Source: Exiguobacterium alkaliphilum 12/1
GTDB taxonomy: Bacteria; Bacillota; Bacilli; Exiguobacteriales; Exiguobacteriaceae
DNA: 64,000 bases
Direction: 5' to 3'
NCBI RefSeq assembly: GCF_000714435.1
Contig: NZ_JJMW01000013.1
Location: 1-64,000 of the forward strand
The translations under genes were made by a program, and so were the position numbers. This document shows positions 1 to 64,000 of this stretch, piece after piece. The notes below the pieces were generated by a model. That model saw only the letters and a list, made by a program, of their open reading frames with translations. It had not been told where the DNA came from and made no database searches. The stretch's first letter is position 1; each line of letters opens with the position of its first letter.

Positions 1-112
1 TCATCTGTCTACCTATTGGGGAGCATATCATGCTGGAGCGGGTCTTTTTAGTTTCGATGAGGCGAAATATCGGAATAAGAAAGGAGATACATTTAGCAGA
101 GGAAGTGAGCGT
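1..112. other. Upstream of mgtE, unassigned
   Basis: No gene could be assigned here. A frame open from base 2 runs into mgtE in phase, but its residues match no MgtE N-terminus I know, so I treat it as leader or as the tail of something outside the window. A ribosome-binding site (AGAGGAAGTG) lies just before the mgtE ATG. MgtE genes are often under the M-box Mg2+ riboswitch; I looked for its conserved blocks and did not see them in these 112 bases, though the aptamer could lie further upstream. Confidence 0.4.
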
Positions 113-1471
113 ATGGTTGAAATGATGACGGACAACGAGATCGCCTTGGCCATCATCCAAGCGTTGAAAGACGGAAGACGCACCGAGTTTCAGGAAATCG
201 TGGACGAGCTCCAGCCGTATGACGTCGCCCAACAGTACAAGCTGTTGCCGGGTAAGCATCAAAATAAGTTCTTGCTTTACTTGACGCTCGAACAGATGAC
301 CGACATGATTCAAGAGCTCGACCAGACGACGCGGCTTCAGGTGTTGCACCGGCTCGGGTTCGAGCGGACGTCCGAAGTGCTCGATTTGATGGAGAACGAT
401 GAAGTCACGTCGTTCATGTCCGAACTCGACCCGGAACGTGTCGAGGAACTGTTGTCGGAAATGAGACAGGAAGAGTCGAGCGTCGTCCAAAACATGATGA
501 CGTACCCGGAAGAGACGGCGGGACGTCTCATGAACAACCGGTTCGTCTGGATTCCGGAGCACTACTCGATTCGGCAAGCCGTCGACAAGTTGAAAGACTT
601 CGCGGCCCTCGCCGAGTATTTGAACTATTTATACGTCGTCGATGCCGATAAACGGCTCGTCGGCGTTATCTCGTACAAGGATTTGATTTTAGCCGACATC
701 GATGACGCCGTCGCCGACGTCATGTACAAACGTGTCGTCAAAGTCGATGTCATGACCGACCAAGAAGAAGTCGCCAAACTGATCAACCGGTACGACTTCA
801 TCTCGATTCCAGTCGTCGAGGACGGTGACCGGCTCGTCGGCATCATCACGGTCGATGACGTGCTCGATATCGTCATCCAAGAAGCGAACGAGGACATCGA
901 GAAGCTGTCGGCTTCCGGTAAGGCGATTGACTTCGACACGAAACCGCTCGTCGCTGCCTATCGCCGCTTGCCGTGGCTCATCTTGCTCTTATTCATCGGT
1001 TTGATTTCAGGCAGCATCATCGACGGGTTCTCCGGCACGCTCGAACAAGTCGTCGCGCTCGCGTTCTTCATGCCGATGATTGCCGGTATGACGGGGAACA
1101 CGGGGACGCAATCGCTCGCCGTCGTCGTAAGGGGTCTCGCGACGCGTGATTTGACGTTCCGCCAAGTCGTCGCGCTCATCTTCCGTGAGTTGTGGGTCGG
1201 TGTCATCATCGGTGTCACGTGTGCCATTTTAATCGCCGTCATCGCGTTCGTCTGGCAAGGGAGCTGGACGCTCGGTTTCGTCGTCGGCAGCTCGCTCCTC
1301 GCGACGCTTATCATCGGGACGCTCGCCGGCACGATCATTCCGCTCATCCTGTACAAGTTGAACGTCGACCCGGCCGTCGCATCCGGTCCACTCATCACGA
1401 CAATCAATGACATCTTGTCGCTCCTCATCTATTTCGGGGTGGCGACCGCCTTCTTGACGCGACTCATGTGA
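113..1471 (+). CDS. mgtE: MgtE magnesium transporter
   Basis: Mg2+ channel/transporter of the MgtE family in the cytoplasmic membrane, 452 aa, the usual family length. Domains in order: an acidic N-terminal superhelical MgtE_N domain (about residues 5-130), a tandem CBS pair (about 135-260) that in known MgtE proteins senses cytoplasmic Mg2+ and gates the pore, then a five-helix membrane domain (about 280-452). The pore signature PMIAGMTGNTGTQS is visible near residue 320. The start is the ATG behind AGAGGAAGTG; a second ATG three codons on is possible. It is followed at once by a strong two-way terminator shared with the convergent chemoreceptor gene, so it ends its transcription unit. The family call is secure; Mg2+ as main substrate rests on the family. 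Confidence 0.95.
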   Translation: MVEMMTDNEIALAIIQALKDGRRTEFQEIVDELQPYDVAQQYKLLPGKHQNKFLLYLTLEQMTDMIQELDQTTRLQVLHRLGFERTSEVLDLMENDEVTSFMSELDPERVEELLSEMRQEESSVVQNMMTYPEETAGRLMNNRFVWIPEHYSIRQAVDKLKDFAALAEYLNYLYVVDADKRLVGVISYKDLILADIDDAVADVMYKRVVKVDVMTDQEEVAKLINRYDFISIPVVEDGDRLVGIITVDDVLDIVIQEANEDIEKLSASGKAIDFDTKPLVAAYRRLPWLILLLFIGLISGSIIDGFSGTLEQVVALAFFMPMIAGMTGNTGTQSLAVVVRGLATRDLTFRQVVALIFRELWVGVIIGVTCAILIAVIAFVWQGSWTLGFVVGSSLLATLIIGTLAGTIIPLILYKLNVDPAVASGPLITTINDILSLLIYFGVATAFLTRLM

Positions 1472-1499
1472 AAACACCCGGACAATGGGCCGGGTGTTT
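1472..1499. terminator. Bidirectional terminator, mgtE / chemoreceptor
   Basis: Perfect 10-bp inverted repeat (AAACACCCGG / CCGGGTGTTT) with an 8-base loop between two convergent genes. The A and T tracts flanking the stem let it work on both strands. Confidence 0.85.
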
Positions 1500-1502
1500 C
1501 GT

Positions 1503-2798
1503 TTATTGCTCGGCTTTCGTCAAAAGCGATGACGTAAGATGAGACAACCCTTGTGTCGTCTCGTTGATGGCTGAAATCGTTTCAACCATTTGACTCAAAT
1601 CTTCTTTGTTTCGTTCGAACGAGAGGGTGTAGTTGCCCATCTCATCTTTCACCGTCATGAAGCCTTCCTTGACCGCCCCGAGTTGACGCATCGCTTCATC
1701 GTTCGTGCGATGCATCTGCCCCATCTGTTCAAGTAGCGCGGCGATGTTCGTCTCGTTCTCATGGATGAGGACGTTAATTTGACTGCTCAGCTGCTTGGCG
1801 TTCTCGGCGAGTGTGCGGACCTCGGTCGCGACGACGGCGAAGCCTTTCCCGTGTTCTCCGGCGCGGGCCGCTTCGATGGATGCGTTCAAGGCGAGCAAGT
1901 TCGTCTGGTTGGCGATTTGCTCGATGCTTCGAGTCATGTTGACGATTTCCTCGGACCCGTGCTTCAGTGACGTGATGCGTTCGAGCGATGTATCGACGTA
2001 CGTGGCCGAGCGCGTGAACTCGGATTCCATCTGTTCGATTTGCTGCTCGTTCGTTTCCGTGAGCGTCATCAAGTGTCGGCTCATCTGTTCCGTCTGTTCG
2101 GTTTCCCGTAACACTTGATGGGCCCGATCGCTTGTTTCCGCCATGGCGCTCCCGGTCCGTTCCATCGTTGTCGCGACTTCTGAACTGACATGGCCGATGT
2201 CGCGCAACAAGGCGTCGCGTGCGTCGCTCGCCGCCTCGATTTCATCAAGCCGCGCGTCGACGTACTGCTCGGTCACGATTTGAGCGTCCAAGTTCATCGC
2301 ATGGGACAAGGCAAGGAGCGCCTCGGCCATCGTGGCCGGGTCGTGTTGATAATGTTCGACGATTTTTGGGACGAGGAGCGTATTGAATGCGGCATATGTC
2401 GCGAGGAACCACGTGACCGGCACCGCATAATGATGATGCGTCTGCCCCATGCGTTTCCGCATGGCGAGGAACTTGTCATCGATTCGTCCGGTCAATAGGC
2501 TTCGGAAGTAGTCAGCGAATACGTTTTTCAGTCGCTCCCGTGTTGAAGCGGCGCTAGCGAGCTGGGCCATGTCAGGTTGTTGCATCAAATGGTCGAGCAC
2601 GCTCTCTAACACATCGTCTAATACAGATTCGACGAGTGGCGCCATCGCTTGTAGCTGTTCGACTTGTCGCGACGTGTAGCCCATGTAGTGAGCCCGGCCG
2701 TTAAGGGTCGGATCGCTCGGTTTGGCGATCGTCGTCGCATCGGGAAAACCGATTGAAGCGGTAAACGCAACGGGTGATGATTTACGGAAGAGTGCCAT
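1503..2798 (-). CDS. Globin-coupled chemoreceptor (HemAT-like)
   Basis: Soluble methyl-accepting chemotaxis protein with an N-terminal globin sensor, as in B. subtilis HemAT, which senses oxygen through heme. No transmembrane segment is visible. Residues about 35-185 form the globin domain; His121 in RMGQTHHHY falls where HemAT has its proximal heme ligand. Residues about 190-431 are the MCP signalling coiled coil, with the conserved hairpin tip ([19 protein letters not shown]) that docks CheA/CheW. The start is the ATG at 2798, preceded by AAGGAGAAACAAT; an ATG seven codons upstream lacks a good site. 431 aa, close to HemAT. It is monocistronic, convergent with mgtE. Oxygen as signal is inferred from family. 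Confidence 0.9.
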
Positions 2799-2948
2799 AT
2801 TGTTTCTCCTTTTTCTCATGAAGCTTAAAGTATGTTCTCTTCTATATCGGCTAAATAGTGAAATAAGTGAGAATTCGATGTGCTAGCGGAAAATCCGGGA
2901 ATGAATCATGTAGAAGTCGATGCACTGGATAGCGAAGGAGGCCGAGAT

Positions 2949-4241
2949 GTGAAAAATATATTCGTGTTGTTGACAATCGTCAGTGCCCTAAGTAGCCAAA
3001 TCTTGCCTCAAATTTTATTTCTCGCGGTCATGGCGCAAGGCGAAGGGGCGAGTCGGGTGATTCCGTTCATGATCTTTTACGTCGCCAGCATGTCGGGGCT
3101 TCTCGTCTGGATTTATGTTGTTGGTCGAATCGGCTCAAAGCGAACATTTTTGCTGGCCCTCTTCGTCTTGGTCATCGGGCTCGGCTGTTGGTATTTGCCG
3201 TTCGCTTGGGGTGTCGAAGTGAGTGCGTTTTTCATCGGTGTCGGATCGATCGGTGTCGGCACGATGATGACGACGATCCTGTCTCAGCTGAAGGAGTTGT
3301 CTCCACAGAAGGAAGGGGGGAGTTCGCTTCCACTCGTCATCTTGCTCGTCGCGTGGGTTGTGTTATTCTCGTACGCGCTCACGCGCTCAAATGATCTCGC
3401 AGTCTTGTTCTTTATAATCAGCCTGAGTTTGCCGTGGTTGTTCGTTCGAAAGCTCCCACTTACGCGTGAAGCGACATGGACGTTCTCGACGACGCTGTTC
3501 CTTCGGGCGTTTCTCGTCGTCACCGTTTTCACACTCCTCAGCCGACTCGTCAGTCTACTAGAAGGGACGCGTGGGTATCTCGAGATTTTCTTCTTGACGC
3601 TACTCCTCGTCAGCTATATGGTCTGGCTCCTGCTTCAGCGGAAGACACGGAATTATGTGACGACGAAATCGACGCGCTAAGTCCAGTTCTTGGCGTATGC
3701 CGTCGGACTGTTCGGAGGGTGGACGTTGATTGGGGCCGTCTTCACGAGCCTCGCCCTCTATTCCTTCAACGTATTGCTCTTTTATGTCTTTGTTCCGTTT
3801 TTATTTGGGGTCATCGGCTGGATTTTATTCGGTCAGGTCGTACCAGGTGTCAAACGTCCGTATTCGTTTCTACTCGTCTCATCGGCCGCGTTCTTCCTCG
3901 GCTTTTGGCATCCGATCGCCTTGATCCCGGTCTTGTTCGTGAACGGCTATATTCAGACGATGTATTCGAGCCTCGGACACGTGCACTTGTATACGGCCTA
4001 CGGAGAGAATAAAGAGTTCGCGGCGCTCGTCATGCAACTGTGGAAGAAGCTTGGGATGGTCGTCGCCCAAGTCTCGCTCATGCTCGGCATCCTCGCATAC
4101 GGGCTGACAGTCGGCCAAACCGTCAACACCGACCTGTCCTTCGCCATCCCGAAGAGCTGGATGGTCGGCGTGCTCGCCGTGACGTGGGCGGTGAACGTCG
4201 CCGTCATCACCGTCTATTGGCGTCAAATCGTCCGGAAGTAA
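2949..4241 (+). pseudogene. MFS-type transporter gene split by an in-frame TAA
   Basis: A multi-pass membrane protein of about 430 codons, size and hydrophobic pattern (about 12 segments) as for a major facilitator. The frame is interrupted by TAA at 3678-3680 (after ...TTKSTR) and continues in the same frame straight away with VQFLAYAVGLFGGW and four or five more membrane segments to a stop at 4241. No frameshift is involved; a single C-to-T change in a CAA codon would produce it. The start is the GTG at 2949 behind GCGAAGGAGG. The second half could only restart from TTG 3690, which has no ribosome-binding site. Either a nonsense-mutated gene or a sequence error. Substrate unknown; it follows no operon partner and precedes rpoE on the same strand. 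Confidence 0.7.
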
Positions 4242-4331
4242 GTCGAAACAATTTTCTCTAGCTTTTTCATATCGCTTTTGTTTATAATGAGGAGTGATGT
4301 TTAACAAGTGACGGAAAAGGAGTGTCCTTTA

Positions 4332-4811
4332 ATGAATAAATCGTTGATCGATTTCGTTTACGAGATTCTTCAAGAGACTGGCGAGCAACCAGTATCCTTT
4401 GATGAAATCCGTGAGCAGATCAGACAAAACTATACGTTCGCAAGTGAAGAGGAAGAGCTCGAGAAAATCGCGCAACTCTACACGGACATGAACATCGACG
4501 GACTATTCGTCAACTTGGGAGCGAACCGTTGGGCGCTTCGTGTTTGGTATCCGTTCGATAAGTCGGACGAGGATCTCGTCATCGAAGCACGTCAACGCGG
4601 TGAGCTTGACGAGTTCGAAGAAGATCTCGATGAGACGGACGAAGGCATCGTCGACATCGAAGACGACCTCGACGTCTTTGCAAAAGGTGAAGATTTTGAC
4701 GCATCTGAGTTTGAGACAGACGATGACGCCGAAAAAGTTCCAGACCTCGATGATTTCGAGGACGAGGACTTGGACGACGACCTCGATGTCGAAAACGAAG
4801 ATGATTTATAA
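4332..4811 (+). CDS. rpoE: RNA polymerase delta subunit
   Basis: Delta subunit of Firmicute RNA polymerase, which speeds polymerase recycling and raises specificity at promoters with unstable open complexes. 159 aa: a compact N-terminal HARE-HTH domain (residues 1-75, ending at the typical NRWALRVWYPFDK) and a long, very acidic disordered tail (about 95-159, rich in Asp/Glu), the hallmark of the family. The start is the ATG at 4332 after GGAAAAGGAGTG; an in-phase start eight codons earlier is less likely. Its place just upstream of pyrG is conserved in Bacilli. It ends in its own terminator, so pyrG is expressed separately. Confidence 0.95.
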   Translation: MNKSLIDFVYEILQETGEQPVSFDEIREQIRQNYTFASEEEELEKIAQLYTDMNIDGLFVNLGANRWALRVWYPFDKSDEDLVIEARQRGELDEFEEDLDETDEGIVDIEDDLDVFAKGEDFDASEFETDDDAEKVPDLDDFEDEDLDDDLDVENEDDL

Positions 4812-4862
4812 GAGACCGCAAAAAGCCGGGCATTTGTCCCGGCTAGGCGTGTCTCTTTTTCT
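4811..4862 (+). terminator. rpoE terminator
   Basis: Nested hairpin: inner stem AGCCGGG/CCCGGCT, outer arms AGAGAC/GTCTCT, followed by a T-rich run. It separates rpoE from the pyrG promoter. Confidence 0.85.
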
Positions 4863-4896
4863 TTTTTGCGGCTTTCGAAAAAGAAAAAATAATGAC

Positions 4897-4935
4897 TTGA
4901 CGACTGCATCGTCTCTGACGTAAATTAGTCATGGG
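4897..4935 (+). promoter_or_regulatory. pyrG promoter with GGGC initial transcribed sequence
   Basis: A sigma-A type promoter: -35 TTGACG (4897-4902), 18-bp spacer, -10 TAAATT (4921-4926), then six bases and GGGCT starting at 4933. In B. subtilis pyrG the transcript starts GGGC and, when CTP is scarce, polymerase stutters and adds extra G residues before extending. The same start sequence at the right distance is seen here. No experiment supports the start site in this organism. Confidence 0.7.
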
Positions 4936-4957
4936 CTCGTTTAGCACATGCCGATGC

Positions 4958-5009
4958 AGCAAAAGTGTCCTCCATTTCAGTGGGGGCACTTTTGCTTTTT
5001 TTGTTTTTT
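4958..5009 (+). terminator. pyrG leader attenuator
   Basis: An intrinsic terminator inside the pyrG leader, about 25 nt after the predicted transcription start. Stem AGCAAAAGTGTCCTCC with TGGGGGCACTTTTGCT, then a long T tract. The 5' arm carries the pyrimidine run UCCUCC, able to pair with a poly(G) 5' end. By the B. subtilis model, extra Gs added at low CTP would pair with this arm and prevent the terminator, raising CTP synthase. Sequence features are seen; mechanism is inferred from that precedent. Confidence 0.75.
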
Positions 5010-5020
5010 GTTTCCCGTAG

Positions 5021-6643
<1,623 letters not shown>

Positions 6644-6649
6644 TCCACG

Positions 6650-6676
6650 AGCCGCAGTCGTCGACTGCGGCTTTTT
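6650..6676 (+). terminator. pyrG terminator
   Basis: Stem AGCCGCAGTCG/CGACTGCGGCT with a tiny loop, followed by TTTTTC, immediately after the pyrG stop. Confidence 0.85.
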
Positions 6677-6776
6677 CTATCGGACGAAAGGATGAGGCGT
6701 GTGACTGCTTCAGATGGATACATGTTCTCCGAAATCCGGGTAAACTAACAGTAGAACTTGGAGAGGGCGATGCGAT

Positions 6777-7607
6777 ATGCGGGAACGGTGGATGATTTAT
6801 GGAGGGTACGGGGTATCATTGCTTTTGCTCGGCCTATTACCGTTTGTCGTCTTACCGACCCTCTTATTGCCGTATCAGCTCGGCTGGAGCGGGCTCGTCC
6901 TACTCACGCTCACGATCGGGCTGTTACGGACGATTCGTGAAGGGTCGAGTACGTACTTGAAGCAGATGTTGAAAGTGACGTTCAGCCTGTTCTTGTTGTT
7001 CGTTTTCATCTACTATGTCTCGTTCGGACTCGTCTTGTATGACACGTATGGGCTCGACCGATTGCTCGAACGCTATGACGATCAGGCCGCGCTCGTGTTC
7101 GCCGCCTTCAGCTTCTTGCAACCGATCGCCCTTCCGGTCCCGGAGGCGGTCAGTGTGCCGATTGGAAGCGTCGCCCTCGGGCCGCTCCGTGCCGCACTCA
7201 TCGGAAGCGTCGCGACGACGCTCGGCATCCTCGTCATGTACGGGCTTGCCCGTTTCGGCCGGGAGCGGGTCATGCGACTTTTGGATGCGGATAAGCTGGC
7301 GACGTACGACCGGTACGTCGACAAGTATGGGCTTGGGGTCTTGCTCGTCTTGTTCATCATCCCAATCTTGCCGGACGAGGTGATCTGTCTTGCGGCCGGT
7401 TTCAGTCGCGTGCCGTTCGGTCGCTTTGTCCTCATCGCGGCATCCGCGAAACTCGTGACGTCGTTCGGCCTTGCCTACTCGGTCACGCTCGGCGAGTTAT
7501 TCATCACGGGTGCGAGCCCGTTCGCCATCGTCTCGGTCACGGCAAGTCTCACTCTCGTCTTACTCGCTTTCATTTGGCGACGACGGAAAAAAGGAGATTC
7601 GAACTGA
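6777..7607 (+). CDS. TVP38/TMEM64 (VTT) family membrane protein
   Basis: Polytopic membrane protein of the SNARE-associated/VTT fold (TVP38-TMEM64, related to DedA), 276 aa. Two hydrophobic hairpins fill the first 90 residues; the VTT core follows (about 95-250), with re-entrant-type segments holding ALPVPEAVSVPIGS and the conserved LPDEVICLAAGF, whose acidic residues and Pro/Gly pattern mark the family. Relatives are linked to lipid scrambling or membrane homeostasis; no specific role can be read here. The start is the ATG behind GGAGAGGG with 9-base spacing. The GNAT gene follows on the same strand 45 bp on and may be co-transcribed. Confidence 0.8.
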   Translation: MRERWMIYGGYGVSLLLLGLLPFVVLPTLLLPYQLGWSGLVLLTLTIGLLRTIREGSSTYLKQMLKVTFSLFLLFVFIYYVSFGLVLYDTYGLDRLLERYDDQAALVFAAFSFLQPIALPVPEAVSVPIGSVALGPLRAALIGSVATTLGILVMYGLARFGRERVMRLLDADKLATYDRYVDKYGLGVLLVLFIIPILPDEVICLAAGFSRVPFGRFVLIAASAKLVTSFGLAYSVTLGELFITGASPFAIVSVTASLTLVLLAFIWRRRKKGDSN

Positions 7608-7652
7608 CGTCTTGAAAGAGTGGACAGCACAGATCAAAAGGGAGAGAGCATC

Positions 7653-8204
7653 GTGAACGACAAGACGTTACAGATTCGGCCGATTGAGGCACGCGACTTA
7701 GATCGCATTTGGGAATTGATTTACAAAGATGAGACGCCGGAGTGGAAGCGGTGGGATGCCCCGTATTTTGAACACTGGGCCATTCCGTACGAGACGTACC
7801 GCCAAGAAGCGGACGGCCACGTCGGTCGCGAAGACATGTGGGTCATCGAAGCCGAAGGGACGGTGTATGGAACCGTTTCTTCCTATTATGAGGACGCAGG
7901 AGAAGAATGGCTCGAAGTCGGAATCATCCTGCATCAAGCCGACCGCTGGAATCATGGTCTCGGCACCCGGGCGCTTACGCTGTGGGTGAATCATTTGTTC
8001 ACGACCCGTTCGACGGTCCGAGTCGGGTTGACGACATGGTCCGGTAACGAGCGGATGATGCGCGTCGCGGAAAAGGTCGGGATGCAGCTCGAAGGACGGA
8101 TTCGTCGAGTGCGCGTCGTCGACGGGGTGCGGTATGATTCGATTCGCATGGGCATGCTTCGTGAAGAATGGGAACAACGGCAAAAGCGCAACGTCTCAAT
8201 TTGA
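7653..8204 (+). CDS. GNAT-family N-acetyltransferase
   Basis: Acetyl-CoA dependent acetyltransferase of the GNAT fold, RimJ/RimL-like, 183 aa. The conserved core is visible: EVGIILHQADRWNHGLGTRA (strand 4 and the pyrophosphate-binding loop, with a divergent Q/RxxGxG/A) and GNERMMRVAEKVGMQLEGR (the Asn plus helix 4 typical of the RimJ/RimL group). Substrate cannot be read. The GTG at 7653 is chosen because GGGAGAGAG lies before it; an ATG 11 codons upstream has no site. The C-terminal codons form part of the terminator stem shared with the convergent AraC-type gene. Confidence 0.85.
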   Translation: MNDKTLQIRPIEARDLDRIWELIYKDETPEWKRWDAPYFEHWAIPYETYRQEADGHVGREDMWVIEAEGTVYGTVSSYYEDAGEEWLEVGIILHQADRWNHGLGTRALTLWVNHLFTTRSTVRVGLTTWSGNERMMRVAEKVGMQLEGRIRRVRVVDGVRYDSIRMGMLREEWEQRQKRNVSI

Positions 8205-8219
8205 GGCGTTGCGCTTTTT
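8182..8219. terminator. Bidirectional terminator, GNAT / AraC-type gene
   Basis: Long inverted repeat AAAAGCGCAACG...CGTTGCGCTTTT, overlapping the last codons of the GNAT gene and the last base pairs of the convergent gene; A and T tracts serve both strands. Confidence 0.85.
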
Positions 8220-8973
8220 ATAGGTGGAACAGTTGGCGATATTGGAGCGGCGTCATCCGCTTATACGATTTGAACGTGTTGATATAGGCGGTGCAGGACG
8301 CGAAGCAAAACTTTTCACCTATTGTACAAATCGGTACGTTCGTCCCGAGCAAGTCGGCGATGGATGCGTCGATACGGCGTCGGCGAATCCGTTCCGGTAT
8401 GCTCTCGCCGACTTCTTGCTTGAAGAGGGCGGACAAATAGTTGTTCGACAGACCGACCTGGTCGGCGATCCAAGGGAGCGACAGCGACGCGTCGCGTAAA
8501 TGTTCTTCGATCAAGCGCAGTGTCGTCGAGACGTTCGGGTTCGTCGACACGGGTGGGGACAAGAACGCGGTCACTTTTGCTAAATACTCGACGATGACCG
8601 GAATGGCGTACAAAAAGTCGAGCGTCGTCTCCAATTCATCGATTAATGTCAGCAAGGCGCTCGTATAAGTGAGCGCGGTCTGCACGTTCGGGTTGTCGAT
8701 CGGGATGAGACGGATGATGTGGTAGACGAGGCCACGATAATAGAAGCGGACACTCATATACTCATCATCTGACGGCAACGTCAACAAGTCGAGCGTCAAC
8801 GTCTCGAGCAGTTGTTCGGCCCGAATCGGGTGCGCGTTTCGCAGTGCGCTCACGATTTGTTGGTCGAGCGAGTAAAAATTATCCACATGAGAAAAATCAT
8901 CGAACAAGTTTTTGTCTCGATGAAGGTGATGTAGAAATTGACGTTTGATTTTATTTTCCAACGGATGATTCAC
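8218..8973 (-). CDS. AraC-family transcriptional regulator
   Basis: 251 aa. The C-terminal 100 residues are an AraC/XylS DNA-binding domain with two helix-turn-helix units: SLPWIADQVGLSNNYLSALF (first HTH) and CTIGEKFCFASCTAYINTFK followed by the family signature MTPLQYRQ. The N-terminal 150 residues are helical and match no cupin or receiver domain I recognise; the arrangement resembles the helical sensor part of YesN/AraC-like regulators without the receiver. The second HTH has an unusually Cys-rich core (two Cys within CFASC). It stands alone on its strand with no evident neighbour target, so the regulon is unknown. Confidence 0.85.
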   Translation of the reverse strand: MNHPLENKIKRQFLHHLHRDKNLFDDFSHVDNFYSLDQQIVSALRNAHPIRAEQLLETLTLDLLTLPSDDEYMSVRFYYRGLVYHIIRLIPIDNPNVQTALTYTSALLTLIDELETTLDFLYAIPVIVEYLAKVTAFLSPPVSTNPNVSTTLRLIEEHLRDASLSLPWIADQVGLSNNYLSALFKQEVGESIPERIRRRRIDASIADLLGTNVPICTIGEKFCFASCTAYINTFKSYKRMTPLQYRQLFHL

Positions 8974-9001
8974 TTCTTTCGTCGTACGATCGGGAACCGT
9001 T

Positions 9002-9214
9002 TTATTTCGTGCGAGGGACGTTCCGTTTCGTTGCTTGTTTCAACTCGGCGATTTCGCGCGCTAAAGCTTCTTCACGGGAACGGGCGGATGATTCGAGGTG
9101 GTGTTCAAGTTCTTTGCTCTTTTGTCGATACGTCTCAGCGACTTCTTTCGTGCGCTGTTGGTGCTGATTGAGCTGTTTGTTGTACGCATCGAGATCAATT
9201 GGCTTTTTCGTCAT
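9002..9214 (-). CDS. Small coiled-coil protein, unknown
   Basis: 70 aa, highly charged, almost wholly alpha-helical with heptad spacing from about residue 10 to 62 (Lys/Glu/Gln-rich, no membrane segment, no Cys). The start is well supported by AAAGGGG before the ATG. I do not recognise it. It lies between an AraC-type regulator gene and an old yellow enzyme gene on the same strand but is set apart from the latter by a terminator. Confidence 0.6.
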   Translation of the reverse strand: MTKKPIDLDAYNKQLNQHQQRTKEVAETYRQKSKELEHHLESSARSREEALAREIAELKQATKRNVPRTK

Positions 9215-9440
9215 ACTTATATGCCCCTTTCAAAAGACGGTCAAACAGACAGTTGAGGTGCAAGCGAGGCTTGACCCGAAGTCTCATGGAGGAAAACGAC
9301 TCCTGTCCTTAGCTTACGAAGGGGAGCATATCTTGGGAAGTTTGGTCGCTACGAAACGAGTGGTGAAAACGAAGAAAAATGTGACGAAATTGTGTCCGGA
9401 TTCATTTTTTTACACACAGGTTCACGTAAGAAGACGAATC

Positions 9441-9470
9441 AAAAAATCCGCAGACATGACGTCTGCGGAT
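9441..9470 (-). terminator. Terminator of the OYE gene
   Basis: Stem ATCCGCAGAC/GTCTGCGGAT with a five-base loop and a six-T tract on the minus strand, just past the stop of the oxidoreductase gene. Confidence 0.85.
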
Positions 9471-9476
9471 CAAGGA

Positions 9477-10592
9477 TTACTTGACCGCCTGGTCTTTAAT
9501 TGGGAACCAGCCGGCACGTGTCGTGATGGCGTTCCAGAGCGGAGCCGGTACGGCGAGTTCGGCTTGCTTGTTCAAGTCGAGTTCGGTCTCGATCTCGTCT
9601 TCCCGGTCGTCTTTCACTTTCTCGAGCCAATCCGGGTCGATGATGAGCTCACGGCCGAGCGCGGCGAGGTCGATGACGTCGAGTGCGTCCTCGACTTGAC
9701 CCGGACGTTGCAACTGTCCGACTCCGATGAGTGGGACGGCACCGTTGATGCGCTTCGCGATACGGTCAATCGCTCGCTCCGTCACGTTCTCGTCGCGCAT
9801 CGAGGCGGTGTTGAAGTTCCAGAGCGAGGCATGGATGTAATCGAGTCCTTCCTCGAGCAACATGTCAATCAACACGTCCGTATCGTCGAGCGTGATACCT
9901 GGCTCTTCGACTTCTTCTGGCGAGAAGCGGTAGCCGACGAGGAAATCGTCCGTCTCTTTCGCTGCGTCTTTGACGGCACGGATGACTTCACGCGGGAACG
10001 TGAGCCGGCCCTCGACATCGCCACCGAAGCGGTCGTCGCGTCGGTTCGAATGGGGCGAGAAGAACTGTTGAATCAAATACGTGTTCGCACCGTGAATCTC
10101 GACGCCGTCGAATCCGGCCTCGATGGCACGGCGTGTCGCGTCACCGAACGCTTGGATGATTGCTTCGACTTCTTCGGTCTCGAGGGCGCGTGGCGTGACG
10201 GCACCTTCGCGCACCGGTGCGACCGCACTCGCGCTCACAGGTTGCTCGTTCGGGACGAGGTTTGGCGGTGACATGCGGCCGGCGTGGAAGATTTGCAGAA
10301 TCGCTTTGGCGCCTTCCGCCTGCAAGCTCTCAGCGAGTTGACGCAGACCTGGGATGAACTTGTCGTCATTGACGCCGAACGCGTTCGGGAAGCCTTTGCC
10401 GTCCTCGGTCACGTAAGCACAGGCCGTGATCGCGAGCCCGACGTTCTTCGCACGTTTCCGGTAATAAGCGAGTTCGTGTTCGGATACTTCTCCGGTCGGT
10501 TGTGACGAATAATGGGTCATCGGTGCTAGGACGAGTCGGTTATGGACCTCGACACCGTTTTTAAATTGGAAAGGTTGAATCATGCGTTGCAT
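9477..10592 (-). CDS. Old yellow enzyme family NADH:flavin oxidoreductase
   Basis: FMN-dependent TIM-barrel ene-reductase, 371 aa, similar in size and style to B. subtilis YqiG. Seen: the N-terminal NRLVLAPMTHYSS (FMN-phosphate side of strand 1), the HAGRM motif, GFDGVEIHGANTYLIQQFFS with the active-site His and Asn pair, SPHSNRRDDRFGG, and the C-terminal GVGQ..LGRELIIDPDW phosphate-binding loop. It reduces activated C=C bonds or nitro groups with NAD(P)H in known members; the natural substrate is unknown. The start is set by GGAGGAAATAAG. Single-gene unit divergent from glpD. Confidence 0.93.
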   Translation of the reverse strand: MQRMIQPFQFKNGVEVHNRLVLAPMTHYSSQPTGEVSEHELAYYRKRAKNVGLAITACAYVTEDGKGFPNAFGVNDDKFIPGLRQLAESLQAEGAKAILQIFHAGRMSPPNLVPNEQPVSASAVAPVREGAVTPRALETEEVEAIIQAFGDATRRAIEAGFDGVEIHGANTYLIQQFFSPHSNRRDDRFGGDVEGRLTFPREVIRAVKDAAKETDDFLVGYRFSPEEVEEPGITLDDTDVLIDMLLEEGLDYIHASLWNFNTASMRDENVTERAIDRIAKRINGAVPLIGVGQLQRPGQVEDALDVIDLAALGRELIIDPDWLEKVKDDREDEIETELDLNKQAELAVPAPLWNAITTRAGWFPIKDQAVK

Positions 10593-10724
10593 CTCTTATT
10601 TCCTCCTTCGTCGTGATACTTTGAAGTCTAGTTAACTGATTTCAAAATTGCGAGCGAGACGCATCTGGAGTTGCACGTCGCACGTTCCGTGAGCGGTTCG
10701 ATGGTTCAACGTGTGAGAATAGGG

Positions 10725-10816
10725 TATAATACAGGAGAAAAGTTGATAACCGGTTGGAGACTACAGAGAGACCACGACATGGGGGGCGAAGCCTTGTTTT
10801 GTTGTGGTCTCTTTTT
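10725..10816 (+). promoter_or_regulatory. glpD promoter -10 and leader terminator (GlpP-type antitermination)
   Basis: A perfect TATAAT (10725-10730, no clear -35) precedes a leader that holds an intrinsic terminator: GAGACCACGACA (10768-10779) pairs with TGTTGTGGTCTC (10800-10811), then five Ts, ending about 40 nt before the glpD start codon. In B. subtilis, glpD is controlled by the glycerol-3-phosphate-activated antiterminator GlpP acting on just such a leader. The terminator is seen; GlpP control is inferred, and glpP is not in this window. Confidence 0.65.
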
Positions 10817-10854
10817 GTATACCTTGAACCGGATTCATTATAGGAGGGAATAAG

Positions 10855-12513
10855 ATGGAAATCAGAAACTTCTCAGCGAAAGAACGCGCGGCACGGTACG
10901 AACAATTGACGGGTGAACGGCACGACGTCCTCGTCGTCGGTGGAGGCATCACAGGCGCAGGGATCGCCCTTGACGCCGCTTCACGGGGGATGAAGACGGC
11001 CGTCCTCGAGATGCAAGACTTTGCGGCTGGTACGTCGAGCCGCTCGACGAAGCTCGTCCACGGGGGTTTGCGTTATTTGAAACAGTTCGAGGTCGCGCTC
11101 GTGGCCGAGGTCGGCAAAGAGCGCGCCATCGTATATGAGAACGGGCCACATGTGACGACGCCGGAACGCATGCTGTTGCCGATGCATAAAGGCGGGACGT
11201 TCGGTCCGCTCTCGACCGCGGTCGGTTTGATGGTGTATGACTTGTTAGCGGGTGTCAAGCGTGCCGAGCGCCGTTTGATGCTGAAACCGGACGAAGTCAT
11301 TCAAAAAGCGCCGCTCGTGAAAAAAGACGGACTTGTCGGCGGTGGCTATTACGTCGAGTATCGGACGGACGACGCGCGCATGACAATCGAAGTCGCGAAA
11401 GAAGCGGCGAATCACGGGGCGCTTCTCATGAATTACTCAAAAGTGACGGGTCTCATCTATGAGAACGGCAAAGTCGTCGGCGTGAACGTCGAGGACCAAA
11501 TCGATGGCAAGACGTATGAAGTGTACGCGAAGAAAGTCATCAACGCGACCGGTCCGTGGGTCGACGTACTTCGTGAACAGGACGGGTCGAACAAAGGCAA
11601 GATGCTTCGCCTGACGAAAGGGATTCACCTCGTCATCGACCAATCGAAGTTCCCGCTCAAACAAGCGATTTACTTCGATACGCCGGACGGCCGGATGGTG
11701 TTCGCGATTCCGCGTGACGGCAAGGCGTACGTCGGCACGACGGACACGTTCTTCGATAAAGACAAAGCGCACCCGCGCATGACGACCGAAGACCGTGACT
11801 ATATTTTAGAGGCGATTCACTACATGTTCCCAGAAGTGAACGTGACGGCGGACGACGTCGAATCGAGCTGGGCCGGCATTCGCCCGCTCATCTATGAGGA
11901 AGGCAAAGACCCGTCTGAGATTTCGCGGAAAGATGAAGTGTGGCAATCCGAGAGCGGACTCATCACGATTGCCGGCGGGAAGTTGACCGGTTACCGCAAG
12001 ATGTCGGAGACCGTCGTCGATTTGGTGGCGAAACTGATCAAACAAGAAGAAGGCATCGTCTTCCTCGCCTCGCGCACGAAGCACATGCCGATGTCGGGCG
12101 GCCACGTCGGGGGCTCGAAAGGGTTTGAAGACTTCTTGACGAAGAAGAAGGCGGAACTCAAAAATCTCGGTCTCGAAGACGACAAGGCCGAGCAACTCGT
12201 CCGGCTCTATGGGTCAAACATTGACCGCGTGACGGAACGGATGGACTCGAACGCGTACAATCTCCCGGAAATCGTTTACGCGCAGCTCCTGTACGGCATC
12301 GAAGAAGAGGCTGTCGTTCGGGCAATCGACTTCCTCGTCCGTCGTACAGGTGCGATGTTCTTCGATATCGATTTCGTTCAACAGCATAAAGACGGCGTCT
12401 TGCGCGCGATGGCCGACGTCTTTAAATGGTCGGATGCACGTCTCGAGGAAGAACGGGCCGAAGTCGAGAAAGAGATCGAGCTCGCGGTCGTCCCAGTGAC
12501 CGTCGAATCATAA
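10855..12513 (+). CDS. glpD: Aerobic glycerol-3-phosphate dehydrogenase
   Basis: Membrane-associated FAD enzyme oxidising glycerol-3-phosphate to dihydroxyacetone phosphate and passing electrons to quinone. 552 aa. The dinucleotide-binding fold is at residues 24-42 ([19 protein letters not shown]), followed by the GlpD signature [15 protein letters not shown]; the FAD/substrate region has YVGTTDTF and [14 protein letters not shown]; the C-terminal DAO_C helical domain covers about 400-540. The ATG follows TAGGAGGGAATAAG. glpF and glpK are not adjacent, so glycerol uptake is encoded elsewhere. Confidence 0.97.
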
Positions 12514-12543
12514 AAAAACTTCGCCGCAGCGAAGTGAATGAAC

Positions 12544-12584
12544 GGGCGAACCAAATGGCGAACAGCGATTTAGTTCGTCTTTTT
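12544..12584 (+). terminator. glpD terminator
   Basis: Imperfect stem GGGCGAAC(c)AAAT / ATTT(a)GTTCGTCT with G-U pairs, followed by TTTTT; lies between glpD and a convergent gene. Confidence 0.65.
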
Positions 12585-13044
12585 ATATGCCGAGCTCGTC
12601 ATAGTACGCCATAATCCGTTCATCGAGCGCGAGGACAACGTCTTCATCCCCTGTGAAGTAAAAGAGCACGTACGTGCCGTCTTCACGATACACCTCGGCC
12701 TCGACGTTGATTGTCGTCATCCGTCCTTCGAACGAGACGTCAAGCTCGGCGATTTGATAAACGATGCCTTCATCCAATGACGGGTCGGCTACGCGCGTAT
12801 GAATCTGTTTCACGCTCTTTCTTGAAATCGGCTCATCGAACACATCCGACAACAGGGCAAACGTCTCAGGGATGTCGCTGAGATCTGCATCGATTGATGT
12901 AGCGAGCGGCACGTCCTCGTCTTCTGCATAGGCTTCCTGCTCAAGGGCGATGACGCGTGCCTCATCACCGAAGACGGAGACGATCGCGGCGACCCCACCG
13001 GCCATCACGAGTAAAAACAGTAAAAATCCAAGCAAATGTTTCAT
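12583..13044 (-). CDS. Membrane-anchored protein, unknown
   Basis: 153 aa. One hydrophobic N-terminal segment (residues 3-24, LLGFLLFLLVMAGGVAAIVS) followed by an acidic extracellular domain without Cys or a known motif; the segment lacks a clear cleavage site, so an anchor is likelier than a signal peptide. I do not recognise the domain. The ATG at 13044 lies 9 bases after GGGAG; an in-phase start eight codons earlier is weaker. Convergent with glpD, divergent from the YxeA-like gene. Confidence 0.6.
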   Translation of the reverse strand: MKHLLGFLLFLLVMAGGVAAIVSVFGDEARVIALEQEAYAEDEDVPLATSIDADLSDIPETFALLSDVFDEPISRKSVKQIHTRVADPSLDEGIVYQIAELDVSFEGRMTTINVEAEVYREDGTYVLFYFTGDEDVVLALDERIMAYYDELGI

Positions 13045-13156
13045 CCATCGAATCTCCCGTCCTATCAAGTAGCTTCAGTATAGCAAGGCACATCGTGTTT
13101 AGGAATGTCGGGATTATGGTATGGAAAGATAATGATTAGAGAAGAGAGGGATGATG

Positions 13157-13501
13157 ATGAAACGGACGCGGTTCTTATTCGTCCTCCTCGCACTTACAGC
13201 AATCCTCGGTTGGGTAGTCGTCGATTCGAATCGGTTGTTTGCGGACAAGTATTATGTCCGCGTGCCGAATGCCGACACCGTCACGCGGGAAGGGACGGAT
13301 TACGTGTATACGGCGATCGGGTACGGGGATGGGAATAAAAAGCGGTCGTTCACGTTCAATTCGGACGAGCGGCTTGCACCAGGTGATGTGCTGAAGCTGT
13401 ATGTGAAAGACGAGACGGACGTCACAGCGCTCGAACGGATCGAGGAACGAGACGTACCGATCGAGATTGAGTTGGAGCCGGCTGAAGCAGCAGCACCTTA
13501 A
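13157..13501 (+). CDS. YxeA family (DUF1093) secreted protein
   Basis: 114 aa: signal peptide/anchor (residues 4-24) and a small beta-rich domain with the DUF1093/YxeA pattern DKYYVRV...Y.YTAIGYGDGNKKRSFTF. Family members are small extracytoplasmic proteins of unknown function, often beside two-component or ABC genes; none adjoin here. Three ATGs are in a row; the third (13157) has the right spacing from AGAGAGG, the first is only one base from it. The Glu/Ala-rich tail is low complexity. Confidence 0.7.
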   Translation: MKRTRFLFVLLALTAILGWVVVDSNRLFADKYYVRVPNADTVTREGTDYVYTAIGYGDGNKKRSFTFNSDERLAPGDVLKLYVKDETDVTALERIEERDVPIEIELEPAEAAAP

Positions 13502-13604
13502 GCTGTTTCCTTCTTTTGCAAATTGCCGCGTCGCCAAACGAAATCGGATTTGGTATGGTTATGGATGGAGTGTCAATCACACGTAACGGAAAGAAGGGTA
13601 ACGG

Positions 13605-13964
13605 ATGTCACGCATGTTAATCGCAGACGATCAGGACGGGATTCGCTTGATGCTCGCCCAAGTGTTTCAAAACCTCGGGATTGAGGTCGATACGGCGAAC
13701 GACGGGCGATCGGCCTGGGAAAAGCTTGAACAGAACGGATATGACTTAGTATTGCTCGATATGAACATGCCGCGTATGTTCGGTCACGAAGTGCTCCGGA
13801 ACATGCGCGACCAAGACATCGACACACCGGTAATGATCATGACCGCGTTCGGGGAGAAGACGACGCTTGAAGAAGTGCAACGCCTTGGCATCACAGCGCA
13901 ATTTGAGAAGCCGTTCGACATTTATGGCATGATCGAGAAAGTGAAGGATGTCTTGAAAATCTAA
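13605..13964 (+). CDS. spo0F: Single-domain response regulator, Spo0F-like
   Basis: 119 aa, one receiver domain and nothing else. Acidic pair Asp8/Asp9, phospho-acceptor Asp52 in LLDMNMP, Thr80 in MTAFG and Lys102 in EKPFD are all present. Size and the place directly upstream of fba match B. subtilis Spo0F, the phosphorelay shuttle between kinases and Spo0B. If this lineage does not sporulate, the protein may feed another histidine phosphotransferase or Spo0A-like output. Ribosome-binding site GAAAGAAGGG. Monocistronic, with fba behind its own promoter. Confidence 0.88.
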   Translation: MSRMLIADDQDGIRLMLAQVFQNLGIEVDTANDGRSAWEKLEQNGYDLVLLDMNMPRMFGHEVLRNMRDQDIDTPVMIMTAFGEKTTLEEVQRLGITAQFEKPFDIYGMIEKVKDVLKI

Positions 13965-13987
13965 CGTTTCGTCACGAAGATGACATA

Positions 13988-14001
13988 TGTAAACGCTTGC
14001 G
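13988..14001 (+). promoter_or_regulatory. cre-like site upstream of fba
   Basis: TGTAAACGCTTGCG matches the catabolite-responsive element consensus TGWAARCGYTWNCW at 13 of 14 positions. It lies about 50 bp before the fba -10, so CcpA could act on fba transcription. Seen by eye; not tested. Confidence 0.6.
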
Positions 14002-14048
14002 CAGAGCCATTTCTATGCCCGAATAGCATAGGCACACGTTTATCGGTG

Positions 14049-14057
14049 TGTTATAAT
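14049..14057 (+). promoter_or_regulatory. fba promoter, extended -10
   Basis: TGtTATAAT: perfect -10 hexamer with the TG extension one base upstream. The -35 region is weak, as is common for extended -10 promoters. It lies about 68 bp before the fba start codon. Confidence 0.65.
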
Positions 14058-14124
14058 GGGAACGAATTGCACGGGGGCATTTTTCCCAAAGTGCACAATA
14101 GCGAACAGACAGGAGGATGTCATT

Positions 14125-14979
14125 ATGCCATTAGTATCAATGACAGAAATGCTTAACAAAGCATTCGAAGGCAAGTATGCAGTAGGCCAATTCAACATCA
14201 ACAACCTCGAGTGGACGCAAGCGATTCTTCGCGCTGCGGAAGACGAGAAATCACCAGTTATCCTCGGTGTATCTGAAGGTGCGGCGAAGTACATGGGTGG
14301 CTTCACAACAGTTGTCAAGATGGTTGAAGGTCTCATGCACGACTACAACATCACTGTTCCAGTTGCAATCCACCTCGACCACGGTTCTTCTTTCGATAAG
14401 TGTAAAGCAGCGATCGACGCTGGTTTCACATCAGTCATGATCGACGGTTCACACCATCCGATCGAAGAGAACATCGAAATGACGAAACAAGTCGTTGAAT
14501 ATGCACACGCTAAAGGCGCTTCAGTTGAAGCGGAAGTCGGCACAGTCGGCGGCGAAGAAGACGGCGTTGTCGGTGGCGTACAATACGCTGACCTCGACGA
14601 GTGTGTTCGTGTCGTAACAGAAGCGAAAGTTGATGCACTTGCAGCAGCACTCGGTTCAGTACACGGCGAATACCAAGGCGAGCCAAAACTCGGCTTCAAA
14701 GAGATGGAAGAAATCGCAGAAGCGACGAAAACTCCACTCGTTCTCCACGGCGGATCAGGGATTCCTGAGCACCAAATCAAAAAAGCAATCGAGCTCGGCC
14801 ACAGCAAAATCAACGTCAACACAGAGTGCCAACAAGAGTGGACTCGTGCGGTACGTGAGAAAGTCGCTGCTGACTCGAAAGTATATGACCCACGTAAAAT
14901 CATCGGACCTGGTATCGAAGCGATCTACAACGTCGTTACTGGCAAGATGCGTGAGTTCGGTTCAAGCAACCAAGCGTAA
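14125..14979 (+). CDS. fba: Class II fructose-bisphosphate aldolase
   Basis: Zn-dependent glycolytic aldolase splitting fructose-1,6-bisphosphate to DHAP and glyceraldehyde-3-phosphate; 284 aa. Class II motifs are seen: [20 protein letters not shown] (catalytic Asp and Zn His), [14 protein letters not shown] (Zn Glu) and VLHGGSGIP (Zn His). The ATG at 14125 follows CAGGAGGATG; an in-phase ATG 23 codons upstream lies in the leader. The codon choice (runs of ATC, GAA, AAC, CTC, GGT) suggests high expression. It is followed by its own terminator, and carries a cre site and extended -10 promoter upstream. Confidence 0.97.
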
Positions 14980-14992
14980 TCCTGTCTATACA

Positions 14993-15024
14993 AGTCGACC
15001 CTCCTCGGAGGGTCGACTTTTTTG
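14993..15024 (+). terminator. fba terminator
   Basis: Stem AAGTCGACCCTC/GAGGGTCGACTT followed by six Ts, directly after fba. Confidence 0.9.
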
Positions 15025-15072
15025 TTGAAACTTCTCTCCTTTTTGTTCGTAAAACAACCAAGGAGGGATTTG

Positions 15073-15903
15073 ATGAAATATACAGAACCGCAGACCGAAC
15101 TGTTTTGGCGAATCTTTTATGTGTTGGCGGCCTTCATGCTCACCGGCCTCGCCTGCATGATCACGATTGCACCGCTCATCTTTATTTGGTTGAACCCGGC
15201 ACCCTACATGATTCCGCTCTTGTCCATCGTCGCACTAGGGGGATTCGGAGTATATTGGTTCGTCAATATGTTCCGGCAACTGTTTTGGAAGGAACGACAT
15301 CGCTCGCGCTATGAAATGACGGCGACCCATTTGAACGGGGTGACGTGGCGCGTCGAGCCAGGGGAGTCAGTCGAACAGTCGGTGCGGCTCGAAGCGATTG
15401 AGCAGGTCGTCTTCTTTCCAGCCATCGTCCGAAAGACGCAACCGTCCCCGACCGTACCAATCGGGCGGCCGACGATTGACTTTTGTCCGATGCTCGCCAT
15501 CATGACGGCGGACGAATCCGTCGAAATCTTGTTCGACCCACGTGACCTCGATCAATTCGAACGATGGATTGCTTATTTCCATGAGCAGGGCACACCGCTC
15601 TATTACACGCCGAAGTGGCTTTATTGGATTGGGGCGAACATCGCGACACGAGAAGAGCGTTTTCTGTTGTTTCAACAACCGGATGAATTGATTCCGTTCT
15701 TCTACACGGGGGACATTCCGGCGGACGAGTCGACGGCCGCGACGGCTTGGATTGAGGCGTATGGGATAGAACGGCAACGTGAAGGCCCGCACGAGGCGCA
15801 TTACGTGAAGCAGGCAAAAATTATGAAGTGGACAGCGATTGGGACCGTCCTCGGCATCGTGTTGCTCGCGGCGTCGATGATTGGAATCGCGGCATTCACG
15901 TAA
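15073..15903 (+). CDS. Membrane protein, unknown
   Basis: 276 aa. Two adjacent membrane segments near the N-terminus (about residues 12-38 and 45-65), a soluble middle of about 150 residues rich in beta-strand patterns (it could be a PH-like domain, which is inference), and one C-terminal membrane segment (about 253-275). No catalytic motif is visible. The start follows AAGGAGGGATTTG. It sits between fba and tal on the same strand, in a spot with no counterpart in B. subtilis; I do not recognise it. Confidence 0.65.
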   Translation: MKYTEPQTELFWRIFYVLAAFMLTGLACMITIAPLIFIWLNPAPYMIPLLSIVALGGFGVYWFVNMFRQLFWKERHRSRYEMTATHLNGVTWRVEPGESVEQSVRLEAIEQVVFFPAIVRKTQPSPTVPIGRPTIDFCPMLAIMTADESVEILFDPRDLDQFERWIAYFHEQGTPLYYTPKWLYWIGANIATREERFLLFQQPDELIPFFYTGDIPADESTAATAWIEAYGIERQREGPHEAHYVKQAKIMKWTAIGTVLGIVLLAASMIGIAAFT

Positions 15904-15976
15904 ATGGTGTGGCAATTCGGAGTCGGTTTCCTCATAATAAGGAGTGTAAGCGATCACATTTCGAGGAGGAATACAC

Positions 15977-16627
15977 ATGCAGTTTTTCATTGACACGGCA
16001 AATGTGGAAGACATCAAGAAAGCCCATCGGATGGGCGTCATCGGGGGCGTGACGACCAATCCATCGCTCGTCGCGAAAGAAGGCGTCGACTTCCATACAC
16101 GACTTCGTGAAATTTGTGAGATCGTCGGGGATCTCTCGGTCAGTGCGGAAGTTATTGCACTCGATGCAGCGGGTATGGTGGAAGAAGGAAAGGAACTTGC
16201 GGCCATCGCGCCGAATATTACAGTCAAGGTGCCTATGACACCAGACGGGATGGAAGCGGTCCATGAGTTTGCGAAACTGGGTATCAAGACGAACGTGACG
16301 CTCATCTTCAACGCCAACCAAGCGCTACTCGCGGCTCGGGCCGGTGCGTCCTACGTATCGCCGTTCATCGGACGCCTTGACGATATCGGACAAGATGGGC
16401 TTGACCTCGTCGAGACAATTGCCGACATCTTTGCCATCCATGGCATCGAGACGGAAATCATCGCCGCATCGGTTCGCCATCCAGTCCATGTGACGAAGGC
16501 GGCGCTACTCGGTGCCGACATCGCCACCGTACCGTACAAAGTCATCGAACAGATGATGAAACATCCGCTCACTGACAAAGGAATCGAGCAGTTCCTCGCG
16601 GATTGGAACAACGCTCAATCCAAATAA
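15977..16627 (+). CDS. tal: Transaldolase, short (TalC/MipB) type
   Basis: 216-aa transaldolase/fructose-6-phosphate aldolase family enzyme of the pentose phosphate pathway. It begins [16 protein letters not shown] and holds the Schiff-base Lys84 in [15 protein letters not shown] near the N-terminus, and [11 protein letters not shown]. Short-form proteins with this N-terminus between fba and murA2 are the usual Bacilli transaldolase (B. subtilis YwjH). Start behind CGAGGAGG. The murA2 gene begins 27 bp downstream and glpX follows, so the three may be one unit. Confidence 0.93.
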
Positions 16628-16654
16628 GCTCGTCGCAGAAAGGTTTTGATCATC

Positions 16655-17905
16655 GTGGAAATTCTCCATATCGTTGGACAGCAAAAACTAGAAGGCAGCG
16701 TCGACATCAGCGGTGCCAAACAAAGCGCCCTGCCGTGTCTCGTCGCCGCGCTCCTCACGGAGGAGCCGGTCACGATTGAGAACGTGCCGGTCATCGAGGA
16801 CGTCGAAGTGATGCTGAACTTGTTACAAGAGCTCGGCGTCACCGTCGAGCGGGACGGGGAGCGGATGACGCTCCACGCGAAAGACGCGTTCCCGATGCCG
16901 CTCCTCGGCTCCGAAACGCGGAAAGTTCGGGCTGCTGTCTATTTGCTTGGGGTGTTCGCGGCCCGTTTCAAAAAAGGGGCCGTCGGGTTGCCGGGAGGAT
17001 ATGCGATTGGTCCACGACCGATCGATTTACATTTAAAAGCGTTAGAACGGCTTGGCATTCACGTCGAGAACGAGTCTGGTCTCTATCATGTCACAGTCGA
17101 CAAGTTAGTCGGCGACCGAATTTACCTCGACCTTCGTTCGTTCGGGGCGACGGTGAGTGCGATGCTCGCCGCGGTCCTCGCCGAAGGGACGACGGTCATC
17201 GAGAACGCCGCGATCGACCCGGAAGTCGTCGACGTCGCGACGATGCTCACATCAATGGGGGCGCATGTCGTCGGCGCCGGGACGGACGAGATTCGTATCA
17301 AAGGGGTCGAGCGCTTGCACGGTTGCACGCATACGCTCATCCCGGACCGTCTTGAAGCCGGGACGTTCATGATTTATGGGGCGGTGTCCGGGGACGTGAC
17401 CGTACAAAACGTCATCCCGCATCACCTTGAAGGCGTCATCCAGAAGTTGCGTGATTACGGGGCTGAGGTCGAAGTCGGGGAAGAAGCGATCACGGTGCGG
17501 GCCAAGGCGTTTCTGCCGACCGACATCCGCGTCTTCCATTACTCGGGTTATCCGACCGACCTCCAACCGGTCATGTCGGCCGCACTCTTGAAAGCGGACG
17601 GGACGAGCATCGTCACGGACAAGCTCTATGCCCAACGCTTCCGTCATATCGCGGAAATGCGGCGCATGAACGCCCAAATCACGCTCGAGGACGCCTCTGC
17701 CGTCATCCGTGGCGGTAACCCGCTCGCGAACGCCGAGATGGAATGTGCCGACGCACGGAGCGGTGCAGCCCTCGTCTTGTCGGGACTTCAAGCGAGCGGT
17801 GAATCGACATTGATTCATGCGGAACGACTGCACGACTCATACGTCGACTTTGTCGGCAAACTAAAACGACTCGGCGCACTCGTCTGGGTAGATGAGGCCG
17901 AGTAA
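16655..17905 (+). CDS. murA2: MurA2 paralogue lacking the catalytic cysteine
   Basis: UDP-GlcNAc enolpyruvyl transferase fold, 416 aa, in the conserved Bacilli murA2 position between tal and glpX. The EPSP-synthase-like double inside-out barrel is full length and the frame intact. The active site is unusual: the PGGC loop reads [15 protein letters not shown], with Tyr116 (TAT, 17000-17002) in place of the Cys that binds PEP and fosfomycin. Gln23 replaces the Asn after Lys22, the FENRF motif is YAQRF, the TDLR motif is ADAR, and the DRGY motif is HDSY with Asp394 where an Arg is expected. Lys22 and the PTD(L)Q Asp remain. Start GTG 16655 gives numbering that matches E. coli MurA; TTG 16646 is too close to AGAAAGG. 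Fold certain, normal activity doubtful. Confidence 0.88.
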
Positions 17906-17922
17906 CAAAGGGGAGAATTCGG

Positions 17923-18891
17923 GTGGAACGTAGTTTATCAATGGAATTGGTCCGGGTCACGGAAGCGGCAGCGCTCGCTTCGGCCCGTTGGATGGGGAAA
18001 GGCTTGAAAGTGGAGGCGGACGACGCCGCGACGACCGCGATGCGTGACGTCTTCGACACGATTCCGATGAAAGGGATTGTCGTCATCGGCGAAGGTGAGA
18101 TGGACGAGGCACCGATGCTCTACATCGGGGAGAAAGTCGGGAACGGCTATGGCTCTCGCCTCGACGTCGCCGTCGACCCGCTCGAAGGGACGAGCATCGT
18201 CGCGACGGGGACATGGGGCGCCCTCGCCGTCCTCGCCGTCGCGGACGCGGGCGATCTGCTCCACGCGCCAGACATGTATATGGACAAGATTGCCGTCGGA
18301 CCGGAAGCGGCCGGACTCATCAGCCTCGACAACACGATTGAAGAGAATATCGAAATCGTCGCCAAGGCGAAAGGCAAGAACGTCGAGGACGTCGTCGTCA
18401 CGATTCTACACCGGGAACGTCATGAGGAAATCATTCAACGCGTTCGCGCGACGGGTGCCCGAATCAAGCTCATCCCGGACGGTGACGTCGCGGCGGCCAT
18501 CAACACGGCGTTTCCGAAAACGGGCGTCGACTTGTTGCTCGGATCTGGCGGGGCACCTGAAGGCGTCATCGCCGCCGTCGCCATGAAGTGTCTCGGGGGG
18601 GACTTCCAAGGCCGTCTGCTCCCAGAGGATGAGGCGCAAGAGAAGCGTTGCCAAGACATGGGCATCGCCGACACGGGACGCATCCTGCTCCTCGATGACC
18701 TCGTCAAAGGCGAGGATTGCATCTTTGCCGCGACCGGGGTCACGGACGGCGAGTTGCTCCGGGGTGTCCAATTCACGGGACAAGGCGGACAGACGCACTC
18801 GGTCGTCATGCGGGCCAAGTCCGGGACGGTCCGTTTTGTCGAAGGCATCCATTCGTTGAAGAAAAAACCGAAGATGGTCATGAAACCTTGA
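17923..18891 (+). CDS. glpX: Fructose-1,6-bisphosphatase, class II
   Basis: GlpX-type metal-dependent FBPase of gluconeogenesis, 322 aa. Seen: the N-terminal [18 protein letters not shown], metal-site [26 protein letters not shown], and the C-terminal [16 protein letters not shown]. It starts at GTG 17923 after AAAGGGGAGAATTCGG, 17 bp past murA2, and ends before a terminator. Its pairing with fba and tal links it to hexose/pentose carbon flow. Confidence 0.95.
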
Positions 18892-18899
18892 TTCTCTCG

Positions 18900-18928
18900 A
18901 GCTGCAGACAATGTCTGCAGCTTTTTTT
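18900..18928 (+). terminator. glpX terminator
   Basis: Stem AGCTGCAGACA/TGTCTGCAGCT followed by a seven-T tract. Confidence 0.9.
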
Positions 18929-18990
18929 GATGTGTCGTCACATAGTTAAATATGAAAAGAACGGGAATAAACAAGCAGGAGGTGGAAGGC

Positions 18991-19917
18991 ATGATTGAAG
19001 TGGAATCGCTCGTCAAGTCGTACGATGACGTCCCGGCCGTCGACGGCGTCTCGTTCTCGGTGGCGGAAGGGGAAGTGTTCGCCTTTCTCGGTCCGAACGG
19101 GGCCGGCAAATCGACGACGGTGCAAATGTTGACGACGCTCGTCCGGCCGACATCGGGTACGGCACGCGTGAACGGCTTTGACGTCGTCAAACATGAGAAG
19201 GACGTGCGGCTGTCCATCGGGGTGGCGCTCCAAGAGACGGGCATCGACAAAGACTTGACCGGTCGCGAACTGCTCGTTCTGCAAGGTCGTCTCTTCAAGA
19301 TGACGAAACAAGAAGCGGAGGCGCGAGCCGAGGAGTTGCTCCGTGTCGTCTCGTTGACGGATGCGGCCGACCGGCGCAGCGGGACGTATTCAGGCGGGAT
19401 GCGGCGCCGCCTCGATTTGGCGCTCACGCTCGTTCATCGCCCGACAGTCTTATTTTTGGACGAACCGACGACCGGGCTCGACCCGGCGAGCCGAATCGAG
19501 ATTTGGAACGAGGTGAGACGGTTGAACGAACAGTTCGGGACGACCATCTTTTTGACGACCCAGTACCTAGAAGAGGCCGATGAGCTCGCTGACCGCATCG
19601 CCATCATCAACCACGGGAAAATCGTCAGTGCCGGGACGGCGGAAGAGTTGAAACGGCTCGTCGGCGGAGAGACGATCGCGATGACGTTCCATACCGAGCG
19701 CGAAGCATCAGAAGCGGCGTCTGCTTTCGAGAAGACGGCGTCTGGTCTACATGTCTCGTTCGAGCTCGAGGCGCTCACGTTGACGGATGTCGTGCGGCGG
19801 CTCGATGAACGTATGCTCCAGCCCGAACGGTTGACCGTCAAACAACCGTCGCTCGACGACGTGTTCTTGAAGGTGACAGGGGAATCGTATGAAGGAGGAG
19901 TGCCGAATGTGGACTGA
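18991..19917 (+). CDS. ABC exporter ATPase, DrrA-like
   Basis: 308-aa ATP-binding subunit of an ABC-2 type exporter of the daunorubicin-resistance (DrrA) group. Walker A GPNGAGKST, signature SGGMRRR, Walker B VLFLDEP and the LDP D-loop are all present; after residue 215 comes the extra C-terminal domain, ending with the DrrA-type PSLDDVFLKVTG. The start is ATG 18991 after AGGAGGTGGAAGGC. It overlaps the permease gene by 11 bases, so the two are coupled. Likely exports a hydrophobic compound or a lipid; substrate unknown. Confidence 0.9.
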   Translation: MIEVESLVKSYDDVPAVDGVSFSVAEGEVFAFLGPNGAGKSTTVQMLTTLVRPTSGTARVNGFDVVKHEKDVRLSIGVALQETGIDKDLTGRELLVLQGRLFKMTKQEAEARAEELLRVVSLTDAADRRSGTYSGGMRRRLDLALTLVHRPTVLFLDEPTTGLDPASRIEIWNEVRRLNEQFGTTIFLTTQYLEEADELADRIAIINHGKIVSAGTAEELKRLVGGETIAMTFHTEREASEAASAFEKTASGLHVSFELEALTLTDVVRRLDERMLQPERLTVKQPSLDDVFLKVTGESYEGGVPNVD

Positions 19918-20677
19918 GACGTGGTTGTTCACGAAGCGGAGTTTATTGACGACGATTCGCAATCCATTTTCATTTATCCCGAACTTGATTATCTCGGTCT
20001 TCTTCCTACTAGTGTATACGAGCGGATTGTCGAGTGTCGCCTCGTTGCCGCAGTTCGAAGGGAGCGCCTATTTGAACTTCATTCTACCTGTCTCCATCGT
20101 CTCTGGGGCTGTCGGCGGTGCTGGTGGGACCGGTCAGGCGCTCGTCCGCGATATCGAGAGCGGGTATTTCGCAAGGCTCCTCTTGACGCCGGCGACACGG
20201 ACGGCCATCGTGCTTGGCCCGATGATCGCCGGAATGTTACAACTGCTCGTTCAGACGCTTCTTATCTTTGCGGTGGCGTTCTTGCTCGGCTTGAACATTC
20301 CGGTCGGTCTGCCTGGCTTCTTGTTCACGGTGTTGCTCGCCATCGGGTTCGGTCTCGGGTTCGCCGGCTATTCGGTCGGTGTCGCCTTGAAAACAAGAAA
20401 TGCGCAAGCCGCGCAGGCGGGGACACTACTCTTTTTCCCGCTCATCTTCTTGTCGACGACGTTTGTACCGAAAGAACTGATTGAAGCGGAGTGGCTCAAA
20501 GTGGCCGCGACATTTAATCCGACGACATACATTTTCGAAGGGATGCGCGCCGTCTTGACCCAGCCGACGATTGACTGGGGGGCGCTGTCGGCCGGACTCG
20601 CCGTCGCGGGGACGATGAGCGTTATCATGATTGTGTTCGCGGCGACGAACGCGCGGGGCGCACTCAAACAAAAATGA
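19907..20677 (+). CDS. ABC-2 type exporter permease, DrrB-like
   Basis: 256 aa with six membrane segments and the ABC-2 permease layout (cytoplasmic N-terminus, conserved NPTTYIFEGMRAVL loop before the last segment). It partners the ATPase encoded just upstream, the two frames overlapping by 11 bases. Start ATG 19907 follows AAGGAGGAGTGCCGA; an in-phase ATG six codons earlier sits on the binding site itself. Confidence 0.9.
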   Translation: MWTETWLFTKRSLLTTIRNPFSFIPNLIISVFFLLVYTSGLSSVASLPQFEGSAYLNFILPVSIVSGAVGGAGGTGQALVRDIESGYFARLLLTPATRTAIVLGPMIAGMLQLLVQTLLIFAVAFLLGLNIPVGLPGFLFTVLLAIGFGLGFAGYSVGVALKTRNAQAAQAGTLLFFPLIFLSTTFVPKELIEAEWLKVAATFNPTTYIFEGMRAVLTQPTIDWGALSAGLAVAGTMSVIMIVFAATNARGALKQK

Positions 20678-20703
20678 CGAGCCGGCTCATGCCGGCTCGT
20701 CAT
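20674..20703. terminator. Bidirectional terminator, ABC permease / small membrane gene
   Basis: Perfect stem ATGACGAGCCGGC/GCCGGCTCGTCAT with a 4-base loop between convergent genes; it overlaps the last codons of the minus-strand gene. Confidence 0.8.
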
Positions 20704-21085
20704 CAATCATAAAGGTCACGATTAAAAATAAGATGAAGCTGATGAGCGAGAACGTTCCACCGATGATGAAATAGACCATCGTGAACGTCTCGTTCCACTC
20801 GAACGGATTCATCGCGTACAGCCACATCCCGCTCGTCAATCCGATTGAGCCGATGACGGCCGTCCAGCCGTGGATGCTGACGAGCACAGGGCGCTTGACG
20901 CGATACAGGCGATAGAACACGCCCCAGGCGAAGACGGATAGCCAACCGGCGAGCAAAATATGGGCATGGATGGGACGGAAGGCGTAACTGCCGGCCCCTG
21001 ACATGTGCGACCCGATTGCCGTCCCGATAACGCCGAACACAGCGGCGAGGCGGATGAGACGCAGACTCCACGTTCTTTCTAACAT
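20687..21085 (-). CDS. Small four-helix membrane protein, heme-copper oxidase subunit I-like
   Basis: 132 aa with four membrane segments. The motif RPIHAHILLAGWLSVFAWGVFYRL and a second His in VSIHGWTA resemble a short piece of cbb3-type oxidase subunit I or NorB, where such His residues bind heme. Comparable short proteins occur in other Bacilli, usually labelled as oxidase-subunit-like with no known role. Heme binding is inference from pattern. The start is ATG 21085 behind ACAAGGAG; a longer in-phase frame upstream has no site. Confidence 0.6.
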   Translation of the reverse strand: MLERTWSLRLIRLAAVFGVIGTAIGSHMSGAGSYAFRPIHAHILLAGWLSVFAWGVFYRLYRVKRPVLVSIHGWTAVIGSIGLTSGMWLYAMNPFEWNETFTMVYFIIGGTFSLISFILFLIVTFMIDDEPA

Positions 21086-21160
21086 ATGAATCACTCCTTG
21101 TTTCAAGATGTTGTCCAGTATACAACAGAAAGATGAACGGAAAATGAACAGAACGACATG

Positions 21161-21194
21161 AAAAAACGACTCGGTTCCGATGAACCGAGTCGTT
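21161..21194 (-). terminator. Terminator of the NlpC/P60 gene
   Basis: Stem AACGACTCGGTTC/GAACCGAGTCGTT with a T tract on the minus strand. Confidence 0.85.
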
Positions 21195-21206
21195 ACAGGT
21201 TTTAAA

Positions 21207-21905
21207 TTAGAGGTACGATCCTGCACCGACATAACGTGGTGCCCAGTAGCCTGATGTGAAGCTCGCGTATTTAACGCCGCCTGTTTCAGAGTTGATCATT
21301 TGTGTTTTGCTGAGTGCCATTCCGACGTGTTGAATCGTGCTTCCGTTGTGTGAGAAGAACACGAGGTCCCCAGCTTGAATCGCTGACTTCGAAACTTTTT
21401 TCGAGTTTGCGTATTGTGAGCGTGAGTCACGTGGGATCGTCTTGTTGATTGCTTTCTTGTAGACATGGCCCGTGTAACCTGAGCAGTCAAATCCAGCTGT
21501 CGTCGTGCCACCGAAGCGGTACGGTACGCCAAGGTACTTTTTCGATTCAGCAACGAGTTTCGAACGTGCGCTTGAAGCTGTTGACGTTGACGCCGTCGTT
21601 ACCGTCGAAGCGGTAGCGGCTTGCAAGTACGTGTACGTTGATGAAGCTGAGATGTAACGGTGCGTCCCTTTGTAGTTGATCTTGTAGAAAGAACCGACTT
21701 TACCAAGGTATGTATAACGTTGGCCTTTATCCATCTTAGCTACGACTGATGAGTTGAGTGACGCCGATGTACGGATGTTCAAACCGTTCACTTTCGAATA
21801 AGCGAATGTTCCAGTGGAAGCTTCAGCTTGTTCGCTCGTTGTGAAGGCGAGACCCGAGAACGCGAGAGTGGCAGCGACGATGATAGATGCGAAACGCTTT
21901 AACAT
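21207..21905 (-). CDS. Secreted SH3b-NlpC/P60 peptidoglycan endopeptidase
   Basis: 232 aa. Signal peptide (residues 1-29, cleavage near AEAS), one bacterial SH3 domain (about 35-95, SKVNGLNIRTSASLNSSVVAKM), a Thr/Ser-rich linker (95-112), then an NlpC/P60 catalytic domain with Cys in TTAGFDCSGYTGHVY and His in GSTIQHVGMAL. Such enzymes cut the D-Glu to diaminopimelate/Lys bond of wall peptides during growth. Start is the ATG behind GGAGGGAATCACATT. A WalR-like box lies about 170 bp upstream, consistent with control of wall hydrolases by WalRK in Bacilli. Confidence 0.93.
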   Translation of the reverse strand: MLKRFASIIVAATLAFSGLAFTTSEQAEASTGTFAYSKVNGLNIRTSASLNSSVVAKMDKGQRYTYLGKVGSFYKINYKGTHRYISASSTYTYLQAATASTVTTASTSTASSARSKLVAESKKYLGVPYRFGGTTTAGFDCSGYTGHVYKKAINKTIPRDSRSQYANSKKVSKSAIQAGDLVFFSHNGSTIQHVGMALSKTQMINSETGGVKYASFTSGYWAPRYVGAGSYL

Positions 21906-22281
21906 AATGTGATTCCCTCCGTTTTCTAAAATAAAACCCTGTGATTGTATATGGTCGATGTGTGATGACGATAGTAGAGCACAAGTTGCGAGTATTACCC
22001 GGTTTCCTGTGCAAATAAACTATATCATGCGCAAGACCGATGGCATTTTTCAATCACAAGTCAAAAAACAGTTTTCTTGTAACATATTTGAAACAATATG
22101 CGACGATAAAGACTTATTTGTTACATAGAAACAAAAATGTCCGTTTTCTTTTGAACATCAGGGGAATAGACTGTCATAAAGCCGTTTTTAACAAGTGACG
22201 TCAATGAAAAATTGTGATTAGATGAATGAGAACTTTACAAATATTTTTCAAATATAGAAATATGAAAGACAGGTGACTTGC
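21906..22281. other. Divergent intergenic region, NlpC/P60 gene and rho
   Basis: About 375 bases, distinctly AT-rich compared with the genes. It must hold the promoters of both divergent units. No clear -35/-10 pair stands out on either strand. Arms GTAACA (22079-22084) and TGTTAC (about 22119-22124) face each other across about 35 bases, and a WalR-like direct repeat is noted separately. No ORF is supported here. Confidence 0.5.
22078..22094 (+). promoter_or_regulatory. WalR-like box
   Basis: TGTAAC-ATATT-TGAAAC, one mismatch from the WalR (YycF) consensus TGTWAH-N5-TGTWAH. Wall hydrolase genes are typical WalR targets and the adjacent NlpC/P60 gene is one. The sequence match is seen; the role is inference, and such short AT-rich motifs arise by chance. 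Confidence 0.35.
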
Positions 22282-23622
<1,341 letters not shown>

Positions 23623-23704
23623 ATCTGTGGACCGGGTGCTATTATATTCTAGTGAACTTTCTCTAGGTTGAAAGAATACTTAGGGCCGAAGGAGTTGAAA
23701 AGCA

Positions 23705-23947
23705 ATGAAACAAGGAATCCACCCAGAATACCGTAAAGTCGTATTCATGGACTCGACGACTGAGTTCAAATTCATCTCTGGTTCGACTCGTTACTCTAAC
23801 GAGACAATCACGATGGAAGATGGTAACGAATACCCACTCATCCGTGTCGATGTATCTTCTGACTCGCACCCGTTCTACACAGGTCGCCAGAAATTCGCAT
23901 CTGCGGACGGTCGTATCGAGCGCTTCAACAAGAAGTACCAACGTTAA
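23705..23947 (+). CDS. rpmE2: Ribosomal protein L31, zinc-free type B
   Basis: 80 aa. It begins [16 protein letters not shown] and has [21 protein letters not shown], the type B pattern, and has no Cys at all, so it is the zinc-independent form (B. subtilis YtiA class). In B. subtilis the gene after rho is the zinc-binding RpmE; here the type B form occupies that place. Start behind GAAGGAGTTG. A terminator follows. Confidence 0.95.
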
Positions 23948-23965
23948 TCGTCAACTTGTATGCAC

Positions 23966-23996
23966 ACCGCCTAGGGATTGCCCTTGGCGGTTTTTA
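23966..23996 (+). terminator. rpmE terminator
   Basis: Stem ACCGCCTAGGG/CCCTTGGCGGT followed by TTTTTATTTTTT. Confidence 0.85.
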
Positions 23997-24084
23997 TTTT
24001 TTATAGAGAGAAGTCAACCCTTTTTCTTGACGGAAAAGATGGGTATAATCGGGAAGCGATTATCGATGGAGAGGGCGAAGAAAA

Positions 24085-24696
24085 ATGATGCATGTGACGA
24101 ACCGATACGGTTGGATCGAAGTGATTTGTGGGAGTATGTTTTCTGGGAAATCGGAGGAGTTGATTCGTCGTGTCCGCCGGGCCCATTACGGCAAAATCCC
24201 GGTACAAGTGTTCAAACCGGGTATCGACGACCGGTATCATGAAGAGAACGTCGTCTCGCATAGCGGCAACTCGGTCGTGGCCGTCCCGGTCCACTCGAGC
24301 CAGGACTTATACGATGCGGTGCGTGAAGAGACGCAAGTCATCGCCATCGATGAGGTCCAGTTCTTTGACGAGGGCATCGTCGACGTGATCGAGCAGTTGG
24401 CGTCAGAAGACAAACGTGTCATCTGCGCCGGTCTCGACATGGACTTCCGTGGTGAACCGTTCACGATGATGCCGGAACTGCTCGCGCGTGCCGAGTTCGT
24501 GACGAAGCTCCAGGCCATCTGTCTGTCTTGCGGCGCCCCGGCGTCGCGGACGCAACGCTTGATTGACGGAGAACCGGCCCGCTATGAGGACCCGGTCATC
24601 TTGGTCGGTGCGGCCGAGTCTTATGAACCCCGGTGTCGTCATTGTCACGACGTCCCGAACAAACCACGCCCGGTCCGCCATACGGTGGCCGATTGA
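24085..24696 (+). CDS. tdk: Thymidine kinase
   Basis: Type II thymidine kinase of the dTTP salvage pathway, 203 aa. P-loop [17 protein letters not shown], Walker B-like [11 protein letters not shown], lasso-loop tyrosine region, and two Cys pairs (CLSCG and CRHCH) that bind structural zinc. Start ATG 24085, nine bases after GGAGAGGG, or the next ATG. It ends before a hairpin terminator, and the prfA -10 is embedded right after it. Confidence 0.95.
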
Positions 24697-24704
24697 TGAC
24701 CAAA

Positions 24705-24739
24705 GCGGACCGCCTCGGCGGTTCGTTTTTTGCTATAAT
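24705..24739 (+). terminator. tdk terminator abutting the prfA -10
   Basis: Stem GCGGACCGCC/GGCGGTTCGT with a T tract to 24731, and at once TATAAT (24734-24739), a perfect -10 for prfA. No good -35 is visible because the T tract and stem occupy that spot. Confidence 0.7.
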
Positions 24740-24777
24740 GAAGACAGTTCGATTTGACGGAGAAAGGACGGATCATC

Positions 24778-25848
24778 ATGTTTGACCGTTTAAGTGTATT
24801 AGAAGAACGCTACATGCAATTGAATGAGATGCTCGCTGACCCAGAAGTGCTCAGCGACTCAAATAAGTTACGCCAATATTCGAAAGAGCAGTCCCAGCTC
24901 GAAGAGACGGTGCAGGCGTACCGTCACTATAAAGAGACGAGCGCGGCGTATAAAGAAGCGAAACAGATGCTCGAAGACCGTACGCTCGATAGCGACATGC
25001 GCGAGCTCGCGAAAGAAGAGATGTCGCTCCTCGAGCCGGAAGTGAAAGCGCTCGAGGCGAAGCTCCGCGTCTTGCTCCTACCGAAAGACCCGAACGACGA
25101 CAAGAACGTCATCGTCGAGATTCGCGGGGCTGCCGGAGGGGACGAGGCGGCGCTGTTCGCGGGTGATCTTTATAAGATGTATACGCGTTTCGCCGAACGT
25201 CAAAATTGGAAAGTCGAGTTAATCGACGCCAACTATACGGAGCTCGGCGGTTTCAAAGAAGTGACGTTCCTCATCAACGGGAACGGGGCCTACTCGAAGC
25301 TGAAATTCGAGAACGGGGCCCATCGTGTCCAGCGTGTGCCGTCGACCGAATCGGGCGGGCGGATTCATACGTCGACGGCGACCGTCGCCGTATTGCCGGA
25401 AGCCGAGGACGTCGAAGTCCACATCGACATGAAAGATGTCCGTGTCGACACGTTCACATCATCCGGACCGGGCGGGCAGTCGGTCAACACGACCCAGTCG
25501 GCCGTACGCTTGACGCACATCCCGTCGGGGCTCGTCGTCTCGTGCCAAGATGAGAAGTCGCAACATAAAAATAAAGACAAAGCGCTCAAAGTACTCCGGG
25601 CCCGCCTCTACGACAAGATGCAGAGTGAACACATGGAAGAGTTGTCGGCCCAGCGGAAGTCGGCCGTCGGGACGGGTGATCGTTCAGAGCGGATTCGGAC
25701 ATACAATTTCCCGCAGAGCCGCGTGACCGACCATCGTATCGGACTCACGCTTCAAAAGCTCGATCGCGTGCTCGCCGGTGAACTCGACGATATCATCGAC
25801 GCGCTCGTCATGGACGAACAGGCTCGCTTGATGGAGGATGCGGAATGA
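24778..25848 (+). CDS. prfA: Peptide chain release factor 1
   Basis: RF1, which reads UAA/UAG and releases the peptide. 356 aa. The N-terminal helical domain starts [22 protein letters not shown] is in [18 protein letters not shown] (Gln methylated by PrmC, encoded next door); the tripeptide anticodon region PxT is represented by [22 protein letters not shown]. Start ATG 24778 follows GAAAGGACG. The stop overlaps the prmC start (ATGA), a tight coupling of the factor with its modifying enzyme. Confidence 0.97.
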
Positions 25849-26714
25849 TGCGCATCGCCGCCGCATTGAAAACAGCAGAGCGCACACTGGCTGAAGCCGG
25901 CCGCGACGCCTCGATGGCGGAATGGTGGCTGATGCACGTCCTTGACGTCGACCGGACGGGGTTGTTGATTCGGCTGTCGGATGAACTTTCAGCTGTCGAG
26001 GCGAAAGCTTTTACGGACGGTATGGCACGCCTTCTCGCCGGTGAACCCGTCCAGCATCTGATTGGGCAGGCACCGTTTTTCGGACGGATGTTTGAAGTGA
26101 ATCGTGACGTCTTGATTCCGCGCCCAGAGACAGAAGAGCTGATTGAGTGGGTCGTGTCCCATGTCGGCGCCGTCGCAGATGACGAGACGGTCGATGTCGG
26201 GACGGGCTCGGGTGCGATTGCCATCACGCTTAGCCTCGAGCTCGGAAAACGCGTCCAAACGGTCGATATTTCCCGGGAAGCCATCGATGTGGCGAAGCGA
26301 AACGCCGAAGCGCTCGGAGCTGACGTCGTCTTCCATGAAGGGGACTGTCTCACTCCGATCGCCGATGCGTCGATTCGGGTGCTCGTCTCGAATCCGCCCT
26401 ATATCGAGGCGGACGAACTGCTCGACGAGACCGTCGCGGGCTTCGAGCCACACCTCGCTTTGTTCGGCGGGGTGGACGGGCTCGACTTTTATCGAACGAT
26501 TATCGCGGACTCGAAACGGGTCATGCGTGCCGATTGGCAGTTAATCGCGTTTGAAATCGGGTATAACCAAGGACAAGTTGTGAAAACGTACCTGTCCGAA
26601 CGTTATCCTGAAGCAGAAACGGGTATTTTAAAAGATATAAACGGTAAAGACCGAATCGTCTACGCCGTGAGGGAAGGGATTGCGCATGGAAACGAAATGG
26701 ATCAAGCCGACTGA
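25845..26714 (+). CDS. prmC: Release factor glutamine methyltransferase
   Basis: SAM-dependent N5-glutamine methyltransferase acting on the GGQ of release factors, 289 aa. N-terminal helical substrate-binding part (1-75), [11 protein letters not shown] motif, SAM site [18 protein letters not shown], catalytic [11 protein letters not shown]. Overlaps prfA by four bases and ywlC by 29. The last dozen codons run past the usual PrmC end. Confidence 0.95.
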
Positions 26715-27696
26715 AGTGGAGATTGGGGTAGAGCTCTTGAAGGCGGGTGAGGTGATCGCCATGCCGACGGAGACGGTGTACGGTCTCGCCGGAGATGCGA
26801 CGAACGATGTCGCGATTCGCAAGATTTTTGAGGCGAAAGGCAGACCGGCAGACAACCCGCTCATCGTTCACGTCGCGTCAGTCGAACAGGCCGGACATTT
26901 CGCGCAAACCATCCCGCCGGTCGCGAAGCGCTTGATGGAAGCGTTTTGGCCCGGTGCCTTAACGATTATCTTACCGTCAAACGGTCGGGCGTCTTCGCTC
27001 GTGACAGCGGGACTCGATTCAATCGGGCTTCGGATGCCGGACCATGACGCCGCGCTCGATTTGATTCGCTCGTCCGGCCTCGGCTTGGCGGCACCGAGCG
27101 CGAACCGGTCTGGCCGGCCGTCCCCGACGTCTGCGAAACACGTGGCCGATGATTTATCCGGTCGTATCGCGGGTATTATGGATGGGGGACCGACAGGCAT
27201 CGGTGTCGAGTCGACTGTAATCGACTGCACGACAGAACCGGCGACGATTTTACGTCCCGGCGGCGTGACGAAAGAAGCGATTGAGGCCGTAATCGGTCCG
27301 GTCAACCTCGATGCCAACTTGAACGACGAGACCGCGGCACCGCGCTCACCGGGGATGAAGTACACCCATTACGCCCCGAGCGCACCACTTTATCTCGTCG
27401 ACGGGGGACGCGACGACCTCGTCCAAATCGTCACGGCACGTAAGGAAGCCGGCAAACGCGTCGGCGCGCTCGTGTTCGATGAAGAGCCGACCCCAGCCGA
27501 CGTCACACTCTCGCTTGGTCGTTCGATGGAGACGGCGGCACAACGGCTGTATGAGGCGTTACGAAAATTTGATGAGACCGATGTGGAAGAGATTTACGTG
27601 AACCGGATTGAGCCGACGGGAGTCGCGCTTGCCGTCTACAACCGCCTCTATAAAGCGGCGGGCGGGAAAGTCGTTCGGTCACACGAAGAGGCCTAA
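26686..27696 (+). CDS. ywlC: L-threonylcarbamoyladenylate synthase
   Basis: Sua5/YwlC type enzyme making threonylcarbamoyl-AMP for the t6A37 tRNA modification. 336 aa: the N-terminal YrdC/TsaC domain (about 10-200, MPTETVYGLAGDA and KGRPADNPLIVHV, SANRSGRPSPT) and a C-terminal Sua5 domain (about 220-336) joined by the conserved SPGMKYTHYAP linker. Start ATG 26686 after GGAAGGGA; it lies inside the end of prmC. It forms part of the prfA-to-ywlG run. Confidence 0.95.
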   Translation: METKWIKPTEVEIGVELLKAGEVIAMPTETVYGLAGDATNDVAIRKIFEAKGRPADNPLIVHVASVEQAGHFAQTIPPVAKRLMEAFWPGALTIILPSNGRASSLVTAGLDSIGLRMPDHDAALDLIRSSGLGLAAPSANRSGRPSPTSAKHVADDLSGRIAGIMDGGPTGIGVESTVIDCTTEPATILRPGGVTKEAIEAVIGPVNLDANLNDETAAPRSPGMKYTHYAPSAPLYLVDGGRDDLVQIVTARKEAGKRVGALVFDEEPTPADVTLSLGRSMETAAQRLYEALRKFDETDVEEIYVNRIEPTGVALAVYNRLYKAAGGKVVRSHEEA

Positions 27697-27718
27697 GGAC
27701 ATAGAGGAGGATCACGCG

Positions 27719-28219
27719 ATGTCGATGAAACGCGTATTATTCATATGTAGCGGAAATACATGCCGCAGCCCGATGGCGATGGCATTGCTTCGCTCGAAAG
27801 TGACAGGTGACGAATTTGATATCCGCTCGGCCGGACTTCGGACGATGCAAGGGTTCGATGCCTCGGAGAACGCCCTGCAAGTGTTGCGGGAACGTGGGAT
27901 TGAACTCGACCATGTGACACAGACGTTTGACGATGTGCTCGGCCGTTGGGCCGATGTCATCTTGACGATGACACGCGCGCACCGTGAACAAATTCGAGAC
28001 ATGCACCCGGAGCTCGCCGACCGCACGTACACGCTCTACGAATTCGTGACCGGACTCGAACGAGACATCAACGACCCATTCGGAGGGTCGATGAACGTCT
28101 ATCGCCAAGTCCGAAACGAACTCGAACCACTCGTCAATCGACTTGTGCTAAAATTGACGAATGATGGGTCGAAGGTGACGAAACCACCGAGACGCTTACC
28201 AAAAAAAACGGGGGAATGA
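27719..28219 (+). CDS. ywlE: Protein-arginine phosphatase (YwlE-like)
   Basis: Low-molecular-weight phosphatase fold, 166 aa. Catalytic loop ICSGNTCRSPMA: nucleophile Cys10, Arg16, and Thr14 at the place where YwlE has the Thr that selects phosphoarginine (tyrosine phosphatases have Ile/Leu there). The general-acid Asp is in DINDPFGG. So it probably reverses McsB-type protein arginine phosphorylation; mcsB is not in this window. Start behind GAGGAGG. A Lys-rich tail of about 15 residues is extra. Confidence 0.9.
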   Translation: MSMKRVLFICSGNTCRSPMAMALLRSKVTGDEFDIRSAGLRTMQGFDASENALQVLRERGIELDHVTQTFDDVLGRWADVILTMTRAHREQIRDMHPELADRTYTLYEFVTGLERDINDPFGGSMNVYRQVRNELEPLVNRLVLKLTNDGSKVTKPPRRLPKKTGE

Positions 28220-28223
28220 ACGA

Positions 28224-28664
28224 ATGAAAATCGCAATCGGCGCCGATCACGGCGGATTCAACTTAAAAAAGGACATCGTCGGATTACTCGAGGAATTGGG
28301 ACATGAGTATAAAGACTTCGGGACGCACTCGGCCGAGTCGATCGACTATCCAGACGTCGCCATCCCGGTCGCAGAAGCGGTCGCGGCAGGCGAGTTCGAC
28401 CGTGGGATTTTGATTTGTGGCACAGGGATTGGAATTGGCATTGCGGCCAATAAAGTGAAAGGGATTCGTGCCGCGCTCGTCCATGACTCGTTCAGCGCGA
28501 AGGCGACACGTCAACATAACGACTCGAACATCATGACGCTCGGTGAGCGGGTCGTCGGACCAGGCCTTGCTTTGGATTTGGTTGAGACGTGGCTCGACAC
28601 GAGTTTCGAGGGCGGTCGCCACTCGAACCGTGTCGACAAGATGAGTGCGTACGAATCGAAGTGA
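28224..28664 (+). CDS. rpiB: Ribose-5-phosphate isomerase B
   Basis: RpiB/LacAB family isomerase interconverting ribose-5-P and ribulose-5-P, 146 aa. IGADHGGF (phosphate/ring-opening), the catalytic Cys and anion hole CGTGIGIGIAANK, HNDSNIMTLGERV near the C-terminus. Begins five bases after ywlE; the next gene overlaps its stop. Confidence 0.95.
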   Translation: MKIAIGADHGGFNLKKDIVGLLEELGHEYKDFGTHSAESIDYPDVAIPVAEAVAAGEFDRGILICGTGIGIGIAANKVKGIRAALVHDSFSAKATRQHNDSNIMTLGERVVGPGLALDLVETWLDTSFEGGRHSNRVDKMSAYESK

Positions 28665-29203
28665 CGACGATGAAGACGGAGCTTTTGCACTTATTGACGG
28701 AGTTGCATGAACGGTTTCCGTTAGATGAGGAAAAGATTCTCGTCATCGGTTGTTCGACGAGTGAAGTGCTCGGTAAGACGATCGGGAAGGCCGGGTCGAT
28801 GGATGTCGCCTCGGAATTCATCGAGGCGTTCCAAACGTTTCGGGACAAAACCGGCGTCCACCTCGCCTTCCAAGGGTGTGAGCACATTAACCGTGCCCTC
28901 ACCGTCGAACGTCGGACGTTAAAACAGTTCGGGTTGACGGAAGTGACCGTCGTCCCGATTCGGGCGGCCGGGGGCGCGATGGCCGAGAAGGCGTATGAAC
29001 GTTTGGACGCGCCGTGCGTCGTCGAAGCGATTCAAGCGGACGCCGGCATCGACATCGGCTCGACGTTGATCGGTATGCATTTGAAGCCGGTCGCGATTCC
29101 CGTCCGTTTGTCGGCAAAACAGATCGGTGAGGCGTACGTCACGTTCGCCATCACCCGTCCGAAACTGATTGGTGGCCCGCGGGCGCACTATCCAGCCAAA
29201 TAA
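28661..29203 (+). CDS. ywlG: YwlG family conserved protein (TIGR01440)
   Basis: 180 aa from GTG 28661 (overlapping the rpiB stop by four bases), which gives the length of B. subtilis YwlG; ATG 28670 is an alternative. A mixed alpha/beta protein with GCSTSEVLGKTIGKAGS, FQGCEHINRAL and a C-terminal GGPRAHYPAK that are typical of this family. Its function is not established. Always next to rpiB and glyA in Bacilli. Confidence 0.9.
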   Translation: MTTMKTELLHLLTELHERFPLDEEKILVIGCSTSEVLGKTIGKAGSMDVASEFIEAFQTFRDKTGVHLAFQGCEHINRALTVERRTLKQFGLTEVTVVPIRAAGGAMAEKAYERLDAPCVVEAIQADAGIDIGSTLIGMHLKPVAIPVRLSAKQIGEAYVTFAITRPKLIGGPRAHYPAK

Positions 29204-29236
29204 ACGAAGCCGGTCCGTCATGGACCGGCTTCGTTT
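29202..29236. terminator. Bidirectional terminator, ywlG / esterase
   Basis: Perfect 15-bp stem AAACGAAGCCGGTCC/GGACCGGCTTCGTTT with a five-base loop between convergent genes. Confidence 0.9.
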
Positions 29237-29239
29237 GCG

Positions 29240-30025
29240 TTATACGTCCTCGCTGAACAAGTACGACACGACCATCGGGAACCGCTCGCGCCAGGCGATT
29301 TCGTTGTGCACGCCTTCTTCGATGACCTCGAAGCGGATATGCTCCACCTTATCGCGGAGCAGGGCGTAGACACGCTCGCTCGACTCGAGATACATCTCGT
29401 TCGTCGGCCCGTCCGCCGTCGGCTGTTCGACTTCTTTACGGCCGACGTCCATGTAAAGCCGTTCAACGCCTTTCAAATCGCTCGCTTCAATCAACTGCTC
29501 GAGTTCCGTCTGATTGAACCAGAACGCCGAGGACAACGAAGCGACACGCTTGAAGACGTCAGGATAGACGCAAGCGGCATAAATCGAGATTAATCCCCCC
29601 ATCGAGCTGCCCATCATCGCCGTTTCGTCCGGCTTCGTCCGATAGTTCGCATCGATCATCGGCTTCAACTCTTGGGCGATATATTCGATATACGCTGAGC
29701 CTTGACCGCCGAGCGTCACGTCTTGACCGAGCAAGCTCTCGCCGATGTACGGGTTCTCCCACGGTCCGTATTCGTCGAGCCGCATCTCGCCAGGGGCAGA
29801 GTCGATTCCGACGATAATCAAGTCACGCTTTGAGGCATCTAAGTATGCACCGGCACGCCAGCTCATCTTATAACTCGCATCCTCGTCACTGAACACGTTC
29901 TGTCCGTCGTGCATATAAAGCACCGGATACCGCGTGTCTGTCGTCTCGTAGTCGGCCGGCGTGTAAATCCGAACGGTCCGTTCGCGATCGAACGGAGTAA
30001 TCGTGATTTGTTTTGTCTCAATCAT
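29240..30025 (-). CDS. Putative esterase (esterase D / Fes family alpha/beta hydrolase)
   Basis: 261 aa, no signal peptide, so cytoplasmic. The PF00756 pattern is clear: YPVLYMHDGQNVF (oxyanion region), nucleophile Ser in MMGSSMGGLISIYAA, catalytic His near the end in EGVHNEIAWRERFP. Relatives hydrolyse S-formylglutathione, feruloyl or siderophore esters; the substrate cannot be read. Single gene set between ywlG and glyA, a spot with no counterpart in B. subtilis, so an insertion in the lineage. Confidence 0.88.
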   Translation of the reverse strand: MIETKQITITPFDRERTVRIYTPADYETTDTRYPVLYMHDGQNVFSDEDASYKMSWRAGAYLDASKRDLIIVGIDSAPGEMRLDEYGPWENPYIGESLLGQDVTLGGQGSAYIEYIAQELKPMIDANYRTKPDETAMMGSSMGGLISIYAACVYPDVFKRVASLSSAFWFNQTELEQLIEASDLKGVERLYMDVGRKEVEQPTADGPTNEMYLESSERVYALLRDKVEHIRFEVIEEGVHNEIAWRERFPMVVSYLFSEDV

Positions 30026-30154
30026 AAATACCCTCCTCTAGTCGTCTTCTCTCATATGATACCCGACTTGCCACTAGATTAGACGATACCCAAAAAAAGA
30101 AGCTTATGTTACGATGGGGGTGTTGATTTTTAGACATTTAGAGGGGGTTTCAAC

Positions 30155-31408
30155 ATGGTAAACACGACGAAGTTGAAAGTGCAGGATGCGGAATTGTTTG
30201 AAGCGATGCAACACGAGCTCGGTCGCCAACGGGAGAACATCGAACTCATTGCCTCGGAGAACTTTGTCTCAGAGGCAGTCATGGAAGCGCAAGGTGGCGT
30301 ATTGACGAACAAGTACGCGGAAGGATATCCGGGCCGCCGTTACTACGGTGGTTGTGAGTTCGTCGACGTGGCCGAGAACATGGCCCGCGACCGCGCGAAA
30401 CAGCTGTTCGGTGCCGAACATGCGAACGTCCAGCCGCACTCGGGCGCGCAGGCGAACATGGCCGTCTACTTCACGATCCTTGAAGCAGGCGACACGGTGC
30501 TCGGGATGAACTTGTCGCACGGCGGTCATTTGACGCACGGAAGTCCGGTCAACTTCTCAGGCGTTCAATACAACTTCGTCGAGTACGGTGTGGACAAAGA
30601 GACAGAACACATCGACTATGACGTCGTCGCAGCCCTCGCGAAAGAACATCAACCGAAACTTATCGTCGCTGGTGCCTCGGCATACCCGCGGACGATTGAT
30701 TTCGCCAAGTTCCGTGAGATCGCCGACAGCGTCGGTGCGTATCTCATGGTCGACATGGCCCACATCGCTGGACTCGTCGCGGCCGGCCTTCATCCGAACC
30801 CGGTCGAGCACGCGCACTTCGTCACGACGACGACGCACAAGACACTCCGTGGTCCGCGCGGGGGGATGATCCTCTGTAAAGAAGAGTTCGCCAAGGCGAT
30901 CGATAAGTCGATTTTCCCAGGCATTCAAGGCGGTCCGCTCATGCACGTCATCGCAGCGAAAGCGGTAGCGTTCGGTGAAGCGCTCCAACCTGAATTCAAA
31001 GACTATCAGACGCAAGTCATTAAAAATGCACAAGCGCTCGCGAAAGGGCTAGAAGAAGAGGGGCTCCGCATCGTATCGGGCGGCACGGACAACCACCTTC
31101 TCCTCGTCGACCTCCGCGGCATCGACATCACCGGGAAAGCGGCCGAGCATGCGCTCGACGCGGCCGGCATCACGGTGAACAAAAACACGATCCCATTCGA
31201 TCCGGCATCACCGTTCGTCACGAGCGGGATTCGTCTCGGCACAGCGGCGATGACGACGCGTGGCTTCAAAGAAGACGATATGCGTGAAGTCGCCCGGTTG
31301 ATTGGGCAAGTATTGACGAATCATGAAGATGAAGCGGTGCTCGCGACAGCACATGAAGAAGTACGTCGTTTGACGGCGAAGTTCCCGCTCTACCCGGAAC
31401 GAGGCTGA
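30155..31408 (+). CDS. glyA: Serine hydroxymethyltransferase
   Basis: PLP enzyme making glycine and methylene-tetrahydrofolate from serine; 417 aa. N-terminal [30 protein letters not shown], the PLP lysine in [14 protein letters not shown], and C-terminal [13 protein letters not shown] are all standard. Start ATG behind AGAGGGGG. The next gene begins four bases after the stop. Confidence 0.97.
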
Positions 31409-31411
31409 CGC

Positions 31412-32335
31412 ATGGACGCACGGACACTCGCAGACCGAGAACTCGCGACACTGCCGCTCCTCGACATGACGGAATGGCTCGCCAGGAAAGGCGAGCACGA
31501 CCCGACGTTTCGGCTTGTGGCGAATGAATTCGGTGTCATCACGACGCTGCTCGACCACGGTTATTTCAGTGAGGCGAGCGAACGGATTGTACCGCTTCTC
31601 GGGATGAAAGTGCCGGCTGCGTTCCATCGACTCGGACTCGCGCTCGAAGTGAAAGCGAACGGAAAGAAGGCGGCCAAGCGCCGCTTTCGTTCGTTCACGC
31701 CGGCCGTCATGAACCATGCTGACTTGTCGGACTGGCGGCATGCCTTTAAATGGGAGAAAAGATGGCTCGGGTTACCGGCTGCGATCGTGCTCGCCCTTGT
31801 CGCCTTGGCGCTCTGGCCCGACGAACCGGCACCCGTCCCGACCGTGAACGAGCCGACGGTTGATACGATCACGGAAGACGAAGCGCTCGCGGAGCGGCTC
31901 GAAGAACTTGAACAGGAAGTGGCCCGTCTCGAACAAGAGAACGAGGCGCTGCAGGCGGAAGAGGCAACACCGGAACCTGTTACGGAACCACCGGCCGTCA
32001 TCCCGCTCACAGAGGTCGAGTCGCTCGTCTCGGATAAGCGCTACGAGGAAGCGGACGCGCTGCTCGTCGGGGAGCCGAAAGCCGGACAAGAGCAGGCGGT
32101 CGGATTTTATCGCCTACTCGTCGACAATAAGCTGAATCAAGCGGAGATTGCCGACTATGCCGCCTATGTCGAAACGTATCCCGATTCCGGGTACAAGGCG
32201 GACGTCTTATGGATGAAAGGGATCGCCGAGCGTAAGGCCGGGGATGCGGCTTACCGGGAGACGCTCGCCGAAGTCGCGGCGATGGAAGGGACGTATTGGG
32301 CACCGATCGCCGAGTCGGTCCTTGCCGGAGACTGA
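31412..32335 (+). CDS. Membrane-anchored coiled-coil protein, unknown
   Basis: 307 aa. N-terminal cytoplasmic part (1-115) of helical repeats, one membrane segment (about 116-135), then a Pro/Thr stretch and a coiled coil (about 150-190, repeated Leu-Glu-Gln), ending in helical pairs that look like tetratricopeptide repeats (about 205-305). I do not recognise it. It starts four bases after glyA with only CGAGG as a site, so it is probably translated by coupling to glyA. It ends in a terminator overlapping its stop. Confidence 0.65.
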   Translation: MDARTLADRELATLPLLDMTEWLARKGEHDPTFRLVANEFGVITTLLDHGYFSEASERIVPLLGMKVPAAFHRLGLALEVKANGKKAAKRRFRSFTPAVMNHADLSDWRHAFKWEKRWLGLPAAIVLALVALALWPDEPAPVPTVNEPTVDTITEDEALAERLEELEQEVARLEQENEALQAEEATPEPVTEPPAVIPLTEVESLVSDKRYEEADALLVGEPKAGQEQAVGFYRLLVDNKLNQAEIADYAAYVETYPDSGYKADVLWMKGIAERKAGDAAYRETLAEVAAMEGTYWAPIAESVLAGD

Positions 32336-32363
32336 GGTTGTAGCTTAGGCTACAGCCTCTTTT
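32334..32363 (+). terminator. Terminator after the glyA-linked gene
   Basis: Stem GAGGTTGTAGC/GCTACAGCCTC, one mismatch, then TTTT; it abuts the repeat operator that follows. Confidence 0.85.
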
Positions 32364-32417
32364 CTCATCAAATTCTAATCGGATTCACCAAGCGTTCTCA
32401 AGTGACTCTCGTATCAT
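32362..32417 (+). promoter_or_regulatory. Four 11-bp repeats plus -10: predicted operator P1 of the two-component system
   Basis: TTCTCATCAAA, TTCTAATCGGA, TTCACCAAGCG and TTCTCAAGTGA follow one another in exact 11-bp register from 32362, and a -10 like TATCAT (32412-32417) starts 50 bp after the first repeat. The -35 position (CAAGCG) has no match to consensus. The same layout occurs at 34717-34772. Phased repeats replacing a -35 are the usual target of OmpR/PhoB type activators; the activator encoded at 32784 is the obvious candidate. The link is inference. Confidence 0.6.
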
Positions 32418-32443
32418 GAAGAAAAAGATGAAGGAGCGATAGG

Positions 32444-32713
32444 ATGAGACGTAGCAGAACAAGTTGGTTTGGCCGGATGGTGCGAGGCGTGGTCGTGAGT
32501 GTGTTGGCACTCTCGCTCATAGCGGTTGGTGTATTTGGATTTTTATTTTTTACGGTGACGGGCAACGACTGGCTCGGTCAATGGATGTCTTACGGAAGTG
32601 AGCTGTCGCTTCAAGCCGATGGATTCGAGTCTCGTGTGGAACGATGGACCGACTCACTTGAGGCGCGGGTAGGTCAACTGATTCCGGAGACGATCCGGCC
32701 GTTTTTCGACTGA
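32444..32713 (+). CDS. Small membrane protein before the two-component genes
   Basis: 89 aa. Arg-rich start, one membrane segment (about 12-38), and an amphipathic outer part. Start behind GAAGGAGCGATAGG. It is the first gene downstream of the 11-bp repeat operator and lies ahead of the response regulator, so it may be a small membrane partner of the kinase; that is a guess from position. No family recognised. Confidence 0.6.
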   Translation: MRRSRTSWFGRMVRGVVVSVLALSLIAVGVFGFLFFTVTGNDWLGQWMSYGSELSLQADGFESRVERWTDSLEARVGQLIPETIRPFFD

Positions 32714-32738
32714 ACAATCCGGGAACAGAATAACGATG

Positions 32739-32765
32739 CGTCGGGCGGACTGCTCGGCGTTTTTT
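32739..32765 (+). terminator. Weak terminator between the small membrane gene and the regulator
   Basis: Stem CGTCGGGC/GCTCGGCG with two G-U pairs and a six-T tract. It lies only 18 bases before the regulator's start codon, so it may reduce rather than block read-through. Confidence 0.55.
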
Positions 32766-32783
32766 GCAGAGAGGATGAAGACG

Positions 32784-33461
32784 ATGGCAACGATTCTTGT
32801 CGTCGAAGACGACGTTAAAATTGCACGGCTGTTACAACTCGAACTGATGCACGCAGGGTATGCGGTCGAAGTCGAGCACGATGGACGGACCGGGCTCGAG
32901 CGGGCGCTTCAAGGTGGGATTGACTTGATGCTCCTTGACGTCATGTTGCCCCACATGAGTGGCCTCGAAGTCGTGCGTCGCATCAAAGCCGAGCAACCGA
33001 CGCTACCGGTGCTCATGGTGACGGCGCGAGGCGACCGGTATGACAAGGTGAGCGGGCTCGACCTCGGGGCAGACGACTATATCACGAAGCCGTTCGAGAT
33101 GGAGGAGTTACTCGCCCGGATTCGTGCCTTCTTACGGATGCGCCAACACATTCAAACCGATACGAGCGAACGAACTTTTTCTTATGAAGGCCTCACCGTC
33201 GACGTCAACCGTCATGAAGTGACGTGTAACGGGGCGCATGTGGAATTGACGCGGCGTGAGTTCGACTTGCTCGCCTATTTGATTGAACATCCGGAGCGGG
33301 TGTTGACGCGTGACCAATTGCTCGAACACGTCTGGGGTTTCGATTATTACGGGGACACGAACGTCGTTGACGTGTACGTGCGCTATGTCCGGAAGAAGCT
33401 CGGGGGCAGTTGGATTCAGACCGTTCGCGGTGTCGGATACATGTTGAAGCGTGGTGAATAA
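32784..33461 (+). CDS. OmpR-family response regulator
   Basis: 225 aa. Receiver domain (1-118) with acidic residues in LVVEDD, phospho-acceptor Asp in LLDVMLP, Thr in MVTARG and Lys in YITKPF; winged-helix DNA-binding domain (about 130-225) with LTRREFDLLAYLIEHPERVLTR and the C-terminal VRGVGYML. Start ATG 32784 has the best spacing from GAGAGGA; ATG 32775 is in phase. The kinase begins one base after its stop. It resembles the ArlR/YkoG group. Likely autoregulated through the repeat operator upstream. Confidence 0.93.
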   Translation: MATILVVEDDVKIARLLQLELMHAGYAVEVEHDGRTGLERALQGGIDLMLLDVMLPHMSGLEVVRRIKAEQPTLPVLMVTARGDRYDKVSGLDLGADDYITKPFEMEELLARIRAFLRMRQHIQTDTSERTFSYEGLTVDVNRHEVTCNGAHVELTRREFDLLAYLIEHPERVLTRDQLLEHVWGFDYYGDTNVVDVYVRYVRKKLGGSWIQTVRGVGYMLKRGE

Positions 33462-33462
33462 G

Positions 33463-34701
33463 ATGAAGCTGCGCACGAAAATCGCCCTCGCGATGACGGG
33501 ATTCATGTTATTTCTGCTCATCACGTCGTTCGGGGTCGCGTGGCTCGTCTCCCGTCACCAAATCATCGATTCCCGCTATGACGTGTTGCGACAAGCGCTC
33601 AGCCTGTTAGAAGAAGATACGCGCAACCGTGACGCCGTCGTCTCGCTCCATGAAGACAGTGTCGTCCTCGAGCGGCAAGCGAACGGGGAATGGGCCATCG
33701 TCGGTGGTTCGACCGCGGACGGGCTGAGCTTCCCGGTCAATTACGGGGAGCCGGCACTGATTGGTGACTGGTTCGTCATCGCGACATCGAACGGGCTCGC
33801 TTACGGGTTCGAGGATGCGGCGGTCAGTGAGACGCTTCGCACGCTCGCGACGATTTTTGTCATCATCTTCTTGATCGCCGTCGCTGTGACGTTCATCGGC
33901 AGTTTATGGATCGTCCGCCAAGGGCTCGCGCCGCTTCGAAAGCTAGAGGCGACGATGCAACGCATCACCACGTCCGGGACGCTCGAAACGATTGAGGTCG
34001 GCTCTGACGAGGACGAAGTGGCGACGCTCGCGGACGGCTTCAATCAGATGATCGGTCGGGTCGAAGGGTCGATGGACCAACAACGACGCTTCGTCGCCGA
34101 TGTTTCACATGAACTGAAGACGCCGCTCACGGTCATCGAAGGCTATGCCAAACTGCTCCGGCGTTGGGGGCAGAGCGACCCGGCCGTCCGTGACGAGGCG
34201 ATCGACCATATTTTGACGGAGTCGCGCCAAATGCGTGAAGACTTGATTGAACCGATGCTCGAGTTGAGCCGTTTCCCTACAATCGAAGAAGTCGAGTCCG
34301 AGGCGATCGAGTTGACGCAGCTAGCAAGTCAGCTCGAGGAACGGTTCGAACGCTCGCACGGTAAACGGGTGCCAATCGAGGCGACGGGGCAGTGGCAAGG
34401 TCATCGCGATTCGCTTCAGCGCTTGCTCGTCATTTTCATCGACAACAGTTTGAAGTATGCCGAGGACACGCGCGTCACGATGACGCCGACACGGATCGAG
34501 GTCCGTGACCACGGGCCGACGCTCGATGAAGAGGAACGGGGGCGGCTGTTCGACCGGTTTTATCGGCTCGATGAGGCGCGAGACCGGAGTGGTAGCGGGC
34601 TCGGGCTCGCCATCGCGAAAGAGGTGGCGGATTTGAACGGCTGGACCGTCGGGAGTTACGCCAACGCACCGAGCGGGAGCGTCTTTTACGTCACGAAATG
34701 A
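33463..34701 (+). CDS. Sensor histidine kinase, HisKA type
   Basis: 412 aa. Two membrane segments (about 8-30 and 130-155) flank a short extracellular sensor of about 95 residues; HAMP (about 155-210), HisKA with the phospho-acceptor His in DVSHELKTPLTVIEGYAKLL, and an HATPase_c domain with N-box IFIDNSLKY, DHGPT and GSGLGLAIAKE. Partner of the regulator just upstream. The extracellular domain is acidic and has no known motif. The ATP-binding part is short, with a compact G1 region. The ATG follows GGTGAATAAG. Confidence 0.92.
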   Translation: MKLRTKIALAMTGFMLFLLITSFGVAWLVSRHQIIDSRYDVLRQALSLLEEDTRNRDAVVSLHEDSVVLERQANGEWAIVGGSTADGLSFPVNYGEPALIGDWFVIATSNGLAYGFEDAAVSETLRTLATIFVIIFLIAVAVTFIGSLWIVRQGLAPLRKLEATMQRITTSGTLETIEVGSDEDEVATLADGFNQMIGRVEGSMDQQRRFVADVSHELKTPLTVIEGYAKLLRRWGQSDPAVRDEAIDHILTESRQMREDLIEPMLELSRFPTIEEVESEAIELTQLASQLEERFERSHGKRVPIEATGQWQGHRDSLQRLLVIFIDNSLKYAEDTRVTMTPTRIEVRDHGPTLDEEERGRLFDRFYRLDEARDRSGSGLGLAIAKEVADLNGWTVGSYANAPSGSVFYVTK

Positions 34702-34716
34702 AAGAAGTTTCGCAAC

Positions 34717-34772
34717 TTCTCATCGTTCTCTAATGGAATCCTCGTGGTGCTCTAAGGTCGACCTTCTATGAT
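34717..34772 (+). promoter_or_regulatory. Four 11-bp repeats plus -10: predicted operator P2
   Basis: TTCTCATCGTT, CTCTAATGGAA, TCCTCGTGGTG and CTCTAAGGTCG in 11-bp register, with TATGAT (34767-34772) starting 50 bp after the first repeat, exactly as at 32362-32417. TTCTCATC and TCTAAT are identical in the two copies. The -35 position (GTGGTG) is unlike consensus. It precedes the acidic repeat protein gene. A small perfect hairpin (GAAGTT/AACTTC, 34704-34719) overlaps its upstream edge. Confidence 0.6.
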
Positions 34773-34818
34773 AAAGGTGTAGATCAGGAACACCACACAA
34801 AACGAGGAGGAATTGAAC

Positions 34819-35511
34819 ATGAAATTAATTGGATGGATTTTAGGCGTCGGCTTGGCGGTACTCGCCGTTGCCGGGATTGGGTTGTATGTCGCCAACGATA
34901 AGACGGACACGGTCATCGTCCCACGGGCGATTGACAGTGCGAGCAGCGGATCGAACGGGTCTGACGATGCAAGAGATGACGCACGAGACGACGGACAAGT
35001 CCAGACGAATGATGATGCGGCTGAGCCGGCACAGTCAGGCGATATCCCAATCCGTTCTGTCGATGACGACGATGACTATGAATTGTACGGCACGCTCGTC
35101 GCCTTGACGGACCGTGACGTCACAATCAGCTTTAGCGGCAAAGAGTCGACGTATCCGCTCGCGGCCCGTCATGAAATCGATGATGACACACCGAAATCGG
35201 GCGATCGCGTCAAACTCGAGTTCAACCGCAACAACGAAGTGAAGGAAGTCGACCGTGAGAACGACGACTTCGACATTTACGGCACGTTCATCAAGATGTC
35301 CGACCGTGATGTGACGATTGAACGAGAAGGGCAACAGTTGACGTTCCCATTGGCAGCGCGCTATGAACTCGATGACGGGATGCCGAAAGCCGGCGACCGC
35401 GTCAAGCTTGAATTGAATCTGCAAGAGCAAGTGAAAGAGATTGAGCTGGAAGATGACGACGATGACGACGATGATGATCGTGATGATGACGACGATCGTG
35501 ACGACGACTAA
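34819..35511 (+). CDS. Acidic exported protein with two repeats and a poly-Asp tail
   Basis: 230 aa. One N-terminal membrane segment (residues 4-24, no clear cleavage site), an Asp/Ser-rich linker (35-80), two tandem copies of a domain of about 60 residues (LYGTLVALTDRDVTISFSG...YPLAARHEIDDDTPKSGDRVKLEFN and IYGTFIKMSDRDVTIEREG...FPLAARYELDDGMPKAGDRVKLELN), then a tail almost wholly Asp with a few Arg. Likely extracellular and divalent-cation binding (inference from the charge). Start ATG 34819 after GAGGAGG. It follows the kinase gene and the operator copy P2, so it is a probable output of that system. No known family. Confidence 0.7.
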   Translation: MKLIGWILGVGLAVLAVAGIGLYVANDKTDTVIVPRAIDSASSGSNGSDDARDDARDDGQVQTNDDAAEPAQSGDIPIRSVDDDDDYELYGTLVALTDRDVTISFSGKESTYPLAARHEIDDDTPKSGDRVKLEFNRNNEVKEVDRENDDFDIYGTFIKMSDRDVTIEREGQQLTFPLAARYELDDGMPKAGDRVKLELNLQEQVKEIELEDDDDDDDDDRDDDDDRDDD

Positions 35512-35527
35512 TACACGCATATAAGGG

Positions 35528-35556
35528 AAGGTGCCACGCGCGGTGGCACCTTTTTT
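35528..35556 (+). terminator. Terminator after the acidic protein gene
   Basis: Stem AAGGTGCCAC/GTGGCACCTT followed by a T tract. Confidence 0.9.
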
Positions 35557-35671
35557 CAAATCGTAACACTTCTGAAAACATAATCGAAACAACATATATG
35601 ATATGATGAATAAGGAATTTTTAGGGGGTCGTATCCTAGGGACGGCCAAATGGGGACGGAGGTGCCAGGTG

Positions 35672-36911
35672 ATGCGGGCGTTTTGGGTCATTCCCCTTCT
35701 GTGTGTAATGTTGAGCGGTTGTGGTGCGAACTCGATGAGTGCGATCGAGATGCGTCCGCTCGCCGCGACGGCGCTCAAGCAGACGAGTGGGATGGAATTA
35801 CCATTGGAAATAAAGAAACATATTCTTACATATTGCGAGAAGCAACCGACGGATATCTTGCCGGCGCAGCGGGCGAAAGTGTCGGAGGCGACCTACGTTC
35901 ACCCAGTCTATGAAGAGCTAGGGAGCAAGACCGGTCAGCTACTGGGCGAGCGGCGAGACGCGTTACGTCTCGTGTGCAAACAGTTATGAGCAGTTCGAAC
36001 GGACGTTTGCAGTCGAACCGATCGAGGCGCTCGAACCGCTAGCAGCTGACGTAAAAGAGACAGAAGCCAAGCGGATGATGACGTTTGAGCCGGCGTTTGA
36101 CACGTCATTCATCAACGAGCGATTTCGTATCGATGCGGAACACGAGCGCGTGCTGGCGGGGTCGATGTTTCGTTATGAAACCCCAGACAGCGGGTCGCTT
36201 TACGTCACGTACGACGTGAAACGGAACGGTCGGACGCTCGACCGGACGATCGAGTCGGGGTTGTTCGTCTTTAAAGCCGAGCGGACGAGCGGGTATACGT
36301 TCTTGACCCAGCTGACCGACGGGCGCGTCACACTTCAAATCGGGACGGAGGACGCGTTCGAGCGGAAAGTGTTACCGGACATCTTTGTCGGGGAACATGT
36401 GTATCTCGATACGACTGAAGCGACGGTCGTGCTCGACGGGTCGCGTCGCCAACTGTTGAAGCGCGTCATCGTCTCGGACGAACCGATCGGCCAAGTCGGG
36501 GACGAGTCGTCCCTTACCTTGTCCGAACGTTACGGGACGGTCATCGAGGTGTGGGGCAGCGTCCGATTGCCGCTCACGACGACGTTGATGAGTTTGTCGC
36601 CGGCAAGCGAGAAGGTGCGGTTGGCCACGTATGAACAAGACGGGACGATCGTCCATCTCGATGGGCCGAATACCCGTGCGCTATTCGAGTTGCTGACAGA
36701 AGTCGTCCCGTCGCGCGTACCGACGACCGCTACTTATCGCGGGACGATTTCGCTTCACGAGCGATTGTCCGAACAAAACCTCGACGTCTATGTCGCCGGC
36801 GGGGACGTGTTCGTGGTCGACCTTCATACCGGGGCCGAATACGGTCTAGATGCTGTACAGCTGAAAGAGTTGCTGGCGTCATCGAATCAAACTCAAAAAA
36901 TAAAAATGTAA
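35672..36911 (+). pseudogene. Lipoprotein gene interrupted by a frameshift
   Basis: The 5' part, from ATG 35672 behind GGAGGTGCCAGG, encodes a lipoprotein signal with lipobox LSGC (residues 12-15) and about 80 more residues, stopping at 35989. A second frame, one base over, is open from 35922 and continues without a stop to 36911; its first 50 codons read as sensible protein (YWASGETRYVSCANSYEQFERTFAVEP) yet have no start codon before ATG 36075, which lacks a ribosome-binding site. So one gene of about 410 codons is probably broken by one extra base (or two lost) between 35922 and 35986. The C-terminal part is beta-rich with no known motif. Function unknown; real mutation or sequence error cannot be told. 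Confidence 0.55.
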
Positions 36912-36916
36912 GTATA

Positions 36917-36956
36917 CCCGCTTTATGACGAAAGTATGTCAGAAAAGCGGTTTTTT
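36917..36956 (+). terminator. Terminator after the lipoprotein gene
   Basis: Stem CCGCTTT/AAAGCGG with a long loop and six Ts. The 210 bases between here and the next start are AT-rich and hold a TATAAT at about 36995 but no supported gene. Confidence 0.7.
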
Positions 36957-37167
36957 GTTGTCAAATTGATACTATGTTTCGTTGGAAAACTATCCTATAA
37001 TTTTTTTTGCGAAGGTTTAATAAGTCCTACATATAACCGATATACTCATAAAACACACAGCACTATACCTTTCGTCACTATATGGATAAAGGAGGAGTTA
37101 GAGAAACCCTCAATTTACCCCATCGTCCGTCACCACGTTTTGTTCGTCATCAGGAGAGGAATAGGTA

Positions 37168-38556
37168 GTGAAATTGAAAAAGTTAATGTTGTCTCTAACA
37201 GTTGTGTTGTTAATGCTTAGTGTAAACATGTCAAAATCGGGGGCGCAAACGATGAACCCACTCGACGGTGTGAAAAACTATCAAGTGTTTTATGGCCATC
37301 CGACAGATGCGATTCTGAAGGATATGCAAAACTACGATCTCGTCATCATCGAGCCTTTGCACTACACGAAAGCGCAAATCGATTTAATTCAATCACGCGG
37401 CACGAAAGTGCTCGGATATATTAGTGTCATGGAAGTCGCGACATGGAACACGGGTCTCATGTCGAAGCTCCAAGCAGGGGACTTCTTCACACGTAACGGT
37501 CAGCGCGTCCATTATCCGGAATGGGATTCGTATTTGACAAATATCGCTTCGACGCATTTCCAAGGCTTGTTGCTCACGGAAATTCAAAACCAAGTCATCG
37601 CCAAAGGAATCGACGGCGTGTTCATGGACACGGTCGGCGATATCGACAATGAGCATTTGAACAATCCGACCGTGCTCAAACAGCAACGTGATGGGCTCGT
37701 CAACTTCTTGAAGCAAGCGCGGGCGAAATACGGCGACATCGCCATGGTCCAAAACTGGGGCTTCGACACGCTCGAGACCTCGACGGCACCTTATGTCGAT
37801 GGCATCATGTGGGAGAGTTTCAACGCCGACACGATTAAGAGCGACGCATGGTCACAAAACATGATTAAGAAATTACAAGCGGTCGATACGAAACACTCGG
37901 TGAAGACGCTCACGATTTCGACGCGGCAAAGTGCCGAGAGCCATAAGCTCGCGAAAGACGCAGGGTTCATCCATTTCCATGAGGCGGATGAGTATGTGAA
38001 CTGGAACGCGGGCCTCGTCACACGCACGGCGACGATTGCTCCGGCGCCGTCGACACCGACGTCGACAGCGACTTCGACTGAATCGACAGTAAAACCAGCC
38101 GAGACGGCACCGAAGACCGAGACAACGAAACCGGCTGAAACAGTCGCGAAGACGGAGACAGCGAAACCAGCTGAAACGGTCACGACGACGGAGACAGCAA
38201 AACCGGCTGAAACGGTCACGACGACGGAGACGGTGAAACCAGCTGAAACGGTCACGAAGACGGAGACGGTGAAACCGGCTGAAACAGTTACGAAGACCGA
38301 GACGGTCGCAAAACCGACGAAGACCCCGGTGAAAGCGACAACTCCGGCCCAGACGACATCTTCATCTGCGCCAAAAGTCGCGGACGAGAAGAAAGTCACA
38401 TCGAAAAAAGATGAAAAGAAGAAAAAGCACGTCAAGAAAAAAGCTGTGAAAGCGAAAAAACATGCCCACGTTACGAAACAAGATGCCCCGAAAGGCAAGA
38501 TGTGCGGCAAAGCGAAACAACAGACGGCCGCTTTCTTTAAATTCTTCAAATTGTAA
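37168..38556 (+). CDS. Secreted GH114-like (TM1410-type) protein with repeats
   Basis: 462 aa. Signal peptide (1-26), then a TIM-barrel-like domain (about 30-285) with the endo-alpha-1,4-polygalactosaminidase/TM1410 pattern (YDLVIIEPLHYTKAQID, VLGYISVMEVATWN, GIDGVFMDTVGDID, IMWESFNAD). After it comes a Thr/Pro/Glu region with five near-identical 12-residue units, then a Lys-rich C-terminus (about 400-462) that could bind wall polymers or DNA. The Asp in FMDTVGD and the Glu in MWESF are the likely catalytic acids by family. It starts at GTG 37168 behind GAGAGGAATAGG. Substrate, perhaps a galactosamine polymer of biofilm, is inference. Confidence 0.75.
   Translation: MKLKKLMLSLTVVLLMLSVNMSKSGAQTMNPLDGVKNYQVFYGHPTDAILKDMQNYDLVIIEPLHYTKAQIDLIQSRGTKVLGYISVMEVATWNTGLMSKLQAGDFFTRNGQRVHYPEWDSYLTNIASTHFQGLLLTEIQNQVIAKGIDGVFMDTVGDIDNEHLNNPTVLKQQRDGLVNFLKQARAKYGDIAMVQNWGFDTLETSTAPYVDGIMWESFNADTIKSDAWSQNMIKKLQAVDTKHSVKTLTISTRQSAESHKLAKDAGFIHFHEADEYVNWNAGLVTRTATIAPAPSTPTSTATSTESTVKPAETAPKTETTKPAETVAKTETAKPAETVTTTETAKPAETVTTTETVKPAETVTKTETVKPAETVTKTETVAKPTKTPVKATTPAQTTSSSAPKVADEKKVTSKKDEKKKKHVKKKAVKAKKHAHVTKQDAPKGKMCGKAKQQTAAFFKFFKL
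38119..38298 (+). repeat. Five tandem 36-bp coding repeats
   Basis: Five copies of a 36-bp unit encoding ETxKPAETVxxT, with partial copies on both sides. Third-codon changes distinguish the copies. This is a wall/linker repeat inside the GH114-like gene, prone to copy-number change. Confidence 0.9.
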
Positions 38557-38566
38557 AATAGAGGGA

Positions 38567-38600
38567 GACCCCGAGGTAGAGATGCTGTCCTCGGGGTTTC
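38567..38600 (+). terminator. Terminator after the GH114-like gene
   Basis: Stem GACCCCGAGG/CCTCGGGGTTTC with a 12-base loop; the T tract is short. Confidence 0.7.
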
Positions 38601-38693
38601 GTCTGACCTCTTGGAAAACAGAAGTTGACCCTACCTTTTTGCAGGGGGTTAGGGTACAATGCTCAAGAGAGATTGAGAGAGGAGTGAAGCATG

Positions 38694-39323
38694 ATGGGAA
38701 AAGTACACGTTTATGACCACCCATTGATTCAGCACAAGATGACGATTATGCGCAAAGCAGAGACGGGGACGAAGCAGTTCCGCGAGCTCGTCGACGAAGT
38801 TTCGTCGCTCATGGCATATGAAATTACACGCGACCTTCCATTGACAGACGTAGAGATTGAGACACCGGTCTCGGTATCGACGCAGAAGATGATTGCCGGC
38901 AAGAAATTGGGTATCGTCCCAATTTTACGGGCAGGCCTCGGAATGGTGGATGGCTTCCTCAAAATGATGCCGAACGTCAAAGTCGGTCACATCGGTCTAT
39001 ACCGTGACCCGGAGACGCTCGAGCCACACGAATACTATCTCAAATTGCCGACGGACATCACGGAGCGTGACTTCATCGTCGTCGATCCGATGCTTGCGAC
39101 AGGCGGCTCGGCTGCTGACGCGATCGCGGCACTTAAAAAGCATGGCGCGAAGTCGATCAAGCTCGCTTGCCTCTGTGCAGCACCAGAAGGCGTCGAGCGT
39201 GTTCAAAACGAACACCCGGACGTTGAGATTTATCTCGCTGCCCTCGACGAGAAATTGAACGACCACGGCTACATCGTCCCAGGGATGGGCGATGCGGGTG
39301 ACCGATTGTTCGGAACGAAGTAA
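38694..39323 (+). CDS. upp: Uracil phosphoribosyltransferase
   Basis: Pyrimidine salvage enzyme making UMP from uracil and PRPP, 209 aa. N-terminal [20 protein letters not shown] loop [16 protein letters not shown], uracil site [17 protein letters not shown]. Of two adjacent ATGs I take the second (38694), matching the family N-terminus, behind AGAGGAGTG. A TACAAT -10 lies at 38655-38660, with facing ACCCTA/TAGGGT arms (38628-38633 and 38650-38655) just upstream. A two-way terminator follows. Confidence 0.96.
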
Positions 39324-39325
39324 TC

Positions 39326-39370
39326 AAAAAGACGAACCAAATCGTGAAAGCGATTCGGTTCGTCTTTTAT
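39326..39370. terminator. Bidirectional terminator, upp / ABC importer
   Basis: Stem AAAAAGACGAACC...GGTTCGTCTTTT with inner AAATCG/CGATT, between convergent genes. Confidence 0.85.
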
Positions 39371-40953
39371 TATTCGTTGATGAGTCCTTCACGGACCAAG
39401 AAGTCACGGGCGACTTTCTCGGGACGTTGTTTCTCCACGTCCGCAAGGTAGTTCAGCTCTTGCATCACTTCGTCCGTGATTCTGCCGGACAGCAAGTTGA
39501 GCACGCCTTCGAGCTCGGGATGCTCGCGCAACGTGTCGCCGTTGATGAGCGGCACGGCGTAATACGGCGGGAAGAACTGTTGGTCGTCCTCGAGGACGAC
39601 GAGTTCGAACCGTTTCAACAACCCGTCCGTCGAGAAGCCGTCAATCGCTTGGCTCTCACCGTTCATGAGCGCCGTATAGCGCAGGCCGCCATCGACCGGC
39701 TTCACATCTTTAAAGCGGAGCGGATATGTCTCTTTCAAGCCGAGATACCCGTCCTCGCGGTTCGAGAACTCGATTGTCGGGCCGAAGACGAGCTCGTCGC
39801 TGACGGCGGCGAGGTCCGAGATGCTCTCTAGCGCATAACGGTCCGCGTCTTCTTGTTTGACGGCGATCGCGTATGTGTTGTTGAATCCGATCGGGTCGAG
39901 CGTCTGGACGTCGAAACGTTCCTCAATCTGTGGTTTGACGCTCGCGTAGACGGCGTCGGGATCGTTGTCGACCGCTTGGTTCAACACGTCGACCGACAGG
40001 GTGCCGGTGTATTCGACGTATGTGTCAATCTCCCCGGTGCGGATGGCGCTGAACGCGACTTGCGTCCCGCCGAGGTTCAGCTGTCGGCGAACGTTCAAGT
40101 CGGTCTCTTCTTCAATCAAGTCGGCGACGATATTTCCAAGAATGAGTTGTTCGGTAAAGTTCTTCGAGCCGACGACGATCGTATCGTCTTCACGCGTGAA
40201 CGCGTAAATCGAACCGCCGAGGAGAAGCGCGAACGCTGTCGCGATGACGAAGGCCGGTTTTACGACTTTCTTCGATCGGCGCGTCTTCTTCTTCATGCGG
40301 CCGTCGGCGAGGACGATGCCGTTCGGTGCGACTTTATACTCGATACGGCTGACGACGAAGTCGATCAACAAGGCGAGAAGACCAGCTGGGATGGCCCCGG
40401 CGAGAATCTGGTTGTTGTCGACAGTCTGAATCCCGGCGAAGACGAGATAGCCGAGTCCGCCAGCCCCGACGAACGCCGAGATTGTCATCAGTCCGACGGC
40501 CGTGACCGCAGAAATGCGAATACCGGCCATGATGATCGGTAAGGCGAGGGGTAACTGAATCTTACTTAAAATCTGGCGATCGGTCAGGCCGATCCCTTTG
40601 GCCGATTCGAGCGTGTCACCAGGAATGCTCGACAGTCCCGTATACGTGTTCTTCACGATCGGGAGGAGCGAGTAGAGGACGACCATGATAATCGCCGGCG
40701 TCGACCCGATGCCGATGAACGGGATTAGAAAACCGAGGAGTGCGAGACTCGGGACGGCCTGGACGACGCTCGTCAAACCGAGTACGGGCTTCGCGAGCCG
40801 CGGCGTCCGTAAAATCAAAATGCCGAGCGGGACACCGAGCAAGACCGCGAGCGAGACCGCAAAGACGGTCAACTGTAAGTGTTCGAGTAAGAGCGTCCCG
40901 ATTTGGTCGGTGTTGCTCGCAAAGTAATTGAAAAATGATTGAATCGTATTCAT
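39370..40953 (-). CDS. Fused permease and substrate-binding protein, OpuF/EgtU type
   Basis: 527 aa fusion. Residues 1-210: ABC permease of the OpuC/ProW family, with the EAA-like loop LESAKGIGLTDRQILSKIQLP. Residues 240-262: an extra membrane segment. Residues 265-527: a choline/glycine-betaine type substrate-binding domain (GSKNFTEQLILGNIVADLIEE, YVEYTGT). Such fusions are known as OpuFB (betaine), BilEB and EgtU (ergothioneine in S. pneumoniae and H. pylori). The ligand here could be a compatible solute or ergothioneine; it cannot be settled by reading. It overlaps the ATPase gene by four bases. Confidence 0.9.
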   Translation of the reverse strand: MNTIQSFFNYFASNTDQIGTLLLEHLQLTVFAVSLAVLLGVPLGILILRTPRLAKPVLGLTSVVQAVPSLALLGFLIPFIGIGSTPAIIMVVLYSLLPIVKNTYTGLSSIPGDTLESAKGIGLTDRQILSKIQLPLALPIIMAGIRISAVTAVGLMTISAFVGAGGLGYLVFAGIQTVDNNQILAGAIPAGLLALLIDFVVSRIEYKVAPNGIVLADGRMKKKTRRSKKVVKPAFVIATAFALLLGGSIYAFTREDDTIVVGSKNFTEQLILGNIVADLIEEETDLNVRRQLNLGGTQVAFSAIRTGEIDTYVEYTGTLSVDVLNQAVDNDPDAVYASVKPQIEERFDVQTLDPIGFNNTYAIAVKQEDADRYALESISDLAAVSDELVFGPTIEFSNREDGYLGLKETYPLRFKDVKPVDGGLRYTALMNGESQAIDGFSTDGLLKRFELVVLEDDQQFFPPYYAVPLINGDTLREHPELEGVLNLLSGRITDEVMQELNYLADVEKQRPEKVARDFLVREGLINE

Positions 40954-42074
40954 TTCGTTTCCTCCTCTTGCATGAACTGCTCACTGAGGACGGAAAGCAA
41001 GCTGCTGCGTGTGATGAGTCCGTTTAACATCGGACCGGTGACGACGGGAAGATAGCCTTGGTCGGTCTCGTTCATGACGGCCAAAATGTCGAGGAGCGAG
41101 TCCTCGCTTGAGACGTAGGCGTAGTCTTTGTTCATGACTTCCTCGAGCCGCTTCGTCTTGTCTTGGATGCCGTGGACGTCTTTTAGTTTGATGAGCCCTT
41201 CAAGTGTCCGGTCACGGTCGGTGATGAGTAGGCTGTCGACCTTGCGCGAGCGCATAATCTCAATCGCTTGGAGCACCGTCCGTTTGCCGCTAATCGACAC
41301 CGGGTCGGTGATCATGATGTCTTTCGCCTTGATGTATTCCGGGCTGTTCCAAATCCGATTTTTTCCGATGAACGATTCGACGTACGCGTCTTTCGGGTTT
41401 CGGAGAATCTGTTCCGGCGTATCGAACTGGACGATTTCTCCGTCGCGCATGATACAAATGCGATCAGCGAGCTTGATCGCCTCATCCATATCATGGGTGA
41501 CGAAGACGATAGTTTTCTTCACTTCTTCTTGTAGGTTGAACAGTTCTTCTTGCAGGTCGTTTCGTGTGACAGGGTCGAGGGCGCTGAACGGTTCATCCAT
41601 CAAGATGACCTCGGGGTCGTTCATGAGGGCGCGGGCGAAGCCGATGCGCTGTTGTTGACCACCGCTGAGCTCGCTCGGATAGCGGTCGATGAATTGGTCG
41701 GGGGCGAGTCCGACCATACGGAGGAGGTGCTCGGTGCGGGCGTCCATGTCCTGCTCGGCATGGCCTTCGAGACCCGCAATCAATTGGATATTCTCGCGAA
41801 TCGTCATGTGCGGGAAGAGGCCGGTCTGTTGAATGACGTAGCCCATCTGGCGCCGCAGTTCAATCGGGTCCATCTTGCGGGTGTCTTGACCGTCCACGAT
41901 GATCGTGCCTTCGGTCGGCTCGATCAACCGGTTGATCATTTTCAGCGAGGTCGTCTTCCCGCAACCGGAAGGTCCGATAAAGACGACGAGCTCACCTTTG
42001 TTGATCGTCAGGTTCATCTCTTTCAAAACGGTCGTCGCTTTGAACGTTTTTTTCACGTTTTTAAATTCAATCAT
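40950..42074 (-). CDS. ABC ATPase with CBS pair, OpuCA/EgtV type
   Basis: 374 aa. ATPase domain (about 1-240): Walker A GPSGCGKTTS, signature LSGGQQQRIGFARAL, Walker B VILMDEPFSALD. C-terminal tandem CBS domains (about 250-370, DIMITDPVSISGKRTVLQAIEIM), which in OpuA-type importers sense ionic strength or c-di-AMP. It drives the fused permease encoded next. Start ATG 42074; TTG 42077 one codon earlier is in phase. The site GAAAGAG is modest. Confidence 0.92.
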   Translation of the reverse strand: MIEFKNVKKTFKATTVLKEMNLTINKGELVVFIGPSGCGKTTSLKMINRLIEPTEGTIIVDGQDTRKMDPIELRRQMGYVIQQTGLFPHMTIRENIQLIAGLEGHAEQDMDARTEHLLRMVGLAPDQFIDRYPSELSGGQQQRIGFARALMNDPEVILMDEPFSALDPVTRNDLQEELFNLQEEVKKTIVFVTHDMDEAIKLADRICIMRDGEIVQFDTPEQILRNPKDAYVESFIGKNRIWNSPEYIKAKDIMITDPVSISGKRTVLQAIEIMRSRKVDSLLITDRDRTLEGLIKLKDVHGIQDKTKRLEEVMNKDYAYVSSEDSLLDILAVMNETDQGYLPVVTGPMLNGLITRSSLLSVLSEQFMQEEETK

Positions 42075-42104
42075 CAACTCAACTCTTTCCTAAAATTATT
42101 TTCA

Positions 42105-42130
42105 CATAACCTTTATGTTCCCTTGTTATG
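42105..42130. promoter_or_regulatory. Inverted repeat upstream of the ABC importer operon
   Basis: CATAAC (42105-42110) and GTTATG (42125-42130), arms 20 bp centre to centre, about two helical turns, within an AT-rich stretch that also holds a minus-strand TTTACA. A possible dimer-binding operator, for example of a GbsR/OpcR-type regulator. Inferred from symmetry alone. Confidence 0.35.
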
Positions 42131-42206
42131 AAAATGTAAACATCTTTTTCTGAAAATAAGGTTTGAAACGACTGGAAAACGGGATAAGGTAAAGTTGACC
42201 TGCACG

Positions 42207-42242
42207 AAAAAAGGAGCGGCGCCCGTAGACGTCGCTCCTTTT
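42207..42242 (-). terminator. Terminator of the P-type ATPase gene
   Basis: Minus-strand stem AAGGAGCGAC...GCCGCTCCTT then six Ts. Confidence 0.8.
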
Positions 42243-42252
42243 CTCGTTAAGA

Positions 42253-44916
42253 TTACTTCCGTTTCATCACGTTGCGTGAAATCAGTTTCTCGAGTTCGAT
42301 GATGAAGAACACGGCGATACCGAAGACGAACGGGATGATCCAGTCGCTCGCGGCGATTGGCGTCGTGCCGAACGCGGTGTTCATGAACGGCACGTACGTG
42401 ATGAACAGCTGGAGCACGATGAGCGCCCCTGACACGTAAAACGCGATCGGGTTCTCGAAGAACGAGCGGTTGAGGGCCGGTTCGGTCTCGACCCGGACGT
42501 TGAACAAGTGGAACATCTGAGCGATGACGATCGTGTTCAGCGTCATCGTGTGGATATATTCGACACTATAGTCACCGGCGTTCATATACAGGTTGTAGAC
42601 GAGCGTCCCGCCACCGATGATGAGGGAGACGAGCAAGATCCGGAAGATATAGTACCGGCTCAGAAGCGGCGTCTTCTTCGGACGCGGCGCCCGTTTCATC
42701 GTCGACGGCTCGAGCGGCTCGAACGCGATGGCGAACGAGAGGGTGATGGCGACGACCATGTTCACCCACAAAATTTGTAGCGCCGTGAGCGGGAGCTGTG
42801 TGCCAAGGAAGATACTCATGAGGAGCACGAATCCTTGCGCCCCGTTCGTCGGCAAGATGAAGAGAATCGTCTTCTTCAAGTTGTCGTATACACGGCGACC
42901 TTCTTTGACGGCTTTGAAGATCGTGTTGAAGTTATCGTCGACAAGCACCATCTCGGCCGCTTCTTTCGATACTTCTGTCCCTTTGATTCCCATGGCAACA
43001 CCGATGTCGGCGCGGCGGAGGGCAGGGGCGTCGTTGACCCCGTCACCGGTCATGGCGACGATATGGTCTTGCGTCTGGAGCGCCTTGACGAGACGCGTCT
43101 TGTTCTCGGGGCTCGTCCGGGCGAAAATGTTGTACTGCCCGACGACGTCCGCGAGTTCCTCGTCCGTCAAATCGTCAATCTCGGTCCCTTGAAGCGCGCC
43201 GGCTTCTGTCGAGATGCCGAGCTCGTTTCCGATGGCGATGGCCGTCTCTTTGTGGTCACCGGTAATCATCTTCACTTGGATACCGGCCGATTGACACTCA
43301 TTGACCGCCTCGATCGCCTCGGGACGCGGTGGGTCCATGATGCCGATGAGCCCGAGGAATTCGATTCCTTCATATAAGTCGTCATGGTCAATCTTCTCTT
43401 TTGATGTGTTGAAAGTGCGTTTGGCGACACCGATGACACGTTGCCCTTTTTTAGCGAGGTCGGTCATCTTCTCTTCCCACATCTCTGTCGGGAAGTTCGA
43501 GTCACTCGCCTCGGCCATCGAGAACAAGCGGTCCGGTGCACCTTTCAAGTACATGACGTGCGCTTCGTCACGTGGCGAGAGTGTCGCCATATATTTATGC
43601 GCCGAGTCGAACGGGATCTTCGAGATGACGCGGAGCGGTCGAATCGACTCTTCTGCTTTCTCTCCGAGCGTGAGCAAACAGCCTTCCGTCGGGTCGCCCG
43701 TAATCATCCATTGCTTCGACTCTTCGTCGAAGAACAAGTCTGAATCGTTACACGTCACACCGGCAAGGAGAATCTCATTGAGAATCTCGTCTTGCTTGTT
43801 CGAGTAGACGTCGTTTTCAAATTCAATGCGACCTTCCGGCGCGTAACCCGAACCGGTCACACGGAGCGTGCGGTCAGCGAGTTGGATGTTCTGAGCCGTC
43901 ATCTCGTTTTTCGTCAACGTCCCGGTCTTATCGGAACAGATGACCGATACGGCACCGAGCGTCTCGACGGACGGCAAGTTTTTGACGATCGCCTTATTGT
44001 CTGCCATCTGGCGGACGCCGAGGGCGAGAATGATGGAAATGATCGCCGGTAGTCCTTCCGGAATGACGGCGACGGCGAGACCGATGACCGCGAGCAACAG
44101 CTCGGCCGTCTCATAGTCACGCAAGAAGTAGCCGAAGATGAAGGCGAACACGGCGACGCCGGCGATGACACTCGCGACGGTCTTCCCGAAGCGTTGCGTC
44201 TGCTGGATGAGCGGTGTTTGCACTTTCTCGACTTCGGCGATGGACGCGTTGATTTTACCGAGTTCGGTCTTCGAACCGGTCGCGATGACGATTCCGCTAC
44301 CTGTACCGGCAGCGACCGACGTCCCGGAGAACGCCAAGTTCGTCCGGTCACCGAGACCGATTTTCTCTTCGAGCGGGTCGAGCGTCTTGTCGACGGTGAT
44401 CGCTTCACCTGTCAAGGCCGACTCCTCGACTTTCATGTTCTCCGCCGTGATGAGGCGAAGGTCGACCGGGATTTTGTCACCCGGTTTCAAATAAACGATG
44501 TCACCTGGGACGAGGTACTCGGCCTCGATTTCCTTGCGCTTGCCGTCACGACGGACAAGGGCGGACGGGGACAACATGTTCTTAATCCCTTCGAGTGCCT
44601 GCTCAGCCTTGTTCTCTTGCAGGTAACCGATAATCCCGATGATGAGGACGACGAGCGCGATGACGATCGTGTCGTACCAATAGCCGAGTACGGCCGTAAT
44701 CACGGCGGCGGCCAACAGGACGTAAATGAGGACGTCATTGAACTGTCGTACGAATTTCAGCCACTTCGGGTCTTTCTTTGGCTCGGGAAGGACGTTCTTC
44801 CCGTGTTGTTCGATTCGTTCTTTCGCTGTCTCCTCACGTAACCCTTGATCGATATCGGTATCGAGATGGTCCTCGGTCTCGTGAATCGATAGCGTATGCC
44901 ACTGCCTCTCTTCCAT
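42253..44916 (-). CDS. P-type cation-transporting ATPase (P2-like)
   Basis: 887 aa. Actuator TGE at 169-171, PEGLP in helix M4 at 286-290, phosphorylated Asp329 in CSDKTGTLT, nucleotide-domain KGAPDRL and DPPRPE, hinge GDGVNDAPALRRADIG. It looks like a SERCA/PMA-type Ca2+ pump, but the M5 motif is PTNGAQGF (Gln where the Ca2+-binding Glu is expected) and the M6 motif is ILWVNMVVAI (Val-Ala where Thr-Asp is expected). So Ca2+ is doubtful; Na+, K+ or another cation is possible. A P-type Na+-ATPase has been described in Exiguobacterium aurantiacum, which makes Na+ worth considering. Single gene. Confidence 0.88.
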   Translation of the reverse strand: MEERQWHTLSIHETEDHLDTDIDQGLREETAKERIEQHGKNVLPEPKKDPKWLKFVRQFNDVLIYVLLAAAVITAVLGYWYDTIVIALVVLIIGIIGYLQENKAEQALEGIKNMLSPSALVRRDGKRKEIEAEYLVPGDIVYLKPGDKIPVDLRLITAENMKVEESALTGEAITVDKTLDPLEEKIGLGDRTNLAFSGTSVAAGTGSGIVIATGSKTELGKINASIAEVEKVQTPLIQQTQRFGKTVASVIAGVAVFAFIFGYFLRDYETAELLLAVIGLAVAVIPEGLPAIISIILALGVRQMADNKAIVKNLPSVETLGAVSVICSDKTGTLTKNEMTAQNIQLADRTLRVTGSGYAPEGRIEFENDVYSNKQDEILNEILLAGVTCNDSDLFFDEESKQWMITGDPTEGCLLTLGEKAEESIRPLRVISKIPFDSAHKYMATLSPRDEAHVMYLKGAPDRLFSMAEASDSNFPTEMWEEKMTDLAKKGQRVIGVAKRTFNTSKEKIDHDDLYEGIEFLGLIGIMDPPRPEAIEAVNECQSAGIQVKMITGDHKETAIAIGNELGISTEAGALQGTEIDDLTDEELADVVGQYNIFARTSPENKTRLVKALQTQDHIVAMTGDGVNDAPALRRADIGVAMGIKGTEVSKEAAEMVLVDDNFNTIFKAVKEGRRVYDNLKKTILFILPTNGAQGFVLLMSIFLGTQLPLTALQILWVNMVVAITLSFAIAFEPLEPSTMKRAPRPKKTPLLSRYYIFRILLVSLIIGGGTLVYNLYMNAGDYSVEYIHTMTLNTIVIAQMFHLFNVRVETEPALNRSFFENPIAFYVSGALIVLQLFITYVPFMNTAFGTTPIAASDWIIPFVFGIAVFFIIELEKLISRNVMKRK

Positions 44917-45077
44917 TTGAAAACCCCTTTCTCTGTTTACACATTTCGACAGACTGGTAGAACCGTCTATATTTAATTCTTACCCCATGTGAAAAAGTGT
45001 GTAAACTTTAATTCCATGTGAAATCATCGGAATTGTGAAGTATGTGTGAATCCGAGAAGGGGAATGTATGGGACGAC

Positions 45078-45110
45078 AAAAAAAGAGGAGAGCGTGGGCT
45101 CTTCTCCTTT
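45078..45110 (-). terminator. Terminator of glcDF
   Basis: Minus-strand AGGAGAAGAGC...GCTCTCCT stem with a bulge, then a seven-T tract. Confidence 0.7.
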
Positions 45111-46434
45111 ACGTATTCGGTAACGCCTCCGCCAATAAATCGGCTAAATGGACGGCCCGCATCGAGTCGGTCCCGTGTTCTTGGATGCCGAGTTGCATCT
45201 GCAGATGACAGCCCGGGTTCGAGGTCACAATCGTCTGGGCGGCCGTGTCCCGGACGTGGCCCATCTTCATCTCGAGGATGTCGTTCGCGATGATAGGTTG
45301 GAGTAAGTTGTACACGCCAGCCGAGCCGCAACAGTGATCGGCGTGGCGCTGTTCGACGTACGTCGTCCCTTGAATCGCTTGGAGTAAAAGTCGCGGGGCG
45401 AGCGCGCCTTGTTGCACGTTTCGGAGATGGCACGAGTCTTGATACGTGATGACTTGCTTCGGCAACGTGAGTGTGACCCGGTCGAGGAAGCCGACCTCAA
45501 TCAAAATCGAGGCGAAGTCTTTCACTTTCGCCTTGAAACGCTCGGCGCGCGCGAGCCAGGCGGGATCTTGTTTCAACAGATGGTCGTAACCGAGCAGGAA
45601 CGCCCCACACCCGCCCGCGTTCGTGATGACGTAATCGACGTCGAGTGCTTCGAACGCCTCGATGTTTTGTTTCGCGAGTCGGACGGCCCCGGCTTGTTCG
45701 CCGGCGTGTCCGTGCAGGGCACCGCAACATTGTTGGGTGTCCGGGATGACGATGTCACAGCCCGCTGCCTGGAGCAACTTCATCGTGTTCGCATTCGTCT
45801 CGTAGAACATCGTGTCCATCAGACATCCGCTGAAGAAGGCGACCCGGGCCGTCGGTTGACCCGTCGCCTTCAGTCGTTCCGGACGACGACGTCGTTCCGT
45901 CTTCGGTGGGACCGGTGGCAAAATCGCCTCCATCTTTTGGAGCTGGTCCGGGAACCAGTCGAGGATGTGCAGTTTCCGCGTGAGCGTCTGCACACCGGAC
46001 TGTTGATAAAAACGAAGGAAGCCTGTCGCCGTCTCCATGTTCGCCTTGTTCATGAACAAGCCGTCGAACACGACCTTGCGGATGACGCGCTCCCGGATGT
46101 CCATTTGGCCCGTCGCCCGTTTGTGCTCGGTGATGGCGGCCCGCGCATCTTCTAACAAGACGCTATAACGGACCCCGGCCGGACAAGCCGGTTCGCAGGC
46201 GAGACAGCCGAGACATTCGTTGAGCGTCTTCTCGACGCCAGCGTCGGGTTCGATCAAGCCATCGACGACGCCTTTCATGATGGCGATGCGGCCGCGCGGG
46301 GAGGCCGTCTCGTCTTTCGAGCGGATATACGTCGGGCACGTCGGGAGACAGAAGCCGCAGCGCATGCAGCCGAGCAGTTCCTCGTAATCGAGCTTGTCGG
46401 TCATGCGCGTCGTGAGTTGTTCAGACTGTCTCAT
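45109..46434 (-). CDS. glcF: Glycolate oxidase iron-sulfur subunit
   Basis: 441 aa. Two ferredoxin-type 4Fe-4S motifs (CMRCGFCLPTCPTY near residue 23 and CLGCLACEPACPAG near 74) and two CCG domains (CCGALHGHAG and CCGSAGVYN) typical of GlcF/heterodisulfide-reductase-like subunits. With GlcD it oxidises glycolate or another 2-hydroxy acid and passes electrons on; B. subtilis YsfD is the counterpart. Its start overlaps the glcD stop (ATGA). No GlcE is seen, so this is the two-subunit type. Confidence 0.92.
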   Translation of the reverse strand: MRQSEQLTTRMTDKLDYEELLGCMRCGFCLPTCPTYIRSKDETASPRGRIAIMKGVVDGLIEPDAGVEKTLNECLGCLACEPACPAGVRYSVLLEDARAAITEHKRATGQMDIRERVIRKVVFDGLFMNKANMETATGFLRFYQQSGVQTLTRKLHILDWFPDQLQKMEAILPPVPPKTERRRRPERLKATGQPTARVAFFSGCLMDTMFYETNANTMKLLQAAGCDIVIPDTQQCCGALHGHAGEQAGAVRLAKQNIEAFEALDVDYVITNAGGCGAFLLGYDHLLKQDPAWLARAERFKAKVKDFASILIEVGFLDRVTLTLPKQVITYQDSCHLRNVQQGALAPRLLLQAIQGTTYVEQRHADHCCGSAGVYNLLQPIIANDILEMKMGHVRDTAAQTIVTSNPGCHLQMQLGIQEHGTDSMRAVHLADLLAEALPNT

Positions 46435-47840
46435 ACGCCGCCTCCTTGCACGAGCCGTTTTTTCGCTGCCTTCGCGAACATCTTTTGCGGGTTCATGATG
46501 CCGTGCGGGTCAAAGGCGAGCTTTATCCCTTTCATGACACCGATGCCGGCCGCGCCTAGTTTCCATTCGAGATATGGCGCCTTCATCGCCCCGACGCCAT
46601 GCTCGCCTGTGATTGTCCCGCCGAGGTCGAGCGCGGCAGCGAAGATGTCCGCGAACGCGGCTTCGACACGCTCCATCTCTTCAAGATCCCGGGCGTCGGT
46701 CGCGACGGTCGGGTGCAGGTTGCCGTCACCGGCGTGACCAAACGTGGCAATCTCGATTTCATACTTTCGGCCGATCGCTTCGATGCGCCGGACCATCTCC
46801 GCGATCTCGCTCCGGGGCACGGTCGCATCCTCTAAAATCGTCGTCGGGCGAAGGCGGGCGAGTGCGGACAACGCCGTCCGTCTCGCATAACGGAGCGTCT
46901 CCGCGTGGAGCTCGTCTCGGGCGACTTCGACGAGTGAGGCCCCTTCGGCGAGACAGATGGCGTGCATCGCCTCGATATCGCGGCGCACGATCTCCTTCGG
47001 GCCGTCCTGTTCCAATAGAAGCAAGGCACCGACATCGGTCGGTAATCCGATGTTCGCGTACGCCTCGACGACCTCGATCGTCTTCTTGTCCATGAACTCG
47101 AGCGTCGCCGGGATGATGCGGCTCTCGATGATGCGGCTCACCGTCCGCGCCGCCCCGTCCAAGTCGCTGAAATGGGCGAGCATCGTCCGCTTCGTCTCAG
47201 GGAGCGGGATGAGTTTGAGTGTCGCCTTTGTGATGACGGCGAGCGTCCCTTCAGATCCGACGAGGAGGCGCGTCAAGTCGTAGCCGGCGACGTCTTTCGC
47301 GAGTTTCCCACCCGTTTTGAGAAGCTCGCCGTTCGGGAGCACCGCTTCGAGGGCGAGTACGTAGTCGGCGGTCACTCCGTACTTTAGACCGCGCAAGCCC
47401 CCGGAGTTCTCGCTAATGTTGCCGCCAATCGTCGAGATCTTCATCGAGCTCGGATCGGGCGGATAGAACAGTCCCCTCGCCTCGACCGCTTCGATGAGAT
47501 GACCGGTGATACAACCCGGTTCGACCGTGACGGTCAAGTTTTTCTCGTCAATCTCGAGGATTTGGTCCATATGACGGAAATCCATGACGAGTCCGCCGGC
47601 GAGCGGTGTCGTCCCGCCGGCCAAGTTCGTCGCCGAACCCCGGGGGATGACCGGGACGCGATGCGTATGGCACAGTCGCAGGACGGTTTGGACGTCTTCC
47701 GTCGAACGCGGGGCGACGACGGCGTCGGGCATGGCTTGATAGTTCGGGGTCGCATCGAACGAATAGGCGAGCCGGGTCGTCGCGTCCGTGAAGACAATCT
47801 CGTCGCCGAGCTCGGTCTGTAAGTGGTTAATCCATTCCAT
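46431..47840 (-). CDS. glcD: Glycolate oxidase FAD subunit
   Basis: 469 aa. FAD-linked oxidase of the VAO/GlcD family: FAD-binding (about 35-215) with VPRGSATNLAGGTTPLAGGLV, GGNISENSGGLRGLKYG, and the C-terminal substrate domain with FGHAGDGNLHP and GTITGEHGVG. Forms the flavin subunit with GlcF. Start ATG behind AGGAGGTATACATA. A cre-like site lies about 80 bp upstream, so glycolate use may be under carbon catabolite control. Confidence 0.93.
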   Translation of the reverse strand: MEWINHLQTELGDEIVFTDATTRLAYSFDATPNYQAMPDAVVAPRSTEDVQTVLRLCHTHRVPVIPRGSATNLAGGTTPLAGGLVMDFRHMDQILEIDEKNLTVTVEPGCITGHLIEAVEARGLFYPPDPSSMKISTIGGNISENSGGLRGLKYGVTADYVLALEAVLPNGELLKTGGKLAKDVAGYDLTRLLVGSEGTLAVITKATLKLIPLPETKRTMLAHFSDLDGAARTVSRIIESRIIPATLEFMDKKTIEVVEAYANIGLPTDVGALLLLEQDGPKEIVRRDIEAMHAICLAEGASLVEVARDELHAETLRYARRTALSALARLRPTTILEDATVPRSEIAEMVRRIEAIGRKYEIEIATFGHAGDGNLHPTVATDARDLEEMERVEAAFADIFAAALDLGGTITGEHGVGAMKAPYLEWKLGAAGIGVMKGIKLAFDPHGIMNPQKMFAKAAKKRLVQGGGV

Positions 47841-47918
47841 TATGTATACCTCCTGACATGCCTCTAAGAGCGAGGATGCGGGCGCCGGTTCCGAAAGTCA
47901 CAAAATCGACACAATTTT

Positions 47919-47932
47919 AGAGAGCGCTTACA
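47919..47932 (-). promoter_or_regulatory. cre-like site upstream of glcDF
   Basis: AGAGAGCGCTTACA matches the cre consensus at 12 of 14 positions, about 80 bp before the glcD start codon. Confidence 0.5.
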
Positions 47933-48022
47933 CGGTAATCGTAGCGATTTGAATTGGGATTGTCCACCTATTCTACGTTGATGGGAGGGGATTTCCAGCC
48001 TTTTTGTCGTCGGAAATTCGAC

Positions 48023-48087
48023 TGTGACATTCCTCACGACAAATTCGGGCGAACCCCTCGACAGCGGAAAAAGGGTATCGGTATACT
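48023..48087 (+). promoter_or_regulatory. CRP/FNR-type box and promoter candidate upstream of atp
   Basis: TGTGA-CATTCC-TCACG (48023-48038), one base from the TGTGA-N6-TCACA consensus, followed by -35 TCGACA (48058-48063), 18 bp, -10 TATACT (48082-48087). The box centre lies about 62 bp before the expected start, the distance of class I activators of this family. What it would transcribe is an atp leader of roughly 390 nt or an unknown RNA. Seen in sequence; function inferred. Confidence 0.4.
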
Positions 48088-48334
48088 AAAACAGGACGTT
48101 GTAAACGATTTCAAAATCGGGTCAACTTCCGTTTCAAAACCTTTTGTGAACGTGGGTCGTTTGCCGTTGTGTTTTCCAAAACGTGGAGGTATAACTGAAC
48201 TATTCTTCATCTTGTTCGTTTTGTGAAATGTTATCAATTCAACATTTTTATTTCACCATTTCTTCATACTTTTTTAAAATTTATCGATTTTAATTTAGTT
48301 TGTGAAGTGCGTAAAAGCCTTGATACGACTTGAT

Positions 48335-48352
48335 TTAAAGCGCTTTTATAAT
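48335..48352 (+). promoter_or_regulatory. cre-like palindrome overlapping a -10 upstream of atp
   Basis: TTAAAGCGCTTTTA (12 of 14 cre positions, perfectly symmetrical core AAAGCGCTTT) runs into TATAAT (48347-48352). CcpA bound here would block the promoter. No strong -35 at standard spacing. Confidence 0.45.
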
Positions 48353-48476
48353 TGTGAAATTCATTGACTTCTTATGCCATTTCCATTACTCTGAACTTGT
48401 GTGACTTTTGATGGTCACGCGAGTGTGAATCGACAAGATGAAGGACGAGCTTCCTAGAGAGAAAGGGGAGAATAGG

Positions 48477-48704
48477 ATGGCGAAAAAAGACAATCGTTAC
48501 CTATCCTACGCCTCGCTCGCCTCGCAAATCTCGACCGCGCTTGCAGGACCGATCGTCATCGGTTATCTCGTCGGCCAATACGGAGCGAGACGTGAATTCT
48601 GGGGTACGTTTGGTTGGAATGTGTCGGTGCTTCTCGGCATGGCGTTCGGGATCACGGCGCTTGTTCTCACCCTTCGAAGTTTATTGACAGGAGAGGACGA
48701 ATGA
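48477..48704 (+). CDS. atpZ: AtpZ/AtpI-type membrane protein
   Basis: 75 aa with two membrane segments, first gene of the ATP synthase operon. The pattern ASLASQISTALAGPIVIGYLVGQ...GMAFGITALVLTLRSLL fits the small F0F1 gene-1/AtpZ family, thought to help assembly or cation supply. Start ATG 48477 after AAAGGGGAG. It overlaps atpI by four bases. Confidence 0.85.
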   Translation: MAKKDNRYLSYASLASQISTALAGPIVIGYLVGQYGARREFWGTFGWNVSVLLGMAFGITALVLTLRSLLTGEDE

Positions 48705-49114
48705 ATCTACAACAAGTGCAAGCAGACAGAAAAGCACAGAAAGAGCTGATGAAGCGTTACACGAAGTGGTTTATCGGATGGTTCGCCATTCTCCTCCTCG
48801 GTGCATTCATCATCCCTGTGTACAAACCGGTCTTTCTCGGGTTGTTTCTAGGCGGGGTCGCCAGTCTCATCATTCTACATATGCAGAATCGAAGCGTCAT
48901 ACGGATGTTTGACGTCATCGAACATGGACGACGCCCGAAATCGCACGGGACTGTTTCAAGAATGGCAGTCGGTGCGTTAGCCGTGATAGTCGGCCTCTTC
49001 TACGAGGATCGAGTATCGCTGATTGCGGTGGTAACTGGTCTAATCGCCGGCCACATCATACAATTTGGCGAGTTCACACTTGCCCAGCTCAGCAGGAAAA
49101 GAGGTGAATACTAA
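48701..49114 (+). CDS. atpI: ATP synthase protein I
   Basis: 137 aa, about four membrane segments. Divergent in sequence, as AtpI proteins are; identified by size, topology and place between atpZ and atpB. AtpI aids c-ring assembly in some species. Its start overlaps the atpZ stop and its stop shares one base with the atpB start (TAATG). Confidence 0.85.
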   Translation: MNLQQVQADRKAQKELMKRYTKWFIGWFAILLLGAFIIPVYKPVFLGLFLGGVASLIILHMQNRSVIRMFDVIEHGRRPKSHGTVSRMAVGALAVIVGLFYEDRVSLIAVVTGLIAGHIIQFGEFTLAQLSRKRGEY

Positions 49115-49851
49115 TGGGTCATGAGTTTCCCACCTATTCTCTACAACTTGGAGATTACACGCTTTATGGGAGCTGGACGAACGTCATTACGGTGCTGATC
49201 GCTTCACTGCTCGTCTTCACGTTCGCCGTCTGGGGAACACGACGCTTGGCAATGAAGCCGACTGGCAAACAGAACTTCATGGAGTTCTTTGCAGAATTCG
49301 TACGCGGGGTCATCTCGAGTGCGATGGACTGGAAGACAGGGGGACGCTTTATCTCGTTCGGGATGACATTGATTTTGTTCATTCTATTCTCAAACTTGAT
49401 GGGTCTACCGTTTAACGTCATCTCCGGCCACTACTTATGGTTTAACTCGCCGACAGCCGACCCGTATGTCACATTGGCGTTGTCGACACTCGTCGTTGCA
49501 ATGTCGCACTACTACGGCGTGAAGCTGCACGGGTTGAAGCACTATTCGGCAGAGTTCGTCAAACCGGTCTGGTTCTTATTGCCGATCAAGCTTATCGAGG
49601 AGTTCGCGAACACCTTGACGCTCGGTCTGCGTCTTTACGGTAACATCTTTGCCGGTGAAATCATGATTACCATCATCTTGGGACTCGCAATTACGGCGCA
49701 AGGGGCACTAAATCCGCTCGGTGCTGTGTTCGCAATCTTCCCAATGATTTTATGGCAAGGTTTCTCAATCTTTATCGGGGTTATCCAATCCTACATTTTC
49801 CTGACGCTTGCAATGGTGTACATCGGGCACAAGGCTTCAGCCGAGCATTGA
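49114..49851 (+). CDS. atpB: ATP synthase F0 subunit a
   Basis: 245 aa, proton half-channel subunit. Five to six membrane helices; the essential Arg is in LGLRLYGNIFAGE; the last helix has FIGVIQSYIFLTLAMVYIG. Start ATG 49114 overlaps the atpI stop; GAGGTGAATACTA lies before it. Confidence 0.96.
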   Translation: MGHEFPTYSLQLGDYTLYGSWTNVITVLIASLLVFTFAVWGTRRLAMKPTGKQNFMEFFAEFVRGVISSAMDWKTGGRFISFGMTLILFILFSNLMGLPFNVISGHYLWFNSPTADPYVTLALSTLVVAMSHYYGVKLHGLKHYSAEFVKPVWFLLPIKLIEEFANTLTLGLRLYGNIFAGEIMITIILGLAITAQGALNPLGAVFAIFPMILWQGFSIFIGVIQSYIFLTLAMVYIGHKASAEH

Positions 49852-49895
49852 TTCGCCTTCGTCAAAGCGTTGAACACAAAAAACTATTTACTTAA

Positions 49896-50138
<243 letters not shown>

Positions 50139-50149
50139 TTCCGAGTTAA

Positions 50150-50736
<587 letters not shown>

Positions 50737-50737
<1 letters not shown>

Positions 50738-51270
50738 TGAACGCATCTCTAGCAAAACGCTATGCTAAAGCGCTCTTCGACTTAGCGCGGGAACAAGGCA
50801 CGCTCGACCAAGTCGAAGCGGAAGTGCGTCTGCTCGATGAAGTGCTCCACGCGACACCTGAATTGATGGATCTCTTAACGAATCCGGCAATCAGCGACAG
50901 CGAGCTTGCACAGCTTTTGAAAGATAGCTTTGGTGATATGACGACAATCGTCGTGAACACACTTCTCGTCATGGTCGAGAACGACCGTGCGAGCGAAGTT
51001 CGCGCGTTGCCGCGTTACGTCCGCGAATATGCGAACGAGTTCCGCGGTATTGCAGAGGGGTTCGTCACGAGCGCCTATCCATTGTCGGCAACGGACTTAA
51101 AAGAAGTCGAACTCGTCTTCGGTCAGAAGGTGGGCAAGACGCTTCAATTACAGAATGTCGTCGACGAAGAGGTCATCGGTGGACTCCGCGTCCAAATCGG
51201 TTACACGACGTACGATGACACAATCGAAACCAAACTGACACGCCTCGAGCGTGAACTGTTGAATGCGTAA
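50737..51270 (+). CDS. atpH: ATP synthase F1 subunit delta
   Basis: 177 aa stalk subunit linking b to the alpha3beta3 head. N-terminal six-helix bundle starting ASLAKRYAKALFDLAREQ, C-terminal EVIGGLRVQIGYTTYDDTIETKL typical of the family. TAATG overlap with atpF. Confidence 0.95.
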
Positions 51271-52797
<1,527 letters not shown>

Positions 52798-52833
52798 TCC
52801 GGTGACGAGCGTCTATTAAGGTGGTGAATCGAA

Positions 52834-53691
52834 ATGGCATCATTACGTGAGATCCAGATGCGGATCACCTCGACCCAAAGCACAAAGCAAATCACGAAAG
52901 CGATGAACATGGTGTCGGCCTCGAAATTGAACCGTGCTCAAGGGAGCAACGCCAACTTCAAGCCGTACATGACCAAGTTGCAGGAAGTCATCTCGTCGAT
53001 TGCCGGCGGTACTTCAGGTGCAACACACCCGATGCTTCAAGTCCGTCCCGTCAAACGGACCGGCTATATCGTCATCACGTCTGACCGCGGACTAGCTGGT
53101 GGATACAACGCCAGCGTCCTTCGTGACGTGTATCGCGAATTGAAGGCAAAACACGATTCAACGGACGAGTATCGTCTGTATGTGATTGGGAAGGTCGGCG
53201 TTCAGTTCTTCAAGGCACGGAACATTCCGGTGTACAGTGCGATGACAGGACTAAACGACCAGCCATCATTCATTGAAGTCGCAGAGATCGTCAAGCAGAC
53301 GGTCGGCGCGTTCAGTGACGGCGAGATTGATGAATTGAAGCTTTGCTACAACTCATTCATCTCTGTTATCAGCCAAGAAGTGAAAATCGATCGACTGCTC
53401 CCGCTTGGGAATATCGAACAGACCGCATCGAATGTGATGTATGAATATGAACCAGAAGAAGAAACGATCTTAGCAGCGCTCCTCCCGCGTTATGCGGAAG
53501 GACTCATCTACGGCGCGCTCCTCGATGCGAAAGTATCGGAGCACGCGGCGCGGATGACGGCGATGTCGAACGCGACGGACAACGCGGATGAACTCATCCG
53601 TGGACTCAAGCTCAAGTTCAACCGCGCGCGTCAAGCGGCGATCACACAAGAAATCACAGAGATTGTCGGAGGTGCGGCAGCGCTTGAATAA
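52834..53691 (+). CDS. atpG: ATP synthase F1 subunit gamma
   Basis: 285 aa central shaft. N-terminal coiled-coil [21 protein letters not shown] and C-terminal [22 protein letters not shown] pair to form the rotor axle. Start after AAGGTGGTGAATCGAA. Confidence 0.96.
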
Positions 53692-53713
53692 GCGCTCGCC
53701 CTCTAGATTGTAG

Positions 53714-55144
<1,431 letters not shown>

Positions 55145-55172
55145 GACCTACGCGGAAGGGGGAAACTAGACG

Positions 55173-55583
55173 ATGAATACTCTTCACGTCAACGTCGTCA
55201 CCCCGGATGGCGCAGCTTACGAGGGCGAGGCGCGGATGGTGATCGCCAAATCGGTGACCGGTGAAATCGGTATCTTACCGAAACACATCCCGATGGTGAC
55301 TCCGCTCGACATCTCGATCCTCAAACTGCGCCACGAAGATGGTGGACGCACGCTGATCGCACTCAGCGGCGGTTTCATGGAAGTTCGTCCCGATACGGTG
55401 ACGATCTTAGCTGAAACAGCCGAAATGGCGGACAAAATCGACTATGACCGTGCTTCTGCGGCAAAAGTTCGGGCCGAGCGTCGTCTTCAAGACACGAAAA
55501 TCTCGGAAATCGAATTCCGCCGTGCGGAGCTCGCGCTCAAAAAGGCGATCAACCGCTTGAGCATTCGCGATATGAAAGACTGA
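55173..55583 (+). CDS. atpC: ATP synthase F1 subunit epsilon
   Basis: 136 aa. N-terminal beta-sandwich (about 1-85, [17 protein letters not shown]) and C-terminal helical hairpin (about 90-136) with which epsilon inhibits ATP hydrolysis. Last gene of the operon; a terminator follows. Confidence 0.96.
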
Positions 55584-55590
55584 TTGCTTA

Positions 55591-55621
55591 ACCTTCTCAC
55601 TTCGGTGGGGAGGTTTTTTTG
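55591..55621 (+). terminator. atp operon terminator
   Basis: Stem AACCTTCTCAC with GTGGGGAGGTT around a stable TTCG loop, then seven Ts. Confidence 0.9.
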
Positions 55622-55738
55622 TCGTGTTCCTTCATTATAATAGGTCTAAAGTCTCGACGGGATTTGGGAAAAGCAGTAAACAAGCGGACGGCTCATGCCG
55701 ATAATAAAGACGGGACTAAACAAAAGGAGAGCAAAGGG

Positions 55739-56929
55739 ATGAAAGTTTACGTTGCGCGACAACCGATCTTTGATCAGAAATTACGCGTCTGCGGTTATGA
55801 ACTGTTGTACCGCCGCAGCGAGAAGAATATATTCGAACACGTCGACGACGCGTTAGCGACCGCCGACGTGATTCATAACGCCTACCTCGTCTTCAACTTT
55901 CGGGAGTTGACCGAGGGGACGCGGGCGTTCATCAACTTCCCGCAAAACTTGATTGAAGGCGAAGTGCCGGCCTTATTGCCGCGCCAGTCGCTCGTCGTCG
56001 AAGTGCTCGAACACGTCGAACCGACCGAGAAAGTGCTCGCCGCACTGCGCTCCCTCCGCCGAAAGGGCTACACGATCGCGCTCGACGACTTCGTGTTCGA
56101 GGAGAAGTACCGGCCCTTGATCGGTCTCGCTGACATCATCAAAATCGATTATCAGGCGACGCCCGTCGAGCAACAGAAGCGGCTCATCGACGCCCTCGGC
56201 CATCGCGTCGAATTTTTAGCCGAGAAAATCGAGACGCCGCTCGAGTACGAGACGGCGAAGCAGCTCGGCTATAAGATGTTTCAAGGCTACTTCTTCAGCA
56301 AGCCGACCGTCGTCCATGGCGCCGAGGTGCACCCGCTCCGGCACACGCTCGTCGAAGTGTTGAAGGAACTTGACTGTCCCGAGCCGAATTTCCGTCGGAT
56401 TGCCGGTTTGATTGAGCGAAGCGTCGATTTGTCATACAAGATGCTGCGTTCGGTCAACACGGTATACCAGAAAGGACGGCACACGATTCAGTCGATTGAA
56501 CAGGCCGTCGCCCGCATCGGTCTCGATGAGTTGCGGCGCTGGTCGTACTTGATGCTCTTACGGGAGATGCAGACGTCTGAGTCGAAAGAATTGATTAAAC
56601 AAAGCGTCATCCGCGGGAAGATGATGGAGTTGATCGCGGCCGATTCGACGCCTGAGGTGAAACCGTTCGATGCGTTCATCACGGGCATCTTCTCATCGCT
56701 CGACGTCATCTTGGACGAGACGATGACGTCTCTCGTATCGGAACTCCCGGTCGAACCGGTCGTCAAAGAGGCGCTCCTCGGGAAACGGAACGCGCTCCGT
56801 GGGTTGCTCGAGGCGGTGACGGCGTATGAACATTTGACGGTGCCGGTCGATGAGTCGGCGCCGGACTGGTCGCCTTACTATATCCAGGCGATTCGCTGGG
56901 CCCAAACGTTCGACGAAAAAAGTGAATAA
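55739..56929 (+). CDS. EAL-HDOD signalling protein (YuxH type)
   Basis: 396 aa. N-terminal EAL domain (about 1-205) and C-terminal HDOD domain (about 210-395). In the EAL part, ELLYR, the Asn of FINFPQN, the Glu of VVEVLE, the Asp pair ALDDF, the Lys of IIKID and FQGYFFSKP are present, but loop 6 after the Asp pair reads DDFVFEEKY, not DDFGTGYSS, and AEKIET replaces AEGVET, so c-di-GMP hydrolysis is uncertain. HDOD proteins of this kind (B. subtilis YuxH, Xanthomonas GsmR) act in motility or stress signalling. Start ATG 55739 after AAAAGGAGAGC. Confidence 0.9.
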   Translation: MKVYVARQPIFDQKLRVCGYELLYRRSEKNIFEHVDDALATADVIHNAYLVFNFRELTEGTRAFINFPQNLIEGEVPALLPRQSLVVEVLEHVEPTEKVLAALRSLRRKGYTIALDDFVFEEKYRPLIGLADIIKIDYQATPVEQQKRLIDALGHRVEFLAEKIETPLEYETAKQLGYKMFQGYFFSKPTVVHGAEVHPLRHTLVEVLKELDCPEPNFRRIAGLIERSVDLSYKMLRSVNTVYQKGRHTIQSIEQAVARIGLDELRRWSYLMLLREMQTSESKELIKQSVIRGKMMELIAADSTPEVKPFDAFITGIFSSLDVILDETMTSLVSELPVEPVVKEALLGKRNALRGLLEAVTAYEHLTVPVDESAPDWSPYYIQAIRWAQTFDEKSE

Positions 56930-56943
56930 TGTTTGAAATATCG

Positions 56944-56994
56944 AAGGGACGTCAATTACTGTAGTAAGGCTACACGCCGATGACGTCCCTTTTT
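56944..56994 (+). terminator. Terminator of the EAL-HDOD gene
   Basis: Arms AAGGGACGTCA/TGACGTCCCTT closing a 26-base branched loop, then TTTTTG. Confidence 0.8.
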
Positions 56995-57132
56995 GTATGC
57001 GGTTTAAATGAGAAAGCGAGCTGATTCAATGAAACGAACCGAATCGTCCCGTTGAGGCTAAGTCTTTTTTTCTCTGTCGCGACATGCTATGATTAAAAAT
57101 GGTACGAATTTTTGAAAAGAGGGGAATCGTCG

Positions 57133-57351
57133 ATGCTAAACACCGTATTATCGCTCGTCATTTATATCGTAGCGATTTACGTCGCGTGGTGGGCACTCAT
57201 GCCAGTCAAATGGGACAAAGTGCTCAATCAAGTGAGGAGCCCGCAGGCAGCCGTCTTGCGCGTTCTCGTGGCCGTCGTCTTCGGTTCACTCATCGCCCAG
57301 TTCTTTTTGGAGTATATCCGATTGGCCCAGGCACTCGCACCATTACAGTGA
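57133..57351 (+). CDS. ywzB: DUF1146 small membrane protein (YwzB)
   Basis: 72 aa with two membrane segments separated by a short basic loop (MPVKWDKVLN, the DUF1146 mark). Found just before murA in B. subtilis as here; function unknown. Start ATG 57133 after AGAGGGGAATCGTCG; the ATG seven codons earlier has no site. A region of 245 bases to murA holds no further gene. Confidence 0.85.
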   Translation: MLNTVLSLVIYIVAIYVAWWALMPVKWDKVLNQVRSPQAAVLRVLVAVVFGSLIAQFFLEYIRLAQALAPLQ

Positions 57352-57596
57352 TGTTTAAAACCATTAACAAACTGTAATCCTGCTGTAACGATTCCTATAT
57401 GTTTATCGTGTAGGATAAACTCGTCTGACATGCCGTTTTTCATCAGATTATTTTATTGCTATTATTCTTGATTCAAACCTGATGAAGGACGTCACGTTTC
57501 ACAAACCATCATAGCAATCGACATAACCACATCCGGAAGTTGCGGATATCGACGTATAGAACACAAAATTAACGAAGTTGGAGGACAAAGAGAGAT

Positions 57597-58899
57597 ATGA
57601 AGGATTTGATTGTAGTCCGTGGAGGACGTAAATTGTCAGGTACTGTGCGTGTAGAAGGAGCAAAAAACGCCGTACTCAAAACATTGGTTGCCACTCTATT
57701 GGCGAGCGAAGGAAAATCGGTACTTCAAAACGTACCACGTCTCGCCGACGTATACACGATTAACAAAGTACTACGCCACCTCGGTGCAGAGGTCGCATTC
57801 GATGAAGCGAACAACGAAGTCACAGTCGACGCCTCGGGCACAATCAAAGACGAGGCACCACTCGAGTACGTTCGCAAGATGCGTGCCTCGATCCTCGTCA
57901 TGGGTCCTCTTCTCGCTCGTCTCGGTCACGCGCGCGTCGCGATGCCGGGCGGTTGCTCGATCGGGTCACGTCCGATCGACCTCCACTTGAAAGGGTTCGA
58001 AGCGATGGGTGCGAAGACGGTCATCGGCAACGGTTTCGTCGAAGCGTCAGTCGACGGTCGCTTGAAAGGCGCGAAGATTTACCTCGACTTCCCATCTGTC
58101 GGCGCGACAGAGAACATCATGATGGCGGCGGTCCTCGCTGAAGGCACGACGGTCATCGAGAACGTCGCGAAAGAGCCGGAAATCGTCGACCTCGCGAACT
58201 TCTTGAACGGTATGGGCGCACACGTCCGCGGTGCCGGTACAGAGACGATTCGCATCGAAGGCGTGGAGAAGCTCCACGGTGCCGAGCACTCGATCATCCC
58301 GGACCGCATCGAAGCGGGCACGTTCCTCGTCGCAGGCGCCATCACAGGCGGCGACATCGAAGTCATCGGGGCAGAGCGTGAGCACCTTCGCCCGCTCATC
58401 TCGAAGATGGAAGAGATGGGTGTTCAGTTCGAAGACACAGCGGAAGGCATGCGCGTCATCGCGCCGGACGAGTTGAAGCCGGTCGATGTGAAGACGATGC
58501 CACACCCTGGTTTCCCGACTGACATCCAAGCACAAATGATGGCGCTCGTTTTAAAAGCTGGCGGCACATCAGTCATTACGGAAACGGTGTTTGAAAACCG
58601 CTTCATGCACGTGGAAGAGTTCCGCCGCATGAACGCAGACATACAAAATCGAAGGACGTTCCGCAATCATCAAAGGTGGCGTTCGCCTCCAAGGTGCCGA
58701 AGTCGTCTCAACAGACCTTCGCGCCGGTGCAGCACTCGTGCTTGCAGGCCTCATTGCCGACGAGGAGACTCGTGTCGGCGACTTATATCATATCGACCGT
58801 GGCTACGTCGACTTCCACAAGAAACTTCAAGCACTCGGTGCCGACATCGAGCGCATCGAAGGGACAGTCGAAGTCGCTGAAGAAATGGTCAACAACTAA
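57597..58899 (+). pseudogene. murA: murA1 (UDP-GlcNAc 1-carboxyvinyltransferase), frameshifted
   Basis: The main MurA, first step of peptidoglycan synthesis, in the ywzB-murA-mbl order. Catalytic Cys is present in [15 protein letters not shown], Lys22/Asn23 in VEGAKNAVL, the Asp in GFPTDIQAQ, and FENRFMH. After FRRMNADI the frame is lost: the sequence GACATACAAAATCGAAGG has one extra A (58643) relative to GACATCAAAATCGAAGG. Read one base over, the expected end appears ([36 protein letters not shown]) and stops at 58899, giving a normal 433-residue enzyme. As written the frame ends with 75 foreign residues at 58880 and lacks the C-terminal active-site motifs. MurA being essential, a sequence error is likely. 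Confidence 0.9.
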
Positions 58900-58914
58900 T
58901 TAATAGACTCATAG

Positions 58915-58941
58915 GAGCGAGGAGATTCTTCTCGCTCTTTT
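58915..58941 (+). terminator. Hairpin between murA and mbl
   Basis: GAGCGAG/CTCGCTC with a nine-base loop, then TTTTC; a modest terminator 34 bases before the mbl start. Confidence 0.65.
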
Positions 58942-58974
58942 CAATGAAGTAATGAACGGAGGAACCTATACATC

Positions 58975-59961
58975 ATGTTTTCAAAAGATATCGGGATTGA
59001 TTTAGGAACAGCAAACGTCGTCATCCACGTCAAAGGCCGCGGCATCGTCCTTGACGAGCCATCAGTCGTCGCCATCAAACGCTCGACGGGGAAAGTTCTC
59101 GCCGTCGGCACAGAAGCGTACGAGATGGTCGGTCGTACACCAGGTGACATCGTCGCCATCCGTCCACTCCGTGACGGCGTCATCGCCGATTTCGCGACAA
59201 CGGAAGAAATGCTCCGTCACTTCGTCGAAAAGATTCAAGTACGCGGTTTCTTCGGTGGGATTCGCATGCTCATCTGTACGCCGGCGAACGTGACGCCGGT
59301 CGAAGCGAAAGCGATTCGGGAAGCCGCTGAAAAAGCGGGCGCCAAAGAAGTGTTCCTCGCCGTAGAACCGAAAGCGGCAGCCGTCGGTTCGGGCATGGAC
59401 ATTTGGAAGCCGGTCGGCCACATGATCGTCGACATCGGTGGCGGGACGACGGACGTCGCGATTCTGTCGATGGGTGACATCGTTTGCGGTGAGACAATCA
59501 AAATCGCCGGTGATCGTTTTGATACGGATATCCTCCGTGCCATCAAAGACAAGCACAAACTCATCATCGGGGAACGGACGGCCGAGCAGATCAAGAAAGA
59601 GATCGCGACCGTCTTCCCAGGTGGACGCAACGAGACGATGGACATCCGTGGACGCGACATGGTACGTGGATTGCCGCGTACGGTGACGATCACGTCAGAA
59701 GAACTCCGTGAGGCGATGGCCGAATCGGCAAACGAAATCGTCGAGGCGACGAAGCGCGTCCTCGAACAGACGCCGCCGGAACTCGCGGCCGACATCATCG
59801 ATCGCGGCATCATCATGACAGGGGGCGGCTCGCTCCTGCACGGCATCGATCAGCTCGTCGCCGAGCGTGTCGGATTGCCGGTCATGATCGCCGAAGAGCC
59901 GACGCTCAGCGTCGCACACGGCACGGGCATCATGCTCGAACATTTGGATCGTTTGAAGTAA
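58975..59961 (+). CDS. mbl: MreB-like rod-shape protein Mbl
   Basis: Actin-like cytoskeletal ATPase directing lateral wall synthesis, 328 aa. Phosphate loop 1 DIGIDLGTANVVIHVKGRG, phosphate loop 2 IVDIGGGTTDVAI, adenosine motif IIMTGGGSLLHGI. Position after murA and sequence style point to Mbl over MreB. In B. subtilis spoIID, spoIIQ and spoIIID lie between murAA and mbl; here only 75 bases do. Start behind ACGGAGGAACC. Confidence 0.93.
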   Translation: MFSKDIGIDLGTANVVIHVKGRGIVLDEPSVVAIKRSTGKVLAVGTEAYEMVGRTPGDIVAIRPLRDGVIADFATTEEMLRHFVEKIQVRGFFGGIRMLICTPANVTPVEAKAIREAAEKAGAKEVFLAVEPKAAAVGSGMDIWKPVGHMIVDIGGGTTDVAILSMGDIVCGETIKIAGDRFDTDILRAIKDKHKLIIGERTAEQIKKEIATVFPGGRNETMDIRGRDMVRGLPRTVTITSEELREAMAESANEIVEATKRVLEQTPPELAADIIDRGIIMTGGGSLLHGIDQLVAERVGLPVMIAEEPTLSVAHGTGIMLEHLDRLK

Positions 59962-59966
59962 ACCGT

Positions 59967-60004
59967 AACCTGATTCACGCCTCTGCGCGCGAATCAGGTT
60001 TTTC
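59967..60004 (+). terminator. mbl terminator
   Basis: Arms AACCTGATTC/GAATCAGGTT around a 14-base loop with a T tract. Confidence 0.85.
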
Positions 60005-60062
60005 ATTTCCTGGGAAAATGTCTGATACACTAGATTTATCAAAAGGAGAGAGGGGAATCGTC

Positions 60063-60083
60063 ATGGCACCGATTTGTGAATGA
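60063..60083 (+). other. Six-codon ORF with strong ribosome-binding site before the SDR gene
   Basis: AAGGAGAGAGGGGAATCGTC precedes ATG GCA CCG ATT TGT GAA TGA (MAPICE). Its stop overlaps an in-phase upstream ATG of the SDR frame (ATGA). It could be a leader peptide or a relic start; a TACACT -10 lies about 30 bases ahead. Expression not known. Confidence 0.3.
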
Positions 60084-60121
60084 ATGAGGGATCTAAAATC
60101 AGAACGAATCGGAGGAACATC

Positions 60122-60880
60122 ATGCGACCACTCACATTAATCACCGGTGTCAGCCGCGACAAAGGCATCGGCGCGGCAATCGCCAGAAAGCTTGCGAAAG
60201 AAGGACACGACCTCTATCTCACGCACTGGACCCCGTTTGACGGGACGGACGGGGTCGGGGCAGAGCCAGATTTCATTCATCAGTTTGTCGATGAGTTACA
60301 GACCTTAGGCGCACGTGTGGCCCATGAGGCGTACGATTTGGCGTCAGGTGACGCAGAAGGGTTGCTCGACCGGATCGAGGCTACACTCGGTGTGCCGAGT
60401 CGTCTCATCAACAATGCGACGTTCGAGCGCCACGTAAACGTCGACTCATTTACGACCGAGACGCTGCGCGCGCACTACCTCGTCAACAATGAGGGGACGC
60501 TCGGGCTCACGTTCGCCTTCATCGAGCGATATAAACGAGCCGGGCTAAACGACGGACGAATCTTGTTCATGGTGTCGGGTGGACCGGACGCGAACAATCT
60601 CGCCTACATCGCGACGAAAGGGGCGCTCATCGCCATCACACCGGCACTCGCGAACGGGACCGGGCGCTACGGGATCTCGGTGAACGCCCTCGACCCGGGA
60701 CCGACCGACTCGGGCTGGATTGATGACACGTTACACGATCATCTCGTCCCGTTCTTCCCGCACGGACGCGTCGGTACGCCGGAAGATACGGCCCGCTTCG
60801 TCGCGTTCTTGATGGGACCGGACGGGGCGTGGGTCAACGGTCAACATTTGCACGTCGACGGGGGCTTTACCGGACGATGA
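60122..60880 (+). CDS. Short-chain dehydrogenase/reductase
   Basis: 252 aa Rossmann-fold NAD(P)-dependent oxidoreductase. The coenzyme loop is ITGVSRDKGIGAAIA, longer than the usual TGxxxGxG; NNAT follows at the NNAG position; catalytic Ser in FMVSGG and Tyr-x3-Lys in AYIATKGAL; C-terminal NGQHLHVDGGF. Substrate unknown. The start at 60122 follows CGGAGGAACATC; an in-phase ATG 14 codons earlier overlaps the six-codon ORF. Single gene. Confidence 0.88.
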   Translation: MRPLTLITGVSRDKGIGAAIARKLAKEGHDLYLTHWTPFDGTDGVGAEPDFIHQFVDELQTLGARVAHEAYDLASGDAEGLLDRIEATLGVPSRLINNATFERHVNVDSFTTETLRAHYLVNNEGTLGLTFAFIERYKRAGLNDGRILFMVSGGPDANNLAYIATKGALIAITPALANGTGRYGISVNALDPGPTDSGWIDDTLHDHLVPFFPHGRVGTPEDTARFVAFLMGPDGAWVNGQHLHVDGGFTGR

Positions 60881-60918
60881 AAAAGCGCTTCTCCAGATGC
60901 ATTGGAGAAGCGCCTTTT
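60881..60918. terminator. Bidirectional terminator, SDR / response regulator
   Basis: Stem AAAAGCGCTTCTCCA/TGGAGAAGCGCCTTTT, one mismatch, between convergent genes. Confidence 0.85.
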
Positions 60919-61697
60919 CAGTGCCACGTATAGTCTTTGTCGACGAAGAGGCGACCGGCCACCTCTTCTTTTGGCATCGGTTTCGGGTCGGCATCGAGCC
61001 ATGCGTAGTAATCACATGTGCACGCCTCATCGAGACGGAGCGAGTACCCGTTGTTAATCGTTTGGACCGAGATGCTCAAGTTGTAATCGGCGAGCGTCTT
61101 CTTCAAGCGATAGACGAGATTGTAGACGTTATGGAGCGCGCGCTGCGGCTCGTCAATCTCTGGGTAGAGTGTCTCAGCGATGAGCCATTTGTTGACGACC
61201 TTATCACGATGATAAATCAAGTAAGCGAACAACTCTTCGGTCTTTTGCGTCGGCCACTTGACGAGGTCGCCGTCCTGCGTGTTGACGGAGAAATGGTCGA
61301 GGCACTGAATCGTGCACGTCCGGTGCCGCTCTGAATGTAAAATCGACTCATACCGCTTCATGACGCGCGGCATCAACGCATGAATCTGATCTTCCGTGAT
61401 CGGCTTCAACAAATAATGCGTCGCCTGTAATTCGAACGCCTCGACCGCATACTGGCTATGCGCCGTCGTGAAGACGACTTGTGTCGTCTTCGGCAACTGT
61501 TTCGCAAGTTCGACACCAGACATATGCGGCATCTCGATATCGAGAAACACAAGGTCGACGTCTTGGTTGTTTAAAAAAGTGAGGGCTTCTTTCGGGTCGT
61601 GGAACGAGCCCATCCATTTCAAGTTCGGCTCCGTTTGGACGATGCGTTCCATCATCCGCAATAAGTGCTGTTCATCTTCAATCAAGATCGTGCGCAT
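60918..61697 (-). CDS. Response regulator with SARP/winged-helix output
   Basis: 259 aa. Receiver domain (1-120): ILIEDEQH, phospho-acceptor Asp in VFLDIEMPHMSGVEL, Thr in FTTAHS, Lys in YLLKPI. The output part (about 125-235) is a winged helix of the OmpR/SARP kind (TQKTEELFAYLIYHRDKVVN, ALHNVYNLVYRLKKTL, and the end INNGYSLRL), not the LytTR domain usual with LytS-like kinases. Start ATG 61697 lies inside the kinase gene end (20-base overlap). Confidence 0.9.
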   Translation of the reverse strand: MRTILIEDEQHLLRMMERIVQTEPNLKWMGSFHDPKEALTFLNNQDVDLVFLDIEMPHMSGVELAKQLPKTTQVVFTTAHSQYAVEAFELQATHYLLKPITEDQIHALMPRVMKRYESILHSERHRTCTIQCLDHFSVNTQDGDLVKWPTQKTEELFAYLIYHRDKVVNKWLIAETLYPEIDEPQRALHNVYNLVYRLKKTLADYNLSISVQTINNGYSLRLDEACTCDYYAWLDADPKPMPKEEVAGRLFVDKDYTWH

Positions 61698-63486
61698 TCG
61701 GGACGTTCATCCTTTCTCGTTTCGGAAGGCGGATAAGGACGTTCGTGCCGACTCCGACTTCCGATTGTAGTGTGAATGTGGCATTCGGTACATAGGCGAT
61801 GCGATTGCGGACGTTCGGGATGCCAATCCCGCTCGTCGGCATGGCCGTTCGTTTCGGGTCGAAGCCGACACCGTTGTCGGCGATGCGGACCTCAATCGCC
61901 GATCCGAGGTCTTGTACCGCTAACATGAGCCGTTTGTTGCCACCTTTTCTCATCAGACCGTGTCGTAGCGCATTCTCGACGAGCGGCTGGATGAGGAGCG
62001 GTGGTACTTCCACGTTGAATAGACTGTCATCGATGTCTTTGATGATGGTGAAGGCATCGTTGAATCGGGTCTGCTCGATGGACAGATACGAGTCGATCAT
62101 CTCGAGTTCTTGCCCGAGTGTGATGTTCGAATCGGTCCGACCGTTCTCGAAGATGAAGCGGACGTATGTGCTCAAGTGGCTGAGCAGTCGTGCCGCCTCG
62201 TTCGGGGCCGTATAACAGAGCGCGATGACGTTCCCGAACGTGTTATAGAGAAAATGCGGTTTGATTTGCGCGTTGAAGAACGAGATTTCGCTCTGAGCGG
62301 CGAACGTCTGGACTTCTTGCTTTTGCCGCTTGTCGGTCGACAAGTGTACCGGCAACAACGTGAACATGAGCACGAAATAAATGAGCGATAAGATGCTCGT
62401 GTACGTGTCTTGGTTCGGATGTGGGATCAGAATATTGATCGTCTGTCCGATGTACCCGATAATCATCGCCAACGTGAAGATGAGGAACTCGAGCGGGTAG
62501 CCCGTCGATTTGCGCTCGAACAGCCAATTGATGTTGAGGCCGGTCCAAAAGAAGGCGATGAACAAGACGTAAATCCAGGCGGCGTAGTCGAACCAGCCAT
62601 GCACCGCGTATGGGATGATGATGGCGACAGCACTTAAGACGTAGAGCGGGTATGTGGCGAGCCGCAAGAACCGTTCGTACGGGACACGTTCGAGCCGGAT
62701 GGCGAACTCGATGAGCATACAGACGCTGAGCAAGACGGCGATGAGGCTGACTTTATGGGCGACGACATAAGCCATCACCGGGATGAATTCAAACACGATT
62801 TGGTCGCGGGTCAACAGTGACAAAGCGATCAAGAAAAAGAACCCCGCCCCGTATAAATAAATCGATTCTTTCCGGTGGAAGACAGAAACGATGGCGTAAA
62901 ACAGGAAGATCAAGCAGGCGATCAACACGTTCACGAAGTCGTAGCTGAACAGTTCATTTTGCAGCGTCAGCATGTTGTTGACTGGACCGATTAACAGACT
63001 GTCCTCAAGCCCGGTCGGTCGGCCGGTTGATCCGCTTACTTGCATCGTCAGGCGGAAGTCGGATGAATGTGGGTCGAGCAGGACTAAATACGCCTGTCTG
63101 TCTCCTTGTTTGACGGAAGAATAGACAGGATCTGCCGGTTCGCCATCGATGAGGATACGGACGTGTGGATGGTTCTGTGGGACACGGAGTGCATATTGTC
63201 CGGGAGGTAACGCAACATCGACCTCATACGTCGCGGTGGCGTGGGGCGTGACATGGGGGACGTTACGATAAGATTGTCGGTCGACGGCGTCAAGCAGACT
63301 CGATTGGAAACGCCACGTTCCGTCGAGCCGGGTGATGTGTTCTGTCACTTGCGATTCGGTCAAATCGGCCGAACCCCGGGTGACGGTGGCCGTGCTGTCA
63401 ATCGTCTGGCCGCGCGTGAGCACTAATCCGCTCGTGATGGCGACGAGAATGATGACGAGCATCAGCCCAATATGTTTACGGGTCAT
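61678..63486 (-). CDS. LytS-like sensor histidine kinase with 7TM region
   Basis: 602 aa. Signal anchor (about 5-25), an extracellular beta-rich domain (about 35-180, with GTWRFQSSLLD and YALRVPQNHPHVRILIDG, resembling a galactose-binding/DISM-type fold), seven membrane segments (about 190-395; 7TMR-DISM layout), then His_kinase PF06580 with phospho-acceptor His in NAQIKPHFLYNTF and an HATPase domain (PPLLIQPLVENALRHGL, DNGVGFDP, GIGIPNVRNRI). It probably senses a carbohydrate or wall ligand. Start ATG 63486 behind GAAGGGAATG. Overlaps its regulator gene. Confidence 0.9.
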   Translation of the reverse strand: MTRKHIGLMLVIILVAITSGLVLTRGQTIDSTATVTRGSADLTESQVTEHITRLDGTWRFQSSLLDAVDRQSYRNVPHVTPHATATYEVDVALPPGQYALRVPQNHPHVRILIDGEPADPVYSSVKQGDRQAYLVLLDPHSSDFRLTMQVSGSTGRPTGLEDSLLIGPVNNMLTLQNELFSYDFVNVLIACLIFLFYAIVSVFHRKESIYLYGAGFFFLIALSLLTRDQIVFEFIPVMAYVVAHKVSLIAVLLSVCMLIEFAIRLERVPYERFLRLATYPLYVLSAVAIIIPYAVHGWFDYAAWIYVLFIAFFWTGLNINWLFERKSTGYPLEFLIFTLAMIIGYIGQTINILIPHPNQDTYTSILSLIYFVLMFTLLPVHLSTDKRQKQEVQTFAAQSEISFFNAQIKPHFLYNTFGNVIALCYTAPNEAARLLSHLSTYVRFIFENGRTDSNITLGQELEMIDSYLSIEQTRFNDAFTIIKDIDDSLFNVEVPPLLIQPLVENALRHGLMRKGGNKRLMLAVQDLGSAIEVRIADNGVGFDPKRTAMPTSGIGIPNVRNRIAYVPNATFTLQSEVGVGTNVLIRLPKRERMNVPNAHDLD

Positions 63487-63677
63487 GGGCACATTCCCTT
63501 CAGACTTGTGAGTTTCTTGTGAGAAGACAACGGTATACTTATCACATTCCGTCAAAAGGCCGAGGCCTGTCTTGAACGGATGTGACGAATGTCACCTAAT
63601 CGTACACGAAAACGTCCCGTTTGAATAGCGGGAGGCTTGAATAGAGGAGCAAACACTTAAAGGGAAGAAGGCGAACC

Positions 63678-64000
63678 ATGAAACGTTGGATTGAAGCAAG
63701 AATCAGCCGTCAAGTGCTGACAATCTTTTATGTGCTCGTGGCCTTGATTACGTTCACGTCGCTAGGCACATACTTTTATACACAACAAGCGATTAAAGAG
63801 ACGACCGTCGAACTCGAGCGCATCAGTGAACAGCGTTCGCGCGCGACGGACTTGTTCGAGACGTGGCAATCGATGCAATACGAGATGCGCGGTCACGTCC
63901 TGCTCGGAGAAGACGCACTCTTGAACGAGGTGCGGAGCGCCCAGACGCGAATCGATGAACAGACGACGTGGTTCGAGGAGCGGGCCGTCAATGAAGAAGA
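63678..64000 (+). CDS. Membrane sensor protein, 5' part only
   Basis: Begins at ATG 63678 behind AAGGGAAGAAGG and stays open to the window end (107 codons seen). One membrane segment (about 13-35) followed by an extracellular helical region (about 38-107: ERISEQRSRATDLFETWQSMQYEMRGHVLLGED) of the kind seen in CHASE3 or four-helix-bundle sensor domains of kinases, diguanylate cyclases and chemoreceptors. The output domain lies beyond the window, so the class is open. Confidence 0.6.
   Translation, partial: MKRWIEARISRQVLTIFYVLVALITFTSLGTYFYTQQAIKETTVELERISEQRSRATDLFETWQSMQYEMRGHVLLGEDALLNEVRSAQTRIDEQTTWFEERAVNEE

Follow-up and report, generated by a model that had tools for sequence, protein, structure and literature searches.

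A MurA2 paralogue without the catalytic cysteine is conserved in 38 of 38 Exiguobacteriales genomes

Introduction

Many Bacilli encode MurA twice, and why they keep the second copy is debated. The locus described here brings that question to a point. The window analysed is a 64,000-nucleotide stretch of the Exiguobacterium alkaliphilum 12/1 contig NZ_JJMW01000013.1 (positions 1 to 64,000, forward strand). It carries at 16655..17905, on the + strand and with a GTG start, a gene that translation, alignment and tree place as murA2 (the murZ/murAB orthologue) and that lacks the catalytic set of MurA. A preliminary description of this gene proposed a pseudoenzyme or an enzyme with a changed job. 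Has the protein given up the reaction for which its family is named, and, if it has, what keeps the gene in place? We address these questions by comparison with MurA sequences across the order and the class. Published work is cited by PMC number.

Results

Active-site replacements and their distribution

The murA2 reading frame encodes 416 amino acids with zero internal stops, and the sequence AGAAAGG lies upstream of the GTG at 16655, its end about 11 bases away. Alignment with E. coli K-12 MurA reveals the clear replacements N23Q, C115Y, V163F, L370A, R397D and G398S, with K22, R91, R120, D123, S162, G164, D305, R331, D369 and R371 unchanged. Tyr116 (codon 17000..17002, +) occupies E. coli position 115, where Cys is the site of the PEP adduct and of fosfomycin action, and sits within [14 protein letters not shown]. 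Gln23 is encoded at 16721..16723, Phe163 at 17141..17143, Ala367 (E. coli Leu370) at 17753..17755 and the pair Asp394-Ser395 (E. coli Arg397-Gly398) at 17834..17839, all on the + strand. The motifs read GAKQ (N23Q), YAQRF, ADAR and LHDSY. We take the functional roles of these positions partly from MurA crystal-structure work and partly from the papers cited below. Translation and alignment agree with the preliminary description in its reading of Tyr116 for Cys, of Gln23, and of HDSY with Asp394 for Arg.

For comparison, MurA-like sequences were gathered in a class-wide search of 299 Bacilli genomes, all of which gave matches and 24 of which were searched again. Control rows came from 50 genomes outside the order, each represented by its top match, together with the loci returned by the searches. 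The resulting 153 distinct MurA-like rows comprise 38 Exiguobacterium MurA2, 60 MurA2 of other Bacilli (defined by the presence of one or more of the genes fba, tal, glpX and rho in the locus), 17 Exiguobacterium MurA1, 37 rows without that gene context, which include E. coli and named Enterococcus and Bacillus loci, and one excluded row, the broken murA1 of the window. The 115 comparison rows used below count E. coli twice.

An intact MurA2 of this type is present in 38/38 genomes of the order, which represent one family and two genera, at 63-100% identity to the window protein (86-100% inside the genus, 63-66% in the other genus). Position 115 is Tyr in every genome, encoded by TAT in 37 and TAC in 1, and position 23 is Gln in every genome, with both CAA and CAG in use. 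Position 397 is non-Arg throughout (Asp in 18, Gln in 18, Asn in 1 and Lys in 1). Tyr115 and Gln23 are thus fixed in the order, while the former Arg397 site varies. Phe163 is found in 38/38 distinct rows (other MurA2 have Val in 57/60 and Ile in 3/60), Ser398 likewise in 38/38, and position 370 is Ala in 19 and Pro in 19. Alignment with related MurA2 and with MurA1 at window positions 23, 116 and 394 therefore finds clade-wide changes. Relatives with the same gene order and Cys at 116 would, by the preliminary description, have pointed to a private mutation or read error; zero Exiguobacterium relatives carry that Cys, and Tyr with Gln in 38/38 genomes rules this explanation out. MurA1 of the same organisms keeps Cys115, FENRF, TDLR and DRGY in 17/17 rows.

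Outside the clade, Asn23, Cys115, Arg397 and Gly398 are kept in 60/60 other-Bacilli MurA2 rows. Across the 115 comparison rows, Asn23, Arg397 and Gly398 are each found in 115, Leu370 in 112 and Cys115 in 113, the other two rows having Asp at position 115. Ninety-one sites are conserved at 97% or above in these rows, and 14 of them are replaced in the Exiguobacterium MurA2 clade: 23, 115, 128, 134, 168, 188, 233, 268, 296, 300, 365, 370, 397 and 398. Nine of the 14 (128, 134, 168, 188, 233, 268, 296, 300 and 365) are not classic PEP residues. Residues retained in 38/38 genomes are K22, R91, G114, G118, R120, S162, G164, D231, D305, R331, D369 and R371.

The list of losses is shorter than first proposed. 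YAQRF in place of FENRF had been counted as an active-site loss; since Tyr328 is the residue of 56/60 other MurA2 rows, where positions 329 (Glu) and 330 (Asn) are variable and Arg331 is kept, we removed it. Of the proposed loss in ADAR for TDLR, the change at the conserved Leu370 site stands, while D369 and R371 are retained and 368 is variable. Position 396 was also struck off, as Asp is retained there in 19/38 rows.

The NCBIfam model NF009470 (cut-off 552 bits) was missed by 5/5 Exiguobacterium MurA2 tested, at 468-493 bits, and passed by 5/5 other Bacilli MurA2, at 681-740 bits. It was also missed by one Exiguobacterium MurA1 (523) and by E. coli MurA (492), which marks it as a MurA2-specific model. 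All 12 proteins tested passed TIGR01072, the general model for MurA.

Replacement at position 115 has a precedent in the Asp-for-Cys MurA of mycobacteria, Chlamydia and Borrelia. Asp stands at this site in L064 (4001-5239; Bacillus sp. AFS055030, on a very long branch) and in L126 (from Bacilli genome G229). Both retain Asn23 and Arg397, whereas the Exiguobacterium Tyr comes with the loss of both. The Asp form is active in vitro (PMC4790336), although it was not recovered in a deep mutational scan of E. coli MurA (PMC9842644). Among the matches listed, one of murA2 type in a further Bacilli genome (G073:C2:391112-392356) is interrupted by a single internal TAA.

Gene order, origin and selection

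In the window, murA2 follows fba (fructose-bisphosphate aldolase, 14056..14979, +, from the earliest listed start) and tal (transaldolase, 15977..16627, +) and precedes glpX (fructose-1,6-bisphosphatase II, 17923..18891, +) and rho (22273..23622, +). Other genes intervene between glpX and rho here; judged by eye, the interval at 18952-21905 holds an ABC transporter pair, a small membrane protein and a secreted protein of SH3/NlpC-P60 type. At most of the other Bacilli MurA2 loci read, rho falls inside the few kilobases fetched. Both tal and glpX adjoin murA2 in 38/38 distinct Exiguobacterium rows, and at least three of fba, tal, glpX and rho are found at 51/60 other-Bacilli MurA2 loci. The preliminary description placed its proposed pseudoenzyme or changed enzyme in the central-carbon cluster tal-murA2-glpX; because this is the common MurA2 gene order, it gives no sign of a new job.

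A maximum-likelihood tree of 96 rows, in which Exiguobacterium MurA2 was represented by 10 of its 38 rows, recovered these proteins as a single clade (100/100) nested in the MurA2 branch (100/100), with a weakly supported sister. The stem of the clade measures 2.16 changes per column and that of Exiguobacterium MurA1 0.3. When stems were estimated by one simpler method for all genes, MurA2 gave 0.81 and the neighbours tal, glpX and fba gave 0.08, 0.13 and 0.10. The burst thus belongs to murA2, and the short neighbour stems rule out fast evolution of the whole lineage as its cause.

After this burst, MurA2 is, by codon comparison, under strong purifying selection. Omega was calculated by NG86 for pairs with dS of 0.1-1.5 only (89 and 99 of 171 pairs in the two genera), and its median was 0.046 in each genus. 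Controls by genus were 0.037 and 0.022 for tal, 0.020 and 0.011 for glpX, and 0.019 and 0.032 for MurA1 (18 genomes), so that MurA2 is somewhat higher. The earlier judgement that this is not plain decay holds, with the gene intact in 38/38 genomes at this omega. Catalytic residues lost amid active relatives, in a gene under purifying selection, form the pattern of a pseudoenzyme, and both parts of it are found here. The genus Exiguobacterium is described as non-spore-forming; despite this, a Spo0A_C domain occurs in 38/38 genomes. The idea that loss of sporulation, a process aided by MurAB in B. subtilis (PMC9600426), freed MurA2 from catalysis is unsupported given these domains.

Predicted structure and consequences for catalysis

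An AlphaFold2 model of the protein, built from 26 aligned sequences, reached a pLDDT of 91.6 and a pTM of 0.91. The catalytic loop, 115-120, is the sole stretch of at least three residues under pLDDT 50. Foldseek matched MurA structures with TM scores as high as 0.97, consistent with a MurA fold for the predicted structure, and the top match was the integrative MURA2-MURA1 model 9a7b.

In MurA, the PEP adduct forms at Cys115, a residue also required to release the product; C115D retains activity in vitro, and C115E does not (PMC4790336). The phosphonate of fosfomycin is held by Lys22, Arg120 and Arg397 (PMC4790336). In the E. coli scan, C115 accepts zero substitutions, although its authors concede incomplete saturation for Asp and Glu (PMC9842644). 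The least tolerant residues there are G114, C115, G118, R120, S162, G164, D231, R331, D369 and G398; eight of these ten are kept in 38/38 genomes, and C115 and G398 are lost in 38/38. Arg397 is absent from the least-tolerant table of that paper (PMC9842644). Because K22F, K22I, K22N and K22T are viable in the scan (PMC9842644), the kept Lys22 is weak evidence either way. At site 398, the scan's text permits Ser and its table has Gly and Thr (PMC9842644), and Gly398Ser may be neutral.

The residues expected of an active EC 2.5.1.7 enzyme are therefore present in part. Lys22, Arg120, Asp305, Arg331, Asp369 and Arg371 are each found in 38/38 genomes; Cys or Asp at 115 is missing, as is the combination of Asn23 and Arg397. 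The joint loss of Cys115, Asn23 and Arg397 makes normal enolpyruvyl transfer unlikely, and we strongly infer from the sequences that Exiguobacterium MurA2 has lost this activity. With a catalytic set apparently gone and the gene kept, the sequence data lend support to the original proposal of a pseudoenzyme or a changed job. It also follows that MurA2, which has no thiol at Tyr116, would be insensitive to fosfomycin at this residue. The effect on the cell may be slight, given that Cys is retained in MurA1 (17 distinct rows read).

MurA1 and the turnover pathway

The proposed partner, murA1, lies in the same window at 57597..58899 (+) and carries PGGC and FENRF. Compared with a 94% identical copy (L027), its reading frame in this assembly is broken by a shift of one base near 58640-58665. 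The murA1 matches in 37 other family genomes are each one open frame, and the assembly of the window's genome has a contamination estimate of 7.58%. Since MurA2 lacks the catalytic set, a truly split murA1 would leave the genome without an intact MurA, and the frame shift is likely a sequencing or assembly error. A search of the window's genome for a third MurA copy found none. The remaining PF00275 match we take to be AroA, from motifs judged by eye.

ReoM and ReoY families are present in 38/38 genomes of the order. ReoM sequences were fetched for 30 of the 38 loci and carry the motifs MD[RQ]T and GDPAYI. The Thr of MD[RQ]T presumably corresponds to Listeria Thr7, by eye. In the window's genome, three PASTA domains lie in one frame of 653 aa, and Clp_N domains in two frames that are candidates for ClpC or ClpB; the Clp_N control gave no match in B. 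subtilis. Candidate genes for a ReoM-ReoY-MurZ-ClpCP pathway are found, ReoM and ReoY across the order and the PASTA and Clp_N proteins in the window's own genome.

In Listeria, deletion of murZ leads to accumulation of MurA, a substrate of the ReoM/ReoY/ClpCP pathway, and in 2020 the part that MurZ plays there was described as 'entirely unclear' (PMC7286690). In E. faecalis, MurAA is protected when MurAB is lost; IreB, the ReoM of this organism, binds both MurAA and MurAB, and a MurAA-2IreB-MurAB complex has been proposed (PMC12077105). A B. subtilis crosslinking study lists MurAA-MurAB among four paralogue dimers in high-scoring models (PMC10090944). Escape mutations in Listeria MurA map away from the active site and make its degradation slower (PMC8959180). 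On alignment by eye, the helix holding the Listeria MurA S262 site differs in the Exiguobacterium MurA2 clade at 264 and 268, with NVIPxHLE largely kept, and the position of the Listeria N197 contact (by eye, E. coli 196) is Thr in 55/60 other MurA2 rows.

Discussion

In gene order, tree position, fold and length, Exiguobacterium MurA2 resembles the MurA2/MurAB/MurZ proteins of other Bacilli; it differs from them in lacking Cys115, Asn23, Arg397 and Gly398 and in missing NF009470. The reading we prefer, with a probability of roughly 0.5, is that it is a pseudoenzyme kept for the second role of MurZ/MurAB, the control of MurA1 turnover with ReoM, ReoY and ClpCP. As the sequences show, MurA2 lost Cys115, Asn23, Arg397 and Leu370 in the ancestor of the order and retained the fold and many substrate-side residues, after which purifying selection has held the protein. 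By analogy with Listeria and Enterococcus, this protein would join MurA1 and ReoM in handing MurA1 to ClpCP, and UDP-GlcNAc or UDP-MurNAc in the retained pocket could gate the role. In these bacteria, MurA1 alone would then commit sugar to the cell wall.

A regulatory job of this kind, inferred by analogy and already suggested in the preliminary description, fits the MurZ/MurAB literature. MurZ or MurAB is needed for MurA turnover in Listeria and Enterococcus, where the pathway was described, and ReoM and ReoY are likewise encoded in 38/38 Exiguobacteriales. The E. faecalis MurAB is, however, an active enzyme (PMC12077105), and Exiguobacterium MurA2 is a putative member of the pathway. Elsewhere the catalysis of the second copy counts, as UDP-MurNAc drops upon murAB deletion in B. 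subtilis (PMC9600426). That partner control can outlast catalysis is illustrated by P. aeruginosa MurA C117S, which is called catalytically inactive and still activates LpxC (PMC9995270). The proposed Exiguobacterium MurA2 would be alike in this respect; C117S is an engineered allele with LpxC as partner, whereas Exiguobacterium MurA2 is a natural, fixed paralogue with a putative partner. Further points temper the turnover reading. The kept Asp305, Arg331, Asp369, Arg371 and Lys22 also serve catalysis, so that these sequences would fit a retuned enzyme as well. In addition, with nine of the 14 replaced core sites outside the classic PEP residues, the stem burst may also have altered regulatory surfaces of MurA2, and the changes at 264 and 268 in the S262 helix are a case in point.

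A more specific form of the same reading, which we offer as a tentative and somewhat doubtful extension, is a separation-of-function MurA2. Tyr116 would fill the PEP side of the pocket, itself a conjecture, and the protein would close on UDP-GlcNAc or UDP-MurNAc without turnover, acting as a dedicated sensor of precursor level that would govern, via ReoM and ClpCP, how stable MurA1 is.

The alternative that survives best, and that we consider possible at perhaps half the weight of the turnover role, is that MurA2 remains an enzyme in which Tyr116 serves as a general acid and Gln23 and the residue at 397 re-space the pocket, so that an enolpyruvyl group, or a different one, is still transferred, with UDP-GlcNAc or some other sugar nucleotide as acceptor. 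Retention of Lys22, Arg120, Asp305, Arg331, Asp369 and Arg371 throughout the order is consistent with this, as is the fixation of Tyr115 and Gln23 amid silent codon changes (a single such change at the Tyr), and the relatives AroA and NikO put the same fold to use on other substrates. Against it, Arg397, one of the three positive charges that bind the phosphonate (PMC4790336), is lost, with Asp, Gln, Asn or Lys in its place, and position 115 is intolerant of change in the E. coli scan (PMC9842644), with C115E inactive (PMC4790336).

A role unrelated to ReoM, as a ligand-gated sensor or decoy that binds UDP-GlcNAc or UDP-MurNAc and either regulates another target or competes for substrate, seems to us improbable. 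The kept substrate-side residues would allow such binding, and P. aeruginosa MurA controls another pathway independently of catalysis (PMC9995270). The target in Exiguobacterium is putative, however, and the central-carbon neighbourhood, being the common MurA2 gene order, points to nothing specific. LpxC, moreover, belongs to Gram-negative envelopes. Finally, a decaying paralogue or sequencing error, for which the very long stem branch might speak, is refuted by an intact gene carrying the same Tyr and Gln in 38/38 genomes at an omega of 0.046.

Among open-licence full texts, a coverage outside which most subscription papers lie, we found no description of the Cys loss in Exiguobacterium MurA2 or of a MurA pseudoenzyme. 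A phylogeny study of Firmicutes MurA paralogues makes no mention of Exiguobacterium, cysteine or inactive in the portion of its text available. For annotation, the locus sets a naming trap: passing TIGR01072, a probably inactive MurA2 would be labelled as an active transferase and fosfomycin target. For the debate over the second copy, an order that has apparently dropped the catalysis of that copy yet kept the gene would be a natural experiment that splits its two roles, and it makes the regulatory role directly testable. If the separation-of-function proposal is true, MurA2 of the Exiguobacteriales would be a cell-wall control subunit that evolved from an enzyme.
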